A stretch of DNA of 64,000 nucleotides from Pseudomonas sessilinigenes (GTDB lineage: Bacteria > Pseudomonadota > Gammaproteobacteria > Pseudomonadales > Pseudomonadaceae), in the NCBI RefSeq assembly GCF_003850565.1, contig NZ_CP027706.1:5704001-5768000 (forward strand), read 5' to 3'. Of the stretch, positions 1-64,000 are shown one piece after another. The stretch's first letter is position 1. Each line of letters starts with the position of its first letter. Both the position numbers and the translations under genes were made by a program. The notes under the pieces are model-generated. The model ran no database searches. It had not been told where the DNA came from and saw nothing but the letters and a program-made list of their open reading frames with translations.

Positions 1-227
1 GGATGCACGACCTTGGGACGCTGGGCCTGTTGCGCTTGCAAGCGCTGGCGGTCAGCCAGGACATCGCCACCACGCCGGGTATCGGCCAGGGGTTGGCCCA
101 GTTCACTGTCCACCAGCAAGGGCGGTGGCGTGGTGGATTGGGTATTGCTGCAAGCCCCCAGCGCCAGCAGCAGGAAAGGTGCAGCCTTGCGACACTGGCG
201 CACGTAGATGGAACCTGACCACTTCAT
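1..227 (-). CDS. hxcQ: Type II secretion lipo-secretin, N-terminal part (GspD/HxcQ), cut by window start
   Basis: The gene runs off the left edge, so only about 75 N-terminal residues are visible. They begin with a basic segment, a hydrophobic stretch and a lipobox ending LALGAC, with the lipidation Cys at residue 26. A lipoprotein signal on a secretin is the hallmark of HxcQ, the self-piloting outer-membrane lipo-secretin of the Pseudomonas Hxc system; XcpQ-type secretins have an ordinary signal peptide. The start ATG overlaps the stop of the preceding GspM-like gene by 4 bp. The position also fits the P. aeruginosa order W-U-P-V-T-X-Y-Z-Q. No secretin domain is visible within the window, so the call rests on the lipobox and synteny. 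Confidence 0.75.
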   Translation of the reverse strand, partial: MKWSGSIYVRQCRKAAPFLLLALGACSNTQSTTPPPLLVDSELGQPLADTRRGGDVLADRQRLQAQQAQRPKVVH

Positions 228-793
228 GAAGCTTCCTTAGCGCCCTGCGCCTGATCCATGCGAACGGTCCCGGACAGTGTGCCTGCCGAGTCATCGGCGG
301 CGGCCTCGGCTGCGCGTTGCAGACGAGCCTCCACCACCTGCAGTGAAAGCTGCCGGGGAGCCCCTAGCAGCCAGCCGACCACAGCATCTGCCGGGGCCTG
401 CTCAAAGGTCAGCCGCCAGCTCTCGGGGCCGGCTTCATCAGGTTGTTGCAACTGGTAGCGATCCTTCAGGCCGGCCTGGTCCAGGGTCTGGCGCAAGGAC
501 TGCTCAAGGCTCCCCCCGGCGCTATCGCCAGCGCCTGGCGCGACTTCATGCAGCAGTACCTCCAGGGCCTCGGCCTGGGAGCGCAGCTTGGGCGTCTCGG
601 CCTGCCAGTATTCGATCTTGCGCAGCGGCGGCTGGATCAACAGCAACCACAACAACAAGGCCAGCAGCCCCGCGGCAGTGCCGGCCAGCAAGCGTTTCTC
701 CCGCAGGGCCAGGCCATTCCAATGGCCCAGGGCCTGGGCCTGCAGGCGCGACCAGCGCGCCCGGTACGGTGCCAGCATGGCCTTACTCATCAT
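224..793 (-). CDS. hxcZ: Type II secretion inner-membrane protein GspM (HxcZ)
   Basis: The product is a 189-residue bitopic protein. A short basic cytoplasmic segment is followed by one membrane helix at about residues 37-56 and a periplasmic part with a small ferredoxin-like second half, which is the usual GspM layout. GspM partners GspL in the inner-membrane assembly platform. The open frame extends further upstream, but that part lies inside the GspL gene in another frame. I chose the ATG at 793 because GGGAGAG lies just upstream, and it gives an 11-bp overlap with hxcY. The 3' end overlaps hxcQ by 4 bp (ATGA), so translation is probably coupled. Confidence 0.85.
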   Translation of the reverse strand: MMSKAMLAPYRARWSRLQAQALGHWNGLALREKRLLAGTAAGLLALLLWLLLIQPPLRKIEYWQAETPKLRSQAEALEVLLHEVAPGAGDSAGGSLEQSLRQTLDQAGLKDRYQLQQPDEAGPESWRLTFEQAPADAVVGWLLGAPRQLSLQVVEARLQRAAEAAADDSAGTLSGTVRMDQAQGAKEAS

Positions 794-2030
794 CGTCTCT
801 CCCGGCGCTCTCCTGCTCCCCGGTCGGCTGCCCGCCTGGGACCAGGCTCCAACCGTTGGCCTCACGCTGCACGCTATAGCCCGCCTGGGCCAAGGCGCCT
901 TGCCAGGTGTCATCGGCGGTCATGGGGGTATCGGGCAGCAGTTCAAGTTGCAGGCGCTCCTGGGCGAACGTCAGGCGCTGCACACTGCCGACCATGAATG
1001 GCATGGCGCTTGCGGCCTGTAGCAGCAGGTTGGCAAACCCCTGGTTCGGCTCGGCCGAGTTGCCGCTCTGGCGTGCAGCCAGCTGCTGGCGCGCCTGCTG
1101 CAGGGGATTGAGGACCACCGGCAATTCGGGGAACACCTGCCGTACTCGCAGGTTCATCTGGGTCTTGAGCCGCTGCCCCTGCTCGGCTTCACGGGCGGCA
1201 TACAGGTTGAGCCCCGCCACCCAGACCACCACCGCCAGGGCGCAGCAACCCAGGGCCCGCCCCCAGCCCTTGGCGGCGACCCGGCCAGTGGCCGCTCCTG
1301 CGTGCAGGCTCCAGGCCGGGGCCGGGCCGCTCCAGCGTTGTTCGCTCGCCAGATGCTGGACGATACCCGGTGGGGCTTCATGGCCGATCCAGCAAAGTTC
1401 GCCGGCCGTACTGCGCAACTGCTCCAGGGCTTCCTGCCACTGCGGCTGCGCTGGCGGCTCCTGGCCACCCTCCGGCCGGGACTGCGGCAGCAAGGGCTGC
1501 ACACTGCCCTGCCCGGCGCTGTGCCGCAGGACCAACTGGCCATCCACCAGGCACAGGTTCACCTGCGCCGGAGCCGGTACGGCCAAGGCATAAGGGGCCG
1601 GATACAGCCCCTGGAGCTTGAGCCCGGCCCGCTCCAGCTCACTGCCCAAGGCCTGCAGGCGCTCCCGTGGCAGCCAGCCCAGCACCACTTGCCCGGCCGA
1701 GTCCCGCGGGCCGTGGGCCACATGCATCTGTTCGAGGGGCCCCAGGATCAATGCCTGGGCGGCACAGGTCACCGCGGCCTTGATCCTGGCCGCCGGCAGT
1801 TGCGGCAGTTCGATGCTGGTCAGCAGGCTGTCTTGCGGATGCAGGAAGCACTCCACTGGCAGCGGCCTGGCGCCCTTGCCCAAGGCCCCCAGTTGCCCGA
1901 GCGGGCAGCGACCGGTTTCCACCACCCGCGATGCACGATCCAGGCGGGCGAAGTCCACCTGGGGTTGCCAGGGCTGTTCGCTCGGGCCCAGTTCCGCCAG
2001 GGGCGGCAAGGCGATGCGCAGGCGATTCAT
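783..2030 (-). CDS. hxcY: Type II secretion platform protein GspL (HxcY)
   Basis: The product is a 415-residue GspL family member. It has a large N-terminal cytoplasmic actin-like domain that binds the GspE ATPase, a membrane helix at about residues 257-277, and a C-terminal periplasmic ferredoxin-like domain that pairs with GspM. The ATG at 2030 was chosen because it overlaps the stop of the GspK gene as ATGA. The longer open frame upstream only covers GspK sequence in another register. Its position between the GspK and GspM genes supports the call. Confidence 0.85.
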   Translation of the reverse strand: MNRLRIALPPLAELGPSEQPWQPQVDFARLDRASRVVETGRCPLGQLGALGKGARPLPVECFLHPQDSLLTSIELPQLPAARIKAAVTCAAQALILGPLEQMHVAHGPRDSAGQVVLGWLPRERLQALGSELERAGLKLQGLYPAPYALAVPAPAQVNLCLVDGQLVLRHSAGQGSVQPLLPQSRPEGGQEPPAQPQWQEALEQLRSTAGELCWIGHEAPPGIVQHLASEQRWSGPAPAWSLHAGAATGRVAAKGWGRALGCCALAVVVWVAGLNLYAAREAEQGQRLKTQMNLRVRQVFPELPVVLNPLQQARQQLAARQSGNSAEPNQGFANLLLQAASAMPFMVGSVQRLTFAQERLQLELLPDTPMTADDTWQGALAQAGYSVQREANGWSLVPGGQPTGEQESAGRDDDE

Positions 2031-3010
2031 GCTCCCACCCGCGACCAGATCACCTGGGGCATGCGGTCCTCGGGCCGGTGCAACAAAGCTTGCAGGCTCA
2101 CCCGGCGTTGATCGCGGCGCGCCTGGCCCTGGAGCAGGAACCATTCACTGGTGATACCGACCCGGATCTGCTCCACCGCCACTTCCGGCATGCGCAAACG
2201 GTTGACGAAATCGCCACGGTTGATGAACCAGTGCCCGGCATCGCGCTCCGCCACCAAGGCCTTGGCCCGCGACAACGCCAGCCCCGGGACCACCGCGGCC
2301 AATACTTCGGCCGGGGCGGTATTGCCATTGACCCAGGTATTGCCCGGCAGCACGCTGACATAGCGGGAAAGACGCGCCAGCATGGCATCGCTCATGCCCT
2401 GCAGGCCCTGCAATTCCTCCACGCTGCGCAGCATCGGCTGTCGGGGCGGCAGGATCTGTTCGGCTGCGCCTGGCGACGTCAGGCGGCCGCTGTTGAAAGC
2501 ACCACGAGTACCGCTGGTGGCCTGTGGATTGCCCAGGCGTTGCGGGTAGGACGCGATCACTCGCTGGCTGATGCGACGGCTCAGGGCCGTATCGATCCCC
2601 AGGGACTGGCACAAGAGCTCGAAGCTTTGCAGTTGCACGGCATCCACCTCGCCCTGGAACACCAGGTTGCGCAAGTTGAACTTGCCTTGCTGGTCCTGCA
2701 GGCGGCCTTGGAACGCCCCGTTGAAGCCCCCTAGCGCCTGGTCGCCGATGGGCTGCGCCCAGGCCTGGTCGAGACGGGTCAGGACGTCACGCTGGCGCGC
2801 ATCCCAGAGCAACAGGCGGCTGTACTCCAGGCCACCCTGCAACACCCCGGTGCCGAGGACCCGCCCTTGCTCGGCTTCCACGGTGCGCATGAAGGAGGTC
2901 TGGCGGGTGAGCATGGCGCCCGCGATCACCGCCACCACGGCGGCGATCAGCAAGGCACTGATGATGGCCATGCCACGCTGCTTCGCCACACTGGGCGAAC
3001 GGCTGTTCAT
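2027..3010 (-). CDS. hxcX: Type II secretion minor pseudopilin GspK (HxcX)
   Basis: This 327-residue protein has a short prepilin leader ending in KQRG, followed by a hydrophobic helix starting MAIISALL. The mature protein lacks Glu at +5, which is normal for GspK, the large tip pseudopilin. The rest is a long globular region of alpha-domain type (motifs such as INRGDFVNRL), as in GspK. GspK caps the pseudopilus with GspI and GspJ. It starts 8 bp after the GspG gene ends and overlaps hxcY by 4 bp, so it belongs to a co-transcribed hxcT-X-Y-Z-Q run. Confidence 0.88.
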   Translation of the reverse strand: MNSRSPSVAKQRGMAIISALLIAAVVAVIAGAMLTRQTSFMRTVEAEQGRVLGTGVLQGGLEYSRLLLWDARQRDVLTRLDQAWAQPIGDQALGGFNGAFQGRLQDQQGKFNLRNLVFQGEVDAVQLQSFELLCQSLGIDTALSRRISQRVIASYPQRLGNPQATSGTRGAFNSGRLTSPGAAEQILPPRQPMLRSVEELQGLQGMSDAMLARLSRYVSVLPGNTWVNGNTAPAEVLAAVVPGLALSRAKALVAERDAGHWFINRGDFVNRLRMPEVAVEQIRVGITSEWFLLQGQARRDQRRVSLQALLHRPEDRMPQVIWSRVGA

Positions 3011-3018
3011 GACCGGCC

Positions 3019-3564
3019 TTACAGCTGCCAGGAGCCGATGTCGGCATTCACGCCTTCGCCATCGGGCTGGCCATCGGCCCCGAGGGAGAACACATCGACC
3101 TCACCGTTGGCCCCCGGATTGAGGTAGTGGTAAGGACGGCCCCAGGGGTCGTTGGGCAGGCGCTCCAGGTATGAGCGCCAGTTGCTGTCCTTGGCATTGG
3201 CCGGGCGTTCCACCAGCACCTTCAGGCCCTGGTTCATGCTGGGATAGGTGCCATGGTCGAGGCGATACAGCTTCAGCGCCTGCATCAGTCCGGCGATGTC
3301 CTGCTTGGCCGCCGTGGCCCGGGCCTGGTCGGGACGATCCAGGACCTTGGGCACCACCATGGCGGCCAGGATCCCGAGGATCACCACCACCACCATGATC
3401 TCGATCAGGGTAAAACCACGCTGGGCACGCGGGCGTCGCCGGTGGGCCGGCTGGGTCACTGCCCCCTGTCGCGTCGCCATGGCGGCGGCGCCCGGAGCGT
3501 CCTGCTCCGGCCGCAGCGAGCCACCACAGGCCTCGGGGGGGGACGTTACATGCGCGATATCCAT
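3019..3564 (-). CDS. hxcT: Type II secretion major pseudopilin GspG (HxcT)
   Basis: The product is a classic GspG: a prepilin cleavage site (QRG before FTLIEIM, Glu at +5), a long hydrophobic helix, then the short domain with LPNDPWGRPYHY and the C-terminal SLGADGQPDGEG calcium-site region. It polymerises into the pseudopilus that drives substrates through HxcQ. The ATG at 3564 has AAGGA 8 nt upstream and gives a 50-residue leader, far longer than the usual 6-25. An internal ATG at 3480 would give a 22-residue leader but has no clear ribosome site. The start is therefore the uncertain point, not the identity. Confidence 0.88.
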   Translation of the reverse strand: MDIAHVTSPPEACGGSLRPEQDAPGAAAMATRQGAVTQPAHRRRPRAQRGFTLIEIMVVVVILGILAAMVVPKVLDRPDQARATAAKQDIAGLMQALKLYRLDHGTYPSMNQGLKVLVERPANAKDSNWRSYLERLPNDPWGRPYHYLNPGANGEVDVFSLGADGQPDGEGVNADIGSWQL

Positions 3565-3616
3565 CTCGACATTCCTTGGCTTGAGTTCGATTCGTGGCGC
3601 AGTGTTGCAAGAAGAT

Positions 3617-3634
3617 ATGTCAGTGATATTGAAA
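3617..3634 (-). promoter_or_regulatory. Possible Pho-box-like half-site pair between hxcT and hxcV
   Basis: The 148-bp divergent interval between hxcT and hxcV must hold promoters for both. On the minus strand it contains TTTCAATATCACTGACAT. The second half (CTGACAT) matches the PhoB half-site CTGTCAT at 6 of 7 positions, and the first half matches poorly. P. aeruginosa hxc genes are induced by phosphate limitation, which is why I looked. The match is weak. Confidence 0.2.
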
Positions 3635-3712
3635 AACCTCGGGAGTTTCGGTCGCCATTCGGTCAAGCCCGGGGACTAGTCTGCGAGGCTGTCCTCCGGT
3701 ATCGAGCGGCCC

Positions 3713-4099
3713 ATGCGAGCTGTGCCCAAACAAGCGGGATTCACCCTGATCGAGGTGCTGGTGGCATTGGCCATCATTGCCGTGGCCATGTCGGCCGCCG
3801 TGCGTGTGGCGGGGCTGATGACCCAGGGCAACGGCCTGTTGCGGGACAAATCCGTGGCGCTGCTGGCGGCCCAGAGTCGCCTGGCGGAGTTGCGCCTGGA
3901 GGGGGGCTTGGCGACCGGGATGAAAAACCTCGAATGCGACCAGGGCCGGCTCAAGCTGCGTTGCGAGCAGGCCATTGTCGCCAGCACCACGCCTGGGTTG
4001 TTGCGGGTCAGTGTGCAGGTGCGCGATCGCAGCCGCGAGGCGCCGCCCCTGGCTCGCCTGGAGACCCTGATCAGCCGGCCAACGGTGCCGCGCCAGTGA
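3713..4099 (+). CDS. hxcV: Type II secretion minor pseudopilin GspI (HxcV)
   Basis: This 128-residue protein has a very short prepilin leader (MRAVPKQAG) followed by FTLIEVLVALAIIAV, with Glu at +5 and an uninterrupted hydrophobic helix. The remainder has the small GspI fold, with conserved AAQSRLAELRLEGG-type sequence. GspI nucleates the pseudopilus tip with GspJ and GspK. The gene is divergent from hxcT and convergent with hxcP, whose end lies 4 bp away. The opposite orientation inside an otherwise syntenic block matches the P. aeruginosa hxc layout. Confidence 0.87.
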   Translation: MRAVPKQAGFTLIEVLVALAIIAVAMSAAVRVAGLMTQGNGLLRDKSVALLAAQSRLAELRLEGGLATGMKNLECDQGRLKLRCEQAIVASTTPGLLRVSVQVRDRSREAPPLARLETLISRPTVPRQ

Positions 4100-4102
4100 G
4101 CC

Positions 4103-4531
4103 CTAGCGGGTCAACCTTGGCAGGCTCGGCGAGTCCGGCAGCTTGCTGACCTTGACTTGCGAACGTTGCCCACCGCGTTCGATCAGCACCCCGTCGGCCT
4201 CCACTGCCACCAATTGCACACCCTGGGTCAGCCGCTCGCCAGCCAGGAAGCTGCGCGGCGGCCCATCGTTCAGGCTGAGGATGGCCACCGCGCCACGGGC
4301 TCCGGCCATGACCCCGGACACCTTGATGTCCACTTGCACCGGCTGGTTGGCAAACCACTGCAAGGCCGGACTGTCGGAGCGCGCAGCCAGGGCCTGGGGC
4401 GCGGCGGTGGGCGTGCGGGATTCGGCCGGAGTCAGCAACAGCGACGACCAGGTGCCGACTCCGGCCAGGGCCACCAGCAGGGCGGCGTACTGCAATACCT
4501 GGGGAACAGAGAAACGCAGGGCGAATGGCAT
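4103..4531 (-). CDS. hxcP: Type II secretion protein GspC (HxcP)
   Basis: The product has 142 residues: an N-terminal cytoplasmic stub, one membrane helix (about residues 10-30) and a periplasmic homology region that contacts the secretin. No PDZ or coiled-coil extension follows, so it is a short GspC as in Hxc systems. I chose the ATG at 4531 because a perfect AGGAGG lies 8 nt upstream; the open frame also has an ATG 24 bp earlier with no such site. It is transcribed divergently from hxcU across a 118-bp interval. Confidence 0.8.
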   Translation of the reverse strand: MPFALRFSVPQVLQYAALLVALAGVGTWSSLLLTPAESRTPTAAPQALAARSDSPALQWFANQPVQVDIKVSGVMAGARGAVAILSLNDGPPRSFLAGERLTQGVQLVAVEADGVLIERGGQRSQVKVSKLPDSPSLPRLTR

Positions 4532-4649
4532 GGGCAGAACCTCCTGTTTGTCCATGCCAGCAGCCTACAGGTCAAATTTCACGGTTTTATTTCACTAGAT
4601 CATCATCTGCCTCGGGCAGCCTGGAACCCTCGCCAAGGAGTGCAATGCG

Positions 4650-5111
4650 ATGCGGGTTTATCAACAACAGGGCTTTACCCTGATCGAGCTGATGGTCGTG
4701 CTGGTGATCATCGGCATCGCCAGTGCGGCCGTGGGCTTGAGCATCAAGCCTGATCCGCTGCAATCCCTGCGCAAGGACGCCGAGCGCCTGGCGCAACTGC
4801 TGCAAGTGGCCCAGGCCGAGGCCCGTGCCGATGGCCGTAGCATCACCTGGCGGGCCAATGCCAAGGGCTTTGCCTTCAACCGCTACGACGAGACCGGCCA
4901 GGGCATCGATGACTTTCGCCAGGACAGCCAGTTGCGACCGCGGAACTGGGACACGCCCTCCATGCAGGTACGCATCGAGCCCAGGCCACGCCTGGTGCTC
5001 AATGCCGAATGGATCAACCCGCCGCTGCAGGTGGTGCTTTCCGATGGCCAGCACAGCCTGCAGGTCGAGCGCACGGCAGCGGGCCAATTAAGGGTGGTGG
5101 AGCGGCCATGA
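4650..5111 (+). CDS. hxcU: Type II secretion minor pseudopilin GspH (HxcU)
   Basis: The leader is MRVYQQQG, followed by FTLIELMVVLVIIGIASAA, with Glu at +5. The 153-residue length and the remaining beta-rich sequence (KDAERLAQLLQVAQAEARADGR) are typical of GspH, the adaptor pseudopilin that links tip and shaft. AAGGAG lies 8 nt before the ATG. The stop overlaps the start of hxcW by 4 bp, so the two are coupled. Confidence 0.87.
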   Translation: MRVYQQQGFTLIELMVVLVIIGIASAAVGLSIKPDPLQSLRKDAERLAQLLQVAQAEARADGRSITWRANAKGFAFNRYDETGQGIDDFRQDSQLRPRNWDTPSMQVRIEPRPRLVLNAEWINPPLQVVLSDGQHSLQVERTAAGQLRVVERP

Positions 5112-5719
5112 ACAGTCGCCAGGAAGGTTTCACCCTGATCGAGGTGATGGTGGCGATCATGCTCATGGCGGTGGTCAGCCTGATTGCCTGGCGTGGCCTG
5201 GACAGCGTGACTCGCGCCGACGGCCACCTCAAGGCCGGTACCGAGCAGACCGAGGAACTGCTGCGTACCCTCAACCAACTGGAACGCGATGTAGCCTTGC
5301 GAGCCAGCACCGAACTGCGCGAGCCCAACCTCAGCGAGGGCGACACCGCCGAGCCCGAAGGCCCGCCACCCTTGAGCGTGCGCAGCTCCGACAGCAAGGG
5401 GTTTGCCCTGGAGATCATCCGCAGCGCCGCCGCACCGGACATTGGCCTGCAACGGGTGCGTTGGTGGCTCAAGGGCGACACCTTGTATCGTGCGGTGGCC
5501 GAACCCCGGGATCGCTACCCGTTGCCGGCCCCCCGCAATGGCGTCGCGGTGCTGGGCCGGGTCAGTGACTTGCAGGTTCGCGTCTGGAACCCCGACAAGG
5601 GCTGGCGCCAATTGAGCGGCAATCGCCAGGACAACCCTGTGGGCCTGGAGATCCGCCTGGTGCGCCAGACGCCCCAGGGCGAGGAGCGCTACCGCCAGGT
5701 GCTGGGCCCGCTGGAATGA
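5108..5719 (+). CDS. hxcW: Type II secretion minor pseudopilin GspJ (HxcW)
   Basis: This 203-residue pseudopilin has leader MNSRQEG followed by FTLIEVMVAIMLMAVVS (Glu at +5). A large globular domain follows with GspJ-type sequence (AWRGLDSVTRAD near the helix end, then a beta-rich region). It sits in the GspI-J-K tip complex. The ATG was chosen because it forms ATGA with the hxcU stop; an upstream extension of the frame lies wholly inside hxcU. It is the last gene of the hxc block and is followed by a REP-type repeat. Confidence 0.87.
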   Translation: MNSRQEGFTLIEVMVAIMLMAVVSLIAWRGLDSVTRADGHLKAGTEQTEELLRTLNQLERDVALRASTELREPNLSEGDTAEPEGPPPLSVRSSDSKGFALEIIRSAAAPDIGLQRVRWWLKGDTLYRAVAEPRDRYPLPAPRNGVAVLGRVSDLQVRVWNPDKGWRQLSGNRQDNPVGLEIRLVRQTPQGEERYRQVLGPLE

Positions 5720-5761
5720 GGCCAGCAGCCAGGGATTGCAGCGGCTGCGACTCGAGCCGCC

Positions 5762-5800
5762 TGTAGTCGCTGCCGCAGGTTGCGCATGGCCGCGCAGCGG
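5762..5800. repeat. REP-like repeat copy 1 (GTAGCCGCTG family)
   Basis: The sequence begins TGTAGTCGCTGCCGCAGG and ends GCGCAGCGG, forming an imperfect hairpin. Nearly the same element recurs at 44791-44836, and more diverged copies occur at 23398, 49014 and about 13089. It sits between the convergent hxcW and vreR genes. Short intergenic palindromes of this kind are common in fluorescent pseudomonads. Confidence 0.65.
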
Positions 5801-5874
5801 ACACCGGGCATCTACGGGATGGATCAGGCAGTTTGGACATTACGGCGCCTGCGCAACCGGACGCCGGAGGAGCG

Positions 5875-6825
5875 TCAACTGAGCAGGACGACGCCACCGG
5901 GCAGTTCGGTGCACTTGGCGCCGTAGGCATCGCGAATCAGCAAGGCAACGCCGGCCAGTTGATTGAGGTTGAAGCGCGCCTGGACCTTGCGCTTGCCCAG
6001 CTCGGCGTTGAGCAACACCAACATGCCCGGACGATAGCGATTGATCTCGCTGATCACGGTATTGAGGGTCGCGTTGTCGAACACCAGCACCTGCTCGCGC
6101 CAGGCGATCACTGCACGGGGGTCCACCACCACAGGCTCGCCCACGCTGCGCACGTCATAGGTCAGCTGGCGGCCGCTGTCCAGGCGAATGCTACGCCCCG
6201 CGACCTCCACCTGCAGGCTGCCCTCGATGCAGGTCACACACACCTGCTGCTCGGTATTACGCAAATTGAAGCGTGCCTGGCGGGCACTCAACCAGCCCTC
6301 GCCGGCCTGTACCTTGAGCGGCTGGACACCCTGGCTGAAGACCTCCACTTCGCCTTCGAGCAACTCGATGCCCTGCTCCCCTGCCCCGAGATCGCGACGG
6401 CTGATGCGGGTCTGGGTATTGAGTTCCAGGCTCACGCCCTCGGCCAGGTCCACCCGCCGCTGCTCGCCAACCTCAGTGGAAAAATCCGCGGTGAGCCCGG
6501 CAAAACCGCCCGGTACCGTGAACCGGACCATGAACAACGCCGCCGATGCCGCCAGCGCCCCGCCCAGGAATGCCCGGCGGGCCAGGGTTCGAGGACGCGC
6601 CTGTTGCTCCAGGCGCTCGGCAGCCGGGAGCAGGCCATGCCACAAGGCCTTGGCTTGCTCGAAGGCAGCGGCGTGCTGCGGGCTTTGCCCACACCATTGG
6701 CGCAACGCCTTGGCGTCGGCCGCGGTGGCCCGCCCGGAGGTCAGCAGGAGCAGCCAGTCCCGGGCATCACTCAGCAGTTGCTGGTCCGCCGAGGGCCGGG
6801 GCGTGGAAATGCTAAAAATGTTCAA
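5875..6825 (-). CDS. vreR: FecR-like anti-sigma factor (VreR)
   Basis: The 316-residue product has an N-terminal cytoplasmic DUF4880/anti-sigma domain (motif ARDWLLLLTSGRATAADAKALRQW), a membrane segment at about residues 85-105, and a periplasmic FecR domain (VDLAEGVSLELNTQTRI onwards). It should hold the adjacent sigma factor inactive until the partner sensor signals. No ATG fits: an in-frame stop lies 15 nt upstream of TTG at 6825, so TTG is the likely start. The order vreA-vreI-vreR next to hxcW matches P. aeruginosa PA0674-PA0677. It is 38 bp downstream of vreI and probably in the same operon. Confidence 0.78.
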   Translation of the reverse strand: MNIFSISTPRPSADQQLLSDARDWLLLLTSGRATAADAKALRQWCGQSPQHAAAFEQAKALWHGLLPAAERLEQQARPRTLARRAFLGGALAASAALFMVRFTVPGGFAGLTADFSTEVGEQRRVDLAEGVSLELNTQTRISRRDLGAGEQGIELLEGEVEVFSQGVQPLKVQAGEGWLSARQARFNLRNTEQQVCVTCIEGSLQVEVAGRSIRLDSGRQLTYDVRSVGEPVVVDPRAVIAWREQVLVFDNATLNTVISEINRYRPGMLVLLNAELGKRKVQARFNLNQLAGVALLIRDAYGAKCTELPGGVVLLS

Positions 6826-6863
6826 GCGCGCAGATACTCACGGAATAGTCAGGGACTCTTTGT

Positions 6864-7409
6864 CTAGGACGGTTTTCCAGCCCCGGGACCGAACCGCTGA
6901 ATGACTTTTCTTTCAAGACGCAGGGCGCAATGGCCCAGGGCGGCCTTGAGTTCCTTCTCCACCATCCGTGTGGAAATGCCGAAACGCTGGGATATTTCCA
7001 GGTGCGGCGCCTCTTCCAGGCGCGCGGCAATGAAGATTCGCCGGCGGCGCGCCGGTAATTCGTAGAGGGCCTTGAGCAGGGTCTGGATTTCTTTCTGGCC
7101 ACCCACGACCCGCGACGGGTCCAGGGCCTCGTCGGCGACCTGCAGCAGCTCCTCCACTTCCTCTCCGGTGAGCAAGCGGGCATCGGACTGGCGCCGGTCG
7201 GCGGCAATGTTCAACGCCATGCGGTACAGGTAGGCATTGGGCTGGACCAGGTTCGGTGGCTCCTCCATACGGTCGACCCGCAGGTAGGTTTCATGCAGGA
7301 CATCGTTGGCCAGGTCCTCCGAGCCCAGGCGCCTGCGCAAGCGCACCCGAAAGTCCTCGTAGGACGTCAGGAACAGCCTGACCATCGCACTGTGCCCGGT
7401 GTTCTTCAT
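6864..7409 (-). CDS. vreI: ECF sigma factor (VreI)
   Basis: This is a 181-residue RpoE/FecI-class sigma factor. Region 2 is visible around DLANDVLHETYLRVDRM and NAYLYRMALNIAADR, and region 4 around ELPARRRRIFIAARLEEAPHLEISQRFGISTRMVEKELKAAL. The ATG at 7409 overlaps the vreA stop as ATGA and has AAGGAG 11 nt upstream. In P. aeruginosa, VreI is released under phosphate starvation and drives hxc and other virulence genes. Its adjacency to a complete hxc cluster suggests the same role here. Confidence 0.8.
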   Translation of the reverse strand: MKNTGHSAMVRLFLTSYEDFRVRLRRRLGSEDLANDVLHETYLRVDRMEEPPNLVQPNAYLYRMALNIAADRRQSDARLLTGEEVEELLQVADEALDPSRVVGGQKEIQTLLKALYELPARRRRIFIAARLEEAPHLEISQRFGISTRMVEKELKAALGHCALRLERKVIQRFGPGAGKPS

Positions 7410-8179
7410 ACCCCGGAAGCTCCTTCCCATTCCTTGCAATCCATGCGTTTCCCTGTCGTGTCCGGTATCAAGAGTAAGGTCAACGGCTGGCGCAACGAGC
7501 TGGGCGCCTGGCGCTCGATGCGGATTTGCGCCAGGCGCTGCACCAGTGCCTCATCTCGCTGCCAATCGCCGGTGGAGCCCACCAGGCGGCTGTGTTCCAC
7601 CCGGCCATCACTGCCAACCCACAGTTGCAGCAAGGCACGAAAACCGCCCGGCCGGGTCAACTCCGAGCCACACAAACCACGCTCCACCGCGCGCTGCAAC
7701 GCCGTGGCATAGCTGCTGTTGAGCCGTGCGGCCTGGCGCCCCCTGGCCCCCTGCTCTACCCGCGGCTGGGAAGCCGCCGGCACTTGCAAGGTAAACGCAT
7801 CGGTACGGGCATAACGGGCCATCAATCCACTACCGGCCAGCAAACGCGCCAGGCCCTCGCGAGCGCTGTAGCGCCCCTTGACCCCCGCCGAACGCCGCCC
7901 CCGGGTCAGCTCTCGGTCCACCAGCACGGCCATTCCGGTGGAGCGACTGAACAGTTCCAGGGCCTGGGCCAGGTCCTGCGCCGGGATATCCAGCCCCAAC
8001 AAGGCCTGGGAATCCACATGCGGCGGCCCTGGAGGCCTATCGCCTGCCCAGACGGCAAATCCCGGTAGCCACAGAGCGAACCCCAGCACACAGGTCGCCA
8101 AGCCCCCGTGCAATGAAGTCCATCGCCCGACCTGCGCTCTGTGTCGCTGCACTGCTGTCCAATCCTTGAAAAGCGTCAT
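7406..8179 (-). CDS. vreA: Barrel-less cell-surface signalling sensor, STN plus TonB-like domain (VreA)
   Basis: The 257-residue protein has an N-terminal hydrophobic export segment (about residues 27-46), then an STN domain (LGLDIPAQDLAQALELFSRS, about 59-130) as found at the N-terminus of TonB-dependent transducers. A C-terminal region (about 155-245) resembles a TonB C-terminal domain. There is no beta-barrel, so it cannot be a receptor itself and must signal to VreR from the periplasm. An alternative GTG start 27 bp downstream has AAGGA 10 nt upstream and would shorten the long pre-signal tail. It is the first gene of a coupled vreA-I-R operon. Confidence 0.78.
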   Translation of the reverse strand: MTLFKDWTAVQRHRAQVGRWTSLHGGLATCVLGFALWLPGFAVWAGDRPPGPPHVDSQALLGLDIPAQDLAQALELFSRSTGMAVLVDRELTRGRRSAGVKGRYSAREGLARLLAGSGLMARYARTDAFTLQVPAASQPRVEQGARGRQAARLNSSYATALQRAVERGLCGSELTRPGGFRALLQLWVGSDGRVEHSRLVGSTGDWQRDEALVQRLAQIRIERQAPSSLRQPLTLLLIPDTTGKRMDCKEWEGASGV

Positions 8180-8190
8180 CCTGAGGCCAG

Positions 8191-8211
8191 TTTATGAATC
8201 TGGTGTTACGG
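8191..8211 (-). promoter_or_regulatory. Weak Pho-box-like element upstream of vreA
   Basis: Read on the minus strand, CCGTAACACCAGATTCATAAA has two degenerate CTGTCAT-like halves 11 bp apart. It lies only 12-32 bp before the annotated ATG, which would crowd a promoter unless the downstream GTG is used. PhoB control of vreA is known in P. aeruginosa, but this match is poor. Confidence 0.22.
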
Positions 8212-8306
8212 CCACGGCAAAAAAATCATCACTTTTGCGGCTCGGGCTTTGCACTACACTCGGCCCCTATCGAGGCTCGTTTTCCCGGGCCAGCCAGGAG
8301 GCCAGG

Positions 8307-8624
8307 ATGAAACGATTTAGCCGATTTGCCGTAGCTCTTGTGTTGTTCTCAGCCTTGCCCTGGACGGTGCAGGCAGAAGAAGCCAAAGAAGGTTGTGTCG
8401 AGGTCAGCGTCGGCGGCTACAAGGCCCCCGACTACAACTGCCTGAGCAAACAGATGGGCAATGACCCGGAGGCCGTCAAGGCCGCCAAAGCCAATCAGCA
8501 GGCGATGCAGAACCCGGTGGAGAAACGGCCACCGAACCAGAACGGCCTGGCGACTCCCGCCGCCACCGGCGTACGCATGGGTAATACCTTCGGCACCTCA
8601 GTCACGCCCCAGCAGCGTCCTTGA
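8307..8624 (+). CDS. Small secreted protein of unknown function
   Basis: The 105-residue protein has a clear signal peptide (MKRFSRFAVALVLFSALPWTVQA, likely cleaved after QAEA/QA) and a hydrophilic mature part. Two Cys (in KEGCVEV and DYNCLSKQM) may form a disulfide, and the C-terminus is rich in Pro, Asn and Gln. CAGGAGG precedes the ATG. It is transcribed divergently from vreA across about 130 bp and convergently with azoR. I recognise no family. Its position beside vre suggests a possible link to that system, but nothing in the sequence proves it. Confidence 0.7.
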   Translation: MKRFSRFAVALVLFSALPWTVQAEEAKEGCVEVSVGGYKAPDYNCLSKQMGNDPEAVKAAKANQQAMQNPVEKRPPNQNGLATPAATGVRMGNTFGTSVTPQQRP

Positions 8625-8638
8625 ACGCGCCCGGGACC

Positions 8639-9265
8639 TCAGGCAGCCCACTGGCGGGCCACTTGTAGCAGTTCGCCACGCGCCCGCTCCAGGGCCTCGC
8701 CACGGGCTTGTGGATCGGCGAACTGCAGGGGCTGGGCATCGACGAATTGCGGATGCTGCACCCCAATGAAAGCGAAGGCGGCCCTCAGCGCCGGGGTCAG
8801 GGCGTCCATCCAGGCCATGGGATTGCCCGGGCGCAGGTCAGCGCCGCGGCTGGTCAGGAACAACACCTTCTGCCGGCTCAACTGACCGACGATGCCATCG
8901 GCGGTGTTCAAGTAGGTCAATTCGGTACGGGTGATGTTGTCGATGTAGGCCTTGAAACTCGAAGGCATCGACCAGTTGTACATGGGCATGGCGAACAGGC
9001 ACGCATCGGCCTGTAGCAGGCGCTCGCACAGCACGTCGGATGCCGCCAGGGTCTGGCGCATCTGCTCAGTACGCGCCTGGGGCGCGGTGTAGGTCGCGAT
9101 GGCGAAGGCTTCGGTAACGGCCGCTGGCGCCTCCCGGGCCAAATCCAGATAGTCGATTTCCAGCTCCAGCCCCTGCGCCTGCAATTGCTCGATGAAATAA
9201 CGCCCCAGGGCGCGGGAATTGGAACGCTCGCCCTTGGCGCTGGCGTCGACGTGCAGCAACTTCAT
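8639..9265 (-). CDS. azoR: FMN-dependent NADH-azoreductase / quinone reductase
   Basis: This 208-residue flavodoxin-fold enzyme begins MKLLHVDASAKGERSNSRAL (the FMN phosphate-binding loop) and contains MPMYNWSMPSSFKAYIDNI, the AzoR flavin-binding motif. It reduces quinones and azo bonds with NAD(P)H in the cytoplasm. The length is normal for the family. In many pseudomonads such a gene lies beside a divergent LysR regulator. None is present here; the upstream interval leads instead to an unrelated membrane glycosyltransferase. Confidence 0.85.
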   Translation of the reverse strand: MKLLHVDASAKGERSNSRALGRYFIEQLQAQGLELEIDYLDLAREAPAAVTEAFAIATYTAPQARTEQMRQTLAASDVLCERLLQADACLFAMPMYNWSMPSSFKAYIDNITRTELTYLNTADGIVGQLSRQKVLFLTSRGADLRPGNPMAWMDALTPALRAAFAFIGVQHPQFVDAQPLQFADPQARGEALERARGELLQVARQWAA

Positions 9266-9645
9266 GGTGGGTACCTGTCTTGCAAAAAAAGAAAAAGTTC
9301 GCGCCTACCTGCTGGGAAACTGCGGGCGATCTTGCGCCTTAGATGGACGATGGCAGGCGTGCCAACATCCAGGGCCAGGCATGATCGGTCACTTTGGGCC
9401 TATGCAATTCCTGGCGAGAGAGAGACTAAGGCCCCGAGTGCCAGGACCCTATAACCAATTCAACATATTCCCGGGAGACCACTTGCCGGACCTACCGCCC
9501 GTATACCCGCCTGTAACCGTCTATTGGCTAGGTTGCTGCACCTGCAAGTCCGACACAAGTTCAGCAAACAGACAGTTATATTGCTCTATGGTGTCCGTTT
9601 GATAGCCACTGTATATTCGCGCTTTCCTGGGGAATCATTGAGTAG
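9266..9645. other. 380-bp intergenic region, increasingly AT-rich toward the glycosyltransferase
   Basis: No supportable gene was found. The first half should hold the azoR promoter (an A-rich run near 9284-9297). The second half becomes AT-rich, with TATATT at 9577-9582 and again near 9612, possible -10 elements for the following gene. I could not identify convincing -35 partners. Confidence 0.5.
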
Positions 9646-11010
9646 ATGAACAGACTGACAAGACAGGTCATGCAACGACCCTGCCTGAGTATTTTTGTGA
9701 TAGCCCTCGCTCTGTTCATGGGTTTGCAATATAAGCTGGCGATACTTAATTACACTACCCGCTTCGTCGACTTTGCGGACTACATGCTTTATCACGGCAT
9801 GACACTGTTCCCAATTTCCGACGATTTGAAGCCCTACCCCGACTATACGATTGCCAATACATTCCTGGCTTATCTGTCATCGTTGCCTTTCGGTCGCCTA
9901 TCCATTCTTTCAATGGGTCTGCCCTATTGCATTTGCGCAGCCTTGATCCTGGTATTCACTTATAAACTGGGAGCCCTGCATGACAAGAAGTGGGGACTGT
10001 ATGGTGTTCTCTTTGCCCTTTTTACCTGGGGTTTTCTCGATGCCGTCAACTCGCTGGCGCTCGATGTCTATCCAGCACTATTTACCGTTGTGTGTTTCTA
10101 TCTGGCCTATTGTGCAGAGTTGAAGCGACAACCTTGGCGCCTGGCCCTGGTATTCCTTTGCCTGGTGCTTGGTTTCATGTTTCGCGGGCCTATCGGCTTG
10201 ATCGGCCCGGCGATCGTGGTGGGGTCCTATTACCTGTTCAGCCGCCAGTGGCGTACGCTGGTCCTGTTTTCGCTGGTCACCGGCCTGCTGTTCATTGTCG
10301 GTGTAGCACTGCTGGCATGGGCTGCCTATATACAGGGTGGCGAGAACTTCATGCGTGAAGTATTGATGATGCAGGGGCTGGACCGTATCGCCAGCAATCA
10401 CAGGCCACGCTACTACTTCTACTTTACTGGCGGATTGATTACCTATGGCATCACAGTGTTCTTCGCCCTGAATGTCATCGCCAGGAAGTACAAACAGTTT
10501 TTTACACAAGCCCGTTCACTCGATAGCAGCATGCTGCTCTATCTTACCGTCTGGTTCCTGGCACTGATCCTGTTCTTTACAATCCCCAATTCGAAGAAGG
10601 CTCGCTACATCATTGCAATAACTCCGGCCATTTCACTACTGGCGGCCTATATTTTTATCGACAAGAGCAACATGTTCAGCCGTGCCAGGAACTGGGTATT
10701 GGGTTTCTGCCTGAAACTTCCGGCCATTGGCGTGGGATTGGCACTGGCGGTAATGATCTATAACTGCTACGCGAGCGAGCCGTTAAAGCCAAACTATATT
10801 GGTGTGTTCACAAGTTTTGCCATCTTGACTATCGTCCGCTACTTCATGGACCGAAACTATTATGTCCACCCCCATCGCGAGCTGCTCGTCCTGGCCTTCG
10901 GGGTCGCGGCATTTCTTGCCTTGGATGCGTTCTTCTTCAACCCCATCACTTACTACCAGGAGTTGGCCATAGAACCGACGCCCAAGTTCCTGCCTTATTG
11001 GTTCTGGTAA
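9646..11010 (+). CDS. Polytopic GT-C type glycosyltransferase-like membrane protein (GT39/ArnT-like)
   Basis: The 454-residue protein has about ten or more hydrophobic helices. An acidic first loop (RFVDFADYMLYHGMTLFPISDD) and a second loop with YTIANTFLAYLSSLPFG match the layout of lipid-linked sugar transferases of the GT39/PMT/ArnT kind. It lacks the large C-terminal periplasmic domain of ArnT. The likely role is transfer of a sugar from a polyprenyl carrier to lipid A, O-antigen or protein; substrate unknown. The gene is visibly richer in A/T and in ATA/ATT codons than its neighbours, suggesting a separate origin. There is no adjacent lipid-carrier synthase. Confidence 0.6.
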   Translation: MNRLTRQVMQRPCLSIFVIALALFMGLQYKLAILNYTTRFVDFADYMLYHGMTLFPISDDLKPYPDYTIANTFLAYLSSLPFGRLSILSMGLPYCICAALILVFTYKLGALHDKKWGLYGVLFALFTWGFLDAVNSLALDVYPALFTVVCFYLAYCAELKRQPWRLALVFLCLVLGFMFRGPIGLIGPAIVVGSYYLFSRQWRTLVLFSLVTGLLFIVGVALLAWAAYIQGGENFMREVLMMQGLDRIASNHRPRYYFYFTGGLITYGITVFFALNVIARKYKQFFTQARSLDSSMLLYLTVWFLALILFFTIPNSKKARYIIAITPAISLLAAYIFIDKSNMFSRARNWVLGFCLKLPAIGVGLALAVMIYNCYASEPLKPNYIGVFTSFAILTIVRYFMDRNYYVHPHRELLVLAFGVAAFLALDAFFFNPITYYQELAIEPTPKFLPYWFW

Positions 11011-11115
11011 TGCCATCGGGGCCGTTCCGCCAGCGCTCATGGCCCCGGTCGGTAACTACACGAAGCCCTGTGGGACGGGTAACCTTGCGCCTATCTATCA
11101 GATTTGGGCAAGCCA

Positions 11116-12549
11116 ATGGAACTTCATGTAGTGATCAACGGCCGCAAGGACCTGGCCGAGCAGCTCTACCAGCAGCTGCGCAGCGCCATGGAGTCCGGAC
11201 GACTGGCCGCCGGTAGCCAGCTTCCTCCCAGCCGGTTGCTGGCTGAACAGTTGGGTATCTCGCGCAAGACGGTGTCCGACACCTACACCCTGCTGACCTA
11301 CGAAGGCTACCTGGTTGGCAAGATCGGCCGCGGCACCTTCGTCAGCCCTCGCCCGATCAAGGCCGCACATAAGCAAGAGGCCCAGGACCTGGCCTGCGCC
11401 CAGAGCCTGGCCCGCTGGCAAGCCATACCCTCGCCACTGCGCCACCCAAGCCTGGAAGGCACGCTGCGCTATGAGTTCATTGGTGGCGCTACCACCCGCG
11501 CGCAGTTTCCCGCAGAACAGTGGCGACGCTGCACCCAGGATGCACTGCGCCGCCTGAGCCAGGCAGGCAGCTTCTACAGCCAACCCGAGGGCTTGCCGGT
11601 GCTGCGTCACGCCATCGCCGGGCATGTGGCGTTTTCCCGCGGCGTGGTGTGCACGGACCAGGACATTGTCGTATGCAATGGCGCCCAACAAGCCCTGGAC
11701 CTGATTGCCCGGGTGATCCTGGAACCCGGCAGCCTGGTGGCCATGGAGGACCCGGGCTACACCCCGGCGCGCCTGCTGTTCCAGGCCCAGGGTGCCCAGG
11801 TGCTGGGAATCCCGGTAGATGACGAGGGCATAGAGGTGGCCAGGATCCCCGATGGCGTACGGTTGATCTATGTCACGCCCTCGCACCAGTTCCCCCTGGG
11901 CATGCCCATGAGCGAGGCTCGCCGCAAGGCTCTTTTGGAACGGGCACGGGAACTGGGGGCAATCGTCATCGAGGATGACTACGACAGCGAGTTCCGCTAC
12001 GAGGGGCGTCCTGCCGACTCCCTGCAAAGCCTGGACAGCCTCGGGGTGGTGGCCTATGTCGGGACCTTCTCCAAGACCATCCTGCCGCAGCTGCGACTGG
12101 GCTACGCGGTACTACCACCAGCGATCCTGGCTGCGGTGACCAAGGCCAAGCAATTGAGCGATTGCCACACCGCGACCCTGTCGCAATGGGCGCTGGCCAA
12201 GTTCATCGACGAGGGCTACCTGCAAAAGCACATCCGTCGTTGCCACACGGTGTACGCAGGGCGCCGCGAGCGCATCCTCCAGCGCCTGCAAGGCGACCTG
12301 GCGCCCTGGCTGGAGGCGGTGCCCTGCACGGCCGGGTTCCACCTGGCGGCCTTGTGCAAGGTGCCGGTGGACATCCCGCTGCTGCTGGACCTGGCGAAGA
12401 AGGTGGAAGTCGGCCTCTACTCCCTGCACGAGTTCTTCCACGACCACCCGGTACGTGCTGGCCTGTTCATCGGCTTCGGAGCCATCGAGACCCTGGACAT
12501 CGACCCGGCCCTGGACAAGGTGCGCGATATCCTGAGGCAGATCACCTGA
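11116..12549 (+). CDS. MocR/PdxR-type transcriptional regulator (GntR wHTH fused to aminotransferase fold)
   Basis: This 477-residue protein carries an N-terminal GntR winged helix (LYQQLRSAMESGRLAAGSQLPPSRLLAEQLGISRKTV). A type I aminotransferase-like domain follows, with the PLP Lys in GTFSKTILPQLRLGY. Family members sense PLP or amino compounds and regulate transporters or metabolic genes, usually nearby. A TTG lies 12 bp upstream, but ATG at 11116 is the more likely start. The only adjacent same-strand gene is the periplasmic cupin 106 bp downstream, which may or may not be a target. Confidence 0.82.
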   Translation: MELHVVINGRKDLAEQLYQQLRSAMESGRLAAGSQLPPSRLLAEQLGISRKTVSDTYTLLTYEGYLVGKIGRGTFVSPRPIKAAHKQEAQDLACAQSLARWQAIPSPLRHPSLEGTLRYEFIGGATTRAQFPAEQWRRCTQDALRRLSQAGSFYSQPEGLPVLRHAIAGHVAFSRGVVCTDQDIVVCNGAQQALDLIARVILEPGSLVAMEDPGYTPARLLFQAQGAQVLGIPVDDEGIEVARIPDGVRLIYVTPSHQFPLGMPMSEARRKALLERARELGAIVIEDDYDSEFRYEGRPADSLQSLDSLGVVAYVGTFSKTILPQLRLGYAVLPPAILAAVTKAKQLSDCHTATLSQWALAKFIDEGYLQKHIRRCHTVYAGRRERILQRLQGDLAPWLEAVPCTAGFHLAALCKVPVDIPLLLDLAKKVEVGLYSLHEFFHDHPVRAGLFIGFGAIETLDIDPALDKVRDILRQIT

Positions 12550-12655
12550 GGCGTGACGGCATTGGTCTGGCGCTCTTAGCCAGGATTGGCTATAGGGCGG
12601 CCAGGCCCCCGGGCTTAGCCTGAAGGCGTATTTCAATCCTTTGGAGAAGCCGAAA

Positions 12656-13066
12656 ATGAAAGCCCTGAGTACCGCCCTGGCCACACTTGCGTTGATGACC
12701 TCCCTGGGGGCCGCGGCCCACGAGCCGGTGTACGGCCAGGAGAAACTGGCGATCCTGCAGGAGCAGCCACTGGCCCACCTGCCGGGCAAGAAAGCCCTGA
12801 TGCTCACCGTCGACTACGCCCCGGGCCAAGCCACCGTGCCTCACCGCCACGCTGGGGCGGCCATGGCCTATGTCCTGGAGGGCGCCATCACCTCCCGGGT
12901 CAACGATGGTCCGAGCGTCACCTACCAGGCTGGACAATCCTGGTTCGAGCCTGCCGGCTCGCAGCATCCGGTCTCGGCCAACGCCAGCCAGACCCAGCCG
13001 GCCAAGCTACTGGTGTTCATGCTGATGGACGCCAAGGACGAAGTGCTGACGCCCCTGGAACACTAA
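12656..13066 (+). CDS. Periplasmic cupin-domain protein
   Basis: The 136-residue product has a signal peptide (MKALSTALATLALMTSLGAAAHE) and a single cupin barrel. Metal-ligand motifs are VPHRHAGAAMAYVLEG (His, His, Glu region) and WFEPAGSQHPVSAN (second His). Secreted single-domain cupins of this kind occur widely in proteobacteria; the reaction, if any, is unknown. TTGGAG lies upstream of the ATG. It follows the MocR regulator on the same strand. Confidence 0.75.
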   Translation: MKALSTALATLALMTSLGAAAHEPVYGQEKLAILQEQPLAHLPGKKALMLTVDYAPGQATVPHRHAGAAMAYVLEGAITSRVNDGPSVTYQAGQSWFEPAGSQHPVSANASQTQPAKLLVFMLMDAKDEVLTPLEH

Positions 13067-13453
13067 TCCTCTAGCCGCACACGCACCTGTAGCCGCTGCT
13101 GAGCTGGCGAAGCTGCGACAAGGCCCCCAGGGCCTTCAGCGCTCGACCTGGCAACCCCATCGCCCCGCCCTGCAGACGCGACGCGCCCTGCGAAGCCTGC
13201 AACAGCGGCCACACCCAGCATGTTGCAAGATTTGGTAACACTACCGGACAAACACCCAGGTGAAACCGAATCGCCATGATGCTGTCTCATCGCTATCGGT
13301 AACGGTCGGGGTCGCCCGAACCGGCCTTCGGGCCCATCGGGTTGCGCAGTGCGCTACCCTCTTCAAGCGACCTCGTCCCCCCTGTTTACCGGCACGTGCA
13401 TCCTGCCTGCGCAGCATGCCGCACCTACTCAATCAAGGCTGAAAGAGCGAACC
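13067..13453. other. 387-bp intergenic region with a degenerate REP pair
   Basis: No gene was found. At 13089-13119 lies GTAGCCGCTGCTGAGC and following sequence, a diverged copy of the GTAGCCGCTG repeat. At 13202-13212 lies CAGCGGCCACA, close to its reverse complement, so the pair could fold as a BIME-like hairpin and end cupin transcription. The last 100 bp should contain the promoter of the following lipoprotein gene. Confidence 0.5.
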
Positions 13454-14269
13454 ATGAAACAGAACATTCTCCTCGTTGCCGTCTGCGCCGCCCTGCTCCA
13501 GGCCTGCACCTCGGCTAACACTTCCCATGAAGGATCGCCTTCCATGCCCGCCGCCACCTCGTCCACCGCTGCCCAGCCGGCGCTCCCGGCCTATTACTGG
13601 AACCTGGTATCGGCCACCGACGCCTCGGGCAAGCCCATCCCGGCCCTGGCCAAAGGCATCGAGCGCAAGCTGCGCCTGACCTTCGGCGACCAGAGCCTGA
13701 ACATCAGCGGCGGCTGCAACGGCCAGTTCGGTGGCTACACCTACCAGAACGGCGTACTGAAGGTGCAACAGCTGGCTTCGACCCTGATGGCCTGCGACAA
13801 GAGCCTGATGGACCTGGACAGCGAGGTCGGCCGCCTGCTCAAGGGTGACCTGCGCACCAGCGTCACCGGTGATACCCCCGAGCCGATGCTGCAGCTGACC
13901 ACCCAGGACGGTTCGGTGCTCAAGTTCCAGGGCGAAGAAACCCCGGAGACCCGCTACGGCAGCAAGGGTGAGATCAAGTTCCTGGAAGTGGCCGCCAAGA
14001 CCGTCAAGTGCAGTCATCCGCTGATCCCCAACTACCAATGCCTGCAAGTGCGCGAGCGCCGCTATGACGACGCCGGCCTGCAACTGCCGACCCAGGACAC
14101 CTGGCACCCGATGTACGACTCGATCCAGGGCTACGAGCACCACAACGGCGTACGTACCGTACTGCGGGTCAAGCAGTACGAGTGGAAGAACCCGCCGGCC
14201 GACGCCTCGTCGCAGGTCTATGTACTGGACCTGGTAGTCGAGCAGGACGCTTCGGGCAAGAGCAAGTAA
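13454..14269 (+). CDS. META-domain (HslJ-like) outer-membrane lipoprotein with DUF4377
   Basis: The 271-residue protein starts with a lipoprotein signal (MKQNILLVAVCAALLQAC; lipobox LLQAC). A META/HslJ domain follows (about 45-160, motif ISGGCNGQFGGYTY and LASTLMACDKSLMDLD), then a second domain with the DUF4377-type pattern CSHPLIPNYQCLQVRER. HslJ-like proteins are linked to heat, novobiocin and envelope stress. Two of the Cys (GGCNG and MACD) are the usual META pair. It is monocistronic, with an upstream interval of nearly 400 bp. Confidence 0.8.
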   Translation: MKQNILLVAVCAALLQACTSANTSHEGSPSMPAATSSTAAQPALPAYYWNLVSATDASGKPIPALAKGIERKLRLTFGDQSLNISGGCNGQFGGYTYQNGVLKVQQLASTLMACDKSLMDLDSEVGRLLKGDLRTSVTGDTPEPMLQLTTQDGSVLKFQGEETPETRYGSKGEIKFLEVAAKTVKCSHPLIPNYQCLQVRERRYDDAGLQLPTQDTWHPMYDSIQGYEHHNGVRTVLRVKQYEWKNPPADASSQVYVLDLVVEQDASGKSK

Positions 14270-14360
14270 GCACTGCCCTCGCCCTGCCAGTGCCTGGCGA
14301 TCCTTATCGCAGCAAGCAGGATCGGCTTGCCATCGTAGAGGACCCTCGCCCAACAACAAA

Positions 14361-14390
14361 CCAAAGCGCAGCCAAAGGGCTGCGCTTTGG
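14361..14390. terminator. Perfect 13-bp stem-loop
   Basis: CCAAAGCGCAGCC, a 4-base loop and its exact complement form a strong hairpin 92 bp after the META lipoprotein gene. No T-run follows on the plus strand. On the minus strand the following bases are T-rich (TTTGTTGTTG), so it may work better for transcripts coming from the right. Confidence 0.6.
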
Positions 14391-14416
14391 CCTCCAGGCA
14401 ACTGCATGTCGCCAGG

Positions 14417-14699
14417 TCAGCTTCTGCTGGTGAGTCTTGGCGATGGAGCTGCCCTTCCTGAATCCCCGATCCCAGCCATAAACGCCTCCCGCATAGGCAG
14501 GATCAGTGTCGCCGCATCCACGGCCTCGCCATTAGGTCTGCGCGTGATGCGTGTGAACAGCACCACGCCCAGTGCTTCTTCCCGCTCCCTAATCGCGCGT
14601 GACAACGTGCGATTGTTCGATGTGCAGCCGTCCGGCGGGACGGGCGAAGTGTTGTTCTTCAGCGACGGCCAGCAAGCAACGCAAATGTCTGAACGCCAT
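14417..14699 (-). pseudogene. Truncated, frameshifted LysR-family regulator
   Basis: From ATG at 14699 the frame reads MAFRHLRCLLAVAEEQHF and on to RLHIEQS, a textbook LysR helix-turn-helix start, then hits TAG at 14589-14591. In the next frame from 14605, LSRAIREREEALGVVLFTRITRR continues exactly where a LysR wing should, so one indel near 14604-14606 broke the gene. After RITRR the family pattern is lost and the frame stops at 14417. No effector domain remains. It begins 5 bp after the stop of the efflux-pump gene on the same strand. Confidence 0.75.
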
Positions 14700-14704
14700 C
14701 GCGA

Positions 14705-16237
14705 TCAGTCATGCCGTCTTACTCTTCCCAACAGCACGAGCACCAGGATCGCCGTCGCTGCCGCAGCCCCCGCCAGGACAAGAAGCTGAAAACGGAATGC
14801 GCCTTCATATGCCTGCAACAGCAGCGACCGTCCAACCGCTGGCCAATGCGCCAGGGCATTGTGTAGGTCACTCATTGCCAACCGGTTGGATGCTTCGACC
14901 AAGTCTGCATTCGTCATTTGCCCTGATGCGCCATCCGGCACGCAAACCACCAGCCCTGAGAGAATGTTGGCGGACATCATGGCCCCCACGGCGGCAATGG
15001 CCATCCCGTCGCCGGCCAGGCGCACCGCATTGAAGATTCCCGCAGCCATGCCCGCCCGCTCCTTGGGAACAACGCTCACGGCCAAGCCATCCATCAACCC
15101 CCAGGGCAGGCCGATGCCAATGCCGATCACCAGCATCGCCAGCAAGCGCGCGCTTTGCGCACCGCCCGATAGCGTCAAGCCCAACCAGGCCAGCCCGGCT
15201 GCCGCAATGACCAGGCCAATGCCGGACAGCACGCCGACGTTGATCCAGCGCGCCAGCACGCCGGCAACGAAGGGCACCACCAGTAGCGGCGCGGACAGCG
15301 CGATCATCATCTGCCCGGCTGCCAGTGCGCTGTATCCTTCGACCCCGATGAATCGGGCTGGCAGCATGACCAGCAGCACGATGTACGCATAGGCCGGCGC
15401 AATCGCCAGCACCTGTACCCCGACGAACCGGGCATTGGCGAACAACGACAAGTCCAGCATGGGCTTGGCCTGCCGACGTTCGATAACGACAAAGGCGGCC
15501 AGCAACATGAGGGCACCCGCCAGGCACGCCAGCACCCAGGCATGGTGCCAACCTCGCTCGGGCGCAAGAATGATGCCGTAGGTCAGCACGGCCAGCCCGG
15601 CGGTGAAGCTGATGGCGCCGGGCCAATCCAGTCCTGTGGCACCGGGGTCGCGTGTCTCGCGGGCAAATGGGGCAATGAGTGCCGATGCCAGCAAGGCGAC
15701 CAGCGCCGGTAGAAAGAACACCCATTGCCACCCCAGGGTGTCGATCAGCAGTCCAGCCATGAACGGGCCGAATGCCGCTCCAGCGCCGAAAGTCGTACCG
15801 ATCAGGCTGAATGCGCGCGTGCGGGCATGTCCATCGAACTCTTGTGTCAGTGCAGCCATCGCCCCCGCAAAGGCTGCCGCCGCGCCCAGGCCCTGAATGA
15901 GCCGCAGGATGTCGATCCAGAACACCGACGGCATGAAGGGAATGGCCGCTGTTATCACCGCGAACAACAGCATGCCGGACAGCCAGACCCGCTTGCGCCC
16001 ATAGGTGTCGGCCAGGCTGCCGGCGGCCAGTGTCGCACTGCCGTAGGTCAGGATGTAGGCATTGATGATCCAGGTTAGCTCGACCGCGCTGCCGCCCAGT
16101 GCCTGGTTGATCGAGGGAACGACCACCGCGGGGCCGGCGATGCTCAATGGAATGACGGCGGCGGTCAGGCAACCGGTGACGATCAACGCAGCTTTGCCAA
16201 ATTTCGCGTCCGACTCGAACGCAGTGCTGGTACTCAT
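14705..16237 (-). CDS. MFS drug/solute efflux transporter, DHA2 (14-helix) family
   Basis: The 510-residue protein has about 14 hydrophobic segments and DHA2 (QacA/EmrB-type) features: WIINAYILTYGSATLAAGSLADTYGRKRVWL (motif A) and AAAFAGAMAALTQEF plus GTTFGAGAAFGPFMAGLL (motif C region). It should export hydrophobic or cationic compounds by proton antiport. ATG at 16237 has AAGGGA 7 nt upstream; a longer open frame upstream has no such support. It is divergent from a LysR gene 174 bp away, the common regulator-pump arrangement. It sits in a block with a broken LysR gene and a relaxase remnant, suggesting acquisition by transfer. Confidence 0.85.
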   Translation of the reverse strand: MSTSTAFESDAKFGKAALIVTGCLTAAVIPLSIAGPAVVVPSINQALGGSAVELTWIINAYILTYGSATLAAGSLADTYGRKRVWLSGMLLFAVITAAIPFMPSVFWIDILRLIQGLGAAAAFAGAMAALTQEFDGHARTRAFSLIGTTFGAGAAFGPFMAGLLIDTLGWQWVFFLPALVALLASALIAPFARETRDPGATGLDWPGAISFTAGLAVLTYGIILAPERGWHHAWVLACLAGALMLLAAFVVIERRQAKPMLDLSLFANARFVGVQVLAIAPAYAYIVLLVMLPARFIGVEGYSALAAGQMMIALSAPLLVVPFVAGVLARWINVGVLSGIGLVIAAAGLAWLGLTLSGGAQSARLLAMLVIGIGIGLPWGLMDGLAVSVVPKERAGMAAGIFNAVRLAGDGMAIAAVGAMMSANILSGLVVCVPDGASGQMTNADLVEASNRLAMSDLHNALAHWPAVGRSLLLQAYEGAFRFQLLVLAGAAAATAILVLVLLGRVRRHD

Positions 16238-16411
16238 CGGGTATCCCTTGAAAATAGCGAGGCCATGCATGGCGCCCGCGGATTCACGGTGGTCGCGGCA
16301 ATGCCGCGGCCACCTCGTTGAATAATTGATGATAGAAAGGAACCAGTGATGGAAAAATAGTGCAAACATCACGACAAACATGACAGATCAGTCAGCAATT
16401 GGAGGGATGAA
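16238..16411. promoter_or_regulatory. Divergent promoter region, efflux pump / LysR
   Basis: This 174-bp AT-richer interval between the pump and its probable LysR regulator must contain both promoters and a LysR operator. Around 16330-16372 there is an AT-rich stretch with GTGATGG and CATCAC as imperfect inverted halves. I could not fix a precise T-N11-A box. Confidence 0.4.
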
Positions 16412-17311
16412 ATGGATAGCCACGGCGGCATGACGATCTTTGTGCAGGTAGCCGAATCGCGCAGCTTCGCGACAGCGGGACGGCAGTTGGGTATCTCCGC
16501 ATCGGCGGTCAGCAAGGGCGTGGCCCGGCTGGAGCAGAAGCTGGGCGTGCGCCTGTTTCAACGCAGTACCCGCAGCGTGAGCCTCACAGCGGAAGGCGCG
16601 CTGTTCCTCGAACGCTGTCGGCGCATTCTTGCCGAGATCGCTGCGGCCGAGCATGAGTTGGCCAGCACGACGGCGACCCCGCAAGGCCGGCTGCGGGTAA
16701 GCCTGCCTCTGGTCAGCGGGTTGATGTGGCCGGTGTTGTCGGCTTTTGCCAGCCACTATCGGCAGATCGAACTCGACCTGGATTTCAGCGACCGCTTAGT
16801 GGATGTCGTGGACGAAGGGTTCGATGCGGTGGTGCGCACTGGAGAGTTGAGCGACTCCCGACTGATGAGCAAGCGCCTGGGTATCAGCCGCTTTGTCTGC
16901 GTGGGCGCACCAGGCTATTTCGAGCAGCACGACAGGCCCCAACAGCCCGAGGACATCGCCCGGCACGCTTGCCTGCTGCATCGCGTCCCAAGCACCGGCC
17001 TGCTGGAGAAATGGCGTTTGCGACGCCGCGACGAAGACGTCGACCTACGCCCGGCACCAAGCATGACGAGCAACCACCTGGAGACGCTGCGGCACATGGC
17101 CATCCAGGGCCACGGTATCGCCTATCTGCCGGACTTCGCGGTCAAGGCAGCCCTCGATCGTGGAGAACTGGTGACGGTGTTGGACGACTGGGCCGGTTCG
17201 TCCAGTACCTTCTGGGTATTGTGGCCCTCTAATCGGCAGCTGTTGCCCAGAGTGCGGGCGTTCGTTGATTTCATGGCTGAGCATCTGTTCCCGGCGGGAT
17301 CACTCAGATGA
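16412..17311 (+). CDS. LysR-family regulator (CrgA/PA-type), probable regulator of the efflux pump
   Basis: The 299-residue protein has an N-terminal winged helix (MTIFVQVAESRSFATAGRQLGISASAVSKGVARLEQKLGVRLFQRSTR). A periplasmic-binding-like effector domain of the type-2 LysR group follows (GRLRVSLPLVSGLMWPVL, then FDAVVRTGELSDSRL). GGAGGG lies 5 bp before the ATG. Length is normal and the gene is intact. It is divergent from the DHA2 pump, so activation or repression of that gene is the likeliest role. Its 3' end overlaps the degenerate end of the relaxase remnant. Confidence 0.85.
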   Translation: MDSHGGMTIFVQVAESRSFATAGRQLGISASAVSKGVARLEQKLGVRLFQRSTRSVSLTAEGALFLERCRRILAEIAAAEHELASTTATPQGRLRVSLPLVSGLMWPVLSAFASHYRQIELDLDFSDRLVDVVDEGFDAVVRTGELSDSRLMSKRLGISRFVCVGAPGYFEQHDRPQQPEDIARHACLLHRVPSTGLLEKWRLRRRDEDVDLRPAPSMTSNHLETLRHMAIQGHGIAYLPDFAVKAALDRGELVTVLDDWAGSSSTFWVLWPSNRQLLPRVRAFVDFMAEHLFPAGSLR

Positions 17312-17467
17312 TTGGAGGTCCGCGTTGCCACCCAATTTCCAGGACACGCCTGTGCCGTGTACCCCGGCGGCAAGCTGTTGGCCTAGGCGCTGCTCGATCA
17401 CAGGCTTCCTTGGCAGCAGCGAAAATCCCATGCCGTCATCAAGCATGGCCCAGCGCCCGCTGGCGAG
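17300..17467 (-). pseudogene. C-terminal remnant of a conjugative relaxase (VirD2/DUF3363 type)
   Basis: With no start codon, the minus-strand frame reads LASGRWAMLDDGMGFSLLP, then VIEQRLGQQL, then GTGVSWKLG, ending in TGA at 17300. This is the very characteristic C-terminus of DUF3363 relaxases from integrative and conjugative elements. There the family reads ASGRFAMLDDGLGF, then PWRPVIEQRLGQQ and a GVSW-type end. Upstream of this segment the frame loses the family pattern, and the rest of the relaxase is missing. It is the main sign that the 14.4-17.5 kb block once belonged to a conjugative element. Confidence 0.6.
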
Positions 17468-17562
17468 CATGATGCAGCGCCGGAGTGCTGGGCTTGTTGC
17501 GCTGCCTGGAGCGATCCTCCATGAACTTTTCGCACAGCTCCTGACCGTAGGCGCCTGAATGA

Positions 17563-17595
17563 AAAAAGCCCCGTATCTTGCGATACGGGGCTTTT
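17563..17595 (-). terminator. Rho-independent terminator of gdhB
   Basis: A perfect 14-bp stem (AAAAGCCCCGTATC and its complement) with a TTGC loop lies 23 bp beyond the gdhB stop. On the minus strand it is followed by a run of T, the standard intrinsic terminator form. Confidence 0.9.
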
Positions 17596-17617
17596 GCGTT
17601 GCAGCGGGGTCGGTCGG

Positions 17618-20600
17618 TTACAGGCCCGACTGGCCGCTCATGGCCAGGTCCAGCAGTTCCCGGTTGGCCACTGCGTACATGGCGTAGTCGGTGCCGCTGG
17701 CGGCACGGATTTCCACCATCATCGCGCGCCAGCGCTCGACCATGCTCAGGTTCTGCTCAAGCCACAGGGCCACGCGGGCTTCCATGTCTTGTGGCGCATC
17801 GGCCATTTGCAGGACCGAGATGGTGATCGCCCGCTGCTGCCAGTCCACGTCGTCGCGGAAGGCTTCGCGTGCCTGGGCCTGCCAGTTGTTGGCCACCGGC
17901 AGATCGCTGATCTGCTGCAGGTACCACGGCAGGTCCAGGGCGCTACCTACGGCGAAGTAGGCCTTGGCCACATCGGCGGCGTTGTGCCCGGTGACGTCGG
18001 CAGCCTCGATGATCGGCAGCAGGGTGTACAGGTGGGTCGTACCGGCCACCATGCGTGCCAGCAACTCCGGTACACCAGCCTCGACGTAGGCGGTGTAGCG
18101 CGACTGCCAGCCTTCGCGGGTCGGACCTTCCAGCAGCTCGTCGAGCTTCAGGCCCAGGGCTGCCAGGTGCGGACCGAAGTGCGCCACGTCACGGGCGGCA
18201 TCCTGCTCGTTGCGACGGCTGCGCAGGAACCAGCGGGTAGCCCGGCGACCCAGGCGCATCAGCTCGTCCATCAGCTCCAGCTGCACCTGTGCCGAGACCT
18301 GGTGATCCAGGGCCTCGATCTGGCGGAACCAGTGCGGCAGGTGGAAGATGTCGCGCACGATTACATAGGCGCCGGCCACGTTGGCCGGGCTCATGCCGGT
18401 GGACTCCTTCAAGCGCTGCACGAAGGTGATGCCCATGTGGTTGACCAGGTCGTTGGCGATCTGGGTGCTGACGATCTCGCGCTTCAGGCGGTGACGACGC
18501 ATGGCTTCGGCGAACTTGCTGACCAGGGTCGGCGGGAACGCGGTTTCCATGTCGCGGGTCAGGTAGTCGTCGTCCGGCACCTGGGAGCCCAGCAGCTGCT
18601 CCTTGAGGTCGATCTTGCTGTAGGAGATCAGCACCGACAGCTCCGGACGGGTCAGGCCCTTGCCGGCGGCGACGCGCTCGTTGAGCTGCTCTTCGCTGGG
18701 CAGGAACTCGATGGCCCGGTCCAGCTTGCCACGGCCTTCCAGGTCGCCCATCAGGCGCTTGTACTCGGCGATCCGCTCGTAGGCACGACGCGCAGCCAGG
18801 GACAGGGCCTGGGTCTGTTTGTAGTTGTTGCCCAGGACCAGGCCCGCCACTTCGTCGGTCATGCTCGCCAGCAGCTGGTTGCGCTGCTTGTCGGTCATGT
18901 CGCCGGCCTGCACCACTTCGTTGAGCAGGATCTTGATGTTCACTTCGTGGTCGGAGCAGTCCACGCCACCGGCGTTGTCGATGAAGTCGGTATTGGAGCC
19001 GCCGCCGTTGAGGCCGAACTCGACGCGACCCAGTTGGGTCATGCCCAGGTTGCCGCCCTCACCCACCACCTTGCAGCGCAGTTCGTTGCCGTTGACCCGC
19101 AGGGCGTCGTTGGCCTTGTCGCCGACATCGGCGTGGCTTTCGCTGCTGGCCTTGACATAGGTACCGATGCCGCCGTTCCACAACAGGTCTACCGGCGCCT
19201 TGAGCAAGGCGTTGAGCAGCTCGGTCGGGGTCAGCTTGTCGGCCTGGATGTCGAAGCGTTCCTTCATCTGCGGCGAAATGGCGATGCTCTTCGCGCTACG
19301 GGAGAAGATGCCGCCACCCTCGGACATGATGCTGGCGTCGTAGTCGCTCCAGGCCGAACGCGGCAGGTCGAACAGGCGCTTGCGCTCGACGAAGCTGGTG
19401 GCCGGATCCGGATTCGGGTCGACGAAGATATGCAGGTGGTTGAACGCCGCCACCAGTTGCAGCTTGTCGGACATCAGCAGGCCGTTGCCGAACACGTCGC
19501 CGGCCATGTCGCCCACGCCCACCACGCTGATCGGGTCTTCCTGGACGTTGATGCCGCGCTCGCGGAAGTGACGCTGCACGCCGACCCAGGCGCCACGGGC
19601 GGTGATGCCCATCTTTTTGTGGTCGTAGCCGGCCGAACCGCCGGAAGCGAAGGCGTCGCCGAGCCAGAAGCCGTAGTCGATGGCGATGCTGTTGGCGATG
19701 TCGGAGAAAGTCGCGGTGCCCTTGTCGGCCGCCACCACCAGGTACGGATCATCGTCGTCGTGGCGAACCACGTTGGCCGGCGGCACCACGCCACCGTCCT
19801 TGAGGTTGTCGGTGATGTCCAGCAGGCCGGAGATGAAGATGCGGTAGCACGCTACGCCTTCAGCGGCGATCTCGTCACGGCTGCCGCCCAGTGGCAGGCG
19901 ACGCGGCAGGAAGCCACCCTTGGCGCCCACCGGCACGATCACCGAGTTCTTCACTTGCTGGGCTTTTACCAGGCCCAGGACTTCGGTACGGAAGTCTTCC
20001 TCGCGATCCGACCAGCGCAGGCCGCCGCGAGCGACGTTGCCGAAGCGCAGGTGCACGCCCTCGACCCGTGGCGAGTAGACGAAGATCTCGAACTTCGGCA
20101 CCGGCTTGGGCAGCTCGGGGATCAGCTTCGGATTGAACTTGAAGCTGAAGTACGACTTGTTCTGGCCGTTGGCATCGGGCTGGTAGAAGTTGGTGCGCAG
20201 GGTGGCCTTGATCAGGTCCAGGTAGCGCCGCAGGATGCGGTCCTCGTTGAGCACCTGGACGTCGTCCAGGGCGGTGAGGATCGCTTGCTCCAGGCGCTGC
20301 TGCTTGTCGTCCAGGTCTTCCTGGGTCAGCTTGCGGGCCAGGTAGAAGCGGGTCTTGAACAACCGGGTCAGCTCGCGGGCGATGTCGGTGTGGTTGTTCA
20401 GGGTGCTGGCGATGTAGCCCAGGTCGAAGCCCAAGCGGATCTGCTTCAGGTAGCGGGCGTAGGCACGCAGCAGCGCCACGTCGCGCCATGGCAGGCCGGC
20501 GGTCAGCACCAGGCGGTTGAAGGCATCGTTCTCGGCGTCGCCGCTGACGATGTGGACGAAGGCGTCCTGCAGCGTGTCGTTGAGCTGCTGGATATCCAGG

Positions 20601-22477
20601 TCCAGGCCTTCGGCGGCGGTGAAGGCGAAATCGTGGATCCAGAACTCGCGGCCATTGTTGTGGCGCAGGCGATACGGGAACTCACCCAGGACCCGCAGGC
20701 CGAGGTTTTCCAGGATCGGCAGCACGTCGGACAGCGCCAGCGGGGTATCGGCGTGGTACAGCTTGCAGTGCAGCTCGCGCTGGCCGGTCACCTGGCCCAG
20801 GGGCTGGTAGAAGCTCATCACCAGCGGGTTGCTTTCGCTCAGGCTCAGCAGGTGCTGCATGTCCACCACCGCCGAGTGGGCGGCGAAACGCTCGCGGTAG
20901 CCGGCCGGGAAACCTTTCGGGAAGTCAGCCAGGACGTTGGTGCCGTGGGCTTCGCCGAAGCTCTCGACCACCAGGCTGGCGTAGTCGTCCTGCCAGCTGC
21001 GGCAGGCCTGCACCACTTCGCGCTCCAGCAGCAGCGGATCGATGTCGATACGCTGTTTCGGGTCGACCCGCAGGATCAGTTGCACGCGGGCAAGGACCGA
21101 CTCGGAGAAGAAGGTCCAGAACTCGCAGTCGGTGGCCTGCAGGCGCTCCATCAGGACCTGCTGGATCTTCTGCCGCACTTCGGTGGAGTAGATGTCGCGC
21201 GGCACGTAGGCCAGGCAGTAGCAGAAACGGCCGTACGGGTCCTTGCGCAGGAATACCCGGATCTTGTTGCGTTCCTGGATCTGCACGATGGACATCACGG
21301 TGCTGAACAGCTCGTCCACCGGCGTCTGGAACAGATCGTCACGGGGCAGCACTTCCAGGACCTGGGCCAGTTCCTTGCCCAGGTGGGCCTTGGGCTGGAA
21401 GCCGGAGCGCTGCTCGATGACCTCGACCTTGCGGCGGATGTACGGGATCACCCGCACGCTCTCGCCATACACCGAGGAGGTGTAGAGGCCCATGAAGCGG
21501 CATTCCTTGATCACCTTGCCGTCGGCATCGATCTGGCGGATCGACACGAAGTCCGGGTAGGCCGGGCGATGCACGCGGCTGGGCAGCGAAGCCTTGGCGA
21601 ACGACAGCGGCGTCGGCTCGCGCAGGTAGTTCACGGCGTAGTCTTCGATGTGCAGGTCGTCGCCGGTGAGGCCGGCGCGCAGCAGCTTGGCCAGGCCCAG
21701 GAAGGAGTTCGGGTCATATTCGATATGCCCGCCTTCCTGGTCGGTGCCGACCACGAACTCCTCGTAGCCCAGGAAGGTGAAGTGGTTGTCCACCAGCCAC
21801 TCCAGGAAGCTCTTGATCTCGGACTTCTCGTCGGCGGCGATGGCGAACTGGCTGTTGTCGATGCTCTGGATCAGTTCCTGGACCTTGGCCTTCATCGGCT
21901 CGAAGTCGGCCACGGCGACACGCACCTCGCCCAGCACCTGCTCCAGCTCCTTGCCCAGCACGCTCAGTTCGGCGGCGTTGGCGCAGCGGTCGATCTCCAG
22001 GTACATCAGCGACTCTTTCTGCACGCCTTCGCCCTGGGTGCCCTTGGGCAGGATCTCCAGGAGCTCGCCCTTGCTGCCGCGGCGCACGCTGAGCACGGCG
22101 GTCTGCAGGGTGTGGATGCTGTAGCCGCGACGGTTGAGCTCGGTGCGGACCGAGTCCACCAGGAAAGGCAGGTCATGGTGCAGGACTTCCACCGCGGTGT
22201 GGGTCGACTGCCAGCCATGACGTTCGTAATCGGGGTTGTAGACGCGCACTTGCGGTTGCGCGTGATCGAAGCGCTCAAGCAGGCGCCAGGCAGAGAGGGT
22301 GCAGCCCGCCAGGTCGGACATGCGACGCTGGGTGAGTTCGTCCAGGGAAATGATGCCGAAGAATTGTTCAGCGAACAGCGCCACTTGTGGCAGTGCCTGT
22401 TCACTGATGTGCTGCGCCAGTGCCGCTTGCAGTTGGTGCTGGAAGTCGGCCTTGCTGGCTGCGGTGAAGAACGCCAT
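17618..22477 (-). CDS. gdhB: NAD-specific glutamate dehydrogenase, large (180-kDa) class
   Basis: The 1619-residue enzyme converts glutamate to 2-oxoglutarate and ammonia with NAD, mainly in amino-acid catabolism. Length and layout match the Pseudomonas/Streptomyces large GDH: a long N-terminal regulatory region (ACT-like segments, about 1-700), then the catalytic part with PVGAKGGFLPRRLP (active-site Lys loop), GDMAGDVFGNGLLMS and the NAD-binding region around EGGNLGMTQLGRVEF. It is intact, with a strong terminator downstream. It is divergent from a small acidic protein gene followed by moxR, the same arrangement as PA3068-PA3070. A long open frame on the opposite strand is only a codon-bias shadow. 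Confidence 0.96.
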   Translation of the reverse strand: MAFFTAASKADFQHQLQAALAQHISEQALPQVALFAEQFFGIISLDELTQRRMSDLAGCTLSAWRLLERFDHAQPQVRVYNPDYERHGWQSTHTAVEVLHHDLPFLVDSVRTELNRRGYSIHTLQTAVLSVRRGSKGELLEILPKGTQGEGVQKESLMYLEIDRCANAAELSVLGKELEQVLGEVRVAVADFEPMKAKVQELIQSIDNSQFAIAADEKSEIKSFLEWLVDNHFTFLGYEEFVVGTDQEGGHIEYDPNSFLGLAKLLRAGLTGDDLHIEDYAVNYLREPTPLSFAKASLPSRVHRPAYPDFVSIRQIDADGKVIKECRFMGLYTSSVYGESVRVIPYIRRKVEVIEQRSGFQPKAHLGKELAQVLEVLPRDDLFQTPVDELFSTVMSIVQIQERNKIRVFLRKDPYGRFCYCLAYVPRDIYSTEVRQKIQQVLMERLQATDCEFWTFFSESVLARVQLILRVDPKQRIDIDPLLLEREVVQACRSWQDDYASLVVESFGEAHGTNVLADFPKGFPAGYRERFAAHSAVVDMQHLLSLSESNPLVMSFYQPLGQVTGQRELHCKLYHADTPLALSDVLPILENLGLRVLGEFPYRLRHNNGREFWIHDFAFTAAEGLDLDIQQLNDTLQDAFVHIVSGDAENDAFNRLVLTAGLPWRDVALLRAYARYLKQIRLGFDLGYIASTLNNHTDIARELTRLFKTRFYLARKLTQEDLDDKQQRLEQAILTALDDVQVLNEDRILRRYLDLIKATLRTNFYQPDANGQNKSYFSFKFNPKLIPELPKPVPKFEIFVYSPRVEGVHLRFGNVARGGLRWSDREEDFRTEVLGLVKAQQVKNSVIVPVGAKGGFLPRRLPLGGSRDEIAAEGVACYRIFISGLLDITDNLKDGGVVPPANVVRHDDDDPYLVVAADKGTATFSDIANSIAIDYGFWLGDAFASGGSAGYDHKKMGITARGAWVGVQRHFRERGINVQEDPISVVGVGDMAGDVFGNGLLMSDKLQLVAAFNHLHIFVDPNPDPATSFVERKRLFDLPRSAWSDYDASIMSEGGGIFSRSAKSIAISPQMKERFDIQADKLTPTELLNALLKAPVDLLWNGGIGTYVKASSESHADVGDKANDALRVNGNELRCKVVGEGGNLGMTQLGRVEFGLNGGGSNTDFIDNAGGVDCSDHEVNIKILLNEVVQAGDMTDKQRNQLLASMTDEVAGLVLGNNYKQTQALSLAARRAYERIAEYKRLMGDLEGRGKLDRAIEFLPSEEQLNERVAAGKGLTRPELSVLISYSKIDLKEQLLGSQVPDDDYLTRDMETAFPPTLVSKFAEAMRRHRLKREIVSTQIANDLVNHMGITFVQRLKESTGMSPANVAGAYVIVRDIFHLPHWFRQIEALDHQVSAQVQLELMDELMRLGRRATRWFLRSRRNEQDAARDVAHFGPHLAALGLKLDELLEGPTREGWQSRYTAYVEAGVPELLARMVAGTTHLYTLLPIIEAADVTGHNAADVAKAYFAVGSALDLPWYLQQISDLPVANNWQAQAREAFRDDVDWQQRAITISVLQMADAPQDMEARVALWLEQNLSMVERWRAMMVEIRAASGTDYAMYAVANRELLDLAMSGQSGL

Positions 22478-22996
22478 CTGTGGTACTCCGCTTGAGCTTG
22501 TTATTGATGGTAGCGTCGCGTGTGTCCCCTTGAGGGGCGCCGGGGCATCCTGCTCCTGAATCTCGGGCAGAGGTTGCAGGGTGCCAGGTGAATGAAGCTG
22601 GACGAGGCGTGCAGGTCACATTCACTTCTTCCCGGGATGGGCATCTGCCAAGGCGAACGGGGCCATGCCTTGGCCGGTGACCATCACAAAACAGACGCAA
22701 CCCATTGCACTTGAGAACAAATTGTCCGCTGCGCAGCTTAACGAGTGCGATGCGACAGCTGCTTGCGATGCTGCGACATATTCGGTCAACGGCACGCAAC
22801 CGGCTGCTCACGCCCAGAACAACACTAGCAGCCACTGGAGAAAAACCTCGGGTTTTCCCCGCTTTCACGGGACTTGCGTACCAAAAATGACCGAGGCACC
22901 GATTGCGTTCACAACCTGTCCACTGGCAGACAGATCAGCAGAAATTCCCCGGCGCTGGCAGAATTGCCTCTTTTGCCCTGCCCCAGGAATACCTCC
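22478..22996. promoter_or_regulatory. 519-bp divergent upstream region of gdhB and the 22997 gene
   Basis: No gene was found. It must hold the gdhB promoter and 5' leader on the minus strand and the promoter of the small gene on the plus strand. A small hairpin (AAAACC-TCG-GGTTTT) lies near 22843-22856, and AT-rich DNA lies around 22700-22790. No operator could be named with confidence. Confidence 0.5.
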
Positions 22997-23353
22997 ATGC
23001 AGATGACCACCGCCCACCTGATCGCCAACCCCTGCGATGACGAAGAAGACAACATGGCCATGCTCTGCTGCCACAGCACCCAGGGCGAGATGTTCCTGAT
23101 GAGCCGCTATCCGGACGAGGATGAGCTGGAAATCACCCTCGACGGCGAGCCCTCGACCCTGGACGGGGTCAAGGTGACCCTCAGCCCCACCACCCTGCTG
23201 ATCGAGATCGCCGCGACCGACGCCGATGCCCTCAACGGCTCGGACCACCTGCAAATCCACCACGCCACCAGCGCCGCCGACCTGGCCGAAGTGGAGCTGA
23301 CCCTCAAGAACATCCTCAAGGGCACCGGCACCTACATCAGCCAACTGTCCTGA
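22997..23353 (+). CDS. Small acidic cytoplasmic protein of unknown function (PA3069-like)
   Basis: The 118-residue protein is strongly acidic, with no signal or membrane segment. It opens MQMTTAHLIANPCDDEEDNMAMLCCH and ends ILKGTGTYISQLS. I know of no assigned function. A gene in the same position between gdhB and moxR occurs in P. aeruginosa, so it is a conserved hypothetical. Two nearby ATGs (22997 and 23003) are both possible starts; AGGA lies 10 nt before the first. Confidence 0.7.
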   Translation: MQMTTAHLIANPCDDEEDNMAMLCCHSTQGEMFLMSRYPDEDELEITLDGEPSTLDGVKVTLSPTTLLIEIAATDADALNGSDHLQIHHATSAADLAEVELTLKNILKGTGTYISQLS

Positions 23354-23397
23354 GCCTGTGGCAGCAGGCGCCAGTTCCTAGGGTGCCGAGGGCATCG

Positions 23398-23444
23398 TGT
23401 AGCCACTACCGCAAGCTGCACATGCCCCCATAGCGGGCACCAGG
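23398..23444. repeat. REP-like repeat copy 2, degenerate
   Basis: TGTAGCCACTACCGCAAGCTGC followed by an imperfect return arm (ATAGCGGGCACCAGG) resembles the copies at 5762 and 44791 with several changes. It lies between the small acidic gene and moxR. Confidence 0.5.
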
Positions 23445-23599
23445 CTCCGGTCGTGCCAGGCGCCTTGCGAAAAAGTCGGGATTTTTTCGAAATCACTCTT
23501 TCCCCGTTAGTCGGCGGGGCCTGCTATGGATTAAAGTATCGCCCCCGGCCCAGGCGTTATCACAACGTCCGGGCGCACCCTCTCCAGGAACACTCATCG

Positions 23600-24559
<960 letters not shown>

Positions 24560-24564
24560 CCTCC

Positions 24565-25506
24565 ATGACCCACGCCAGCGCCGAACCCGGCATCCGCATC
24601 ACCCTCGGTGAACTGATCGAGATGCGCCACCGCGTGCGCGAGGTGCAGCTGTTCTCCACGCCCAGCCAGCGCAGCCCGCTGGTGGGGCTGCACCATTCCA
24701 AGCTGCGCGGGCGTGGGGTGGACTTCGACCAGGTACGGGTCTACCAGGCCGGCGACGACGTGCGCACCATCGATTGGCGCGTCACCGCGCGGACCCAGGA
24801 ACCCCATACCAAGTTGTTCCACGAAGAGCGCGAGCGGCCAATCTTCATCATGGTCGAGCAGAGCCGCCAGCTGTTCTTCGGCTCCGGGCTGATGTTCAAG
24901 TCGGTGCTCGCCGCCCAGGCCGCGAGCCTGATCGGCTGGGCCGCCCTGGGCCACAACGACCGGGTCGGTGGCCTGGTCTTTGGCGACGACGAGCACTACG
25001 AGATCAAGCCCCGGCGCAGCAAGCAGAGCCTGCTGCAATTGCTCAACCGCCTGGTGCGGGTCAACCAGTCGCTGCACGCCGAAGCCCAGCCCCAGCGCGA
25101 CGCCCTCGGCACCGCCCTGCTGCGCGGCCGCGAAGTGCTGCGCCCTGGCAGCCTGGTGATCGTGATCTGCGACGAGCGCGCCCTGAGCGATGCCGCCGAG
25201 CAACAACTGAGCCTGCTGTCGCGTCATTGCGACCTGCTACTGATGCCGCTCTCCGATCCCTTGGACCACGCCCTGCCCGCCGCCGGCCTGATGCGCTTCG
25301 CCGAGCGCGGCGCACAGCTGGAACTCGATACCCTGAGCTATGAGCTGCGCCAGGCCTACCGTGCCCAGAGCGAAGCACGCATCGCCCGTTGGGAGCGCCT
25401 GGCGCAAAAACTGCGGGTATTGCTGATGCCCTTGAGTACCCAGAGCGAGATGGTCGAGCAACTGCGCGAGTACCTCAACCCGCAGCGTCCGGGAGCCGGC
25501 CGATGA
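24565..25506 (+). CDS. DUF58 domain protein of the MoxR-Bat operon
   Basis: The 313-residue protein has the DUF58 signature HHSKLRGRGVDFDQVRVYQAGDDVRTIDWRVTAR and a VWA-like second half (IFIMVEQSRQLFFGS, FVFGDDEHY-type). DUF58 proteins accompany MoxR ATPases almost universally and are thought to be adaptors at the membrane. It starts 5 bp after moxR ends and overlaps the next gene by 4 bp. Confidence 0.92.
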   Translation: MTHASAEPGIRITLGELIEMRHRVREVQLFSTPSQRSPLVGLHHSKLRGRGVDFDQVRVYQAGDDVRTIDWRVTARTQEPHTKLFHEERERPIFIMVEQSRQLFFGSGLMFKSVLAAQAASLIGWAALGHNDRVGGLVFGDDEHYEIKPRRSKQSLLQLLNRLVRVNQSLHAEAQPQRDALGTALLRGREVLRPGSLVIVICDERALSDAAEQQLSLLSRHCDLLLMPLSDPLDHALPAAGLMRFAERGAQLELDTLSYELRQAYRAQSEARIARWERLAQKLRVLLMPLSTQSEMVEQLREYLNPQRPGAGR

Positions 25507-25997
25507 GCAGCCTGGAGCAACTGCAACCCCTGCTGCCACCGCCGCCAGTCGGCCTGTGGCCTCCGGCGCCAGGCTGGTGGTTGCTGGCCGTATTGCTACC
25601 GGCATTGGCTTTCGCGGCCTGGCATTGGCGGCACCTGTGGCCACGCAAGAAAGCACCGACCCGGGCCGAGCAACCCCTGGACCCGGTGCGCCTGGCCGCC
25701 CTGGCGGAACTGGCGCTGCTGCCCAAGCCCTATGACGGCGCCCCGGCCGGCGCCTGGCTGCAGGCGCTCAACGCGCTGCTCAAGCGCCTGTGCCGCAACC
25801 ACTACCCCAATAGCCAGAGCCATACCCTCAACGGTCGCAAGTGGCTGGCGTTCCTCGACAACCGCTGCCCGGCCGCCGGGCTGACCCGCTGGATGGTCTT
25901 GGTCGAAGGCGCCTACAAGCCCGAGTGCAAGCTCGACGACAAAGCCATCGCCGGCCTGACCCAGGCGGTGGATACCTGGATTCGCAAGCATGTTTGA
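25503..25997 (+). CDS. DUF4381 single-pass membrane protein of the MoxR-Bat operon
   Basis: The 164-residue protein opens with a Pro-rich stretch, one membrane helix (about residues 25-45, WWLLAVLLPALAFAAWHW) and a cytoplasmic domain containing LNALLKRLCRNHYPN and SHTLNGRKWLAFLD, typical of DUF4381. It is present in the same slot in Pseudomonas MoxR-Bat operons. It is coupled by ATGA to the DUF58 gene and overlaps batA by 8 bp. Confidence 0.9.
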   Translation: MSSLEQLQPLLPPPPVGLWPPAPGWWLLAVLLPALAFAAWHWRHLWPRKKAPTRAEQPLDPVRLAALAELALLPKPYDGAPAGAWLQALNALLKRLCRNHYPNSQSHTLNGRKWLAFLDNRCPAAGLTRWMVLVEGAYKPECKLDDKAIAGLTQAVDTWIRKHV

Positions 25998-27066
25998 GTT
26001 CGCCTGGCCATGGGTCTTCGCCCTGCTGCCCCTGCCCTGGTTGTTGCGCCTGGTATTGCCAGTGGCCGATAGCGGCGAACCGGCGCTCAAGGTCAGCTTC
26101 CTCAGCGACCTGGAAAGCCTGTCGCGCAGGCGCGCCCGGGCGCACCTGCCCACCTGGCGCCAGCAGGCCCGCTTCATCCTGCTGTGGGTCCTGCTCCTAC
26201 TGGCGGCGGCACGCCCACAATGGCTGGGGGAACCGCTGCCGGTGGCCGCCAGCGGCCGCGACCTGCTGGTGGCGGTGGATGTTTCCGGCTCCATGGATTT
26301 CCCCGACATGCAGTGGCAAGACGAGGACGTCAGCCGCCTGAGCCTGGTCAAGCACCTCTTGGGAGACTTTCTCGAACATCGCGAAGGCGACCGGGTGGGC
26401 TTGATCCTGTTCGGCAGCAAGGCCTACCTGCAAGCGCCCCTGACCTTCGACCGGCATACGGTGCGGGTCTGGCTGGATGAGGCGAAGATCGGCATCGCCG
26501 GCAAGAACACCGCCATCGGCGACGCCATTGGCCTGGCCCTGAAACGCCTGCGCCTGCGCCCGGCCCAGAGCCGGGTGCTGATCCTGGTGACCGATGGCGC
26601 CAACAATGGCGGCGAGATCGCCCCCATCACCGCCGCGCGTTTGGCCGCCGAGGAAGGCGTGAAGATCTATCCGATCGGCATCGGTGCCGATCCCGAACAG
26701 AGCGCCACCCTGGGCGTACTGGGGATCAACCCCAGCCTGGACCTGGACGAACCGGCGCTCAAGGAGCTGGCCGAGGTCACCGGCGGGCGCTACTTCCGTG
26801 CCCGCGACGGCCAGGAGCTGGCGACGATCAAGGACACCCTCGACCAGTTGGAGCCGGTGGCCCAGCAACCGACCCAGGCCCGTCCGGCCCAGGCCCTGTA
26901 TAGCTGGCCACTGGCGGCGGCGCTGCTGCTCAGCGTACTGCTGGTGGTGCGCGAGCGCTGGCCGCACAACCCCCTGCAACGATTCCTCACCCAGGAGCAC
27001 TTTCTGCAACCCTTGCCCGACTGGCGACAACGCCTCAAGCGCCTGCGCCTGCGGAGGCGTCGATGA
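25990..27066 (+). CDS. batA: BatA-like VWA membrane protein with intact MIDAS
   Basis: The 358-residue protein has two N-terminal helices, a von Willebrand A domain (about 88-290) and a C-terminal helix (about 310-325). The metal-ion adhesion site is complete: D97-V-S99-G-S101, NTAIGDAIG for the Thr, and LVTDGANNGG for the distal Asp. The VWA domain faces the periplasm, where it likely binds BatB/BatD and clients. It overlaps both neighbours. It differs from the following paralogue, which lost the metal site. Confidence 0.92.
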   Translation: MFEFAWPWVFALLPLPWLLRLVLPVADSGEPALKVSFLSDLESLSRRRARAHLPTWRQQARFILLWVLLLLAAARPQWLGEPLPVAASGRDLLVAVDVSGSMDFPDMQWQDEDVSRLSLVKHLLGDFLEHREGDRVGLILFGSKAYLQAPLTFDRHTVRVWLDEAKIGIAGKNTAIGDAIGLALKRLRLRPAQSRVLILVTDGANNGGEIAPITAARLAAEEGVKIYPIGIGADPEQSATLGVLGINPSLDLDEPALKELAEVTGGRYFRARDGQELATIKDTLDQLEPVAQQPTQARPAQALYSWPLAAALLLSVLLVVRERWPHNPLQRFLTQEHFLQPLPDWRQRLKRLRLRRRR

Positions 27067-28799
27067 TCAGCCTCTGGCCTCACTGGTTCCGACCCTGGTG
27101 GCTGCTGGTGCTACCGCTGCTGGCATTGCTGCTATGGAAGCTCTGGCACCGGCAGAAACGTGCCGGACGCTGGCAACTGATCCTGCCACCGGCCTTTCAT
27201 GCCGCCCTGCTCAGCGGCGGCAGTGGTCGCGAAAGCAAGCTGCCATGGATCGCCCTGGGCCTGGCCTGGTTGCTGGCGGTGCTGGCCCTGATGGGCCCCA
27301 GCTGGCAGCGCGTGGAACAGACCAGCCAGAAGCCCGCCGATCCGCTGGTGGTGCTGCTGGAACTGACCCCGCAGATGCTGGCCGGCGATGTGCCGCCCAA
27401 TCGCCTGGACCAGGCCCGGCACAAACTGCTGGACCTCTTGGCCCTGCGCAGCGATGCCCAGACCGCCATCGTGGTCTATGCCGGCAGCGCCCACACCCTG
27501 GTGCCGCTGTCCGACGACCTGGCGACCAGTCGCAACCTGCTGGACGCCCTCAAGCCGTCGATCATGCCCGAGGCCGGCCAGCGCGCCGACCTGGCCTTGC
27601 TCAAGGCGCTCAAGCTGCTGGACCAGGGTGCCCTGGGCCAGGGCCGGGTACTGCTGATGGCCTCCTCCCTCAGCGAACAGGAGCGCCAGGGCATCCGCCA
27701 GGCCCTGGACGGCGATGGCCCACAGTTGCTGATGCTGGGTATCGGCAGTCGCGACGGGGCCCCGGTGCCTCTGGATGATGGCAGTTACCTCAAGGATGAC
27801 CTGGGGGCGATCCTGGTATCGCGCCTGGACAGCCCGAGCCTCAAGCAATTCATCGGTGAGGTCGACGGCCGTTATCGCCAGGCACGCCTGGATGACAGCG
27901 ACCTGCGAGGCCTGGGCCTGCTAGGCAACCCCCAAGGCGTGCGCAACGACGGCCAGACCCTGCGCCTGGATACCTGGGCCGATCAGGGTTATTGGCTGCT
28001 GCTACCGTTGCTGCTCCTGGCCGCCTGCGCCGGTCGCCGAGGCTGGCTGTTCTGCCTGCCGCTGCTGTTGCTCGGCGCACCACAACCCAGCTACGCCTTC
28101 GACTTCAACGATCTCTGGCTGCGCCCCGACCAACAGGGCCAGCGCCTGTTGCAGCAACAGCGCCCAGCCGAAGCCGCGCGGCACTTCCAGGACCGGCAGT
28201 GGCAAGGCATGGCGTTGTACGAAGCCGGCAACTACACTGCCGCCGCCGAGCGCTTTGCCGAAGGCAACGATGCCCGCGCCCATTACAATCGCGCCAATGC
28301 CCTGGCCCGCAGCGGCGAGCTGGAGGCGGCTGTCGACGCCTACGAACAGGCGCTGGACCTGGAGCCCGACCTGCAACCGGCACAGCAGAACCTGGCCCTG
28401 GTGCAAAGCCTGCTGCAGCAACAGGCTGCCGAGCCGCCAGCGCCACAGACGGCCGACCCCGAGGCCGAGGACAGTGCCCGCTCCGAGGCCAATGGCGCGG
28501 CCACCACCCCGGTGCCCGGCAGCGAGACTCCAGTCGAGCCTCCTCCGGCGACGCCAGGTACAGGTGAAACCACGCAACCGGACCCGCAGGCCCCAGGGCA
28601 CAGCGAGGTCCCCGGCAGCGAACTGGACGACGAACACACAACCACCCCGCTGCGCCCGGCGGTAGACAGCCTGGATGCTGAACACCAACAGGCACTGGAG
28701 CAGTGGCTGCGCAAGATCCCGGACGATCCGGGGGAACTGCTCAGGCGCAAGTTCTGGTACGAACAGCAAACCCATCAGGATCAGGGAAAAACTCGATGA
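27063..28799 (+). CDS. batB: BatB/BatC fusion: MIDAS-less VWA domain plus TPR
   Basis: The 578-residue protein has N-terminal helices, a VWA domain (about 92-300), two further helices (about 312-345), TPR repeats (about 385-450; AHYNRANALARSGELEAAVDAYEQALDLEPD) and a long Pro/Glu/Thr-rich tail. It therefore combines what are separate BatB and BatC proteins elsewhere. The MIDAS motif D-x-S-x-S is replaced by E100-L-T102-P-Q104, and the usual distal Thr site reads GQRADLALL, so metal binding is probably lost. It is coupled by ATGA to batA and batD. Confidence 0.88.
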   Translation: MISLWPHWFRPWWLLVLPLLALLLWKLWHRQKRAGRWQLILPPAFHAALLSGGSGRESKLPWIALGLAWLLAVLALMGPSWQRVEQTSQKPADPLVVLLELTPQMLAGDVPPNRLDQARHKLLDLLALRSDAQTAIVVYAGSAHTLVPLSDDLATSRNLLDALKPSIMPEAGQRADLALLKALKLLDQGALGQGRVLLMASSLSEQERQGIRQALDGDGPQLLMLGIGSRDGAPVPLDDGSYLKDDLGAILVSRLDSPSLKQFIGEVDGRYRQARLDDSDLRGLGLLGNPQGVRNDGQTLRLDTWADQGYWLLLPLLLLAACAGRRGWLFCLPLLLLGAPQPSYAFDFNDLWLRPDQQGQRLLQQQRPAEAARHFQDRQWQGMALYEAGNYTAAAERFAEGNDARAHYNRANALARSGELEAAVDAYEQALDLEPDLQPAQQNLALVQSLLQQQAAEPPAPQTADPEAEDSARSEANGAATTPVPGSETPVEPPPATPGTGETTQPDPQAPGHSEVPGSELDDEHTTTPLRPAVDSLDAEHQQALEQWLRKIPDDPGELLRRKFWYEQQTHQDQGKTR

Positions 28800-30430
28800 G
28801 CCGCTGCACCGCCCTTCTGCTTGCCCTTGTGCTCTGGTGCTCACAGTCCCAGGCCGCCGGGCTGCTCGCCAGCCTGGACCGCAGCCAGGTGAACGCCGGG
28901 GAAACCGTCGAGCTGACCCTGGAGTCCAGTGATGTCACCCAGTTCGGCAAGCCGGACCTGACCCCTCTGCAGGCGCAGTTCGAAGTACGCGGTACGCGCC
29001 AGGTCAACCAGCTCAACAGCCTCGGGGACAGCCACGCCAGTACCCGCTGGATCATCACCCTGCTGCCGCTGCACACCGGCACGCTGGCCATCGAGCCACT
29101 GCAACTGGGCGAGATGCGCAGCCAGGCCCTGACCCTGCAGGTCAACGCCACCCCTGCGCAGGAGCAGCAAACGCACCTGGAGCCGGTGTTCATCGATGCC
29201 GAGCTGGACCAGCCCAAGGTCTATGTCCAGGCCCAGGCCCTGCTGACCCTGCACATCTACCATTCGGTGCCGTTGTTCGATGACAGTAACCTGAGCCCCT
29301 TGCAACTGAGCGATGCCCGGGTCGAACAGCTGGGAGAACCGCGCACCTACGAGAAGCTCATCAATGGCGTGCGCCACGGGGTGATCGAGATGCGCTATGC
29401 CATCTACCCCCAGCGCAGCGGCGTGCTCAAGATCCCATCGCTGACGTTCAGCGCCACCCTGGCGACTCCCGGCAACCCCCAGGACAACTCGCCCCAAGCC
29501 TCCAGGTCCGGCAAGCTGATCCATGTCAGCTCGGCGCCAATGGAGCTTGCGGTCATGGCCAAGCCGGCCACCTACCCTGCCGACGAGCCCTGGCTACCGG
29601 CCCGCAGCCTGAGCCTGAGCGAGAGCTGGAGCCCCGAGCCCGAGCAACCCCAGGTCGGCGACTCCCTGACCCGCAGCCTGACCCTGCGCGCCGAGGGCTT
29701 ATCCAGCGCCCAGTTGCCGCCGCTACCGACCACCGAGGTCAGTGGCCTGCGCAGCTACCCGGATCAGCCGCAACTGAGCAACCAGCCGGTCGAGCAAGGT
29801 GTGCTGGGCATCCGCGAAGAGCGCCAGGCCCTGGTGCCGAGCCGGACCGGCAACATCGAGCTGCCGGCCATGGAAGTCACCTGGTGGAACACCCAGCAAG
29901 ACCGCCTGGAACACGCCAGCCTGCCGGCACGAACCCTGCAGGTGGCAAGCAACCCGAACCTGATGGTGGACACTCCGGCCAGCACCCCACAGGCCAGCAA
30001 CACCGCCGAAGGCCTGTGGCTCTGGCAACTCAGTACGCTGCTGCTGGCCTGTACCACCCTGCTGGGCTTCGGCCTGTGGTGGCGCGCCCGCTCGCAACCG
30101 GCGGTAGCACGGGTGGCCCAGAGCGGCCCTAGCCCGCGCTCGCTGCTGGACGACCTCAAGCGTGCCTGCCAGGCCAACGATCCCCAAGCCACGCGCCAGG
30201 CCCTGGATGCCTGGGCCCGCCAGCAACCCGAGACCCTGGCCGAAATGGCTGCGCGTTTTGTCCTGCTCTCCGACGCCCTGGACGGACTCAACGGCGCCCT
30301 CTACAGCGAAAGCGGCCAGTACTGGCAAGGCGAGGAGCTGTGGCGAGCGGTCGGCACCCTCCCCGTAGCCGAGCGGACCCAGGCCCCGCAAGCCGACACC
30401 ACGAGCCTGCCACCGCTCTACCCCAAGTAA
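28796..30430 (+). CDS. batD: BatD-like periplasmic/membrane protein
   Basis: The 544-residue protein has a signal peptide (MSRCTALLLALVLWCSQSQAAG), several Ig-like beta domains (ASLDRSQVNAGETVELTLE onwards), a C-terminal membrane helix (about 410-430, LWLWQLSTLLLACTTLLGFGLWW) and a cytoplasmic helical tail. This matches the BatD/DUF7939 architecture. It likely scaffolds the VWA proteins in the periplasm. It closes the operon and is followed by a REP-type hairpin. Confidence 0.9.
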   Translation: MSRCTALLLALVLWCSQSQAAGLLASLDRSQVNAGETVELTLESSDVTQFGKPDLTPLQAQFEVRGTRQVNQLNSLGDSHASTRWIITLLPLHTGTLAIEPLQLGEMRSQALTLQVNATPAQEQQTHLEPVFIDAELDQPKVYVQAQALLTLHIYHSVPLFDDSNLSPLQLSDARVEQLGEPRTYEKLINGVRHGVIEMRYAIYPQRSGVLKIPSLTFSATLATPGNPQDNSPQASRSGKLIHVSSAPMELAVMAKPATYPADEPWLPARSLSLSESWSPEPEQPQVGDSLTRSLTLRAEGLSSAQLPPLPTTEVSGLRSYPDQPQLSNQPVEQGVLGIREERQALVPSRTGNIELPAMEVTWWNTQQDRLEHASLPARTLQVASNPNLMVDTPASTPQASNTAEGLWLWQLSTLLLACTTLLGFGLWWRARSQPAVARVAQSGPSPRSLLDDLKRACQANDPQATRQALDAWARQQPETLAEMAARFVLLSDALDGLNGALYSESGQYWQGEELWRAVGTLPVAERTQAPQADTTSLPPLYPK

Positions 30431-30449
30431 CCCGCCCCCAGGAGCCGGC

Positions 30450-30489
30450 CTGCCCGCGAAGGTGATCTCGCGGGCCTCTTCGCGGGCAG
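30450..30489. repeat. REP-type inverted repeat after batD
   Basis: CTGCCCGCGAAG and its exact complement CTTCGCGGGCAG are separated by 16 bases and preceded by AGGAGCCGGC. This is the second common Pseudomonas intergenic palindrome type, distinct from the GTAGCCGCTG family. It can act as a transcript-end stabiliser or weak terminator for the Bat operon. Confidence 0.6.
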
Positions 30490-30519
30490 CGCCCCTCCTG
30501 CATTCAGCGATGGCGGCCG

Positions 30520-30547
30520 TGCACCAGAACGCAAAAAGCCCTGCACC
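30520..30547 (+). promoter_or_regulatory. Candidate AraC-type direct-repeat operator upstream of hyuB
   Basis: TGCACC occurs at 30520-30525 and 30542-30547, exactly 22 bp apart (two helical turns). Each is followed by an A-rich patch. A -10-like TAACTT lies at 30579-30584, about 30 bp downstream, so the second half-site would lie next to the -35 region. The AraC gene downstream of hyuA is the obvious candidate binder. Confidence 0.35.
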
Positions 30548-30623
30548 CGGCGACAAGCCAGGGGCGCATGCCTGCGCGTAACTTAAGGCCGTGGGCGCAA
30601 CAGCCGTCGCGCACCACCTCGAG

Positions 30624-30634
30624 AACAACAAGAA
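30624..30634 (+). promoter_or_regulatory. A-rich Hfq/Crc-type (CA) motif in the hyuB leader
   Basis: AACAACAAGAA lies 12 bp before the hyuB ATG, just upstream of the AGGTGAG ribosome site. It fits AAnAAnAA, the target of the Pseudomonas Hfq-Crc repressor complex. Confidence 0.5.
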
Positions 30635-30646
30635 CTCAGGTGAGCC

Positions 30647-32392
30647 ATGAGCACAGTAGATCCGATCACCCTCGCCGTGGTGCGAGGGGCGCTGGAGACC
30701 GCCCAGCGTGAAATGACCCTGACCCTGGAGAAAACCGGCCGTTCCAGCGTCTTCAACCTGGCCCACGACTACTCCAATGCGTTGTTCGACCACCTCCCGG
30801 AAATGGTCCTCCAGGGCCAGGACATCCCGATCCACCTCGGCTCGCTGATCCCGGCCATGAAATGCGTGGCCGGGTTCTTCGGCGACGACATCCACGAAGG
30901 GGACGTGATCTACCACAACGACCCGGCCTACCAGGGCAGCCATATCCTCGACTGCTGCATGTACAAACCGGTGTTCTACCAGGGCGAACTGGTGTTCTGG
31001 ACCGTGTGCAAGGGCCACCTCACCGACATCGGCGGCCCGGTGCCCGCCGGCTACAACCCGGACGCCAGGGAAATCTACGCCGAGGGCCTGCGGATTCCTC
31101 CGGTCAAGCTCTGGTCCCGGGGCCAGCGCCGCGAGGATGTGATCAACCTGCTGCTGACCAACATGCGCGCCCGGGTCTACCAGGAAGGCGACCTGAATGC
31201 CCAGTACGGCGCCTGCAGCGTCGGCGAGCGGCACCTGCTGCAACTCCTGGAGCGCTACGGCGTGGAGCAGGTGCGCGCCTGCATTGGCGAGCTCAAGGAC
31301 ATGGCCGACCGGCACATGCGCGCGCTGCTGCGCGAGGTGCCGGATGGCCTCTACCATGGCAGCGCGGTGCTGGAGGACTCGGGCCACGGCTTGGGCCAGC
31401 TGACCATCACCGCCCAGGTGCAGATCAGCGGCGATCAGGCCCGGGTGCGCATCGACAGCCCGCCCCAGGTGCCCTACTTCATCAACTCCTACGCCGGCAA
31501 CTCGGTGTCCGGGGTGTACCTTGGGCTGATGATGTTCGCCCAGGTGCCGCCGCCCTATAACGAGGGCCTGTATCGCTGCATCAGCGTCGACCTGGGGGAG
31601 CCAGGAACCCTGTGCAACGCCAGCGAACCCGCGCCCCACGTCAACAGCACCACCACCCCCATGGAAACCCTCGCCGACGCGGTGCGCCAAGCCCTGGAAC
31701 AGGCCGCGCCGGAACGGGTCACCGCGTCCTGGGGCCATGCCAGCGGAATCAACATCGCCGGCCACGACCCGCGCAACGACAACGCCGAATACGTGACCAT
31801 GGTCCTGGCCTCGATCATCTCCGGGGCCGGGGCCAACCAGGCCATGGACGGCTGGCCGGCCTGCGGCCCGCTGTGCTGCTTCGGCGCGCTGATGTCCGGC
31901 GACATCGAACTGCTGGAATACGCCTACCCGATCCTCATCCACCGCTACAGCCTGATCACCGACAGCGGCGGCGCCGGGCAGTTTCGCGGCGGCTCGGGCA
32001 CCTGCATCGAGATCGAACCCTTGCAGCACCCCATGACCGTGGTGGGTTTCGGCGAAGGCCGGCAACTGCCCACCGCCGGGGCCGCCGGGGCGCGCAACGG
32101 CTTGCTGGCGCCCAAGCTCGGACGCCTGACCCATCGCCGCGCCGACGGCCAGGAACAGGCCTACCAGCACAACGCCCAGTTGATCGCGCAACCGGGGGAG
32201 CGGGTGATCAACCTCAATCCCGGCGGTGGCGGCTATGGCGACCCCTTCCTGCGACCCCTGGAGCGAGTGGCCGAAGACCTGCGCAACGGCCTGATCTCCC
32301 TCGAAGGCGCGCGCCTGGACTACGGCGTGGTGTTCGACACCGAGCAGCGCCTGGACCACGACGCCACCCGCGCCCTGCGCGCCCGCCCCTGA
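30647..32392 (+). CDS. hyuB: Hydantoinase/oxoprolinase B-type subunit (HyuB family)
   Basis: The 581-residue protein belongs to the hydantoinase B/oxoprolinase family. Visible are ITLAVVRGALETAQREM at the start, GDVIYHNDPAYQGSHILD, GHLTDIGGPVPAG, and the C-terminal NLNPGGGGYGDPFLRP. Together with HyuA it forms an ATP-dependent ring-opening enzyme for hydantoins, oxoproline-like lactams or related substrates. The true substrate cannot be read from sequence. It precedes hyuA by 18 bp. No hydantoin permease or carbamoylase is adjacent. Confidence 0.9.
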   Translation: MSTVDPITLAVVRGALETAQREMTLTLEKTGRSSVFNLAHDYSNALFDHLPEMVLQGQDIPIHLGSLIPAMKCVAGFFGDDIHEGDVIYHNDPAYQGSHILDCCMYKPVFYQGELVFWTVCKGHLTDIGGPVPAGYNPDAREIYAEGLRIPPVKLWSRGQRREDVINLLLTNMRARVYQEGDLNAQYGACSVGERHLLQLLERYGVEQVRACIGELKDMADRHMRALLREVPDGLYHGSAVLEDSGHGLGQLTITAQVQISGDQARVRIDSPPQVPYFINSYAGNSVSGVYLGLMMFAQVPPPYNEGLYRCISVDLGEPGTLCNASEPAPHVNSTTTPMETLADAVRQALEQAAPERVTASWGHASGINIAGHDPRNDNAEYVTMVLASIISGAGANQAMDGWPACGPLCCFGALMSGDIELLEYAYPILIHRYSLITDSGGAGQFRGGSGTCIEIEPLQHPMTVVGFGEGRQLPTAGAAGARNGLLAPKLGRLTHRRADGQEQAYQHNAQLIAQPGERVINLNPGGGGYGDPFLRPLERVAEDLRNGLISLEGARLDYGVVFDTEQRLDHDATRALRARP

Positions 32393-32410
32393 CCCCACGG
32401 AGCATCTCCC

Positions 32411-34501
32411 ATGAGCAAGCAACACTATCGCCTGGGCATCGACGCCGGCGGCACCTTTACCGACTTCATCCTCGCCGACCAGCTCGGCAATGTGCAGCTG
32501 TTCAAGGCCCCCTCGACCCCGCAGGACGGCACCCTGGCCATTCGCAACGGCCTGGCGCAGATGGCCGACGCCCTCGGGCGCAGCCCGGCACAGATCATCG
32601 GCGACTGCGACCTGTGCATCAACGGTACTACCGTGGCCCTCAACGCCCTGATCGAAAAGACCGGGGTCAAGGTCGGCCTACTGTGCACCGACGGCCACGA
32701 AGACAGCCTGGAGATCCGCCTGGGGCACAAGGAAGACGGCCACCGCTACGACGCCAGCTACCCCCAGGCGCACATGCTGGTGCCACGCCATCTGCGCCGG
32801 CCCATCGGCGGGCGCATGCGCAGCGACGGCCAGGAGCACGCCCCCCTGGACGAGGCGGCGATCCTGCGGGCCATCGAGTACTTTCGCGAGCAGGAGGTCC
32901 AGGCGGTGGCCATCTCCTTTGTCTGGTCGGTACGCAACCCGGCTCACGAGCAGCGCGCCGCACAACTGGTACGCGCAGCCCTGCCCGGGGTCTTCGTCTG
33001 TACCGGCAATGAAGTGTTCCCGCAGATCCGCGAATACACCCGCACCTCCAGCACCGTGGTCAACGCCTACCTGAGCCCGGTGATGCAACGCTACGTGGAA
33101 CGCATCGACAACCTGTTCGAAGAACTGGGGGCCCAGCAACCGACCCGCTACTTCCAGTCCAACGGCGGCCTGGCCCCCGGCGCGATCATGAGCACCCGGG
33201 CGGTCAATGCGATCAATTCCGGCCCGGCCTCGGCACCCCAGGCCGGGCTGTGCGTGGCCCGGCCGTTCGGCATCGACAACGTGATCACCGTGGACATGGG
33301 CGGCACCTCCTTCGACATCACCCTGAGCCAGGGCGGGCGCACCAACTTCAGCAAGGACAGCGACTTTTTGCGCTATCGCATCGGCGTGCCGATGATCCAG
33401 GTGGAGACCCTGGGTGCCGGCGGCGGCTCCATCGCCCACCTGGACCCCTTCGGCATGCTCCAGGTCGGCCCGCGCAGCGCCGGGGCCAACCCCGGGCCGG
33501 TGTGCTACGGCAAGGGCGGCAGCGAGCCGACGGTGACCGATGCCAACCTGGCGCTGGGCTACCTGGCGGACGGCGCCTTGCTCGGCGGCAGCATCCGCCT
33601 GTCACGCCAGGCAGCGCTGGAGGCCATCGGCAGCCGGATCGCCGAGCCCCTGGGCATCAGCGTCGAGCGCGCGGCACTGGGAATCATCACCCTGGTCAAC
33701 CTGAACATGGTCAGCGGTATCCGCCGGGTCTCGGTGGAACGCGGCTACGACCCACGCCAGTTTGCCCTGATCGGCGCCGGCGGCGCGGCGGGCATGCACG
33801 TGATCCGCCTGGCCGAGGAAATCGGCAGCCAGGTGGTGCTGATTCCCAAGGTGGCCTCAGGGCTATGTGCCTTCGGGCAGATCCTCTCGGACATCCGCTA
33901 CGACCAGTTGACCACCCTGCCCATGCGCCTGGACGACCAGCACGTGGACCTGGCGCTACTCAACCGGACCCTGGCCCGGCTGCGCGAACAGGGCCTGGAG
34001 AACCTGCGTCAGGACGGCTTCAGCAGCGGCAACCGGATCGACACCCAGTACCACCTGGAAATCCGCTACCTGGGGCAGATCCACGAATGCAGCGTTGAAC
34101 TGGCCAGCAGCGAGCTGGACCCGGCCGGCCTCGCGGCCCTGCGCGAGGCCTTCCACAGGCGGCACGAGGCGCTGTTCTCCTACAGCGAGCCGCAGAGCCC
34201 GATCGAACTGGTCAACCTTGAATGCTCGGTGATCGCCCGACTGCAACACCCACCGATGCCAGAACTGCCGATCCCCGAGCGACAGGTGCCGGCAACGCCC
34301 CGAGAACAGCGCTCGATGCTGTTCGACGAGGCTGGCGGCTGGCAACCGACACCGGTCTACCAGGGCGAGCAGTTGCAGGCCGGACAGACCCTCAAGGGTC
34401 CCTGCGTGATCGAGGAAGCCACCACCAACATCGTGGTGCCGCCGGGCTGGCAGGCGACGCTCGCGCCCTCGGCCTGCTACCGGCTGACGCCTGCCGATTG
34501 A
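32411..34501 (+). CDS. hyuA: Hydantoinase/oxoprolinase A-type subunit (HyuA family)
   Basis: The 696-residue ATP-binding subunit begins LGIDAGGTFTDFILAD (ASKHA-type phosphate loop). It carries INGTTVALNALIEKTGVKVGLL, then VDMGGTSFDITL and GAGGGSIAHLDPFGMLQVGPRSAGANPGPVCYG, all hallmark HyuA blocks. It pairs with HyuB; ATP hydrolysis drives ring opening. GGAG lies 9 nt before the ATG. The closeness to hyuB and the AraC gene 90 bp downstream make a three-gene catabolic unit. Confidence 0.92.
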   Translation: MSKQHYRLGIDAGGTFTDFILADQLGNVQLFKAPSTPQDGTLAIRNGLAQMADALGRSPAQIIGDCDLCINGTTVALNALIEKTGVKVGLLCTDGHEDSLEIRLGHKEDGHRYDASYPQAHMLVPRHLRRPIGGRMRSDGQEHAPLDEAAILRAIEYFREQEVQAVAISFVWSVRNPAHEQRAAQLVRAALPGVFVCTGNEVFPQIREYTRTSSTVVNAYLSPVMQRYVERIDNLFEELGAQQPTRYFQSNGGLAPGAIMSTRAVNAINSGPASAPQAGLCVARPFGIDNVITVDMGGTSFDITLSQGGRTNFSKDSDFLRYRIGVPMIQVETLGAGGGSIAHLDPFGMLQVGPRSAGANPGPVCYGKGGSEPTVTDANLALGYLADGALLGGSIRLSRQAALEAIGSRIAEPLGISVERAALGIITLVNLNMVSGIRRVSVERGYDPRQFALIGAGGAAGMHVIRLAEEIGSQVVLIPKVASGLCAFGQILSDIRYDQLTTLPMRLDDQHVDLALLNRTLARLREQGLENLRQDGFSSGNRIDTQYHLEIRYLGQIHECSVELASSELDPAGLAALREAFHRRHEALFSYSEPQSPIELVNLECSVIARLQHPPMPELPIPERQVPATPREQRSMLFDEAGGWQPTPVYQGEQLQAGQTLKGPCVIEEATTNIVVPPGWQATLAPSACYRLTPAD

Positions 34502-34591
34502 CCGACCCGCGCTTTTACCCAAATATCACCGGCACCGTGGCTGACCACCCGGTGCTGTCCTGACTAAAAACACAAAAAAGCAGGAGTGATG

Positions 34592-35563
34592 ATGGTTCAG
34601 CAACTTTCCACCCGTTACTGGCCCGAACACCAATGCCAGCCCCGCTGGGCCGAAGCCATTGGCAACGCCTACTTTCCCCTGTCTCTTGAATTCAGCAGCG
34701 ACGGCCCCTTCCAGGGCAACCTGCGGATCTGGGAAACCCCCAGCAGCGCCGTCGCCCTGTCGCGCCTGCGCTCCAGCCGCCTGGGCTATTCCCGAAGCAA
34801 GGCGCAGGTCAGCAACGACACCCAGGCCTGCTACCTGGTGACCATTCCCCGGCGCCACGAAGTGCTGTTCGAACAGGACGGCCGCGAACTGCATTGCCGC
34901 CCCGGCAGCTTCATCTTCGAACGGGGCGATGCGCCCTACCGCTTCGGCTACGCCAGCGACAACGACCTGTGGGTGTTCAAGCTGCCGGAACAGGCCCTGC
35001 ACGGCCAGTTGCGCGGCGCCGAGCGCTACACCCGTTTCTGTTTCGATGCCCGGCGCGGCCTGGGGCGGATCTTCGCCGACCAGTTGGCCATGTGCGCCGC
35101 GCGCTTCGACGAATGCGCCCCGGCGGCGCGGCATATGCTGCTGGAACAGGCCCTGGCGACCCTGTTGCTGACCCTGCGCCAGGACGAACGGGTGCTCAGC
35201 AGCGAAAGCTCCAGCCTGGCTGCCCTGCACCTGCAACGCATCGAAAGCTACGTGGACCAGCACCTGGGCTCGGCAGAGCTCAACCCCAGGCAGATCGCCA
35301 GCGCCTGCGGCATTTCCCTGCGCTACCTGCACAAGCTGTTTGCCGACAGCCCCTTCAGCCTGGGCGAATGGATCCGCCAACAGCGCCTTTACGCGGTGCA
35401 CCGCCAACTGCGCGACGCCCATTGCCGCCTGTCGATCGGCGAGCTGGCCGCGCGCTGGGGGTTTGCCGACCAGGCCCAGTTCGCCCGGCACTTTCGCCAG
35501 CAGTTCGGGTGCACCGCCAGCGAAGCGCGCGCCGCCCAGAGCACCGCCGCACCCCGCCACTGA
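34592..35563 (+). CDS. AraC-family transcriptional regulator (probable hyu regulator)
   Basis: The 323-residue protein has an AraC-binding-like (cupin-6) sensor half (LVTIPRRHEVLFEQDGRELHCRPGSFIFERGDAPYRF) and two C-terminal helix-turn-helix motifs (NPRQIASACGISLRYLHKLF; IGELAARWGFADQAQFARHFRQQFG). GTG at 34586, ATG at 34589 and ATG at 34592 are all in frame; the last has AGGAG at 5-nt spacing and is preferred. It follows hyuA closely and may act on the TGCACC repeats before hyuB. Confidence 0.85.
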   Translation: MVQQLSTRYWPEHQCQPRWAEAIGNAYFPLSLEFSSDGPFQGNLRIWETPSSAVALSRLRSSRLGYSRSKAQVSNDTQACYLVTIPRRHEVLFEQDGRELHCRPGSFIFERGDAPYRFGYASDNDLWVFKLPEQALHGQLRGAERYTRFCFDARRGLGRIFADQLAMCAARFDECAPAARHMLLEQALATLLLTLRQDERVLSSESSSLAALHLQRIESYVDQHLGSAELNPRQIASACGISLRYLHKLFADSPFSLGEWIRQQRLYAVHRQLRDAHCRLSIGELAARWGFADQAQFARHFRQQFGCTASEARAAQSTAAPRH

Positions 35564-35698
35564 ACGCCGCCCCACACACAGAGGCGCCGGGGAATTTGCC
35601 ACGGCGCCGGGCATGAACACGCATTTGCCAGTAAACTCCCTGCCCTTTCGCCGCGATCATTTGCCGTGCGGCCAAGCCTTTTGCATGCGGAGCCTGCC

Positions 35699-36943
35699 TT
35701 GCGTCTGTTTCACACCTCCGACTGGCACCTGGGCCAGAACCTCCATGGCCAGGAGCGCGACTTCGAACACGCCTGCTTCCTCGAGTGGCTGCTGCGCCAG
35801 CTCAAGCACGAGCAGCCCGACGCGCTGCTGATCGCCGGCGATATCTTCGACACCGTCAACCCGCCGGTCAAAGCCCAGGAACGGCTCTACGACTTCATCG
35901 TCAGCGCCCACGAGCAGCAACCGGGCCTGAGCATCGTGATGATCGCCGGCAACCACGATTCCGGTTCGCGTATCGAACTGCCTGCGCCATTGATGCGGCG
36001 CCTGCACGCCCATGCCCTGGGTCGGGTGCTGTGGCTCGATGACGGCCAACTGGATACCGAGCGCCTGCTGCTGCCCCTGCCCGATGCCAGCGGCAAGGTC
36101 GCGGCCTGGTGCCTGGCCTTGCCCTTCCTGCGACCGGCGGAAGTCACCGGCCGACACCTGGGCGAGGACTACCTCCAGGGCATCGCCCAGGTCCATGAGT
36201 GGTTGATTGCCGCCGCCGAGGAACGCCGCCAACCGGGCCAGGCCCTGATTGCCGTAAGCCACGCGCACATGGCCGGCGGCTCAGTCTCCGAGGACTCCGA
36301 ACGCAGCCTGGTGATCGGCAACGCCGAGGCCCTGCCCGCCAGCCTGTTCGGCCCGCAGATCAGCTACGTGGCCCTGGGGCACCTGCACAAGCCACAGAAG
36401 GTCAACGGCGAGGAACGCATCCGCTACAGCGGCTCGCCGATCCCGCTGTCGTTCTCCGAGATCGACTACAAGCACCAGGTCCTGGACATCCGCCTGGACG
36501 GCGAGCGGTTGCTCAGCGTCGAGCCGCGGCTGATCCCCCGGGCGGTCAACCTGCAACGTGTCGGTCCCGCCCCCTTGGGCGAAGTCCTGAGCCAACTCGG
36601 CACGCTGCCGGACATCGACCTGCTGGCCGAAGAACAACGCCAGCCCTGGCTGGAAGTGCGGGTACGCCTGGACGAACCACAACCGGACTTGCGCCAGCAA
36701 CTGGAAAGCGCCCTGCAAGGCAAGGCCGTGCGCCTGGTGAGGATCGCGGCCGAATACGCCGGCCAGGGTGCGCACGACACTCAAGACAGTGGCGGCCAGC
36801 TGATCGAACTGGATCAACTGAGCCCCGAAGAACTGTTCCGCCGGGCCTGGCGCGACGCCTACGCCAATGAAGCGGATGAACAGACCCTCAAGGATTTCGC
36901 CCTGCTGTTGCAGGACGTCCAGCACGAAGGTGAGCAGCCATGA
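35699..36943 (+). CDS. sbcD: Exonuclease SbcCD, nuclease subunit SbcD (TTG start)
   Basis: The 414-residue Mre11-type phosphoesterase shows all metal motifs: HTSDWHLGQ, AGDIFD, AGNHDSG, VSHAHMAGG and LGHLHKPQK. With SbcC it cleaves DNA hairpins and trims double-strand ends. I chose TTG at 35699: the family starts with M-R-L/I-x-HTSDWHLGQ, GGAG lies 6 nt upstream, and no ATG gives this N-terminus. The open frame extends upstream without homology. It is coupled by ATGA to sbcC. Confidence 0.93.
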   Translation: MRLFHTSDWHLGQNLHGQERDFEHACFLEWLLRQLKHEQPDALLIAGDIFDTVNPPVKAQERLYDFIVSAHEQQPGLSIVMIAGNHDSGSRIELPAPLMRRLHAHALGRVLWLDDGQLDTERLLLPLPDASGKVAAWCLALPFLRPAEVTGRHLGEDYLQGIAQVHEWLIAAAEERRQPGQALIAVSHAHMAGGSVSEDSERSLVIGNAEALPASLFGPQISYVALGHLHKPQKVNGEERIRYSGSPIPLSFSEIDYKHQVLDIRLDGERLLSVEPRLIPRAVNLQRVGPAPLGEVLSQLGTLPDIDLLAEEQRQPWLEVRVRLDEPQPDLRQQLESALQGKAVRLVRIAAEYAGQGAHDTQDSGGQLIELDQLSPEELFRRAWRDAYANEADEQTLKDFALLLQDVQHEGEQP

Positions 36944-39900
36944 AGATCCTGGCCATCCGCCTGAAGAACCTGGCCTCCCTGGCCGGCCCGTTCGAGATCG
37001 ACTTCACCGCCGAACCCCTGGCCAGCGCCGGCCTGTTCGCCATCACCGGCCCCACCGGTGCCGGCAAGAGCACCCTGCTCGATGCCCTGTGCCTGGCGTT
37101 GTTCGGCGCCGTGCCACGGCTGAACAATATCGGCCGGGAAACCAAGGTCCCGGAAGTCGACAGCGAAATTCTCACCAGCGATCCCCGCACCTTGTTGCGC
37201 CGGGGCACCGGCAGCGGTTTTGCCGAGGTGGACTTCGTCGGCATCGACGGCCGCCGCTACCGCGCCCGCTGGGAAACCAACCGCGCCCGGGACAAGGCCA
37301 ACGGCAAGCTGCAGGGCAGCCGCCAGAGCCTCACCGACCTGGACGATACGCAACTGCTGAGCAACCAGAGCAAGGCCGAATACAAGCAGTTGATCGAAGC
37401 ACGCCTGGGGCTCAACTTCGAACAGTTCACCCGCGCGGTGATGCTGGCCCAGAGCGAGTTCAGCGCCTTCCTCAAGGCCGACGACAAAGAGCGCAGCGAG
37501 CTGTTGGAAAAGCTCACCAATACGGCGATCTACAGCCAGTTGGGCAAGCGCGCCTTCAGCAAGGCCAAGGAAGCCGACGAAGCGCACAAGGCCCTCACCA
37601 CCCAGGCCAGCGGCGTTGCCCCGCTGCCAGACGAAGAACGTGCCGAACTGGACCAGCAGTTGGGCGCCGCCCGTGACCAGCTCAAGGGCCGGCAACTGCA
37701 ACTCAAGCAGCTGGAGGCCCAGCACGGCTGGCTCAAGGAATTGCGCCAGTGGCAGGAGGCTCGGCACAGCGCCGCCGAACAGTTGCAGGAAGCCGAGGCA
37801 GAGGCAAAGGTCCTGGCCCCCAAGCGCCTGCGCCTGGAGCGCCTGGAACAACTGGCGCCCCAACGCCATCAGTTCCTGCGCCAGGTCGAACTGAGCGCAA
37901 CCCTCGAGCCCCTGCGGCAACAGATCGAGCAACAGCAGGCACGACACACGCAGTTGCAACAGCAGCAGGCAACGCACCAGCAACAGGTCCAGGACAGTAC
38001 CGCCAGCCTGGCCAAGGCCCAGGAACAGTCCAACGACAAGGCCCCATTGCTGCGCGAAGCCTTTGCCGAACAAGGCAGCCTGCAACGCCTGGAGCAAGAG
38101 CTGGCCCAGGCCACCCAGGCCCAGGAGCGCGCCGAGCAGGCCAACACCCAGGGCCAGCAGGACATCCAGCACTTGCAGGAGCAGCAACGCCTGGTGGCCG
38201 AGCGCCTGGAGCGGATCGCCGGGCAACTGCAGCACAGCGCCGCCCTTGCCCCTCTGAGCGAGGCCTGGGATGCCCATCGCGGGCGCCTGCAGCAACTGGT
38301 GCAGATCGGCAATCGCCTGAACCAGGGCCAGGCGGAACTGCCGGGCCTTGAGCAGCGTGCCGACACCGCCGCTCGCCAGTTGAGCGAGCAACGCTCACAG
38401 CTGGAGTTGCTGTACCGCGAGGCCGGCGCCGAGCCCCAGGCCGTGGCGGAGCAGATCCAATTGCTGGGCACCCTGCTCCAAGACAACCGCAAGCAGCAAC
38501 GTTCGTTCGAGGACCTGGCCCGGCTCTGGGCCCAGCAGCAAGAGCTGGAGCAGCGCACCCAGGCCCTGCAGGACAAGCAACAAACGGCGGCCATCGAGCG
38601 CGATGCGTTGACCAAGGCCGGTATCCAGGCCAAGGCCGACCTGGCGGTAGCCGAGCAGACCCTGAGCGTGACCCAGGCCCTGCTGGAGCGCCAGCGCCTG
38701 GCCCGCAGCGCCAGCGTGGAAGAGTTGCGCGCGCAATTGCAGGACGATCAGCCGTGCCCGGTGTGCGGCAGCGTCGAGCATCCGTATCACCAACCCGAGG
38801 CCCTGTTGCAAAGCCTTGGGCGCCATGACGAAAACGAAGAAGCCGCTGCCCGGAAAGTCGTGGATGGGCTCAAGGAGCAACTGGCCGAACTGCGCGCCCA
38901 GGTCCAGGGCCTGATCGCCCAGCAGAAAGACTTGCTACAGCAACAGGAACAACTGGCCACCCAACAAGAGGCCCTGGCTCCGAGCCTGCAAGCCCACCCC
39001 CTGGGCGCCCAGTTGCTGGACCAGGACCCGCCCCAGCGCGATGCCTGGTTGCAACGGCAGTTGGAGCAGTTGCAACAGAGCATCACCCAGGACGAGCAGC
39101 GCCAGGACGCCCTGCTGACCCTGCAAAAGGATGCCGCGCGCCTGCAAGGCCAGTTGCAGGCCGCCGTCGATGCCAGCCAGCAGGCCGCCCAGCAACTGGA
39201 GAAGCAGCGCGAGCAGCTGGACGCCGATCGCCAGCGCCTGGACGAAGAGCTTGGCGGCTTCAGCCAATGGCTGCCCAGCGAGCAGCTCGACGGCCTGCGC
39301 CGCGACCCGGCGGCGAGCTTCATGCAACTGGACCAGCAAGTGCTGCAACGCATCGAGCAACTGCGCGAACAGCAGGATGAAACCCAAGAACAGCAGCAGC
39401 GCCAGCTGGCCCTGGACAAGGAGCAGGACCGCCAGCAGACCCGCCAGCAGCAACTGCACGACGCCCGGCAGCAGGCCGAGGCCCTGCACCAGCAGCAACA
39501 GGCGCGCCAGCAGCGGTTGGCCGAATTGCTGGGAGCCCACGACAGTGCCGAGCACTGGCAACAACAACTGGAACAGAGTGTCGAGCAGGCCCGCTCGGCC
39601 CAGGCCACGGCCCAGCAGCAGGCGCAGGAACTGCAGCAGCAACTGATCCAGCTGGCCGCCGAGCTCAAGGCCGGCCAGGAGCGCTGCCAGGCCCTGGAAG
39701 CCGAGCAACAGCAACTGGCCGCCAGCATCGAGCAGTGGCGCGCCCAGCACCCGCAACTCGACGATGCCGGTTTGCAAGCGCTGCTGGAACTGGACGACAG
39801 CCAGGTCCGACAACTGCGCGAGCGCCTGCAGGCTAACGACAAGGCCATCGAACAGGCCCGGGTACTGCTCGAGGAACGCCAGCAGCGCCTGGAGCAGCAC

Positions 39901-40584
39901 CAGGCCCAGCACAACGGCAACCTGGAAGCCGAGGAACTGGCCCAGGCCCTGGAAACCACCCAGCAACAGGCATTGGCCGACGAACAGCAAGTGGCCGAAC
40001 TGCGTGCCCGGCAGAGCGAAGACCAACGTCGCCAGGAGGCCAACCAGGCCCTGGCCCAGGGCATCGCCCAGGCATACGAGCAATGGCAACGCTGGGCCCG
40101 GCTCAGCGCCCTGATCGGCTCGGCCGAAGGCGACAAGTTCCGCAAGATCGCCCAGGCCTACAACCTCGACCTGCTGGTGCACCACGCCAACGCGCAACTG
40201 CGCCAGTTGGTGCGGCGTTATCGCCTCAAGCGCGGCGGCAGCATGCTCGGCCTGCTGGTGCTGGACACCGAGATGGGCGACGAACTGCGTTCGGTGCATT
40301 CGCTGTCCGGTGGCGAGACCTTCCTGGTGTCCCTGGCGCTGGCCCTGGGGTTGGCGTCCATGGCCTCGAGCACCTTGAAGATCGAGTCGCTGTTCATCGA
40401 CGAAGGCTTCGGCAGCCTCGACCCCGAGTCGCTGCAGCTGGCCATGGACGCCCTCGACGGCCTCCAGGCCCAGGGCCGCAAGGTGGCGGTGATTTCCCAT
40501 GTGCAGGAAATGCACGAGCGGATCCCGGTACAGATCCAGGTCAGCCGCCAGGGCAACGGCCTGAGCCACCTGGAGGTGAAATGA
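36940..40584 (+). CDS. sbcC: Exonuclease SbcCD, SMC-like ATPase subunit SbcC
   Basis: The 1214-residue Rad50-type protein has Walker A GPTGAGKSTLLDALCLALFG near residue 33, two long Gln/Glu/Ala-rich coiled coils, a zinc hook at C606-P-V-C609, the ABC signature LSGGETFLVSLALALGLA, and Walker B LFIDEGFGSLD near the C-terminus. The coiled coils are extremely Gln-rich (many CAG/CAA codons), which produces long open frames on the other strand. It is in a tight operon with sbcD and a GST gene that starts inside its stop. Confidence 0.95.
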   Translation: MKILAIRLKNLASLAGPFEIDFTAEPLASAGLFAITGPTGAGKSTLLDALCLALFGAVPRLNNIGRETKVPEVDSEILTSDPRTLLRRGTGSGFAEVDFVGIDGRRYRARWETNRARDKANGKLQGSRQSLTDLDDTQLLSNQSKAEYKQLIEARLGLNFEQFTRAVMLAQSEFSAFLKADDKERSELLEKLTNTAIYSQLGKRAFSKAKEADEAHKALTTQASGVAPLPDEERAELDQQLGAARDQLKGRQLQLKQLEAQHGWLKELRQWQEARHSAAEQLQEAEAEAKVLAPKRLRLERLEQLAPQRHQFLRQVELSATLEPLRQQIEQQQARHTQLQQQQATHQQQVQDSTASLAKAQEQSNDKAPLLREAFAEQGSLQRLEQELAQATQAQERAEQANTQGQQDIQHLQEQQRLVAERLERIAGQLQHSAALAPLSEAWDAHRGRLQQLVQIGNRLNQGQAELPGLEQRADTAARQLSEQRSQLELLYREAGAEPQAVAEQIQLLGTLLQDNRKQQRSFEDLARLWAQQQELEQRTQALQDKQQTAAIERDALTKAGIQAKADLAVAEQTLSVTQALLERQRLARSASVEELRAQLQDDQPCPVCGSVEHPYHQPEALLQSLGRHDENEEAAARKVVDGLKEQLAELRAQVQGLIAQQKDLLQQQEQLATQQEALAPSLQAHPLGAQLLDQDPPQRDAWLQRQLEQLQQSITQDEQRQDALLTLQKDAARLQGQLQAAVDASQQAAQQLEKQREQLDADRQRLDEELGGFSQWLPSEQLDGLRRDPAASFMQLDQQVLQRIEQLREQQDETQEQQQRQLALDKEQDRQQTRQQQLHDARQQAEALHQQQQARQQRLAELLGAHDSAEHWQQQLEQSVEQARSAQATAQQQAQELQQQLIQLAAELKAGQERCQALEAEQQQLAASIEQWRAQHPQLDDAGLQALLELDDSQVRQLRERLQANDKAIEQARVLLEERQQRLEQHQAQHNGNLEAEELAQALETTQQQALADEQQVAELRARQSEDQRRQEANQALAQGIAQAYEQWQRWARLSALIGSAEGDKFRKIAQAYNLDLLVHHANAQLRQLVRRYRLKRGGSMLGLLVLDTEMGDELRSVHSLSGGETFLVSLALALGLASMASSTLKIESLFIDEGFGSLDPESLQLAMDALDGLQAQGRKVAVISHVQEMHERIPVQIQVSRQGNGLSHLEVK

Positions 40585-41195
40585 ACGACGCCCAGGCCAC
40601 CCTCTACTCGTTCCGCCGCTGTCCCTATGCCATGCGTGCCCGGCTGGCCCTGCGCTATGCCGGGGTGAGGCCACGAATGGTCGAGGTCAGCCTCAAGGCT
40701 AAGCCACCCGAAATGCTGGCGCTGTCGCCCAAGGGCACGGTGCCGGTGCTCAGCGTCGGCGAGCGGGTGATCGATGAAAGCCTGCAGATCATGCTCTGGG
40801 CCCTGGAGCAGAATGACCCCGGGGACTGGCGCCTGCTGGGCGAGCCCCAGGCCCGGGTGCAGATGGCGGGGCTGATCGAGGAGAACGATCAGGTGTTCAA
40901 GGTCCACCTCAATCGCTACAAGTACGCCGAGCGTTACCCCGAGGCACCGATGGAGCATTACCGGGCCCAGGGCGAGCTGTTCCTGGCGCGCCTGGAGCGG
41001 CTACTGAGCCGGCAGCGCTATCTGCTGGGCGGCCATCCAAGCCTGGCGGACGCGGCCCTGCTGCCCTTCGTCCGCCAGTTCGCCCACGTGGATCGCGACT
41101 GGTTCGCCCAGGCGCCCTACCCGGCGCTGCAAGCCTGGTTGCAGGGCTGGCTGGAGTCCGAGCTGTTCAGCGCGATCATGGCCAAGCCCGCCTGA
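40581..41195 (+). CDS. Glutathione S-transferase family protein
   Basis: The 204-residue protein has the N-terminal thioredoxin-fold half, with LYSFRRCPYAMRARLAL (CPxA motif, as in omega/zeta-like and glutaredoxin-like GSTs) and PKGTVPVLSVGERVIDESLQIM (cis-Pro and Ser binding glutathione). An all-helical second half follows. It probably handles glutathione-dependent reduction or conjugation; substrate unknown. It overlaps the sbcC stop by 4 bp, so it is translated with the repair operon. Confidence 0.85.
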   Translation: MNDAQATLYSFRRCPYAMRARLALRYAGVRPRMVEVSLKAKPPEMLALSPKGTVPVLSVGERVIDESLQIMLWALEQNDPGDWRLLGEPQARVQMAGLIEENDQVFKVHLNRYKYAERYPEAPMEHYRAQGELFLARLERLLSRQRYLLGGHPSLADAALLPFVRQFAHVDRDWFAQAPYPALQAWLQGWLESELFSAIMAKPA

Positions 41196-41310
41196 CACCA
41201 AATTGCGCTTGCCTGGCCGAACGCCGAGGGTCCTGCGCGGCTGCCGCCAGGCGAAATCGGCAAAATTGCCGTGCTAAGGTTCAGCACCTGTCCAGCAACG
41301 GCGAGCCGCC

Positions 41311-41952
41311 ATGTCCATCGTGATCCGTACCCATCCCCGCCTGACCTTCGGTGTCCTGGCCGGCTGCATCGCCGGCTTGCTGGTGCCGGCCCAGACCCTC
41401 ACCGGCAAGATCCTCATCGGCTGGAACGTGGCGGTCTGGACCTACCTGGCGTTGATGTTCTGGCTCACGGTCCGGGCCCGGGCCGACCAGGTCAAGCGCA
41501 TCGCCGAGGCCGAGGACGAAAACGCCGGGCTGGTGCTGCTGATCGTCTGCGTCGCCGCCATCGCCAGCCTGGTGGCCATCACCCTGGAACTGGTGGGCAG
41601 CAAGGACCTGGACACCACCCGACGCCTGCTGCACTACGGTTTCACCGGCCTGACGGTGATCGGCTCCTGGCTGCTGGTGGGGGTGATCTTCAGCGTCCAC
41701 TACGCCCGCCTCTACTACACCTGGGACGGCCCGGAGCCGGCCCTGCGCTTCGCCGAGAACCTGAAGGACCCCGACTACTGGGACTTCCTGTACTTCTCCT
41801 TCACCATTGGCGTGGCCGTGCAGACCTCGGACGTCGGCGTGGCCACCCGCGAACTGCGCAGGATCGTCCTCGCCCAGTCGCTGATCGGCTTTTTGTTCAA
41901 CACCGCGATCCTGGGCTTTTCCATCAATATCGCCGCCGGACTGTTCAGCTGA
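41311..41952 (+). CDS. DUF1345 integral membrane protein
   Basis: The 213-residue protein has about five hydrophobic helices and conserved DUF1345 blocks: HYARLYYTW in the middle and [25 protein letters not shown] near the end. The latter resembles an ion-channel pore segment. The function is not established for this family. It is monocistronic, 115 bp after the GST gene. Confidence 0.85.
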
Positions 41953-42025
41953 ACTGCACGAAACTTCTAGACGCCCGTCCAGCCCGGTCGTTGAATGCCC
42001 AGGTGAAATCCACCGGCAGCCCAGC

Positions 42026-42865
42026 ATGAGTACGCACAACTGGATCGACCTGGCCCAGGACGCCGACACCGGCATCGAGACCCTGCGCGCCCATTTCACT
42101 GGCCACGCCTACGACCCGCACTGGCACGACAGCTACCTGGTGGGGGTCACCGAACAAGGTGTACAGCAGTTCAACTGCCGTCGCACCCGGCACCAGAGTA
42201 CACCCGGCAAGGTGTTTCTGCTCGAGCCCGGGGAAATCCACGACGGCGAGGCGCCCACCGCCGGTGGCTTCACCTACCGCATGCTGTACCTGGACCCGCA
42301 ATGGCTGACGCGCGAACTGGGAGCGCTGTTCGCCGAAGCGCCGATCGATAGCCAACTGGGGTTCGACAGCACCCTGGCCTGCGATCCACGGCTGGCCCAG
42401 GCCACCAGCGCGGCATTTCACAGCCTGCACCACGGCGAATTGCGCATCGTGCGCCAGAGCGCCATGGATCGCCTGCTCGAGCAATTGACCGGGCACCTGC
42501 AGTGGCGCCAGCGCTATGGCCACGACCCGCGCCTGCCCCGGGTGGCGCAACGGGCTCGCGACTACCTGCACGCCCACCTCTACCAGGACCTGAGCCTGGA
42601 AGCCCTGAGCAGCGCCTGCGGCGTCGACCGTTTCCGCCTGAGCCGGGCCTTCAAGGCCGCCTTCGGCCTGCCGCCCCACGCCTATCTGGTGCAATTGCGC
42701 CTGAGCCACGCCCGACGCTTGCTGGCCGGCGGTGCGGCACCGGCCGAGGTGGCCAGCGCCCTGGGCTTTGCCGACCAGAGCCATCTCGGGCGCTGGTTCA
42801 TGCGGGCTTACGGCCTGAGCCCGGCGCTGTACCGCAAGCGCTGCACAAAGCTTCCAGACGCCTGA
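42026..42865 (+). CDS. AraC-family regulator, probably controlling the adjacent LysE exporter
   Basis: The 279-residue protein has an AraC-type cupin sensor (HYDPHWHDSYLVGVTEQG-like segment, LEPGEIHDGEAP). Two helix-turn-helix units follow (SLEALSSACGVDRFRLSRAFKAAFGLPPHAYLVQLRLSHARRLL; EVASALGFADQSHLGRWFMRAYG). AraC/LysE pairs of exactly this arrangement are common in Pseudomonas and typically export an amino acid or homoserine-like compound. The LysE gene starts 50 bp downstream. Confidence 0.87.
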   Translation: MSTHNWIDLAQDADTGIETLRAHFTGHAYDPHWHDSYLVGVTEQGVQQFNCRRTRHQSTPGKVFLLEPGEIHDGEAPTAGGFTYRMLYLDPQWLTRELGALFAEAPIDSQLGFDSTLACDPRLAQATSAAFHSLHHGELRIVRQSAMDRLLEQLTGHLQWRQRYGHDPRLPRVAQRARDYLHAHLYQDLSLEALSSACGVDRFRLSRAFKAAFGLPPHAYLVQLRLSHARRLLAGGAAPAEVASALGFADQSHLGRWFMRAYGLSPALYRKRCTKLPDA

Positions 42866-42915
42866 GGCGCGGGCCGCGAAGATCAGCTCTTCGATCTTCA
42901 CTGGAGCGCCCCATC

Positions 42916-43521
42916 ATGTTGCCTGCCCTGCCCAGCCTGCTGCCCTTCGTCATGTTCGCCATCGTCGCCTCCATCACCCCGGGGCCAACCAATCTCCTGG
43001 TGCTGAGCAACAGTGCCCGTTATGGCCTGCGGGCCGCACTGCCGATCATTTTCGGCGCTGGCGGCGCCGCGGCTGGCATGGTCTGGCTGGTGGGCGGCGG
43101 GCTGGGGGACAAGCTGGCCCACCTGCCCGAGGTGCAACTGGCCATGCAAGTGGTCGGCCTGCTGTGGCTCAGCGGCCTGGCCTGGCAGATCTGGCACGCC
43201 CCGACCCACACCGCACACACCGCCGCGCAACGACGCTTGGGGTTCCTCGGCGCGGCGGCCCTGCAACTGGTGAACCCCAAGACCTGGCTGATGGCGTTGG
43301 CGGTGGTCAGCGTGTTCGCCGGGCCTGCGGATGATCGCCAGGGTCGGGTGCTGTGCCTGTCGCTGGTGTTCCTGCTCGTCGCCCTGCCCTGCCTGGGCGC
43401 CTGGGCCCTGCTGGGGGCTGGCTCGGCCCGCTGGCTGGGCTCGCCCCGGGCGATGCAGCGATTCAACCGGGGCATGGCGCTGCTGTTGCTGGCCGCCACC
43501 TGGCTGAGCCTGTGGGCCTGA
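42916..43521 (+). CDS. LysE/RhtB-family exporter
   Basis: The 201-residue protein has about six helices. The LysE/RhtB signature is visible: SITPGPTNLLVLSNSARYGLRAALPIIFGAG near the N-terminus and LQLVNPKTWLMALAV in the middle. It exports amino acids or related small molecules; which one is not clear. It is probably co-regulated with the AraC gene 50 bp upstream. Confidence 0.87.
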   Translation: MLPALPSLLPFVMFAIVASITPGPTNLLVLSNSARYGLRAALPIIFGAGGAAAGMVWLVGGGLGDKLAHLPEVQLAMQVVGLLWLSGLAWQIWHAPTHTAHTAAQRRLGFLGAAALQLVNPKTWLMALAVVSVFAGPADDRQGRVLCLSLVFLLVALPCLGAWALLGAGSARWLGSPRAMQRFNRGMALLLLAATWLSLWA

Positions 43522-43540
43522 GAGACCACCGGTCGCCACA

Positions 43541-43572
43541 GGCCCCAGGCCAATCATCCGGGGCCTGGGCCG
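43541..43572 (+). terminator. Imperfect GC-rich hairpin after lysE
   Basis: GGCCCCAGG and CCTGGGCC are separated by about 15 bases 20 bp past the LysE stop, with one bulged C. No T-run follows, so it is a weak terminator candidate. Confidence 0.3.
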
Positions 43573-43659
43573 GAATGCACCATTGGTCAGCCAGTAGCTG
43601 GATGTGCGTTGATTTACCCCCACACCGCTCTTGACGGCGCAACCGATTCTGCGGTTTCC

Positions 43660-43673
43660 TGAAACCGGTTTCA
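43660..43673. promoter_or_regulatory. PtxS operator 1 (upstream of ptxS)
   Basis: The perfect 14-bp palindrome TGAAACCGGTTTCA is the known PtxS binding site. It lies 54 bp before the ptxS start and just downstream of TTGACG (43631-43636), so bound PtxS should block its own promoter. 2-Ketogluconate is the known inducer in Pseudomonas. Confidence 0.9.
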
Positions 43674-43708
43674 GGCCAACCTCACAGATCCTGCGAACCG
43701 ATAATTCC

Positions 43709-43716
43709 AAGAACAA
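43709..43716 (+). promoter_or_regulatory. A-rich CA-type motif at the ptxS ribosome site
   Basis: AAGAACAA fits AAnAAnAA and overlaps the likely ribosome-binding region of ptxS (AAGG before the GTG start). It could mediate Hfq-Crc control. Confidence 0.35.
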
Positions 43717-43727
43717 GGTCATCGCCC

Positions 43728-44753
43728 GTGAATCAGTTTTCCGCCGCCCAGCGCAGCCGCGTCACCATGCTCGATGTCGCCCACCGTGCCGGAGTCTCCA
43801 AGGCCAGTGTGTCGCGCTTCATCGGCGAAGACCGCGCCCTGCTTTCCGACGCCATCGCCCTGCGCATCGAGCAAGCCATCAGCGAACTGGGCTATCGCCC
43901 GAACCAGATGGCCCGCGGCCTGAAGCGCGGGCGCACGCGCCTGATCGGCATGCTGGTGGCCGATATCCGCAACCCGTATTCGATTGCCGTGATGCACGGC
44001 GTGGAAACCGCCTGCCGCCTGCACGGCTACAGCCTGGTGGTGTGCAACACCGACCGCGACGACCAGCAGGAAGCCCGGCACCTGGCCAACCTGCGGGCCT
44101 ACAACATCGAAGGCCTGATCGTGAATACCCTGGGCCACCACCTGGACCAATTGCAGCAATTGCAGGAGGAAATGCCCATGGTGCTGGTGGATCGCAAGCT
44201 GGCGCAGTTGCAGGCTGACCTGGTGGGCCTGGACAACCCGGCGGCAGTGCACCTGGCCATCGAGCACCTGGAACAACAGGGCTACCGCGACCTGCTGCTG
44301 GTCAGCGAACCCCATGACGGCACCAGCTCGCGCCTGGAGCGCAGCACCAGCTTCCACGCCGAGATCGTCCGGCACCCGGCCCTGCGTGGCCAGGTGCTGG
44401 TAACCGGCAGCGGGCTCAACGCCGGCCTGCAAACCTTCCTCGACAGCCCGGGCCCAGGCCCCAAGGCGCTGTTCTGCGCCAACGGCGTGGCTGCCCTGGC
44501 AGCCACCAATGCCCTGCGCCAGCTCGACCGGCCGCTGTTCGGCGAGCTGGGCCTGATCGCCCTGGACGACCTGGACTGGTACCCGCTGGTGGGCAACGGT
44601 ATCACCGCCCTGGCCCAACCCACGGCGGCCATCGGCGCCAGCGCCTTCGAATGCCTGCTCAAGCGCCTGCGCGGCGATAGCGGCCCGGCCCGGGTGGTGG
44701 ACTTTCCCGCACAACTGATCGTCCGCGGCTCGACCCGCCAGGCCCGAGAGTAA
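43728..44753 (+). CDS. ptxS: LacI-family repressor PtxS of 2-ketogluconate genes
   Basis: The 341-residue LacI protein has its DNA-binding helix-turn-helix at residues 13-33 (TMLDVAHRAGVSKASVSRFIG), the hinge ARGLKRGRTRLIGM, and a sugar-binding domain with NPYSIAVMHGVETACRLHGYSLVVCNTDRD, extremely close to PtxS. It starts at GTG (43728) with AAGG upstream; the first ATG in frame is 13 codons later, inside the DNA-binding motif. Perfect operator palindromes lie before ptxS itself and before kguE. Confidence 0.92.
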   Translation: MNQFSAAQRSRVTMLDVAHRAGVSKASVSRFIGEDRALLSDAIALRIEQAISELGYRPNQMARGLKRGRTRLIGMLVADIRNPYSIAVMHGVETACRLHGYSLVVCNTDRDDQQEARHLANLRAYNIEGLIVNTLGHHLDQLQQLQEEMPMVLVDRKLAQLQADLVGLDNPAAVHLAIEHLEQQGYRDLLLVSEPHDGTSSRLERSTSFHAEIVRHPALRGQVLVTGSGLNAGLQTFLDSPGPGPKALFCANGVAALAATNALRQLDRPLFGELGLIALDDLDWYPLVGNGITALAQPTAAIGASAFECLLKRLRGDSGPARVVDFPAQLIVRGSTRQARE

Positions 44754-44790
44754 GGCTATGGAAGGCCGTGCGAGCCTGGGCGCATCGCGG

Positions 44791-44836
44791 GTAGCCGCTG
44801 CCGCAGGCTGCGCATGGACGCGCAGCGGCCACAAGG
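44791..44836. repeat. REP-like repeat copy 3, best-preserved
   Basis: GTAGCCGCTGCCGCAGG with return arm GCGCAGCGGCCAC forms a near-perfect imperfect-hairpin REP unit. It lies between ptxS and the kguE operator, so it separates the regulator transcript from the operon. Confidence 0.7.
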
Positions 44837-44878
44837 TGCGGCGAGCACAGGGATAGACAGCAATACGGCATTTATTCG

Positions 44879-44886
44879 AACAAAAA
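44879..44886 (+). promoter_or_regulatory. A-rich CA-type motif in the kguE leader
   Basis: AACAAAAA fits AAnAAnAA and abuts the PtxS operator, 27-34 bp before the kguE ATG. If transcription starts upstream, the kgu mRNA would carry it. Confidence 0.35.
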
Positions 44887-44900
44887 TGAAACCGGTTTCA
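44887..44900. promoter_or_regulatory. PtxS operator 2 (upstream of kguE)
   Basis: This is a second perfect TGAAACCGGTTTCA palindrome, 12 bp before the kguE ATG and overlapping the leader. Repression here controls the whole kguE-K-T-D operon. Confidence 0.9.
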
Positions 44901-44912
44901 GAGGTAGGTAAC

Positions 44913-45695
44913 ATGAACAGATCACCCGTTTCCATCAGCCTGTCCAGCTACGGCGCGGACCTGGTGCGCCAGCATGGCCAGGGGTATTTCATCCCCTTGG
45001 TGGCCGCCGCCGGGGCGTCGTGCATCGAATGGCGCGAAGAACTGCTGACCGGCGAGCACCCCGCCGAGCTGGCCCGGAGCGCCCGTGAACACGGGCTGGA
45101 CAGCGTGTATTCCTCGCCCCTGGAACTGTGGCAACCCGGGCGCTGCGAACCGGCCCCGGAACTGTCCGCCACTTTGCAGCGGGCCCGGGAGTTCGGCGCC
45201 CGGCAGCTCAAGGTGTCCCTTGGTCACTTCAACGAACACCACGACCTGCGCTGCCTGGCCAGCCTGCTGTTCCGCCAGCCGCTGCAGCTATTGGTAGAGA
45301 ACGACCAGACCACCCATGGCGGGCGCATCGAGCCGTTCCAGCGTTTCTTCAGCGCCGTGGAAGCCCTCAACCTGCCGCTGCGCATGACCTTCGACATCGG
45401 TAACTGGCAGTGGCAGGAACAATCGGCGGTCAACGCCGCGCGAGTGCTGGGCCGGCATGTCGGCTACGTGCACTGCAAGGCGGTGCGCCAGCGGGTCGAC
45501 GGCAAGTTGGTGGCGATACCGCCCGGCAGCCCGGAACTGCATCAGTGGGAACAACTGCTGCGGCACATGACCCAAGGTATTACCCGGGCCGTGGAATACC
45601 CGCTGCAAGGCAACGACCTGGTGCAGGTGACTGCCGGGCAGGTCGAGTTGTTGGCCCGCCTGGGCCAGTCGCGACTGGAGAACGCCAATGCCTGA
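44913..45695 (+). CDS. kguE: KguE, TIM-barrel epimerase-like protein of the 2-ketogluconate operon
   Basis: The 260-residue protein has an AP-endonuclease-2/xylose-isomerase-like TIM barrel (SCIEWREELL, LLVENDQTTHGG, MTFDIGNWQWQ, GYVHCKAV). It is the first gene of the kgu operon in pseudomonads; a sugar-epimerase role is assumed from fold, not proven. GAGGTAGG precedes the chosen ATG. An in-frame ATG 27 bp upstream lies inside the PtxS operator and is unlikely. It overlaps kguK by 8 bp. Confidence 0.85.
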   Translation: MNRSPVSISLSSYGADLVRQHGQGYFIPLVAAAGASCIEWREELLTGEHPAELARSAREHGLDSVYSSPLELWQPGRCEPAPELSATLQRAREFGARQLKVSLGHFNEHHDLRCLASLLFRQPLQLLVENDQTTHGGRIEPFQRFFSAVEALNLPLRMTFDIGNWQWQEQSAVNAARVLGRHVGYVHCKAVRQRVDGKLVAIPPGSPELHQWEQLLRHMTQGITRAVEYPLQGNDLVQVTAGQVELLARLGQSRLENANA

Positions 45696-46644
45696 GATCG
45701 ATATCCTGTCTTTCGGCGAGACCATGGCCATGTTCGTCGCCGAACACAGCGGCGACCTGGCCCAGGTCGAGCACTTCCACAAACGTATCGCCGGAGCCGA
45801 CAGCAACGTGGCCATCGGCCTGTCGCGCCTGGGCTTCAAGGTCGCCTGGCTGAGCCGGGTCGGCAACGACTCCCTGGGGCGCTTCGTGCTCGACACCCTC
45901 AAGGCCGAGGGCCTGGACTGCCGCTTCGTGCGTTGCGACCCGCTGCACCCCACCGGCTTCCAGCTCAAGTCCCGGGAAGACAACGGCGATGACCCCAAGG
46001 TGGAATATTTCCGCCGTGGCTCAGCGGCCAGCCACTTGGGCATCAGTGACGTCGCGCCGCCGCTGCTGCAGGCCCGGCACCTGCATGCCACGGGCATTCC
46101 CGCAGCGTTGTCGGAGTCGGCCCGGGAACTCACCACATACCTGATGCGGACCCAGCGCACCACGGGGCGCAGCGTGTCCTTCGATCCCAACCTGCGCCCC
46201 ACACTATGGCCCAGCGAGAGCGTGATGATCCGTGAGATCAACCGCCTGGCGGCCCTGGCCCATTGGGTGCTGCCGGGGCTCGGCGAAGGCCGGCTGCTGA
46301 CCGGCCACGAGGACCCGGCGGACATCGCCGCCTTCTACCTGGACCAGGGTGCCGAGGCGGTGGTGATCAAGCTCGGTGCCCATGGCGCCTACTACCGCAC
46401 CCACCAGGATGCCGGCTTCGTCGAGGGCGTACCGGTGCCCCAGGTGGTGGACACCGTGGGTGCCGGCGACGCCTTCGCCGTCGGCCTGGTCAGCGCCCTG
46501 CTGGAAAGCTGCGGCATGGCCGAGGCCGTGCAGCGGGCCAACTGGACCGGCAGCCGCGCGGTACAGAGCCGGGGTGACATGGAGGGCCTGCCTTATCGCC
46601 ATGAGTTGCCTACGGAGCCGCCGTGCCTCAAGGCGGCGCTGTAG
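45688..46644 (+). CDS. kguK: 2-Ketogluconate kinase KguK (PfkB family)
   Basis: The 318-residue ribokinase-fold enzyme has the N-terminal PfkB motif (GADSNVAIGLSRLGFKVAWLSRVGND) and the C-terminal signature DTVGAGDAFAVGLVSALL with the catalytic Asp. It phosphorylates 2-ketogluconate to 2-keto-6-phosphogluconate in the cytoplasm. CTGGAG precedes the ATG inside the end of kguE. It is followed by the transporter and reductase genes. Confidence 0.9.
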   Translation: MPEIDILSFGETMAMFVAEHSGDLAQVEHFHKRIAGADSNVAIGLSRLGFKVAWLSRVGNDSLGRFVLDTLKAEGLDCRFVRCDPLHPTGFQLKSREDNGDDPKVEYFRRGSAASHLGISDVAPPLLQARHLHATGIPAALSESARELTTYLMRTQRTTGRSVSFDPNLRPTLWPSESVMIREINRLAALAHWVLPGLGEGRLLTGHEDPADIAAFYLDQGAEAVVIKLGAHGAYYRTHQDAGFVEGVPVPQVVDTVGAGDAFAVGLVSALLESCGMAEAVQRANWTGSRAVQSRGDMEGLPYRHELPTEPPCLKAAL

Positions 46645-46684
46645 CGGCTGGCCAAACGCCCCAAGAACCACCTGTTGCGACAAA

Positions 46685-46692
46685 AACAACAA
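46685..46692 (+). promoter_or_regulatory. A-rich CA-type motif before kguT
   Basis: AACAACAA (within AAAAACAACAAG) fits AAnAAnAA and lies just upstream of the CAGGAG ribosome site of kguT, the usual place for Hfq-Crc translational repression of a transporter. Confidence 0.55.
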
Positions 46693-46708
46693 GCTCAGGA
46701 GAACGCCC

Positions 46709-48004
46709 ATGGATACGCTCAAACTCGCCGCCCGCCGCTGGTGGTACATCATGCCCATCGTCTTCATCACCTACAGCCTGGCCTACCTGGACCGCGCCAA
46801 CTACGGTTTCGCCGCTGCCTCGGGCATGGCCGCCGACCTGAACATCACCCCGGGCCTGTCGTCGCTGTTGGGCGCCCTGTTTTTCCTCGGTTACTTCTTC
46901 TTCCAGGTGCCCGGGGCGATCTATGCGCAAAAGCGCAGCGTGAAGAAGCTGATCTTCGTCAGCCTGATCCTCTGGGGCGGCCTGGCCACGCTCACCGGCA
47001 TTGTCGCCAACGCCTACACGCTGATCGCCATCCGCTTCATGCTCGGCGTGGTGGAAGCCGCGGTGATGCCAGCGATGCTGGTGTATTTGTGCCATTGGTT
47101 CACCCGGGCCGAACGCTCGCGGGCCAATACCTTCCTGATCCTCGGCAACCCGGTGACCATGCTGTGGATGTCGGTGGTCTCGGGTTATCTGGTGGAGCAC
47201 TTCAGCTGGCGCTGGATGTTCATCATCGAAGGCCTGCCGGCAGTGCTCTGGGCCTTTATCTGGTGGCGCCTGGCCGATGACCGGCCAAGCCAGGCCAAAT
47301 GGCTGGGCGAGCAGGAAAAACAAGACCTGGAAAACGCCCTGGCCGCCGAGCAGCAAGGCATCAAGGCGGTGAAAAACTACGCCGAGGCGTTCCGCTCGCC
47401 CAAGGTGATCCTCCTGGCCCTGCAGTTCTTCTGCTGGAGCATCGGCGTCTACGGGTTCGTCCTCTGGTTGCCATCGATCCTCAAGCAAGGCGCGCAGATG
47501 GACATGGTCGAGGCCGGTTGGCTCTCGGCCTTGCCCTACCTGGCGGCGGTGATCGCCATGCTCGCGGTGTCCTGGGGCTCGGACCGAACCCAGAAGCGCA
47601 AGCGCTTCGTCTGGCCACCGCTGCTGGTGGCCGCCTTCGCCTTCTACGGCTCGTACCTGCTGGGGGCGGAGCACTTCTGGTGGTCCTACGCCCTGCTGGT
47701 GCTCGCCGGGGCCTGCATGTACGCGCCCTACGGGCCGTTCTTCGCCATCGTCCCGGAAATCCTGCCGGCCAACGTCGCCGGTGGCGCCATGGCGCTGATC
47801 AACAGCATGGGCGCCCTGGGCTCCTTCGGCGGCTCCTACCTGGTGGGCTACCTGAACAGCGCCACCGGTTCGCCGGCGGCCTCCTACCTGCTGATGAGCG
47901 GCGCGCTGCTGCTCTCGGTGCTGCTCACCCTGTTGCTCAAGCCCGGCGCCAGCACGCCGCAGGCCAAACCCCTGGCGCTGCGCCGGCGCCTGGCCCATTC
48001 CTGA
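46709..48004 (+). CDS. kguT: 2-Ketogluconate transporter KguT (MFS, ACS family)
   Basis: The 431-residue protein has 12 helices and anion:cation symporter features (YLDRANYGFAAASGMAADLNI at helix 1; FFLGYFFFQVPGAIYAQK; WRWMFIIEGLPAVLWAF). It imports 2-ketogluconate made in the periplasm from glucose. The 64-bp gap from kguK holds a CA motif and an AGGAG site. Operon position and PtxS control support the substrate. Confidence 0.9.
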   Translation: MDTLKLAARRWWYIMPIVFITYSLAYLDRANYGFAAASGMAADLNITPGLSSLLGALFFLGYFFFQVPGAIYAQKRSVKKLIFVSLILWGGLATLTGIVANAYTLIAIRFMLGVVEAAVMPAMLVYLCHWFTRAERSRANTFLILGNPVTMLWMSVVSGYLVEHFSWRWMFIIEGLPAVLWAFIWWRLADDRPSQAKWLGEQEKQDLENALAAEQQGIKAVKNYAEAFRSPKVILLALQFFCWSIGVYGFVLWLPSILKQGAQMDMVEAGWLSALPYLAAVIAMLAVSWGSDRTQKRKRFVWPPLLVAAFAFYGSYLLGAEHFWWSYALLVLAGACMYAPYGPFFAIVPEILPANVAGGAMALINSMGALGSFGGSYLVGYLNSATGSPAASYLLMSGALLLSVLLTLLLKPGASTPQAKPLALRRRLAHS

Positions 48005-48022
48005 ATCGCCACAGAGACTTTC

Positions 48023-49003
48023 ATGAAAAAACATCTGCTGCTGTACAAAAAACTCTCACCGTCGCTGATGGCACGCCTGCAGGAACAGGTGGCGGTCACC
48101 CTGATCGAAAACCTCGACGATACCGGCCTGGAGCGCTTGCGCCAGGCCCTGCCCGAGGCCCATGGCCTACTGGGTGCAAGCCTGCGCCTGGATGCGGCAT
48201 TGCTGGATCGGGCGCCACGGCTGGAGGCGGTGGCCAGCGTCTCGGTGGGGGTCGACAACTACGATATCGACTACCTGACCCGGCGCGGCATCCTCCTGAG
48301 CAACACCCCCGACGTGCTCACCGAGACCACCGCCGACACCGGCTTCGCGTTGATCCTGGCCAGTGCCCGGCGCGTGGTGGAGCTGGCCGGCATGGTTCGC
48401 GCCGGGCAGTGGAACCGTAATATCGGCCCGGCGCATTTTGGCAGCGACGTACACGGCAAGACCCTGGGCATCATCGGCATGGGCCGTATCGGCGAGGCCC
48501 TGGCCCAGCGTGGGCACTTCGGCTTCGGCATGCCGGTGATCTACCACAGCAACCACCCCAAGCCTGCGGTGGAGCAACGCTTCGGGGCCCGCTATCGCAG
48601 CCTCGAGCAACTGCTGCAAGAAGCCGACTTCATCTGCCTGACCCTGCCCCTGACCCCGCAAACCCAAGGCCTGATCGGCGCCCGAGAGTTCGCCCTCATG
48701 CGCCCCGAAAGCATCTTCATCAATATTTCCCGGGGCAAGGTAGTGGACGAGGCGGCGCTGATCCAGGCGCTGCAGGAGCGGCGCATCCGTGGCGCAGGCC
48801 TGGACGTGTTCGAGCGCGAGCCGCTGGACCACCATTCGCCGCTGCTGCAACTGTCCAACGTGGTCGCCACCCCGCACATCGGCTCGGCCACCTTCGAAAC
48901 CCGCGAGGCCATGGCCCGCTGCGCGGTGGACAACATCCTCGCGGCGCTCGCGGGCCAGCGTCCGCCGAACCTGGTCAACCCGGCGGCCTGGAACCGCCCA
49001 TGA
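48023..49003 (+). CDS. kguD: 2-Keto-6-phosphogluconate reductase KguD
   Basis: The 326-residue D-2-hydroxyacid dehydrogenase has NAD(P)-binding GIIGMGRIGEALAQR and the catalytic set: Arg in ISRGKVVDEAAL, Glu in DVFEREPL, and His in ATPHIGSAT. It reduces 2-keto-6-phosphogluconate to 6-phosphogluconate, feeding the Entner-Doudoroff pathway. It ends the operon; a REP-like repeat follows 10 bp later. Confidence 0.9.
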   Translation: MKKHLLLYKKLSPSLMARLQEQVAVTLIENLDDTGLERLRQALPEAHGLLGASLRLDAALLDRAPRLEAVASVSVGVDNYDIDYLTRRGILLSNTPDVLTETTADTGFALILASARRVVELAGMVRAGQWNRNIGPAHFGSDVHGKTLGIIGMGRIGEALAQRGHFGFGMPVIYHSNHPKPAVEQRFGARYRSLEQLLQEADFICLTLPLTPQTQGLIGAREFALMRPESIFINISRGKVVDEAALIQALQERRIRGAGLDVFEREPLDHHSPLLQLSNVVATPHIGSATFETREAMARCAVDNILAALAGQRPPNLVNPAAWNRP

Positions 49004-49013
49004 CCCGGTGCCT

Positions 49014-49075
49014 GGTAGCCGCAGTCGAACCTGCCAAGTGGCGGCCGCTATGCGCCCGTGCGGCAGCGGCTACAC
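49014..49075. repeat. REP-like inverted pair after kguD (copy 4)
   Basis: GGTAGCCGCAGTCG at the left and TGCGGCAGCGGCTACA at the right are opposite-facing ends of the GTAGCCGCTGCCGCA family, with a central GCGGCCGC-type core. It lies between the convergent kguD and aminotransferase genes. Confidence 0.65.
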
Positions 49076-49132
49076 CAGTGCGCCATCTTTAAGGCGAGGC
49101 TGTGACAAGGCCCTCGGGGCACATTGGCCACG

Positions 49133-50305
49133 TCACAGCAGCGAGGCGGTGAAACGGGTAATGCGCCGACAGGCCTCGGCCAGGCGTTCACAATCCACCA
49201 CCAGCGCGATACGGATATGCCCGACCACACTGGGGCCAAAGGCATCGCCGGCCAGCACTGAAACACCCTGGCCCTCCAACAGGCCTTCGGCATAGGCCTG
49301 GGCCCCCAGGCCCGTCTTGCGGATATCGACCATGACGAACATGCCGCCGTCGGGCCGCACCGGATGCAACCCGGGGCACTGCTCCAGCATGGCGCACACC
49401 AGGTCCCGGCGTCGGCGATACTCCTCACGCATGCTCACCAGTTCCGGCAAGTCGCTGGACAACGCCACCACCGCGGCATTCTGGATGAAATCCGGCAAGC
49501 CATAGAGCATGCACAGGGCCAGGTTACCCAGGTGCCCGGCCAGCACCGTGGGGGCTATGACCCAGCCGATCCGCCAGCCGCTCATGGCATGGGACTTGGA
49601 CAGGCTGTTGATGGTCGCCGTGCGCTCGCCCATCCGTGGCAGGCTGGCCGGGCTCAGGTGCTGCCCCTCGTACAACAGGTCGCTGTAGACCTCATCGGAA
49701 ATCAGCCACAGGTCGTGCTTAAGGCACAAGCGCGCCAGGGCCTGCCAATCATCCAGGGACAGGCTGGCACCCGAGGGATTGTTCGGGCTGTTGAGCAGCA
49801 TCGCGCGGGTGTTCGGGCCGATCCGCGCCGCAACGTCCTGTGGGTCGACGCAAAAGCCCCGCTCGGCCCGCACCGGTACCGGCACCACCGTGGCCCCGCA
49901 TGCACCAATCACCCCTTCGTAGGTGACGTACATGGGTTCGGCCACCAGCACTTCGTCCCCCGGCCCCAGCAGGCACTGGGCGACCGAGAACACCGCGCAT
50001 TGCGCTCCTGGCAGCACCACCACATGTTCGGCATCGACCACCTGGCCGCTGCGTTGGTGATGGCAGCGGGCGATGCAGCTGCGCAGCGCCAGGTTGCCGC
50101 GTACCTCCGAGTAGTGCGTATCACCGGCCAACAGGCTGTCGATGGCCGCCTGGACCACCGGTCCCGGGGTATCGAAATCCGGGTCGCCAATGGTCAGCAG
50201 CAGTACGTCACGCCCTTGATCGCGCAGGACCAGGGCCCGGTAGTGGATATTCCAGGCCGCAGAGCCTTCGCCGGCGATCCGTTGGGTCAGGGCTGAGTAG
50301 CGCAT
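49133..50305 (-). CDS. aruH: PLP-dependent aminotransferase, AruH-like (arginine:pyruvate transaminase)
   Basis: The 390-residue class I aminotransferase has MRYSALTQRIAGEGSAAW at the start, LLTIGDPDFDTPGPVVQAAID, LNSPNNPSGASLSLDDW, and the PLP Lys in NSLSKSHAMSGWRIGW. These closely parallel P. aeruginosa AruH, which transfers the amino group of arginine to pyruvate. AAGGAG lies 6 nt before the ATG. No aruI (2-ketoarginine decarboxylase) is adjacent, so the exact substrate is less certain than the family. A chemoreceptor gene lies just upstream on the same strand. Confidence 0.75.
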   Translation of the reverse strand: MRYSALTQRIAGEGSAAWNIHYRALVLRDQGRDVLLLTIGDPDFDTPGPVVQAAIDSLLAGDTHYSEVRGNLALRSCIARCHHQRSGQVVDAEHVVVLPGAQCAVFSVAQCLLGPGDEVLVAEPMYVTYEGVIGACGATVVPVPVRAERGFCVDPQDVAARIGPNTRAMLLNSPNNPSGASLSLDDWQALARLCLKHDLWLISDEVYSDLLYEGQHLSPASLPRMGERTATINSLSKSHAMSGWRIGWVIAPTVLAGHLGNLALCMLYGLPDFIQNAAVVALSSDLPELVSMREEYRRRRDLVCAMLEQCPGLHPVRPDGGMFVMVDIRKTGLGAQAYAEGLLEGQGVSVLAGDAFGPSVVGHIRIALVVDCERLAEACRRITRFTASLL

Positions 50306-50380
50306 GGCTTTCTCCTTGAAAGACGCCTCAGCCCAAACCCTAGGTGCTGTAACCGGACTCGTCGAGCGGCCCGGTGCAGG

Positions 50381-52006
50381 TCAAACCACGAAACGCGCGA
50401 CCATGGCGTTGAGGTCCACCGCCAGGCGCGACAGCTCATGGCTGGCGGCGCTGGTCTGCTGGGCCCCGGCCGTCGACTGGGTGGCCAGGTCACGGATGTT
50501 CACCAGGTTGCGATCCACCTCGCGTGATACCTGGGCCTGCTCCTCCGAGGCGCTGGCGATCACCAGGTTGCGTTCGTTGATCTGATTGATGGACTCGGCA
50601 ATCTGTTCCAAGGCCTCACCGGCGGCGCGGGCCAGCTCCAGGGTGCTCTGGCTGCGCTGGTTGCTCTGCTGCATGGACTCCACGGCCTGGCCCGTACCGT
50701 TCTGGATCCCGGCCACCATTTTCTCGATTTCCTGGGTCGACTGGGCCGTGCGATGGGCCAGGGCCCGTACCTCATCGGCCACCACGGCAAAACCACGCCC
50801 GGCCTCACCGGCCCGGGCGGCTTCGATTGCAGCGTTCAATGCCAGCAGGTTGGTCTGCTCGGCAATCGCGCGGATCACATCCAGCACCTTGCCGATGTCC
50901 CGCCCCTGGGTCGCCAGGCCCTCGATCATCACCGAAGTGCTCTGTACGTCATGGGCCATGGTCTGGATCGCATCGACGGTCTGCACCACCCGATCGCGAC
51001 CGTCACGGGCGGCCTGGGTCGATTGTTGCGAAGCCTCGGAAGTGGACACCGCGTTGCGCGCCACCTCCTCCACCGCGGCCGTCATCTCATTGACCGCCGT
51101 GGCGGCCTGCTCGATCTCGGAGTTTTGCTGCTGCACTCCGCGGGAGGCTTCCTCGGTGACCGCACTGAGTTGTTCCGAGGCCGAAGCCAGCTGGGTCGCC
51201 GAACCGGCGATCTGCTCGATGGTGCGGCGCAGGCTGGCCTGCATTTCGGCCAATGCCCGCAGCAGCCGCGCCGGTTCGTCCCGGCCATCGATCTCGATGC
51301 TCTGGCGCAGGTTGCCACCGGCGATCACTTCGGCGACGTTCAAGGCCTTGTTCAACGGGGTGACGATGCTGCGGGTCAGCAGCAGCGCCAGGACAATGGT
51401 CAATGCCGCGGCGATCAGCGCCACCACGACGATCCCGGCGATCGCACTGCTGTAATGCTCGCCGGCGGCCTTGGAGGCGGCAGTGGCATCGGCAGCGTTG
51501 ATGGCGATCAGCTGGTTCAGTTGCTCGCCCATCTGGTCGGTGCCGTCCTTGATCCGGGTGTTGATCAACTGGCGCATCTCATCGAGCTTGTCCTGGCGCG
51601 ACAGCTCGAGCATCTCCTTCTGTGCCTGCAGGTAGTTCTCCAGGGTGGTGGAGAAGGTCTTGTACAACGCCGCCTCCTGGGGCCCTGCCGGCAGCGCAGC
51701 GTAGCTGGCCTGGGCCTGGCGCACCTTGTCCACCAGCACGCCGATGCGCGTCTGGGCTTCGGCCAGGCCCGCCGGCTCACGGTTGACCAGCACCCGGAAC
51801 GAGAGGATCCGCAGGCGCAGGACGTTCTCCGTCAGGTTGCCGAGGAAACCGACGCTGGGTAGCTGGTTGCTCTCCATGTCGACCGACGCTTCGCGGATGA
51901 TCGACATGCGATTGACCGCAAACACCCCCAGCACGACGACCAGCAGGGCGATAAAGGCAAAACCGAGGAAAGCTCGAGGGGCGATATTCAGGTTACGCAG
52001 GGTCAT
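50381..52006 (-). CDS. Methyl-accepting chemotaxis protein
   Basis: The 541-residue receptor has an N-terminal membrane helix (about 11-32), a 4-helix-bundle periplasmic sensor (about 33-185), a second helix (about 190-212), a HAMP domain ([21 protein letters not shown]) and the signalling hairpin with [37 protein letters not shown]. No C-terminal CheR-binding pentapeptide is visible. The ligand is unknown; adjacency to an amino-acid transaminase hints at an amino acid. ATG at 52006 is preferred over an upstream extension. Confidence 0.92.
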
Positions 52007-52408
52007 AGGGCGACTCTCGAAGGAGAACGGGGTGATGTGCATCCATGCCATTGGACCACCGGTGCATCAGGGGCTGTACCGGCGAGGAACACTGCGGCGC
52101 CAACGTCCGTGGGCCTATTGTGGATATCGGCCGGAGTTGCGCTTTCATATGGCTGATTTGCAAAAAAAATCCTGAAAATGACCCATGATTCAGGACGACA
52201 ACGACATAACGTGAAGTGAATCGATAAAGCACCGACAACCCGTCTAGGTGCAGGCCAAAAAACGCTGCTCAAGCGTTTTTGCCCCGGTTCGCGGCAGTTC
52301 CCGGCAACCCCATGGAAAGTGCAAGCCGTTCACCGAAAAAGCCATTTCTCCCCTACCCGCCGCTGCCCATCATGGTCCCGGTCAATAAAAACAACGCCGA
52401 GACTGGAT
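52007..52408. promoter_or_regulatory. 402-bp divergent region between the chemoreceptor and hpaB
   Basis: No gene was found. It must hold both promoters. A perfect inverted repeat TCCTGAA / TTCAGGA with a 12-bp spacer lies at 52170-52195, next to an A-run, and could be an operator. The hpaB leader ends with AATAAAAACAAC, a CA-type motif at 52384-52391. Confidence 0.45.
52384..52391 (+). promoter_or_regulatory. A-rich CA-type motif before hpaB
   Basis: AATAAAAA fits AAnAAnAA and lies 18-25 bp before the hpaB ATG, the expected place for Hfq-Crc repression. Confidence 0.4.
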
Positions 52409-53971
52409 ATGAAACCCGAAGACTTTCGTGCCTCCCCCGATCGCCCGCTGACCGGTGCCGAATACCTGGCCAGCCTGCGCGACGACCGTGAAATCTATAT
52501 CTATGGCGACCGGGTCAAGGACGTCACCACCCACCCGGCCTTTCGCAACTCGGCCGCGTCCATGGCCCGCCTGTACGATGCCCTGCACGACCCGGCCACC
52601 CACGAGCAACTGTGCTGGCCCACCGACACCGGCAATGCTGGCTACACCCACAAGTTCTTCCGTTCGGCCAGGAGCCCCGACGAGTTGCGCCAGCAACGCG
52701 ACGCCATCGCCGACTGGTCGCGCCTGACCTACGGCTGGATGGGCCGCAGCCCCGACTACAAGGCGGCCTTCGGCAGCGTGCTGGGGGCCAACGCCGAGTT
52801 CTACGGGCCCTTCGCCGACAACGCGCGGACCTGGTACAAGCGCATCCAGGAGGCCTGCCTCTACCTCAACCACGCCATCGTCAACCCGCCCATCGACCGC
52901 GACAAACCGGTGGACCAGGTCAAGGATGTGTTCATCTCGGTGGACGAGGAAGTCGAAGGCGGGATCATCGTCAGCGGCGCCAAGGTGGTGGCCACCAACT
53001 CGGCGCTGACCCACTACAACTTCGTCGGCCAGGGCTCGGCCCAGTTGCTGGGGGACAACACCGATTTCGCCCTGATGTTCATCGCGCCGATGAACACCCG
53101 GGGCATGAAGCTGATCTGCCGCCCCTCCTACGAACTCCAGGCCGGCATGAGCGGTTCGCCCTTCGACTACCCGCTGTCCAGCCGCTTCGACGAGAACGAC
53201 GCGATCCTGATCATGGACAAGGTGTTCATCCCCTGGGAGAACGTGCTGATCTACCGCGACTTCGAGCGTTGCCGACAGTGGTTCCCCCAGGGCGGCTTCG
53301 GCCGGTTGTTCCCGATGCAGGGCTGTACCCGGCTGGCGGTCAAGCTGGACTTCATCAGTGGCCTGCTGGTCAAGGCCCTGCAATGCACCGGTGCCCTGGA
53401 GTTTCGCGGGGTCCAGGCCCAGGTCGGCGAGGTGGTGGCCTGGCGCAACCTGTTCTGGTCCCTGACCGACGCCATGCACGGCAATGCCAGCGAGTGGCAA
53501 AACGGCGTCTACCTGCCCAGCGCCCAGGCCCTGCAGGCCTACCGGGTGCTGGCGCCCCAGGCCTATACCGAGATCAAGAAGATCATCGAGCAGGTGGTGG
53601 CCAGCGGCCTGATCTACCTGCCCTCCGGTTCCCGGGACCTCAAGGACCCCGTGCTCAACCAGTACCTGGGCACCTATTGCCGCGGTTCGGGAGGCATGGG
53701 TCACGAGGAGCGGATCAAGATCCTCAAGCTGTTGTGGGATGCCATCGGCACCGAGTTCGGCGGCCGCCACGAGCTGTACGAGATCAACTACGCCGGCAGC
53801 CAGGACGAGATCCGCATGCAGTGCCTGCGCCACGCCCAGGCCAGCGGCTCGATGCAAGCCATGACCGCCCTGGTGGACAAGTGCCTGAGCGACTACGACC
53901 TCAATGGCTGGACCGTGCCGCACCTGAGCAACCCCGACGACATCAACATGCTCGACCGCATCCGCCAGTAG
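52409..53971 (+). CDS. hpaB: 4-Hydroxyphenylacetate 3-monooxygenase, oxygenase component HpaB
   Basis: The 520-residue FADH2-dependent phenol ortho-hydroxylase matches E. coli HpaB in length and at both ends (MKPEDFRAS; DGWTVPHLSNPDDINMLD). Internal blocks include YGDRVKDVTTHPAFRN, LTYGWMGRSPDYKAAF and YPLSSRFDENDAILIMD. It turns 4-hydroxyphenylacetate and many other para-substituted phenols into catechols, using reduced FAD from HpaC 54 bp downstream. The remaining homoprotocatechuate genes are not in the window, so here it may serve another phenol. It starts an operon-like run. Confidence 0.93.
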   Translation: MKPEDFRASPDRPLTGAEYLASLRDDREIYIYGDRVKDVTTHPAFRNSAASMARLYDALHDPATHEQLCWPTDTGNAGYTHKFFRSARSPDELRQQRDAIADWSRLTYGWMGRSPDYKAAFGSVLGANAEFYGPFADNARTWYKRIQEACLYLNHAIVNPPIDRDKPVDQVKDVFISVDEEVEGGIIVSGAKVVATNSALTHYNFVGQGSAQLLGDNTDFALMFIAPMNTRGMKLICRPSYELQAGMSGSPFDYPLSSRFDENDAILIMDKVFIPWENVLIYRDFERCRQWFPQGGFGRLFPMQGCTRLAVKLDFISGLLVKALQCTGALEFRGVQAQVGEVVAWRNLFWSLTDAMHGNASEWQNGVYLPSAQALQAYRVLAPQAYTEIKKIIEQVVASGLIYLPSGSRDLKDPVLNQYLGTYCRGSGGMGHEERIKILKLLWDAIGTEFGGRHELYEINYAGSQDEIRMQCLRHAQASGSMQAMTALVDKCLSDYDLNGWTVPHLSNPDDINMLDRIRQ

Positions 53972-54025
53972 TCGTGTGCAGCGAGGGCCACGAGCCCTCG
54001 CCACCCAGGCCTTCGGAGAACCCTC

Positions 54026-54538
54026 ATGTCCGTACTCGACCCCAAGCAACTCGCCTTTCGCAACGCCATGGCGCACATGACCGCAGCGGTCAACGTCATC
54101 ACCAGCAATGGCCCGGCCGGCCGTTGCGGCATCACCGCCACGGCGGTGTGCTCGATCACCGACAGCCCGCCGACGCTGATGGTCTGCGTCAACCGCAACA
54201 GCGCCCTGAACCCGGTGTTCAAGGGCAATGGCCGGCTGTGCGTGAACATCCTCAGCGGCGCCCATGAAGACCTGGCCCGGCACTTCGCCGGCATGACCGG
54301 CGTAGCCATGGACCAGCGCTTCGGCCTGCACCCCTGGCGCGACGGCCTGCAGGCCCTGCCGGTGCTGGAGGATGCCCTGGCCAGCCTGCAGGGACGGATC
54401 ACCGAGGTCCAGGAAATCGGCACCCACTCGCTGATGCTGGTGGAGCTGGACGAGATCAGCGTGCAGGAGCGCGGTGATTCGCTGGTGTACTTCAGCCGCA
54501 GCTTCCACCGCCTACCCCGGCCCTGCCAGGCCGCCTGA
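54026..54538 (+). CDS. hpaC: Flavin reductase component HpaC
   Basis: This 170-residue flavin:NADH reductase has exactly the length of E. coli HpaC. It contains FRNAMAHMTAAVNVITSNGPAGRCGITATAVCSITDSPPTLMVC (flavin-binding block) and NPVFKGNGRLCVNIL, then RHFAGMTGVAMDQRFGL. It supplies FADH2 to HpaB by diffusion. CGGAG precedes the ATG. Confidence 0.92.
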   Translation: MSVLDPKQLAFRNAMAHMTAAVNVITSNGPAGRCGITATAVCSITDSPPTLMVCVNRNSALNPVFKGNGRLCVNILSGAHEDLARHFAGMTGVAMDQRFGLHPWRDGLQALPVLEDALASLQGRITEVQEIGTHSLMLVELDEISVQERGDSLVYFSRSFHRLPRPCQAA

Positions 54539-54676
54539 ACCCCGCCCTCCCGGCCCGGGCCCCGTGCCACCTCCTGCATTTGTAGGATGGCGGCCAGCGG
54601 TCCAGGCGCCGATACTCGACCCAGGCCCTGCCCACGCCTGCCCTGGCGTACCGGCCGTCGATCCTTCAGTGACGAA

Positions 54677-54687
54677 AACAATAACAA
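54677..54687 (+). promoter_or_regulatory. A-rich CA-type motif before the LuxR regulator
   Basis: AACAATAACAA contains two overlapping AAnAAnAA matches and lies 23-33 bp before the LuxR-family ATG. Confidence 0.45.
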
Positions 54688-54709
54688 CGTCGCCCCGAGG
54701 TACCGCGCC

Positions 54710-55687
54710 ATGAGTCGATCCCAGCCTCCTTCGCCCGGCCGCTTGCAGGCCTTCAGCGAACTGGTCCTGGCCTTGCAGCAACTGGCCCATAACAAGGACA
54801 TCGAACACCTGCACCAGCACGCCCTGGCCCGCATCGCCAGGTTGCTGCCCTTCGACAGCGCCTGGTGGGGCCGCTCGGCCCTGGTGGACGGCGTGCCGGA
54901 CGAACACAGCTGCTACCTGTACCGCCTGCCCCCCAGCTACCTGCCGGACTGGCAATCGATCCGCCATGTCGATGTCACCGTGAGCCGGGTTCACCAGGTA
55001 CCGGGCCGGTCGGTGATCGTCGACATGGCCGACCCGGACAACGGCGCCGGCCTGAACTGGCTGGGGCGCCTGTACAACATCGGCGAGCTGCTGTGCGTGG
55101 TGCACATCGATCCCCATACCCAGCTGAGCAGCCACCTGGCCCTGTACCGCCAACCCGGCGCAGCGCGTTTCACCACGGAGGATTGCGAGCTGCTGGACAA
55201 CCTGATGCTGCACCTGGTGGCGGCGGTCTCGGCCAACCAGATCCGCACCCTGGTGGCCACCCGCGAGCAACTCACCCGGCCGCGCAACCTGGCCCTGGCG
55301 GTCTGCGACCAGCGCGGCGTGTTGCACTGCGCCGAGAGTGGTTTCGTCGAACTGCTGCTCAACGAATGGCCGCACTGGAGCGGCCCGCAGCTGCCGCAAC
55401 CCTTGGAGCTGGGCAACTACGAAGGCAAGTGCCTGCAAGTGGAGTCCCAGGCGGTGGGCGACCTGTTCCTGCTGGCGGCTCGCAGTCGCACCTTGCTGCC
55501 CCAGCTCAGCCCCCGGGAAAACGAGGTCGCGCAGAGCTTCGGCGACGGCAAGACCTACAAGGAAGTGGCGCGCGACCTGGGCATGTCGCCCAACACCGTG
55601 CGACATCACATCCGCGCCATCTACAGCAAGCTCGGGGTCAAGGACAAGGCGCGCATCGCCCAACTGCTGCACGCCCCGCCCGACTGA
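54710..55687 (+). CDS. LuxR-type (GerE) transcriptional regulator of the catabolic island
   Basis: The 325-residue protein has a large N-terminal GAF-like half with no autoinducer-binding signature, and a C-terminal GerE helix-turn-helix (LSPRENEVAQSFGDGKTYKEVARDLGMSPNTVRHHIRAIYSKLGV). It is probably a one-component regulator sensing an aromatic substrate or metabolite. It lies between hpaC and the outer-membrane/transport genes on the same strand. The ATG at 54710 has GAGG 10 nt upstream. Confidence 0.82.
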   Translation: MSRSQPPSPGRLQAFSELVLALQQLAHNKDIEHLHQHALARIARLLPFDSAWWGRSALVDGVPDEHSCYLYRLPPSYLPDWQSIRHVDVTVSRVHQVPGRSVIVDMADPDNGAGLNWLGRLYNIGELLCVVHIDPHTQLSSHLALYRQPGAARFTTEDCELLDNLMLHLVAAVSANQIRTLVATREQLTRPRNLALAVCDQRGVLHCAESGFVELLLNEWPHWSGPQLPQPLELGNYEGKCLQVESQAVGDLFLLAARSRTLLPQLSPRENEVAQSFGDGKTYKEVARDLGMSPNTVRHHIRAIYSKLGVKDKARIAQLLHAPPD

Positions 55688-55793
55688 CCCTCGTCGCGCC
55701 TTCCCACGCTGATTCGCGCCGTCGCCTGTGACGGCCACGGGCAGCCTTTGCCCTGTTTCCAGTCCCTGCCGCCTGCCGGCAAGCCCTGCGCCG

Positions 55794-55801
55794 AACAACA
55801 A
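55794..55801 (+). promoter_or_regulatory. A-rich CA-type motif before the outer-membrane channel gene
   Basis: AACAACAA, with a further CAACAAG nearby, fits AAnAAnAA 24-31 bp before the ATG at 55825. Confidence 0.45.
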
Positions 55802-55824
55802 CGCCAACAAGAGACGCATCGCCC

Positions 55825-56697
55825 ATGACCAGGAACCTTATCCGTACCGCGCTTGCCGTGGCCAGCACCCTGGCCAGCCTGTCGCCCCAGGCCGCCGATC
55901 TCAACGCCCGGGACTTCTTCGCCGCCCCGGTGGGCACCAACCTGGGCGTGCTGTACCTACCCGCCACCCGCGCCGACAACTTCCATGGCCCCGCCGACAC
56001 CACCGGCAAGGCCGACCTGCGAGTCAATGCCATGGCCTATCGCCAGGTGTTCTTCAGCGACCTGTGCGGCACCCTGTGCACGCCGCAGTTCATCGTGCCC
56101 TTCGTCGACACCGATGCGCGCCTGCCGGGCGCCGCGGGCCGTAGTCGCCAGAGCGGTTTTGGCGATCCCCAGGTGGGCGGCACGCTGTTCTTCATCAACC
56201 AGCCGCAAAGCCGCACCTACAGCGGCTTGCTGACCCTGATCACGCTGCCGGTGGGCGAGTACCACAGCCGCGAGCCCGGGGTCTCGCCAGGGGCCAACCG
56301 CTGGGGCGCGACCTTCGTCTACAACTACACCCAGGGCCTGGGCGAGAAGTGGGTCCTGGAGGCCAACCTCGAAGCCCAGTTCTACGCCACCAACGATGAC
56401 TACCTGGGCAGCGACCTCAAGCAGGACCCGCTGTACCGCCTGCAAGCCTTCGCGTCCTACGACTTCACCCCCAGCACCTACGGCGCCCTGCGGCTGATCC
56501 AGGCCGATGGCGGCGAACTGCGCATCGACGACCGACGCATCGACGACACCCACCGGCGCTACACCCAGGTCGGATTCGAGCTGGGCCACTGGCTGGATTC
56601 GCGCAACCAACTGATGTTCAGCCTGTCGCGCAACGTCGCCACCGACAACGGTTTCGCCGGCACCGACGCCCTGTTGCGCCTGGTCCACGTGTTCTGA
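55825..56697 (+). CDS. Outer-membrane channel, MetA-pathway-of-phenol-degradation family
   Basis: The 290-residue protein has a signal peptide (MTRNLIRTALAVASTLASLSPQAAD) and a beta-barrel-like remainder with alternating aromatics, ending in VHVF (terminal Phe, as outer-membrane proteins require). Motifs such as GVLYLPATRADNFHG and GDPQVGGTLFFIN fit the SphA/phenol_MetA_deg family found in aromatic-degradation clusters. It likely lets hydrophobic or phenolic substrates cross the outer membrane. An MFS gene follows after 23 bp. Confidence 0.75.
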   Translation: MTRNLIRTALAVASTLASLSPQAADLNARDFFAAPVGTNLGVLYLPATRADNFHGPADTTGKADLRVNAMAYRQVFFSDLCGTLCTPQFIVPFVDTDARLPGAAGRSRQSGFGDPQVGGTLFFINQPQSRTYSGLLTLITLPVGEYHSREPGVSPGANRWGATFVYNYTQGLGEKWVLEANLEAQFYATNDDYLGSDLKQDPLYRLQAFASYDFTPSTYGALRLIQADGGELRIDDRRIDDTHRRYTQVGFELGHWLDSRNQLMFSLSRNVATDNGFAGTDALLRLVHVF

Positions 56698-56720
56698 CCC
56701 CCGTCCGAGGAAGCCCGTCC

Positions 56721-57887
56721 ATGCATAGTCACACCCCCGCCCTGAGCGACACCGCGCCATCTGCCCACCAACCCCTGGGGCTCCTGGCGGCGATCGTGCT
56801 GTTCGCCGCCATCACCCCCGCGGTGCTACTGATGGCCCCGGCCATCGCCGCGCAACTGGCCAGCCAGTGGCAACTGAGCCCAACCCAGATCGGCGACCTG
56901 TTCAGCGCCGAGCTGGGAGCCATGAGCCTGGCCACCCTGCCTGCCATCTGGTGGCTCAAGCACCTGGACTGGCGCCGCGCAGCCTTGTGCAGCGCCGTGC
57001 TGTTCATCGCCGCCAACCTGCTGTCGATGCTGGTCCATGACTATTGGCTGTTGCTGGTGGCGCGTTTTTGCAGCGCCCTGGCCGGCGGCTCGCTAATGAT
57101 CATCTGCCTGGCCAGCGCCGCTGCCAGCCCCAACCCCAGTCGCGCCTACGGCTTCTGGGTGATGGGCCAGCTGGTGCTGGGGGCCATTGGCCTGAGCCTG
57201 CTACCGCTGCTGTTCGAGCACTTCGGCCTCGGCGCCTGCTACCTGATCCTGGCGCTGCTGATGGTGCTCTGCCTGCCCCTGGCCCGGTGCTTTCCCGCCG
57301 GCGCCGAACAGTCACTGGACGCCGCCACGCCCGCCCCACCGATCTCCTGGTTCAAGGCCGGCCTGGGCATCCTCGGCATCCTCACCTTCTACATCAGCCT
57401 GAGCGGGGTCTGGACCTTCATCGGCGCCATTGGCAGCCAGGCCGGGCTCTCGGCCCAGGCCAGCGGCGACATCCTGGCCATCGCCACCCTGATGGGCATC
57501 GTCGGTGCCCTGTGCGCCACCTTGTTCGGCGACCGCCTGCCCGGCAGCGGCCTGCTGTGGCTGGGCTACGGCCTGATGGCCGGCTCGGTGCTGGTGCTGT
57601 ACGGCCAACCGCAACTGGCGCGCTTCGCCCTGGCGGCCCTGGTGTTCAAGTTCACCTGGACCTTCATCCTGCCCCTGGTGTTGGCGCGCATGGCGCAGAT
57701 GGATCGCAGCGGACGGTTGATGAACGCCTCCAACCTGGTGATCAGCGTCGGCCTGGCCATCGGCCCGGCCCTGGCCGGACGCCTGATCGAAAGCAGCGGC
57801 GGCTTCCACAGCCTGTTGCTGGCCGGCGCCGCCCTCACCCTGCTGTCCCTGGCCCTGGTCCTGGGCTGCCGCCCCACCCGCTCGTAA
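56721..57887 (+). CDS. MFS transporter of the catabolic island (1)
   Basis: The 388-residue protein has 12 hydrophobic helices typical of an MFS_1 carrier, starting with LLAAIVLFAAITPAVLLMAPAIAAQLASQWQLS. The helix 2-3 loop lacks the strict GxxxDRxGRR motif, reading IWWLKHLDWRRAALCSAV instead. It sits between the outer-membrane channel and the deacetylase-like gene, so uptake of the island substrate is the likely role; direction cannot be told from sequence. Confidence 0.8.
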   Translation: MHSHTPALSDTAPSAHQPLGLLAAIVLFAAITPAVLLMAPAIAAQLASQWQLSPTQIGDLFSAELGAMSLATLPAIWWLKHLDWRRAALCSAVLFIAANLLSMLVHDYWLLLVARFCSALAGGSLMIICLASAAASPNPSRAYGFWVMGQLVLGAIGLSLLPLLFEHFGLGACYLILALLMVLCLPLARCFPAGAEQSLDAATPAPPISWFKAGLGILGILTFYISLSGVWTFIGAIGSQAGLSAQASGDILAIATLMGIVGALCATLFGDRLPGSGLLWLGYGLMAGSVLVLYGQPQLARFALAALVFKFTWTFILPLVLARMAQMDRSGRLMNASNLVISVGLAIGPALAGRLIESSGGFHSLLLAGAALTLLSLALVLGCRPTRS

Positions 57888-57914
57888 CCGTTTTCTTGAA
57901 CGATGGATGTCACC

Positions 57915-59036
57915 ATGACCTGCAAAACCGCGTTTTTCTTCGATGAGCTGTGCCTGTGGCACAGCGCCAGCCCCCACAGCCTGACCCTGCCGGTAGGCGG
58001 TTGGGTGCAGCCACCGGCAGCCGCCGGACATGCCGAGTCGCCGGAAACCAAGCGCCGGCTGAAGAGCCTGATGGATGTCAGCGGGCTGACTCGGCAACTG
58101 CAACTGCGCAGCGCCGAACCGGCCAGCGACCAGGACCTGCTGCGGGTCCATGGCGCCGCCTACCTGCAGCGCTTCAAGGCCCTGAGCGATACCGGCGGCG
58201 GTGACCTGGGCGACCAGGCGCCAGTAGGGCCCGGCAGCTATGAAATCGCCAAATTGTCTGCCGGGCTGGCCATCGCCGCGGTGGATGCGGTGCTCAGCGG
58301 CGAGGCTGACAACGCCTACGCCCTGTCCCGGCCACCGGGGCACCACTGCCTGGCCGACCAGGCCATGGGGTTCTGCTTCCTGGCCAACATCGCCATCGCC
58401 ATCGAGGCGGCCAAGGCCCGCCACGGCCTGGGCAAAGTAGCGGTGATCGACTGGGACGTGCACCACGGCAACGGCACCCAGGCGATCTTCGAGGAGCGCG
58501 CCGACGTACTGACCCTGTCCCTGCACCAGGACGGCTGCTTCCCGGCCGGCTACGGCGGCGAGCAAGACCGTGGGCGCGGCCCGGGCCTGGGCTACAACAT
58601 CAACGTTCCGCTGCTGCCCGGCGGCGGGCACGACGCCTACCTGCAAGCCATGCAGCGCATCGTGGTGCCGGCGCTGGAGCGCTTCGAGCCGCAACTGATC
58701 ATCGTCGCCTGCGGCTACGACGCCAACGCTGTGGACCCGCTGGCGCGGATGCTGTTGCACAGCGACTCGTTCCGCGAGATGACCCAGTGCCTGCGCGACA
58801 CCGCCGCGCGCCTGTGTGGCGGGCGCCTGGTGCTGGTGCATGAAGGCGGCTACTCCGAGGCCTATGTGCCGTTCTGTGGCCTGGCGACCCTGGAGGCACT
58901 GTCAGGCATCCGCACTGCGGTCACCGACCCGATGCTGGAGTTCGTGCGCCTGCAGCAGCCCAAGGAACCGGTGCTGGCCCTGCAACGCCAGCTGCTGGAG
59001 CGCCAGGCCCAGGCGCTGGAGGCTTTCGCGCCCTGA
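57915..59036 (+). CDS. Class II histone-deacetylase-like amidohydrolase
   Basis: The 373-residue zinc hydrolase is close in layout to the bacterial HDAC-like amidohydrolase FB188. Catalytic pieces are all present: tandem His in SRPPGHHC, zinc ligands in DWDVHHGNG and CGYDAN, and the transition-state Tyr in EGGYSEAYVPFCG. Such enzymes remove acyl groups from amines (acetylpolyamines, N-acyl substrates). In this setting it may deacylate an aromatic amide or ester. ATG at 57903 is also in frame; 57915 gives the usual family N-terminus. It ends beside a MITE-like element. Confidence 0.87.
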   Translation: MTCKTAFFFDELCLWHSASPHSLTLPVGGWVQPPAAAGHAESPETKRRLKSLMDVSGLTRQLQLRSAEPASDQDLLRVHGAAYLQRFKALSDTGGGDLGDQAPVGPGSYEIAKLSAGLAIAAVDAVLSGEADNAYALSRPPGHHCLADQAMGFCFLANIAIAIEAAKARHGLGKVAVIDWDVHHGNGTQAIFEERADVLTLSLHQDGCFPAGYGGEQDRGRGPGLGYNINVPLLPGGGHDAYLQAMQRIVVPALERFEPQLIIVACGYDANAVDPLARMLLHSDSFREMTQCLRDTAARLCGGRLVLVHEGGYSEAYVPFCGLATLEALSGIRTAVTDPMLEFVRLQQPKEPVLALQRQLLERQAQALEAFAP

Positions 59037-59059
59037 GCCCTGCGGCGCCCGGTCGCTCA

Positions 59060-59217
59060 AGGGCACCTCTAAAAACTACCTGCGTTGTCATCGCTGCGTT
59101 AAAACCGACTGGTGCGCCAGCCCGGTCAAAATGCTCATTGACCCCTTGTAAACTGCGCTTTTTCACCGGTTTTTGCCTTGCGCTGGCTGCCTCGCCTACG
59201 TTTTTTTAAGGCGCCCT
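59060..59217. mobile_element. MITE-like element between convergent genes
   Basis: The left end reads AGGGCACCTCTAAAAACTAC and the reverse complement of the right end reads AGGGCGCCTTAAAAAAACG, imperfect terminal inverted repeats of about 20-25 bp around a 158-bp non-coding core. The right end touches the stop codon of the AraC gene. There is no transposase inside, so it would be a non-autonomous element. AT-rich runs contrast with the flanks. Confidence 0.5.
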
Positions 59218-60191
59218 CAAGCTGGCGTGGGGCCGTGGCGCCGCGCCTCACTGGGCGTGCGTTGGTAGCGGGCCTTGAAGGCCCGGGCGAAGTGCGCCTG
59301 GCTGGCAAAGCCATGGCGATAGGCGATCTCACTGATATCCAGCGCAGCCCCCTGGGGGCTGCACAGCAGTTGGTGAGCCTGTTGCAGGCGCTTCTCCAGG
59401 ATGAAGCGGCTGGGCACCCACTCCTCCAGGGCGAACAACCGGGCCAGGTGGCGCGGCGACACGCCGACCTGCGCCGCCACCCGCTCGCAACTCAACTCCG
59501 GGTCCGCCAGGTGCTCCTGGATGTACTGCTTGGCCGCCAGCAGGTAGGAGGCGCTCAGGGCGTTGATCGGCCGTTGCCCCACTTGCCCGGCGATCAGGCT
59601 GGCCAGCAGTTCGAAGGCCTGCTCCTGGTAGTCCTCGGCCGCACCGCACAAGGGCTGCTGGAAAAAAACCCGGGTGCGCTCGGCCAGGGTACGCAACAAC
59701 AGGCGCTGGCCACCGCCCTGCCCGCCGATCTTCAACGGCTGGTCGAAGCGCCGCAGGCAACGGCGGGCGAACTGCTCCTGGGGAATATCGAAGATGAACT
59801 GGCGCATGGCGGCGGAAAAACCGAACAGGTAGGGCTTGTCGGTGCGATACACCACCAGCTCGCCCGGCTGCAGCAACTGGCAGGTGCCACCCTGGTAGAA
59901 GAACGAACCGCTGTCGGTGACCAGGGAGACGAAGATCGATTCCTTGGGCGCGCCACGGATCATCGAACGGTCACGCTCCACGACATGTTCATTGCCGACG
60001 ATCCGCGCCAGGCGCATGGCGCTCAAGTGCAGGTTGTCCTGGCGGGCGGCGAAACCGCTCTCGGCGTAGGAGTTGCATTTGAGCCCCACCAGGGTGCTGG
60101 CGTTGTAGTCCTCCCAGAATGCCAGGCGCAGGTCCCGGTCGATGGCCTGGGTGCTGGCGTGGCGGGTTTCGAGCAAGGCGCATGGAGACAT
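59217..60191 (-). CDS. AraC-family regulator of the dioxygenase operon
   Basis: The 324-residue protein has an AraC-binding-like domain 2 sensor (GELVVYRTDKPYLFGFSAAMRQFIFDIP) and a C-terminal AraC DNA-binding domain (SCERVAAQVGVSPRHLARLF; ISEIAYRHGFASQAHFARAFKARYQRTPSEAR). It resembles FeaR/AraC regulators of aromatic catabolism. ATG at 60191 (A-rich GAGAAGAACAACA upstream) is chosen; 60206 is an alternative. It is divergent from the cupin dioxygenase gene, whose upstream region carries paired 22-bp-spaced repeats. Confidence 0.87.
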   Translation of the reverse strand: MSPCALLETRHASTQAIDRDLRLAFWEDYNASTLVGLKCNSYAESGFAARQDNLHLSAMRLARIVGNEHVVERDRSMIRGAPKESIFVSLVTDSGSFFYQGGTCQLLQPGELVVYRTDKPYLFGFSAAMRQFIFDIPQEQFARRCLRRFDQPLKIGGQGGGQRLLLRTLAERTRVFFQQPLCGAAEDYQEQAFELLASLIAGQVGQRPINALSASYLLAAKQYIQEHLADPELSCERVAAQVGVSPRHLARLFALEEWVPSRFILEKRLQQAHQLLCSPQGAALDISEIAYRHGFASQAHFARAFKARYQRTPSEARRHGPTPA

Positions 60192-60198
60192 TGTTGTT
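60191..60198 (-). promoter_or_regulatory. A-rich CA-type motif at the AraC start codon
   Basis: On the minus strand AACAACAA runs into the ATG, with AAGAACAA overlapping upstream. This is an ideal position for Hfq-Crc to block initiation. Confidence 0.4.
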
Positions 60199-60348
60199 CT
60201 TCTCATGGCAGCGGGATGTTTCCCGGACGGCAAGGCTCCGTCCAGGTACCTGAAGCCACGGAACCCGTGGCCTGCGGCCATTCATTAATATCTGAATGAT
60301 TTGCCCTGTCAACTTCCCCCGCCCACTGGCAGCAGCCAGGGCGCAACC

Positions 60349-60385
60349 GTCCGAAACCGACAACAAAGCGGTCCGATCCGGACAA
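60349..60385 (+). promoter_or_regulatory. Paired AraC-type direct repeats and promoter of the dioxygenase operon
   Basis: GTCCGAAACCGACAA (60349-60363) and GTCCGATCCGGACAA (60371-60385) are direct repeats exactly 22 bp apart. A -10-like TAGAGT lies at 60407-60412, so the second repeat overlaps the -35 region, the class II activation geometry of AraC proteins. The divergent AraC gene is the likely binder. Confidence 0.6.
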
Positions 60386-60472
60386 ACCACCCGCCCCCGG
60401 CCGGCCTAGAGTCGTGCCGTCAGCCCCGCTGGCATTGCACCGACGACTCCACGACAACAAGAGAGACCGACC

Positions 60473-61006
60473 ATGCCTGAAGCCGCCACCCGAGAGTTCT
60501 GGAAAGACCTGCAGCCCATCGCCAACTGCTTCAAGCCCGACGCCAAGCCCGAGGTCTACCTGCCCGACGCCGCCAGCGACGACCTGAGCCTGTACGTGCC
60601 CTTCACCGAGACCGTGTCTTCGCGCCCGCTGTGGATCTCCCCCAGCGAGAACCGCTGGTGCGACATCCTGATGGCCCGCAGCGCCGGGCTGGTCAACCGT
60701 CACTACCACCCCCACGAGGTCTTCGCCTACACCCTGTCCGGCAAGTGGGGCTACCTGGAGCACGATTGGACCGCCACCGCCGGCGACTTCGTCTACGAGA
60801 CCCCAGGCGAAGGCCACACCCTGGTGGCCTACGAACACGAGCAGCCGATGCGGGTGTTCTTCATCGTCAAGGGCCCGCTGATCTGGCTCGACGAACAGGG
60901 CGAGCCCGACGGCTACTTCGACGTGCACTCCTACATCGCCCTGTGCCGTGCGCACTACGAAAAGAACGGCCTGGGCGCGGCCCATATCGACACCCTGTTT
61001 CGCTGA
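60473..61006 (+). CDS. Cupin dioxygenase, 2,4'-dihydroxyacetophenone dioxygenase-like
   Basis: The 177-residue single-cupin protein has the length of known 2,4'-dihydroxyacetophenone dioxygenases. Metal-ligand motifs are LVNRHYHPHEVFAYTLSG (His, His, Glu) and ETPGEGHTLVAYEH (second-motif His); the block WISPSENRWCDILMA is conserved in that family as I recall it. Such enzymes cleave an aryl alpha-hydroxyketone to an aromatic acid and formate, using iron and oxygen. Other cupin dioxygenases are possible. It heads an operon with an MFS gene and an alcohol dehydrogenase. Confidence 0.7.
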   Translation: MPEAATREFWKDLQPIANCFKPDAKPEVYLPDAASDDLSLYVPFTETVSSRPLWISPSENRWCDILMARSAGLVNRHYHPHEVFAYTLSGKWGYLEHDWTATAGDFVYETPGEGHTLVAYEHEQPMRVFFIVKGPLIWLDEQGEPDGYFDVHSYIALCRAHYEKNGLGAAHIDTLFR

Positions 61007-61038
61007 TCACGGCCTCGACCTGCGTGCGGAGAATCACC

Positions 61039-62304
61039 ATGGCTTATAAAAACAACAAGGCCAGCTACGAGAACACCTTGCTGGGGGTGCTGTTCCTGAC
61101 CTTCGGCTTCGTGTTTTTCGACCGCCTGGCGCTGTCCTTCCTGTTCCCCTTCATGGCCGACGAGTTGCAACTGGGCAACCGCCACCTGGGCTTGCTGTCC
61201 TCGGTGCTGGCCCTGGCCTGGGCAGTATCCGGGGCGCTGGTAGGGGCCTGGTCGGACCGCCGGGGCCGGCGCAAGCCGCTCTTGATCGTCGCGGTGTTGC
61301 TGTTCTCGCTGTGTTCGGCGCTGTCGGGGCTGGTCACCGGCTTCCTCAGCCTGCTGCTGTTTCGCGCCATCATGGGCCTGGCCGAAGGGCCGATCCTGCC
61401 ACTGTCGCAATCGCTGATGGTGGAAGCTTCCTCACCCCACCGCCGGGGCCTGAACATGGGCCTGCTGCAAGGCTCGGCCGCCGGTTTGCTGGGGGCGGTG
61501 ATCGGCCCGCCGGTCCTGGTGGCCCTGGCCGAGGCCTACGGCTGGCGCCATGCGTTCATCATCTCGCTGGTGCCCGGCTTGCTGATCGCCCTGCTGATCT
61601 GGCGCTACGTCCAGCCGGATGCGCCCAGCCGCGCAGCGCCCATGCAGGGCCCCAGCGGCAACGGCGTCAGCCGGCTGGCGCTGCTCAAGAGCCGCAACAT
61701 CCTGCTGTGCACCCTGATCAGCTGCTTCTTCCTGACCTGGTTCATCGTGTTGATCTCCTTCACCCCGACCTTTCTGGTCAAGGTCCGCGACTACAGCCCG
61801 GCCAGCATGGGCACGGTGATGAGCTGCCTGGGCGGTGCCTGGGTGCTCTGGGGGTTTGGCGTACCGGCGATTTCCGACCGCATCGGCCGGCGCCCGACCC
61901 TGGTGCTGTTCTCGCTGGTGGCGGCCTGCTGTCCCTTGGCCCTGCTCTTTGCGCCCACGCCGTGGCTGCTGGGCGTGCTGATGCTGCTGACCTACACCGG
62001 GCTGGGCTGCTTCACCCTGTTCATGGCCACCATTCCGGCGGAGACCGTGCCCCGGGAAGTCATGGCCACGGCCCTGGGGCTGATCATGGGCATCGGTGAG
62101 CTGGTGGGCGGTTTCGTCGCCCCGACCCTCGCCGGTTTCGCCGCCGACCGCTTCGGTTTGTCGATCGTCATGTGGATGTCCTGCGCCGGCGCGCTGCTGG
62201 CCGCGGCCCTGGCCCTGCTGCTCAAGGAGACCGCGCCGGCGGTGCTGGCCCGGCGCCAGGCCGCGAACCTCCACTCACCGACCCTGCAAGGAGACCGCCC
62301 ATGA
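61039..62304 (+). CDS. MFS transporter of the catabolic island (2), aromatic-acid/anion symporter type
   Basis: The 421-residue protein has 12 helices and a canonical MFS motif A (GAWSDRRGRRKPLLI), with an early FFDRLALSFLFPFMADELQLG as in AAHS/ACS carriers of aromatic or organic acids. The N-terminal codons YKNNK encode AACAACAA (61051-61058), so the CA motif lies inside the start of the reading frame. It overlaps the next gene by 4 bp. Confidence 0.85.
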   Translation: MAYKNNKASYENTLLGVLFLTFGFVFFDRLALSFLFPFMADELQLGNRHLGLLSSVLALAWAVSGALVGAWSDRRGRRKPLLIVAVLLFSLCSALSGLVTGFLSLLLFRAIMGLAEGPILPLSQSLMVEASSPHRRGLNMGLLQGSAAGLLGAVIGPPVLVALAEAYGWRHAFIISLVPGLLIALLIWRYVQPDAPSRAAPMQGPSGNGVSRLALLKSRNILLCTLISCFFLTWFIVLISFTPTFLVKVRDYSPASMGTVMSCLGGAWVLWGFGVPAISDRIGRRPTLVLFSLVAACCPLALLFAPTPWLLGVLMLLTYTGLGCFTLFMATIPAETVPREVMATALGLIMGIGELVGGFVAPTLAGFAADRFGLSIVMWMSCAGALLAAALALLLKETAPAVLARRQAANLHSPTLQGDRP

Positions 62305-63365
62305 AAGCACTGCGTTGGCATGCTGCCCGCGACCTGCGCCTGAGCCAGGTACAACTGCGCCAGCCCGGCCTTGGCCAGGTGCTGCTGCAAGTCGCCTATT
62401 GCGGCATCTGCGGCAGCGACCTGCACGAATACGCCAATGGCCCGCATTCCATCCCCCAGCAGCAGGCGCATCCGCTGTCCGGTTGCCGGGCCCCCTTGAC
62501 CCTGGGCCACGAGTTCTGCGGCCAGGTGCTGGCCCTGGGCCCCGGAGTCGATCCCGGGCTGCTCGGCCAGCGGGTGGCGGTGGAGCCGGAATACCGTTGC
62601 GGCCAATGCCAGTATTGCCAGGCGGGCCAGTACAACCTCTGTGAGTCCATGGGTTTCATCGGCCTGATGGGCGACGGCGGTTTTGCCGAACAGGCGCTGG
62701 TGCCGGCCTACATGCTGCACCGGCTGCCCGATAGCGTCAGTTTCCGCCAGGCGGCGTTGCTGGAACCGGCGGCCGTGGCCTGCCATGCCTTGAACCAGAG
62801 CAGCCTGCAACCCGGCGCCAGTTGCGCGGTGTTCGGCCTGGGGCCCATCGGCCTGCTACTGGTACTGCTGGCCCGGCTCCGGGGGGTGGAGCGCATCTAT
62901 GCCGTAGACCTGGACCCCGGGCGCCGGCAATTGGCCCTGGAACTGGGCGCCACCCAGGCCCTGGATGGCGCGGCGCCCGACTTGCGCCAGCGCCTGCGGC
63001 AGTTGAGCGATGGCGGGCTGGACAGCGCCTTCGAGGCGGCCGGTAGCCAGCAGACCCTGGACCATGCCCTGCACAGCCTGCGCAAAGGCGGCGAAGCGGT
63101 GCTGGTGGGGCTGATGGGCCAGGTGCAATTCGATGCCTTCCACCTGGTCAACAACGAGCTGCGCCTGCTGGGCAGCGTCGGCTACCGCGACGTCTATCCG
63201 CAGTTGCTGGAGCTGCTGGCCAGCAAGGACCTGGACCTGTCGCGACTGGTCAGCCGCTGCCTGTCCCTGGAGCAGGCGGTAACGGAGGGTTTCGAGGTCC
63301 TGCTGCAGGACAAGCGCCAGATCAAGGTGCTGGTCAACCCCAGCCCGGCCCTGGCCGAAGCCTGA
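62301..63365 (+). CDS. Zinc-dependent medium-chain alcohol dehydrogenase, 2,3-butanediol dehydrogenase-like
   Basis: The 354-residue MDR enzyme has catalytic zinc ligands in YCGICGSDLHEY and LGHEFCG, the structural-zinc Cys cluster in YRCGQCQYCQAGQYNLC, and the NAD loop VFGLGPIGLLL. The sequence resembles butanediol/sorbitol-type dehydrogenases, which oxidise a vicinal diol to an alpha-hydroxyketone. That product type is exactly what the neighbouring cupin would cleave. It is coupled by ATGA to the MFS gene. Confidence 0.85.
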   Translation: MKALRWHAARDLRLSQVQLRQPGLGQVLLQVAYCGICGSDLHEYANGPHSIPQQQAHPLSGCRAPLTLGHEFCGQVLALGPGVDPGLLGQRVAVEPEYRCGQCQYCQAGQYNLCESMGFIGLMGDGGFAEQALVPAYMLHRLPDSVSFRQAALLEPAAVACHALNQSSLQPGASCAVFGLGPIGLLLVLLARLRGVERIYAVDLDPGRRQLALELGATQALDGAAPDLRQRLRQLSDGGLDSAFEAAGSQQTLDHALHSLRKGGEAVLVGLMGQVQFDAFHLVNNELRLLGSVGYRDVYPQLLELLASKDLDLSRLVSRCLSLEQAVTEGFEVLLQDKRQIKVLVNPSPALAEA

Positions 63366-63391
63366 TCGAGGCGCTGTTCATCACTCACCAC

Positions 63392-63402
63392 AAGAACAAC
63401 AA
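63392..63402 (+). promoter_or_regulatory. A-rich CA-type motif before the OprB-like porin gene
   Basis: AAGAACAACAA holds two overlapping AAnAAnAA matches 14-24 bp before the ATG at 63416. Confidence 0.5.
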
Positions 63403-63415
63403 ACGAGTACCCGAC

Positions 63416-64000
63416 ATGAATGCCACCCATGCACTCGGCCCGCTGCTGGCCGCCCTGCTGTTGCCCCTGCCCGGCCTTGCCGCTACCGCCAGCGAGCCGC
63501 GCAGCGGACCGCTGGCCGGCCTGGGCGACTACCTGGCCGGACAGGGCATCACCCCGCATCTCCAGTTCCTCAGCCTGTCGATGAAAAACCTCGACACCGG
63601 CCCCCGGCCCCACAGTTTCGGCAACAGCGGCGACCTGTTCGTCGGGGCCGATATCGACCTTGCAACCTTCGCCGGCCTGGACGGGGCGGCCCTGCATGTC
63701 GAGCAGACGCTGTTCATCCTCGACCAGGGGACCGGCGTGCCCACCTCGCGCAACTGGCAAGGGGCCGCCGGCAGCTACTTCGGCGGCGCGCCGATCCACA
63801 ACGACCTGACCAGCAACCAGTTGAGCCTGTTGACCTACCAGCAAACCTGGCTCGACAGCCAGGTCGACCTGAGCCTGGGGCGGACCAACGCCCGGCGCTA
63901 CTTCTACATCTACAACTGCGAGAGCACGGTGACCTGTAACGACCCGATCATCGAGGCCTCCACCGGTATCCTGCCGCCACCCTACGGGGCCTGGGGCGGC
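63416..64000 (+). CDS. OprB-family outer-membrane porin, N-terminal part, cut by window end
   Basis: The frame is open to the last base, with 195 residues visible. It has a signal peptide (MNATHALGPLLAALLLPLPGLAAT) and then OprB-type barrel sequence: GDYLAGQGITPHLQFLSLS, NSGDLFVGADIDLATFAGL and SLGRTNARRYFYIYNCE. OprB porins pass sugars, but relatives occur in aromatic-catabolic clusters. It lies 50 bp after the alcohol dehydrogenase gene and ends the visible part of the island. Confidence 0.85.
   Translation, partial: MNATHALGPLLAALLLPLPGLAATASEPRSGPLAGLGDYLAGQGITPHLQFLSLSMKNLDTGPRPHSFGNSGDLFVGADIDLATFAGLDGAALHVEQTLFILDQGTGVPTSRNWQGAAGSYFGGAPIHNDLTSNQLSLLTYQQTWLDSQVDLSLGRTNARRYFYIYNCESTVTCNDPIIEASTGILPPPYGAWGG

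Follow-up and report, generated by a model that had tools for sequence, protein, structure and literature searches.

The last part of a 64,000-nt stretch of Pseudomonas sessilinigenes DNA (NZ_CP027706.1, 5,704,001-5,768,000; hereafter the window) carries what is probably a self-contained operon for taking up and oxidizing phenolic glycols and cutting off their side chain. The operon is built around a relative of 2,4'-dihydroxyacetophenone dioxygenase (DAD). Our main reading, to which we give a probability of roughly 0.6, is that a DAD-MFS-dehydrogenase-OprB-GMC operon under a FeaR-like AraC regulator degrades phenolic compounds with a two-carbon side chain by way of an aryl diol route. This route is supported by the recurrence of dehydrogenases beside DAD, where one dehydrogenase family can be swapped for another.

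Layout of the region

The region examined spans 52409-64000 (Table 1), and each gene class named in a preliminary description of this DNA was found there as an open frame with a matching family. The two adjacent transcription blocks of that description are better divided into three modules: hpaBC (module A); a LuxR-OMP1-MFS1-HDAC cassette (module B); and a FeaR-like AraC gene divergent to a cupin-MFS-dehydrogenase-OprB porin-GMC series, with a conserved tandem operator between them (module C). The genes of module C have operon-like spacing, with the dehydrogenase frame overlapping the MFS stop by 4 bases, and the module sits amid genes of the hpa (4-hydroxyphenylacetate) pathway. A scan for promoters and terminators gave signal no greater than in shuffles.

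Table 1 Features of the region, in window coordinates. The porin was scored on its full-length equivalent, L003:13416-14717.
Feature	Position	Strand	Evidence
hpaB, 4-hydroxyphenylacetate 3-monooxygenase oxygenase	52409..53971	+	TIGR02310 1056.8 bits
hpaC, flavin reductase	54026..54538	+	TIGR02296 234.1 bits
LuxR-type regulator	54710..55687	+	GerE
Outer-membrane protein (OMP1), Phenol_MetA_deg family	55825..56697	+	PF13557 117.2 bits
MFS transporter (MFS1)	56721..57887	+	MFS_1
HDAC-like amidohydrolase	57903..59036	+	Hist_deacetyl 284.3 bits; 5li3 E 5.6e-195
AraC/XylS-family regulator, FeaR-like, divergent from DAD operon	59217..60281	-	HTH_18 + AraC_binding_2
Putative operator, tandem direct repeat GTCCGA..CGACAA / GTCCGAT.CG.ACAAA	60349..60390	+	pattern match
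DAD, cupin, 177 aa	60473..61006	+	4p9g phmmer E 1.9e-96
MFS transporter (MFS2), putative uptake	61039..62304	+	MFS_1; nearest aromatic-acid/H+ symport subfamily
Zinc-dependent medium-chain dehydrogenase, (R,R)-butanediol-dehydrogenase-like (BDH)	62301..63365	+	6ie0 E 8.2e-81
OprB-family porin, start only in window	63416..64000, on to equivalent of 64717	+	OprB 232.9 bits
GMC oxidoreductase after porin, past window end	equivalent of 64753-66414 (L003:14753-16414)		

Module A is the front end of the ordinary 4-hydroxyphenylacetate pathway and not part of the DAD operon. HpaB scores above the HpaB-2 equivalog cut-off (1056.8 versus 885.2 bits) and HpaC above its own (234.1 versus 205.95), and the genome holds the ring-cleavage operon. 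Downstream of the window lie hpaA, hpaG (C-terminal unit), hpaE, hpaD, an hpaX-like carrier, hpaH and hpaI, the HpaA-type regulator gene lying some 3.6 kb and hpaD some 7.9 kb beyond the window end; this neighboring hpa operon accounts for hpaBC.

Module B is a separate cassette, a neighbor of the DAD operon. Its HDAC-like protein has the expected domain together with a close solved relative, the HDAH chains 5li3/5g0x being nearest, which places it as HDAH-type; dimethoate hydrolase 9gkw and propanil hydrolase 9gku are also matched. Among 20 other genomes matching HDAC, stretches were fetched for 16, leaving aside G042, G072, G120 and G172 (41-54% identity) as well as second copies, and 15 were compared after exclusion of G061, where the arrangement of the window is complete. 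Thirteen of these 15 stretches, all from other Pseudomonas genomes, carry the whole cassette with its gene order unchanged, and MFS1 adjoins HDAC in 14; neither DAD nor hpaB occurs in any of the 15 (6 to 17 kb each).

The dioxygenase and its dehydrogenase partners

DAD belongs to a small set of dioxygenases that attack a side chain rather than the ring. Judged by its sequence, the window cupin is a close relative: its top solved match is the Alcaligenes enzyme 4p9g (76.9% identity over 173 aa), and 22 of the 23 active-site residues described in the accessible text of PMC4219425 are identical, among them the iron and pocket residues His76, 78 and 114, Tyr93, Glu108, Trp61, Asp63, Phe43 and Phe129 (window numbering +1). 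The DAD likeness proposed earlier therefore holds, and on these grounds the cupin does not fall outside DAD. We compared the best 80 of 339 DAD loci, a choice that leaves distant DADs unrepresented; in all 81 rows (80 loci and the window) His76, His78, His114, Tyr93, Trp61, Asp63 and Phe129 are invariant. In a tree of 82 rows, which has no outgroup and so by itself is no proof of DAD membership, 4p9g groups on a long branch with Caballeronia and two Comamonas rows (fork 91/93), outside the Pseudomonas rows.

The enzyme encoded two genes downstream of DAD is proposed to be an aryl-1,2-ethanediol dehydrogenase. Its best match among solved structures, at 275 bits, is 6ie0, an (R,R)-butanediol dehydrogenase; all 23 NCBIfam models listed score below their cut-offs, and a cysteine cluster at 99-114 is presumably a structural zinc site. 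The pairing of such enzymes with DAD could be counted at the 68 of the best 80 loci that have at least 4 kb on both sides, a partner being defined as a gene within 5 kb of DAD whose product is at least 50% identical to BDH or to one of the SDRs. By this definition 64 of 68 loci have a partner, or 65 when L080 is counted, whose SDR (73% identity) was hidden by an overlap filter. At two others, L102 and L115, the SDR within 5 kb is a more remote relative (31-39%), and L085 has no recognized dehydrogenase, its next frame being PLD-like. No locus of the 68 has its partner only beyond 5 kb, a near/far contrast that is partly built in because the dehydrogenase families were picked as common near DAD.

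The partner types overlap between loci: BDH is found at 23 of the 68, SDR c10 at 27, SDR c13 at 13 and the 4avy-like SDR of PA7 at 7 (the solved 4avy being, we take it, PA4098). Since c13 and the 4avy-like SDR are 49% identical they form one family, and c10 is 31-33% identical to both, giving three partner families, a butanediol-type MDR and two SDR types. These interchange beside DAD in several proteobacterial families. Both BDH- and SDR-type enzymes accept a wide range of alcohols. SDRs are also common, and 9 loci carry an unrelated SDR cluster, c18, in other positions.

MFS2 scores 120 bits against TIGR00895, below its cut-off of 418.55, and has a relative in 43 of the best 80 DAD loci; it is kept at all 32 Pseudomonas loci. 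In Rhizobiales-type loci, genes for an ABC importer and an aldehyde dehydrogenase are added, often together with one for a thiamine-diphosphate enzyme. A gene of the last kind is found immediately upstream of DAD at 16 of the best 80 loci.

Regulation

Every one of the 32 Pseudomonas DAD loci has the divergent AraC gene. Its nearest NCBIfam model is FeaR at 101.5 bits, below the cut-off of 199, so that it can be called FeaR-like only; FeaR itself has a role in amine catabolism. Between this gene and DAD lies the putative operator, with repeat units 22 bases apart and placed 16 bases upstream of a -10-like hexamer, TAGAGT (60407-60412). Of 33 Pseudomonas upstream regions (the window and 32 loci), 31 match the pattern, and the window has no other site of this kind, the operator scoring 50.1 bits where the best non-overlapping site scores -7.5; no second copy was found at hpaB, luxR or hpaA. 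Weak operator-like matches occur in L091 and L099. The AraC protein is probably an activator that binds the tandem box just before DAD and responds to an inducer.

Proposed pathway and alternatives

In the proposed pathway, the substrate would enter through the OprB porin and then the MFS carrier. The BDH-like dehydrogenase would oxidize a 4-hydroxyphenyl-1,2-ethanediol to an aryl alpha-hydroxyketone of the 2,4'-dihydroxyacetophenone type, which DAD could cleave with O2 to 4-hydroxybenzoate and formate, the former probably passing into the PobA route. The GMC oxidoreductase may serve to oxidize either a precursor alcohol or the opposite stereoisomer. PobA is present in this genome and over cut-off in 32 of 35 DAD genomes, the genomes of L047 (close kin), L077 and L099 having none above it; with PobA in 158 of 199 Pseudomonas genomes, this is weak evidence that discriminates little. 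Of the diol-to-ketone-to-acid idea put forward in the preliminary description, the part that rests on dehydrogenase and DAD has gained from their pairing, while a role for HpaBC or HDAC in the route is not supported.

DAD was first studied in degraders of 4-hydroxyacetophenone, where its precursor is a methyl ketone and not a diol (PMC4219425, accessible text). The operon might accordingly serve 4-ethylphenol or 4-hydroxyacetophenone, with the methyl ketone hydroxylated by an enzyme encoded elsewhere before DAD acts, and with the dehydrogenases working on 1-(4-hydroxyphenyl)ethanol, which a secondary-alcohol dehydrogenase could also oxidize, or on a side product. We consider this unlikely: among the 37 clusters present in at least 5 of the 80 loci the sole recognized hydroxylase is HpaB, in 8 loci (a hydroxylase gene may have been missed, as the rough gene caller kept DAD itself in 54 of 80), and what recurs instead are dehydrogenases near the vicinal-diol families. 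A use of the cupin and dehydrogenase on phenylpropanones or guaiacyl compounds from lignin, turning methoxylated alpha-hydroxyketones into vanillate-type acids, appears quite improbable. Novosphingobium MBES04 has four clustered genes, one of them DAD-like, that lignin fragments induce by way of phenylpropanones (PMC10866074, in the text available), whereas here the pocket residues that hold an unmethoxylated 4-hydroxyphenyl ring in the published model are invariant.

The preliminary description treated the whole region as a candidate single island, and had set a lack of co-conservation and co-induction of the blocks beforehand as one ground for refuting this. HpaBC, HDAC and DAD acting in sequence on one N-acylated or amine-derived substrate would suit a FeaR-like regulator, and relatives of the HDAC protein include amide hydrolases for dimethoate and propanil (PMC11532494, accessible text). 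The modules also stand together at 8 of 32 Pseudomonas DAD loci, and in PA7 hpaBC lies beside the AraC-DAD block, without HDAC. However, DAD mostly occurs without HpaB or HDAC: HpaB is within about 10 kb at 9 of the 32 loci and HDAC at 8 (the left flank of L048 being too short to judge either), and 23 have neither. The HDAC cassettes described above lack DAD, and in G073 (L130) the cassette adjoins hpaA-hpaE-hpaD-hpaX, with DAD and HpaB both absent genome-wide at the cut-offs used. In a census of 199 Pseudomonas genomes, our own included, DAD (E <= 1e-40) was found in 9, HDAC (E <= 1e-60) in 21 and HpaB (E <= 1e-100) in 6, of which only G000 and G061 have a close HpaB (at least 96%; the rest 47-49%). 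DAD and HDAC co-occur in four genomes (G000, G061, G071 and G181) and are adjacent only in G000 and G061. With hpaBC having its own hpa operon and the DAD operator not common to the other modules, a single route through all three is very improbable, and the one-island reading is rejected because the modules are not co-conserved across DAD loci, HDAC stretches or the genus census.

An amine origin was also considered from PA7, where a transaminase and an SDR adjoin hpaBC in an arrangement that may correspond to PA4087-PA4101 of P. aeruginosa PAO1. It was rejected for lack of conservation: apart from SDR-family matches of 32-41%, relatives above 30% were absent from the other 79 DAD loci. Among 11 other genomes related to PA7, none has DAD and none has BDH above 43% identity. 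A MoaF label for the 303-aa protein preceding the PA7 transaminase and SDR was dropped, no NCBIfam model having matched.

Significance and comparison with known systems

Beyond this genome, it is conceivable, at somewhat less than even odds, that there is a widespread and undescribed "arylglycol" pathway, in which diol dehydrogenases that can replace one another oxidize phenolic 1,2-ethanediols and DAD then cleaves the product, with a Rhizobiales-type version. Candidate substrates, of which 4-hydroxyphenylglycol is one example, may come from plants, lignin or octopamine-type compounds. If true, the pathway would give DAD a physiological role across proteobacteria, and the DAD operon may explain the use of phenolic glycols by soil bacteria. 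The conserved dehydrogenase partner, importer, regulator and operator-like repeat make both the pathway and its inducer class testable, and the three-module reading corrects the assignment of hpaBC and HDAC to the DAD route. A search of open-licence papers found no account of the DAD operon, of a diol-to-DAD pathway or of a link between an arylglycol dehydrogenase and DAD.

The hpa (homoprotocatechuate) pathway is represented here by hpaBC and the hpaA, G, E, D, X, H and I set, and differs in that 13 kb with modules B and C lie between hpaC and hpaA. The HDAC cassette of other Pseudomonas has four genes in the order seen here, where it is placed between hpaBC and the DAD operon. The DAD of Alcaligenes sp. 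4HAP (4p9g) resembles the window protein in its 77% identity, equal length, and iron and substrate residues, but is described within a 4-hydroxyacetophenone pathway in the accessible text of PMC4219425. The Novosphingobium MBES04 cluster, likened to ours by description, is an inducible aromatic cluster with a DAD-like gene; it differs in being phenylpropanone-induced, and the text available labels the remaining three genes hypothetical (PMC10866074). Comamonas serinivorans SP-35 has an annotated DAD in its genome and a proposed arylglycol (DHPG) metabolism. According to the accessible text of that paper (PMC6307125), 3,4-dihydroxyphenylglycol was detected in lignin cultures, likewise in the alkali-lignin control, and there was no information on a bacterial pathway for it as of 2018; its authors route the glycol to mandelates by mammalian analogy, not through an alpha-hydroxyketone and DAD.

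The dioxygenase operon

The DAD (2,4'-dihydroxyacetophenone dioxygenase) gene is divergent from a FeaR-like AraC gene and is followed by genes for an MFS carrier (MFS2), a butanediol-dehydrogenase-like MDR enzyme (BDH), an OprB porin and a GMC oxidoreductase. Spacing argues for a single predicted transcript, as the DAD–MFS2, BDH–porin and porin–GMC gaps are 32, 50 and 35 bases and MFS2 overlaps BDH by 4. The assignment of the cupin to DAD was upheld by 76.9% identity over 173 residues to DAD of Alcaligenes sp. 4HAP and by 22 of 23 active-site residues (listed in PMC4219425), the exception being Met156, here Leu. Thirteen of 15 checked positions are invariant over 80 loci and the window. Because they include Trp61 and Asp63, which bond the phenol hydroxyl in the substrate model outlined in part of PMC4219425, the predicted substrate is likely phenolic. 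The same portion, citing Enya et al., reports that turnover drops to 5% without this hydroxyl.

All gene classes named in the preliminary description are present in the window, which belongs to a one-contig genome of 6.9 Mb (computed completeness estimate, 100%). They fall into three modules: A, hpaBC; B, LuxR-OMP1-MFS1-HDAC; and C, the DAD operon. Among the best 80 of 339 DAD loci, the closest named relatives include P. protegens and Pseudomonas piscis MC042, whose compared genes are 94–100% identical to the window's. Past the window end lie the rest of the porin gene, the GMC gene, a DUF1176 gene and an HpaA-type regulator gene.

Features of the region and of compared loci (cut-offs in brackets)
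Feature	Position	Score (bits)
hpaBC	52409..54538	both above equivalog cut-offs
LuxR-OMP1-MFS1-HDAC	54710..59036	
~140-base repeat, between hdac and araC	59071-59205 (G000:C1:5763071-5763205)	
Same repeat, before hpaD	5775666	
Same repeat, after hpaI	5780239	
FeaR-like AraC	59217..60281 (-)	
DAD	60473..61006 (+)	
MFS2	61039..62304	
BDH	62301..63365	
OprB porin	from 63416	
HpaA-type AraC regulator	past window end	421.2 (274.65)
HpaG C-terminal unit	downstream of hpaA	405.1
HpaE	downstream hpa operon	740.2
HpaD	downstream hpa operon	452.7
HpaX-like carrier	downstream hpa operon	302.2, below cut-off (615.4)
HpaH	downstream hpa operon	455.5
HpaI	downstream hpa operon	413.0
HDAC-like paralogue, 56% identity	G000:C1:2519805	
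HDAC-like paralogue, 54% identity	G000:C1:6138129	
PA7 genes before and with hpaBC	L076 2281-8739	
IS66-type transposase	L077 15411-17153	
Cassette stretch L130	G073:C14:80500-97500	

Conservation around the dioxygenase

The nearest 80 DAD loci were compared. A dehydrogenase is DAD's constant companion, and the proposed pairing held: among the 68 loci whose flanks extend at least 4 kb both ways, 64 have one (at least 50% identity) within 5 kb, and none has one only beyond that distance. L080 is a 65th, masked at first by an overlap filter; L102 and L115 carry a more distant SDR (31–39%), and L085 (Phytohalomonas tamaricis) has AraC-DAD-MFS with no recognised dehydrogenase, its next frame (386 aa at 12215) being PLD-like. 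Three families occupy the partner position, namely the butanediol-type MDR (23 loci), a pair of SDRs that are 49% identical (c13 and 4avy-like, 13 and 7) and SDR c10 (27), although they were picked for being common near DAD and SDRs are common in general. The 4avy-like SDR of P. aeruginosa PA7 is nearly identical to solved chain 4avy. SDR c10 and c13 score 190.1 and 188.0, below the cut-off of 270 of the meso-2,3-butanediol dehydrogenase model, and many other SDR models score too.

In Pseudomonas, the FeaR-like AraC and MFS genes stand beside DAD in 32 of 32 loci and the porin in 30. In L077 a transposase gene takes the place after the porin that GMC occupies in the other Pseudomonas loci of BDH type. 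Across the 80 loci, an MFS carrier (43) and a branched-chain-type ABC permease (31) never occur together, and six loci have neither. An aldehyde dehydrogenase is found in 28, including most ABC-type loci. Most ABC-type loci also encode a thiamine-diphosphate enzyme (present in 17 of the 80 in all), which passes PRK08327, shows distant similarity to benzoylformate decarboxylases and benzaldehyde lyase, and might make or split alpha-hydroxyketones. In 16 loci its gene immediately precedes DAD, for example in L087, L094, L110 and L114 (Rhizobiaceae and kin).

In an alignment of 33 Pseudomonas upstream regions (the window and 32 loci), a tandem repeat of GTCCGA-N6-CAA, its second copy after 22 bases, starts 96–140 bases before DAD; the pattern matches 31, missing L058 and L061. 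One site of this kind stands in the window at 50.1 bits, against -7.5 for the next one that does not overlap it. A weaker site (21.4) occupies the same place in Marinobacterium L083; the scores there in L091 (-6.2) and L099 (-2.3) are without meaning, and L111 has no match at the equivalent place. No copy of this putative operator precedes hpaB, luxR or hpaA, and the AraC protein therefore probably does not unite the three modules in one regulon.

Modularity of the region

The preliminary description had proposed a single catabolic island for phenolic diols, an idea that failed on co-conservation. HpaB occurs in 9 and HDAC in 8 of the 32 Pseudomonas DAD loci, the 8 all within the 9 (three loci are cut short, L048 on the left, where these genes would lie). 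The cassette sample comprised stretches around HDAC hits in 15 other genus genomes plus G061. These 16 were drawn from the 20 genomes, this one aside, that gave an HDAC hit. The LuxR-OMP1-MFS1-HDAC order recurs in 13 of the 15 stretches; L135 has MFS1-HDAC at a contig start with LuxR after, and L142 HDAC alone. All 15 lack DAD and HpaB; a single stretch, L136, contains something weakly resembling HpaC. L130 reads MCP-LuxR-OMP-MFS-HDAC-DUF1176-hpaA-hpaE-hpaD-hpaX, the same site minus two modules, which shows that the region is modular; at the search cut-offs used, both DAD and HpaB are absent from its genome.

The window HDAC is closest to solved HDAH chains 5li3 and 5g0x. Its relatives also include dimethoate and propanil hydrolases, which, according to a section of PMC11532494, act on small-molecule amides; an aryl-amide is a possible substrate. 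Both HDAC-like paralogues in the genome have a module-B-like MFS gene (41–42%) nearby. The ~140-base repeat has seven more long copies genome-wide (82–93% identity), two of which lie in the hpa operon region.

Candidate pathway and comparison with known systems

The order that fits best would begin with oxidation of a diol to an alpha-hydroxyketone by BDH or an SDR. DAD would then cleave this to 4-hydroxybenzoate and formate, and the 4-hydroxybenzoate would pass to PobA. PobA is present in this genome, and 32 of the 35 DAD genomes that were searched have it above cut-off, but so do 158 of 199 genus genomes. HpaBC need not be invoked for breakdown of the DAD substrate. With a ring-cleavage operon next door, its simplest role is to start 4-hydroxyphenylacetate catabolism; a 144-aa open frame between hpaD and hpaX is a candidate hpaF by its place in the operon. 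Close HpaB was found in only two of 199 sampled genus genomes, this one and G061. Pseudomonas chlororaphis 14D6 (L053) has two HpaD copies (94% and 87%) and no HpaB in 20 kb around DAD.

The leading alternative is the published route for 4-hydroxyacetophenone, where DAD was first found. Against it, HpaB (8 loci) is the sole recognised hydroxylase in 37 gene clusters found in at least 5 of the 80 loci, a survey that depends on a rough gene caller and so is support rather than proof. A weaker HpaBC–DAD link is kept open by PA7, where hpaBC lies right beside AraC-DAD, with hpaD about 36 kb from DAD. In PA7, hpaBC is also preceded by genes that encode a 303-aa protein matching no NCBIfam model, a PRK07046 transaminase and an SDR.

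The open-licence literature searched holds no description of this operon or of the diol-to-DAD order preferred here. DAD itself has been described before; part of PMC4219425 calls its wider role uncertain. Comamonas SP-35 has an annotated DAD and 3,4-dihydroxyphenylglycol in its lignin cultures, between which the authors draw no connection in the passages of PMC6307125 consulted, and an inducible cluster with a DAD-like gene is described in Novosphingobium MBES04 (excerpt of PMC10866074). The DAD operon is a variant, itself new, of aromatic catabolic clusters already known.
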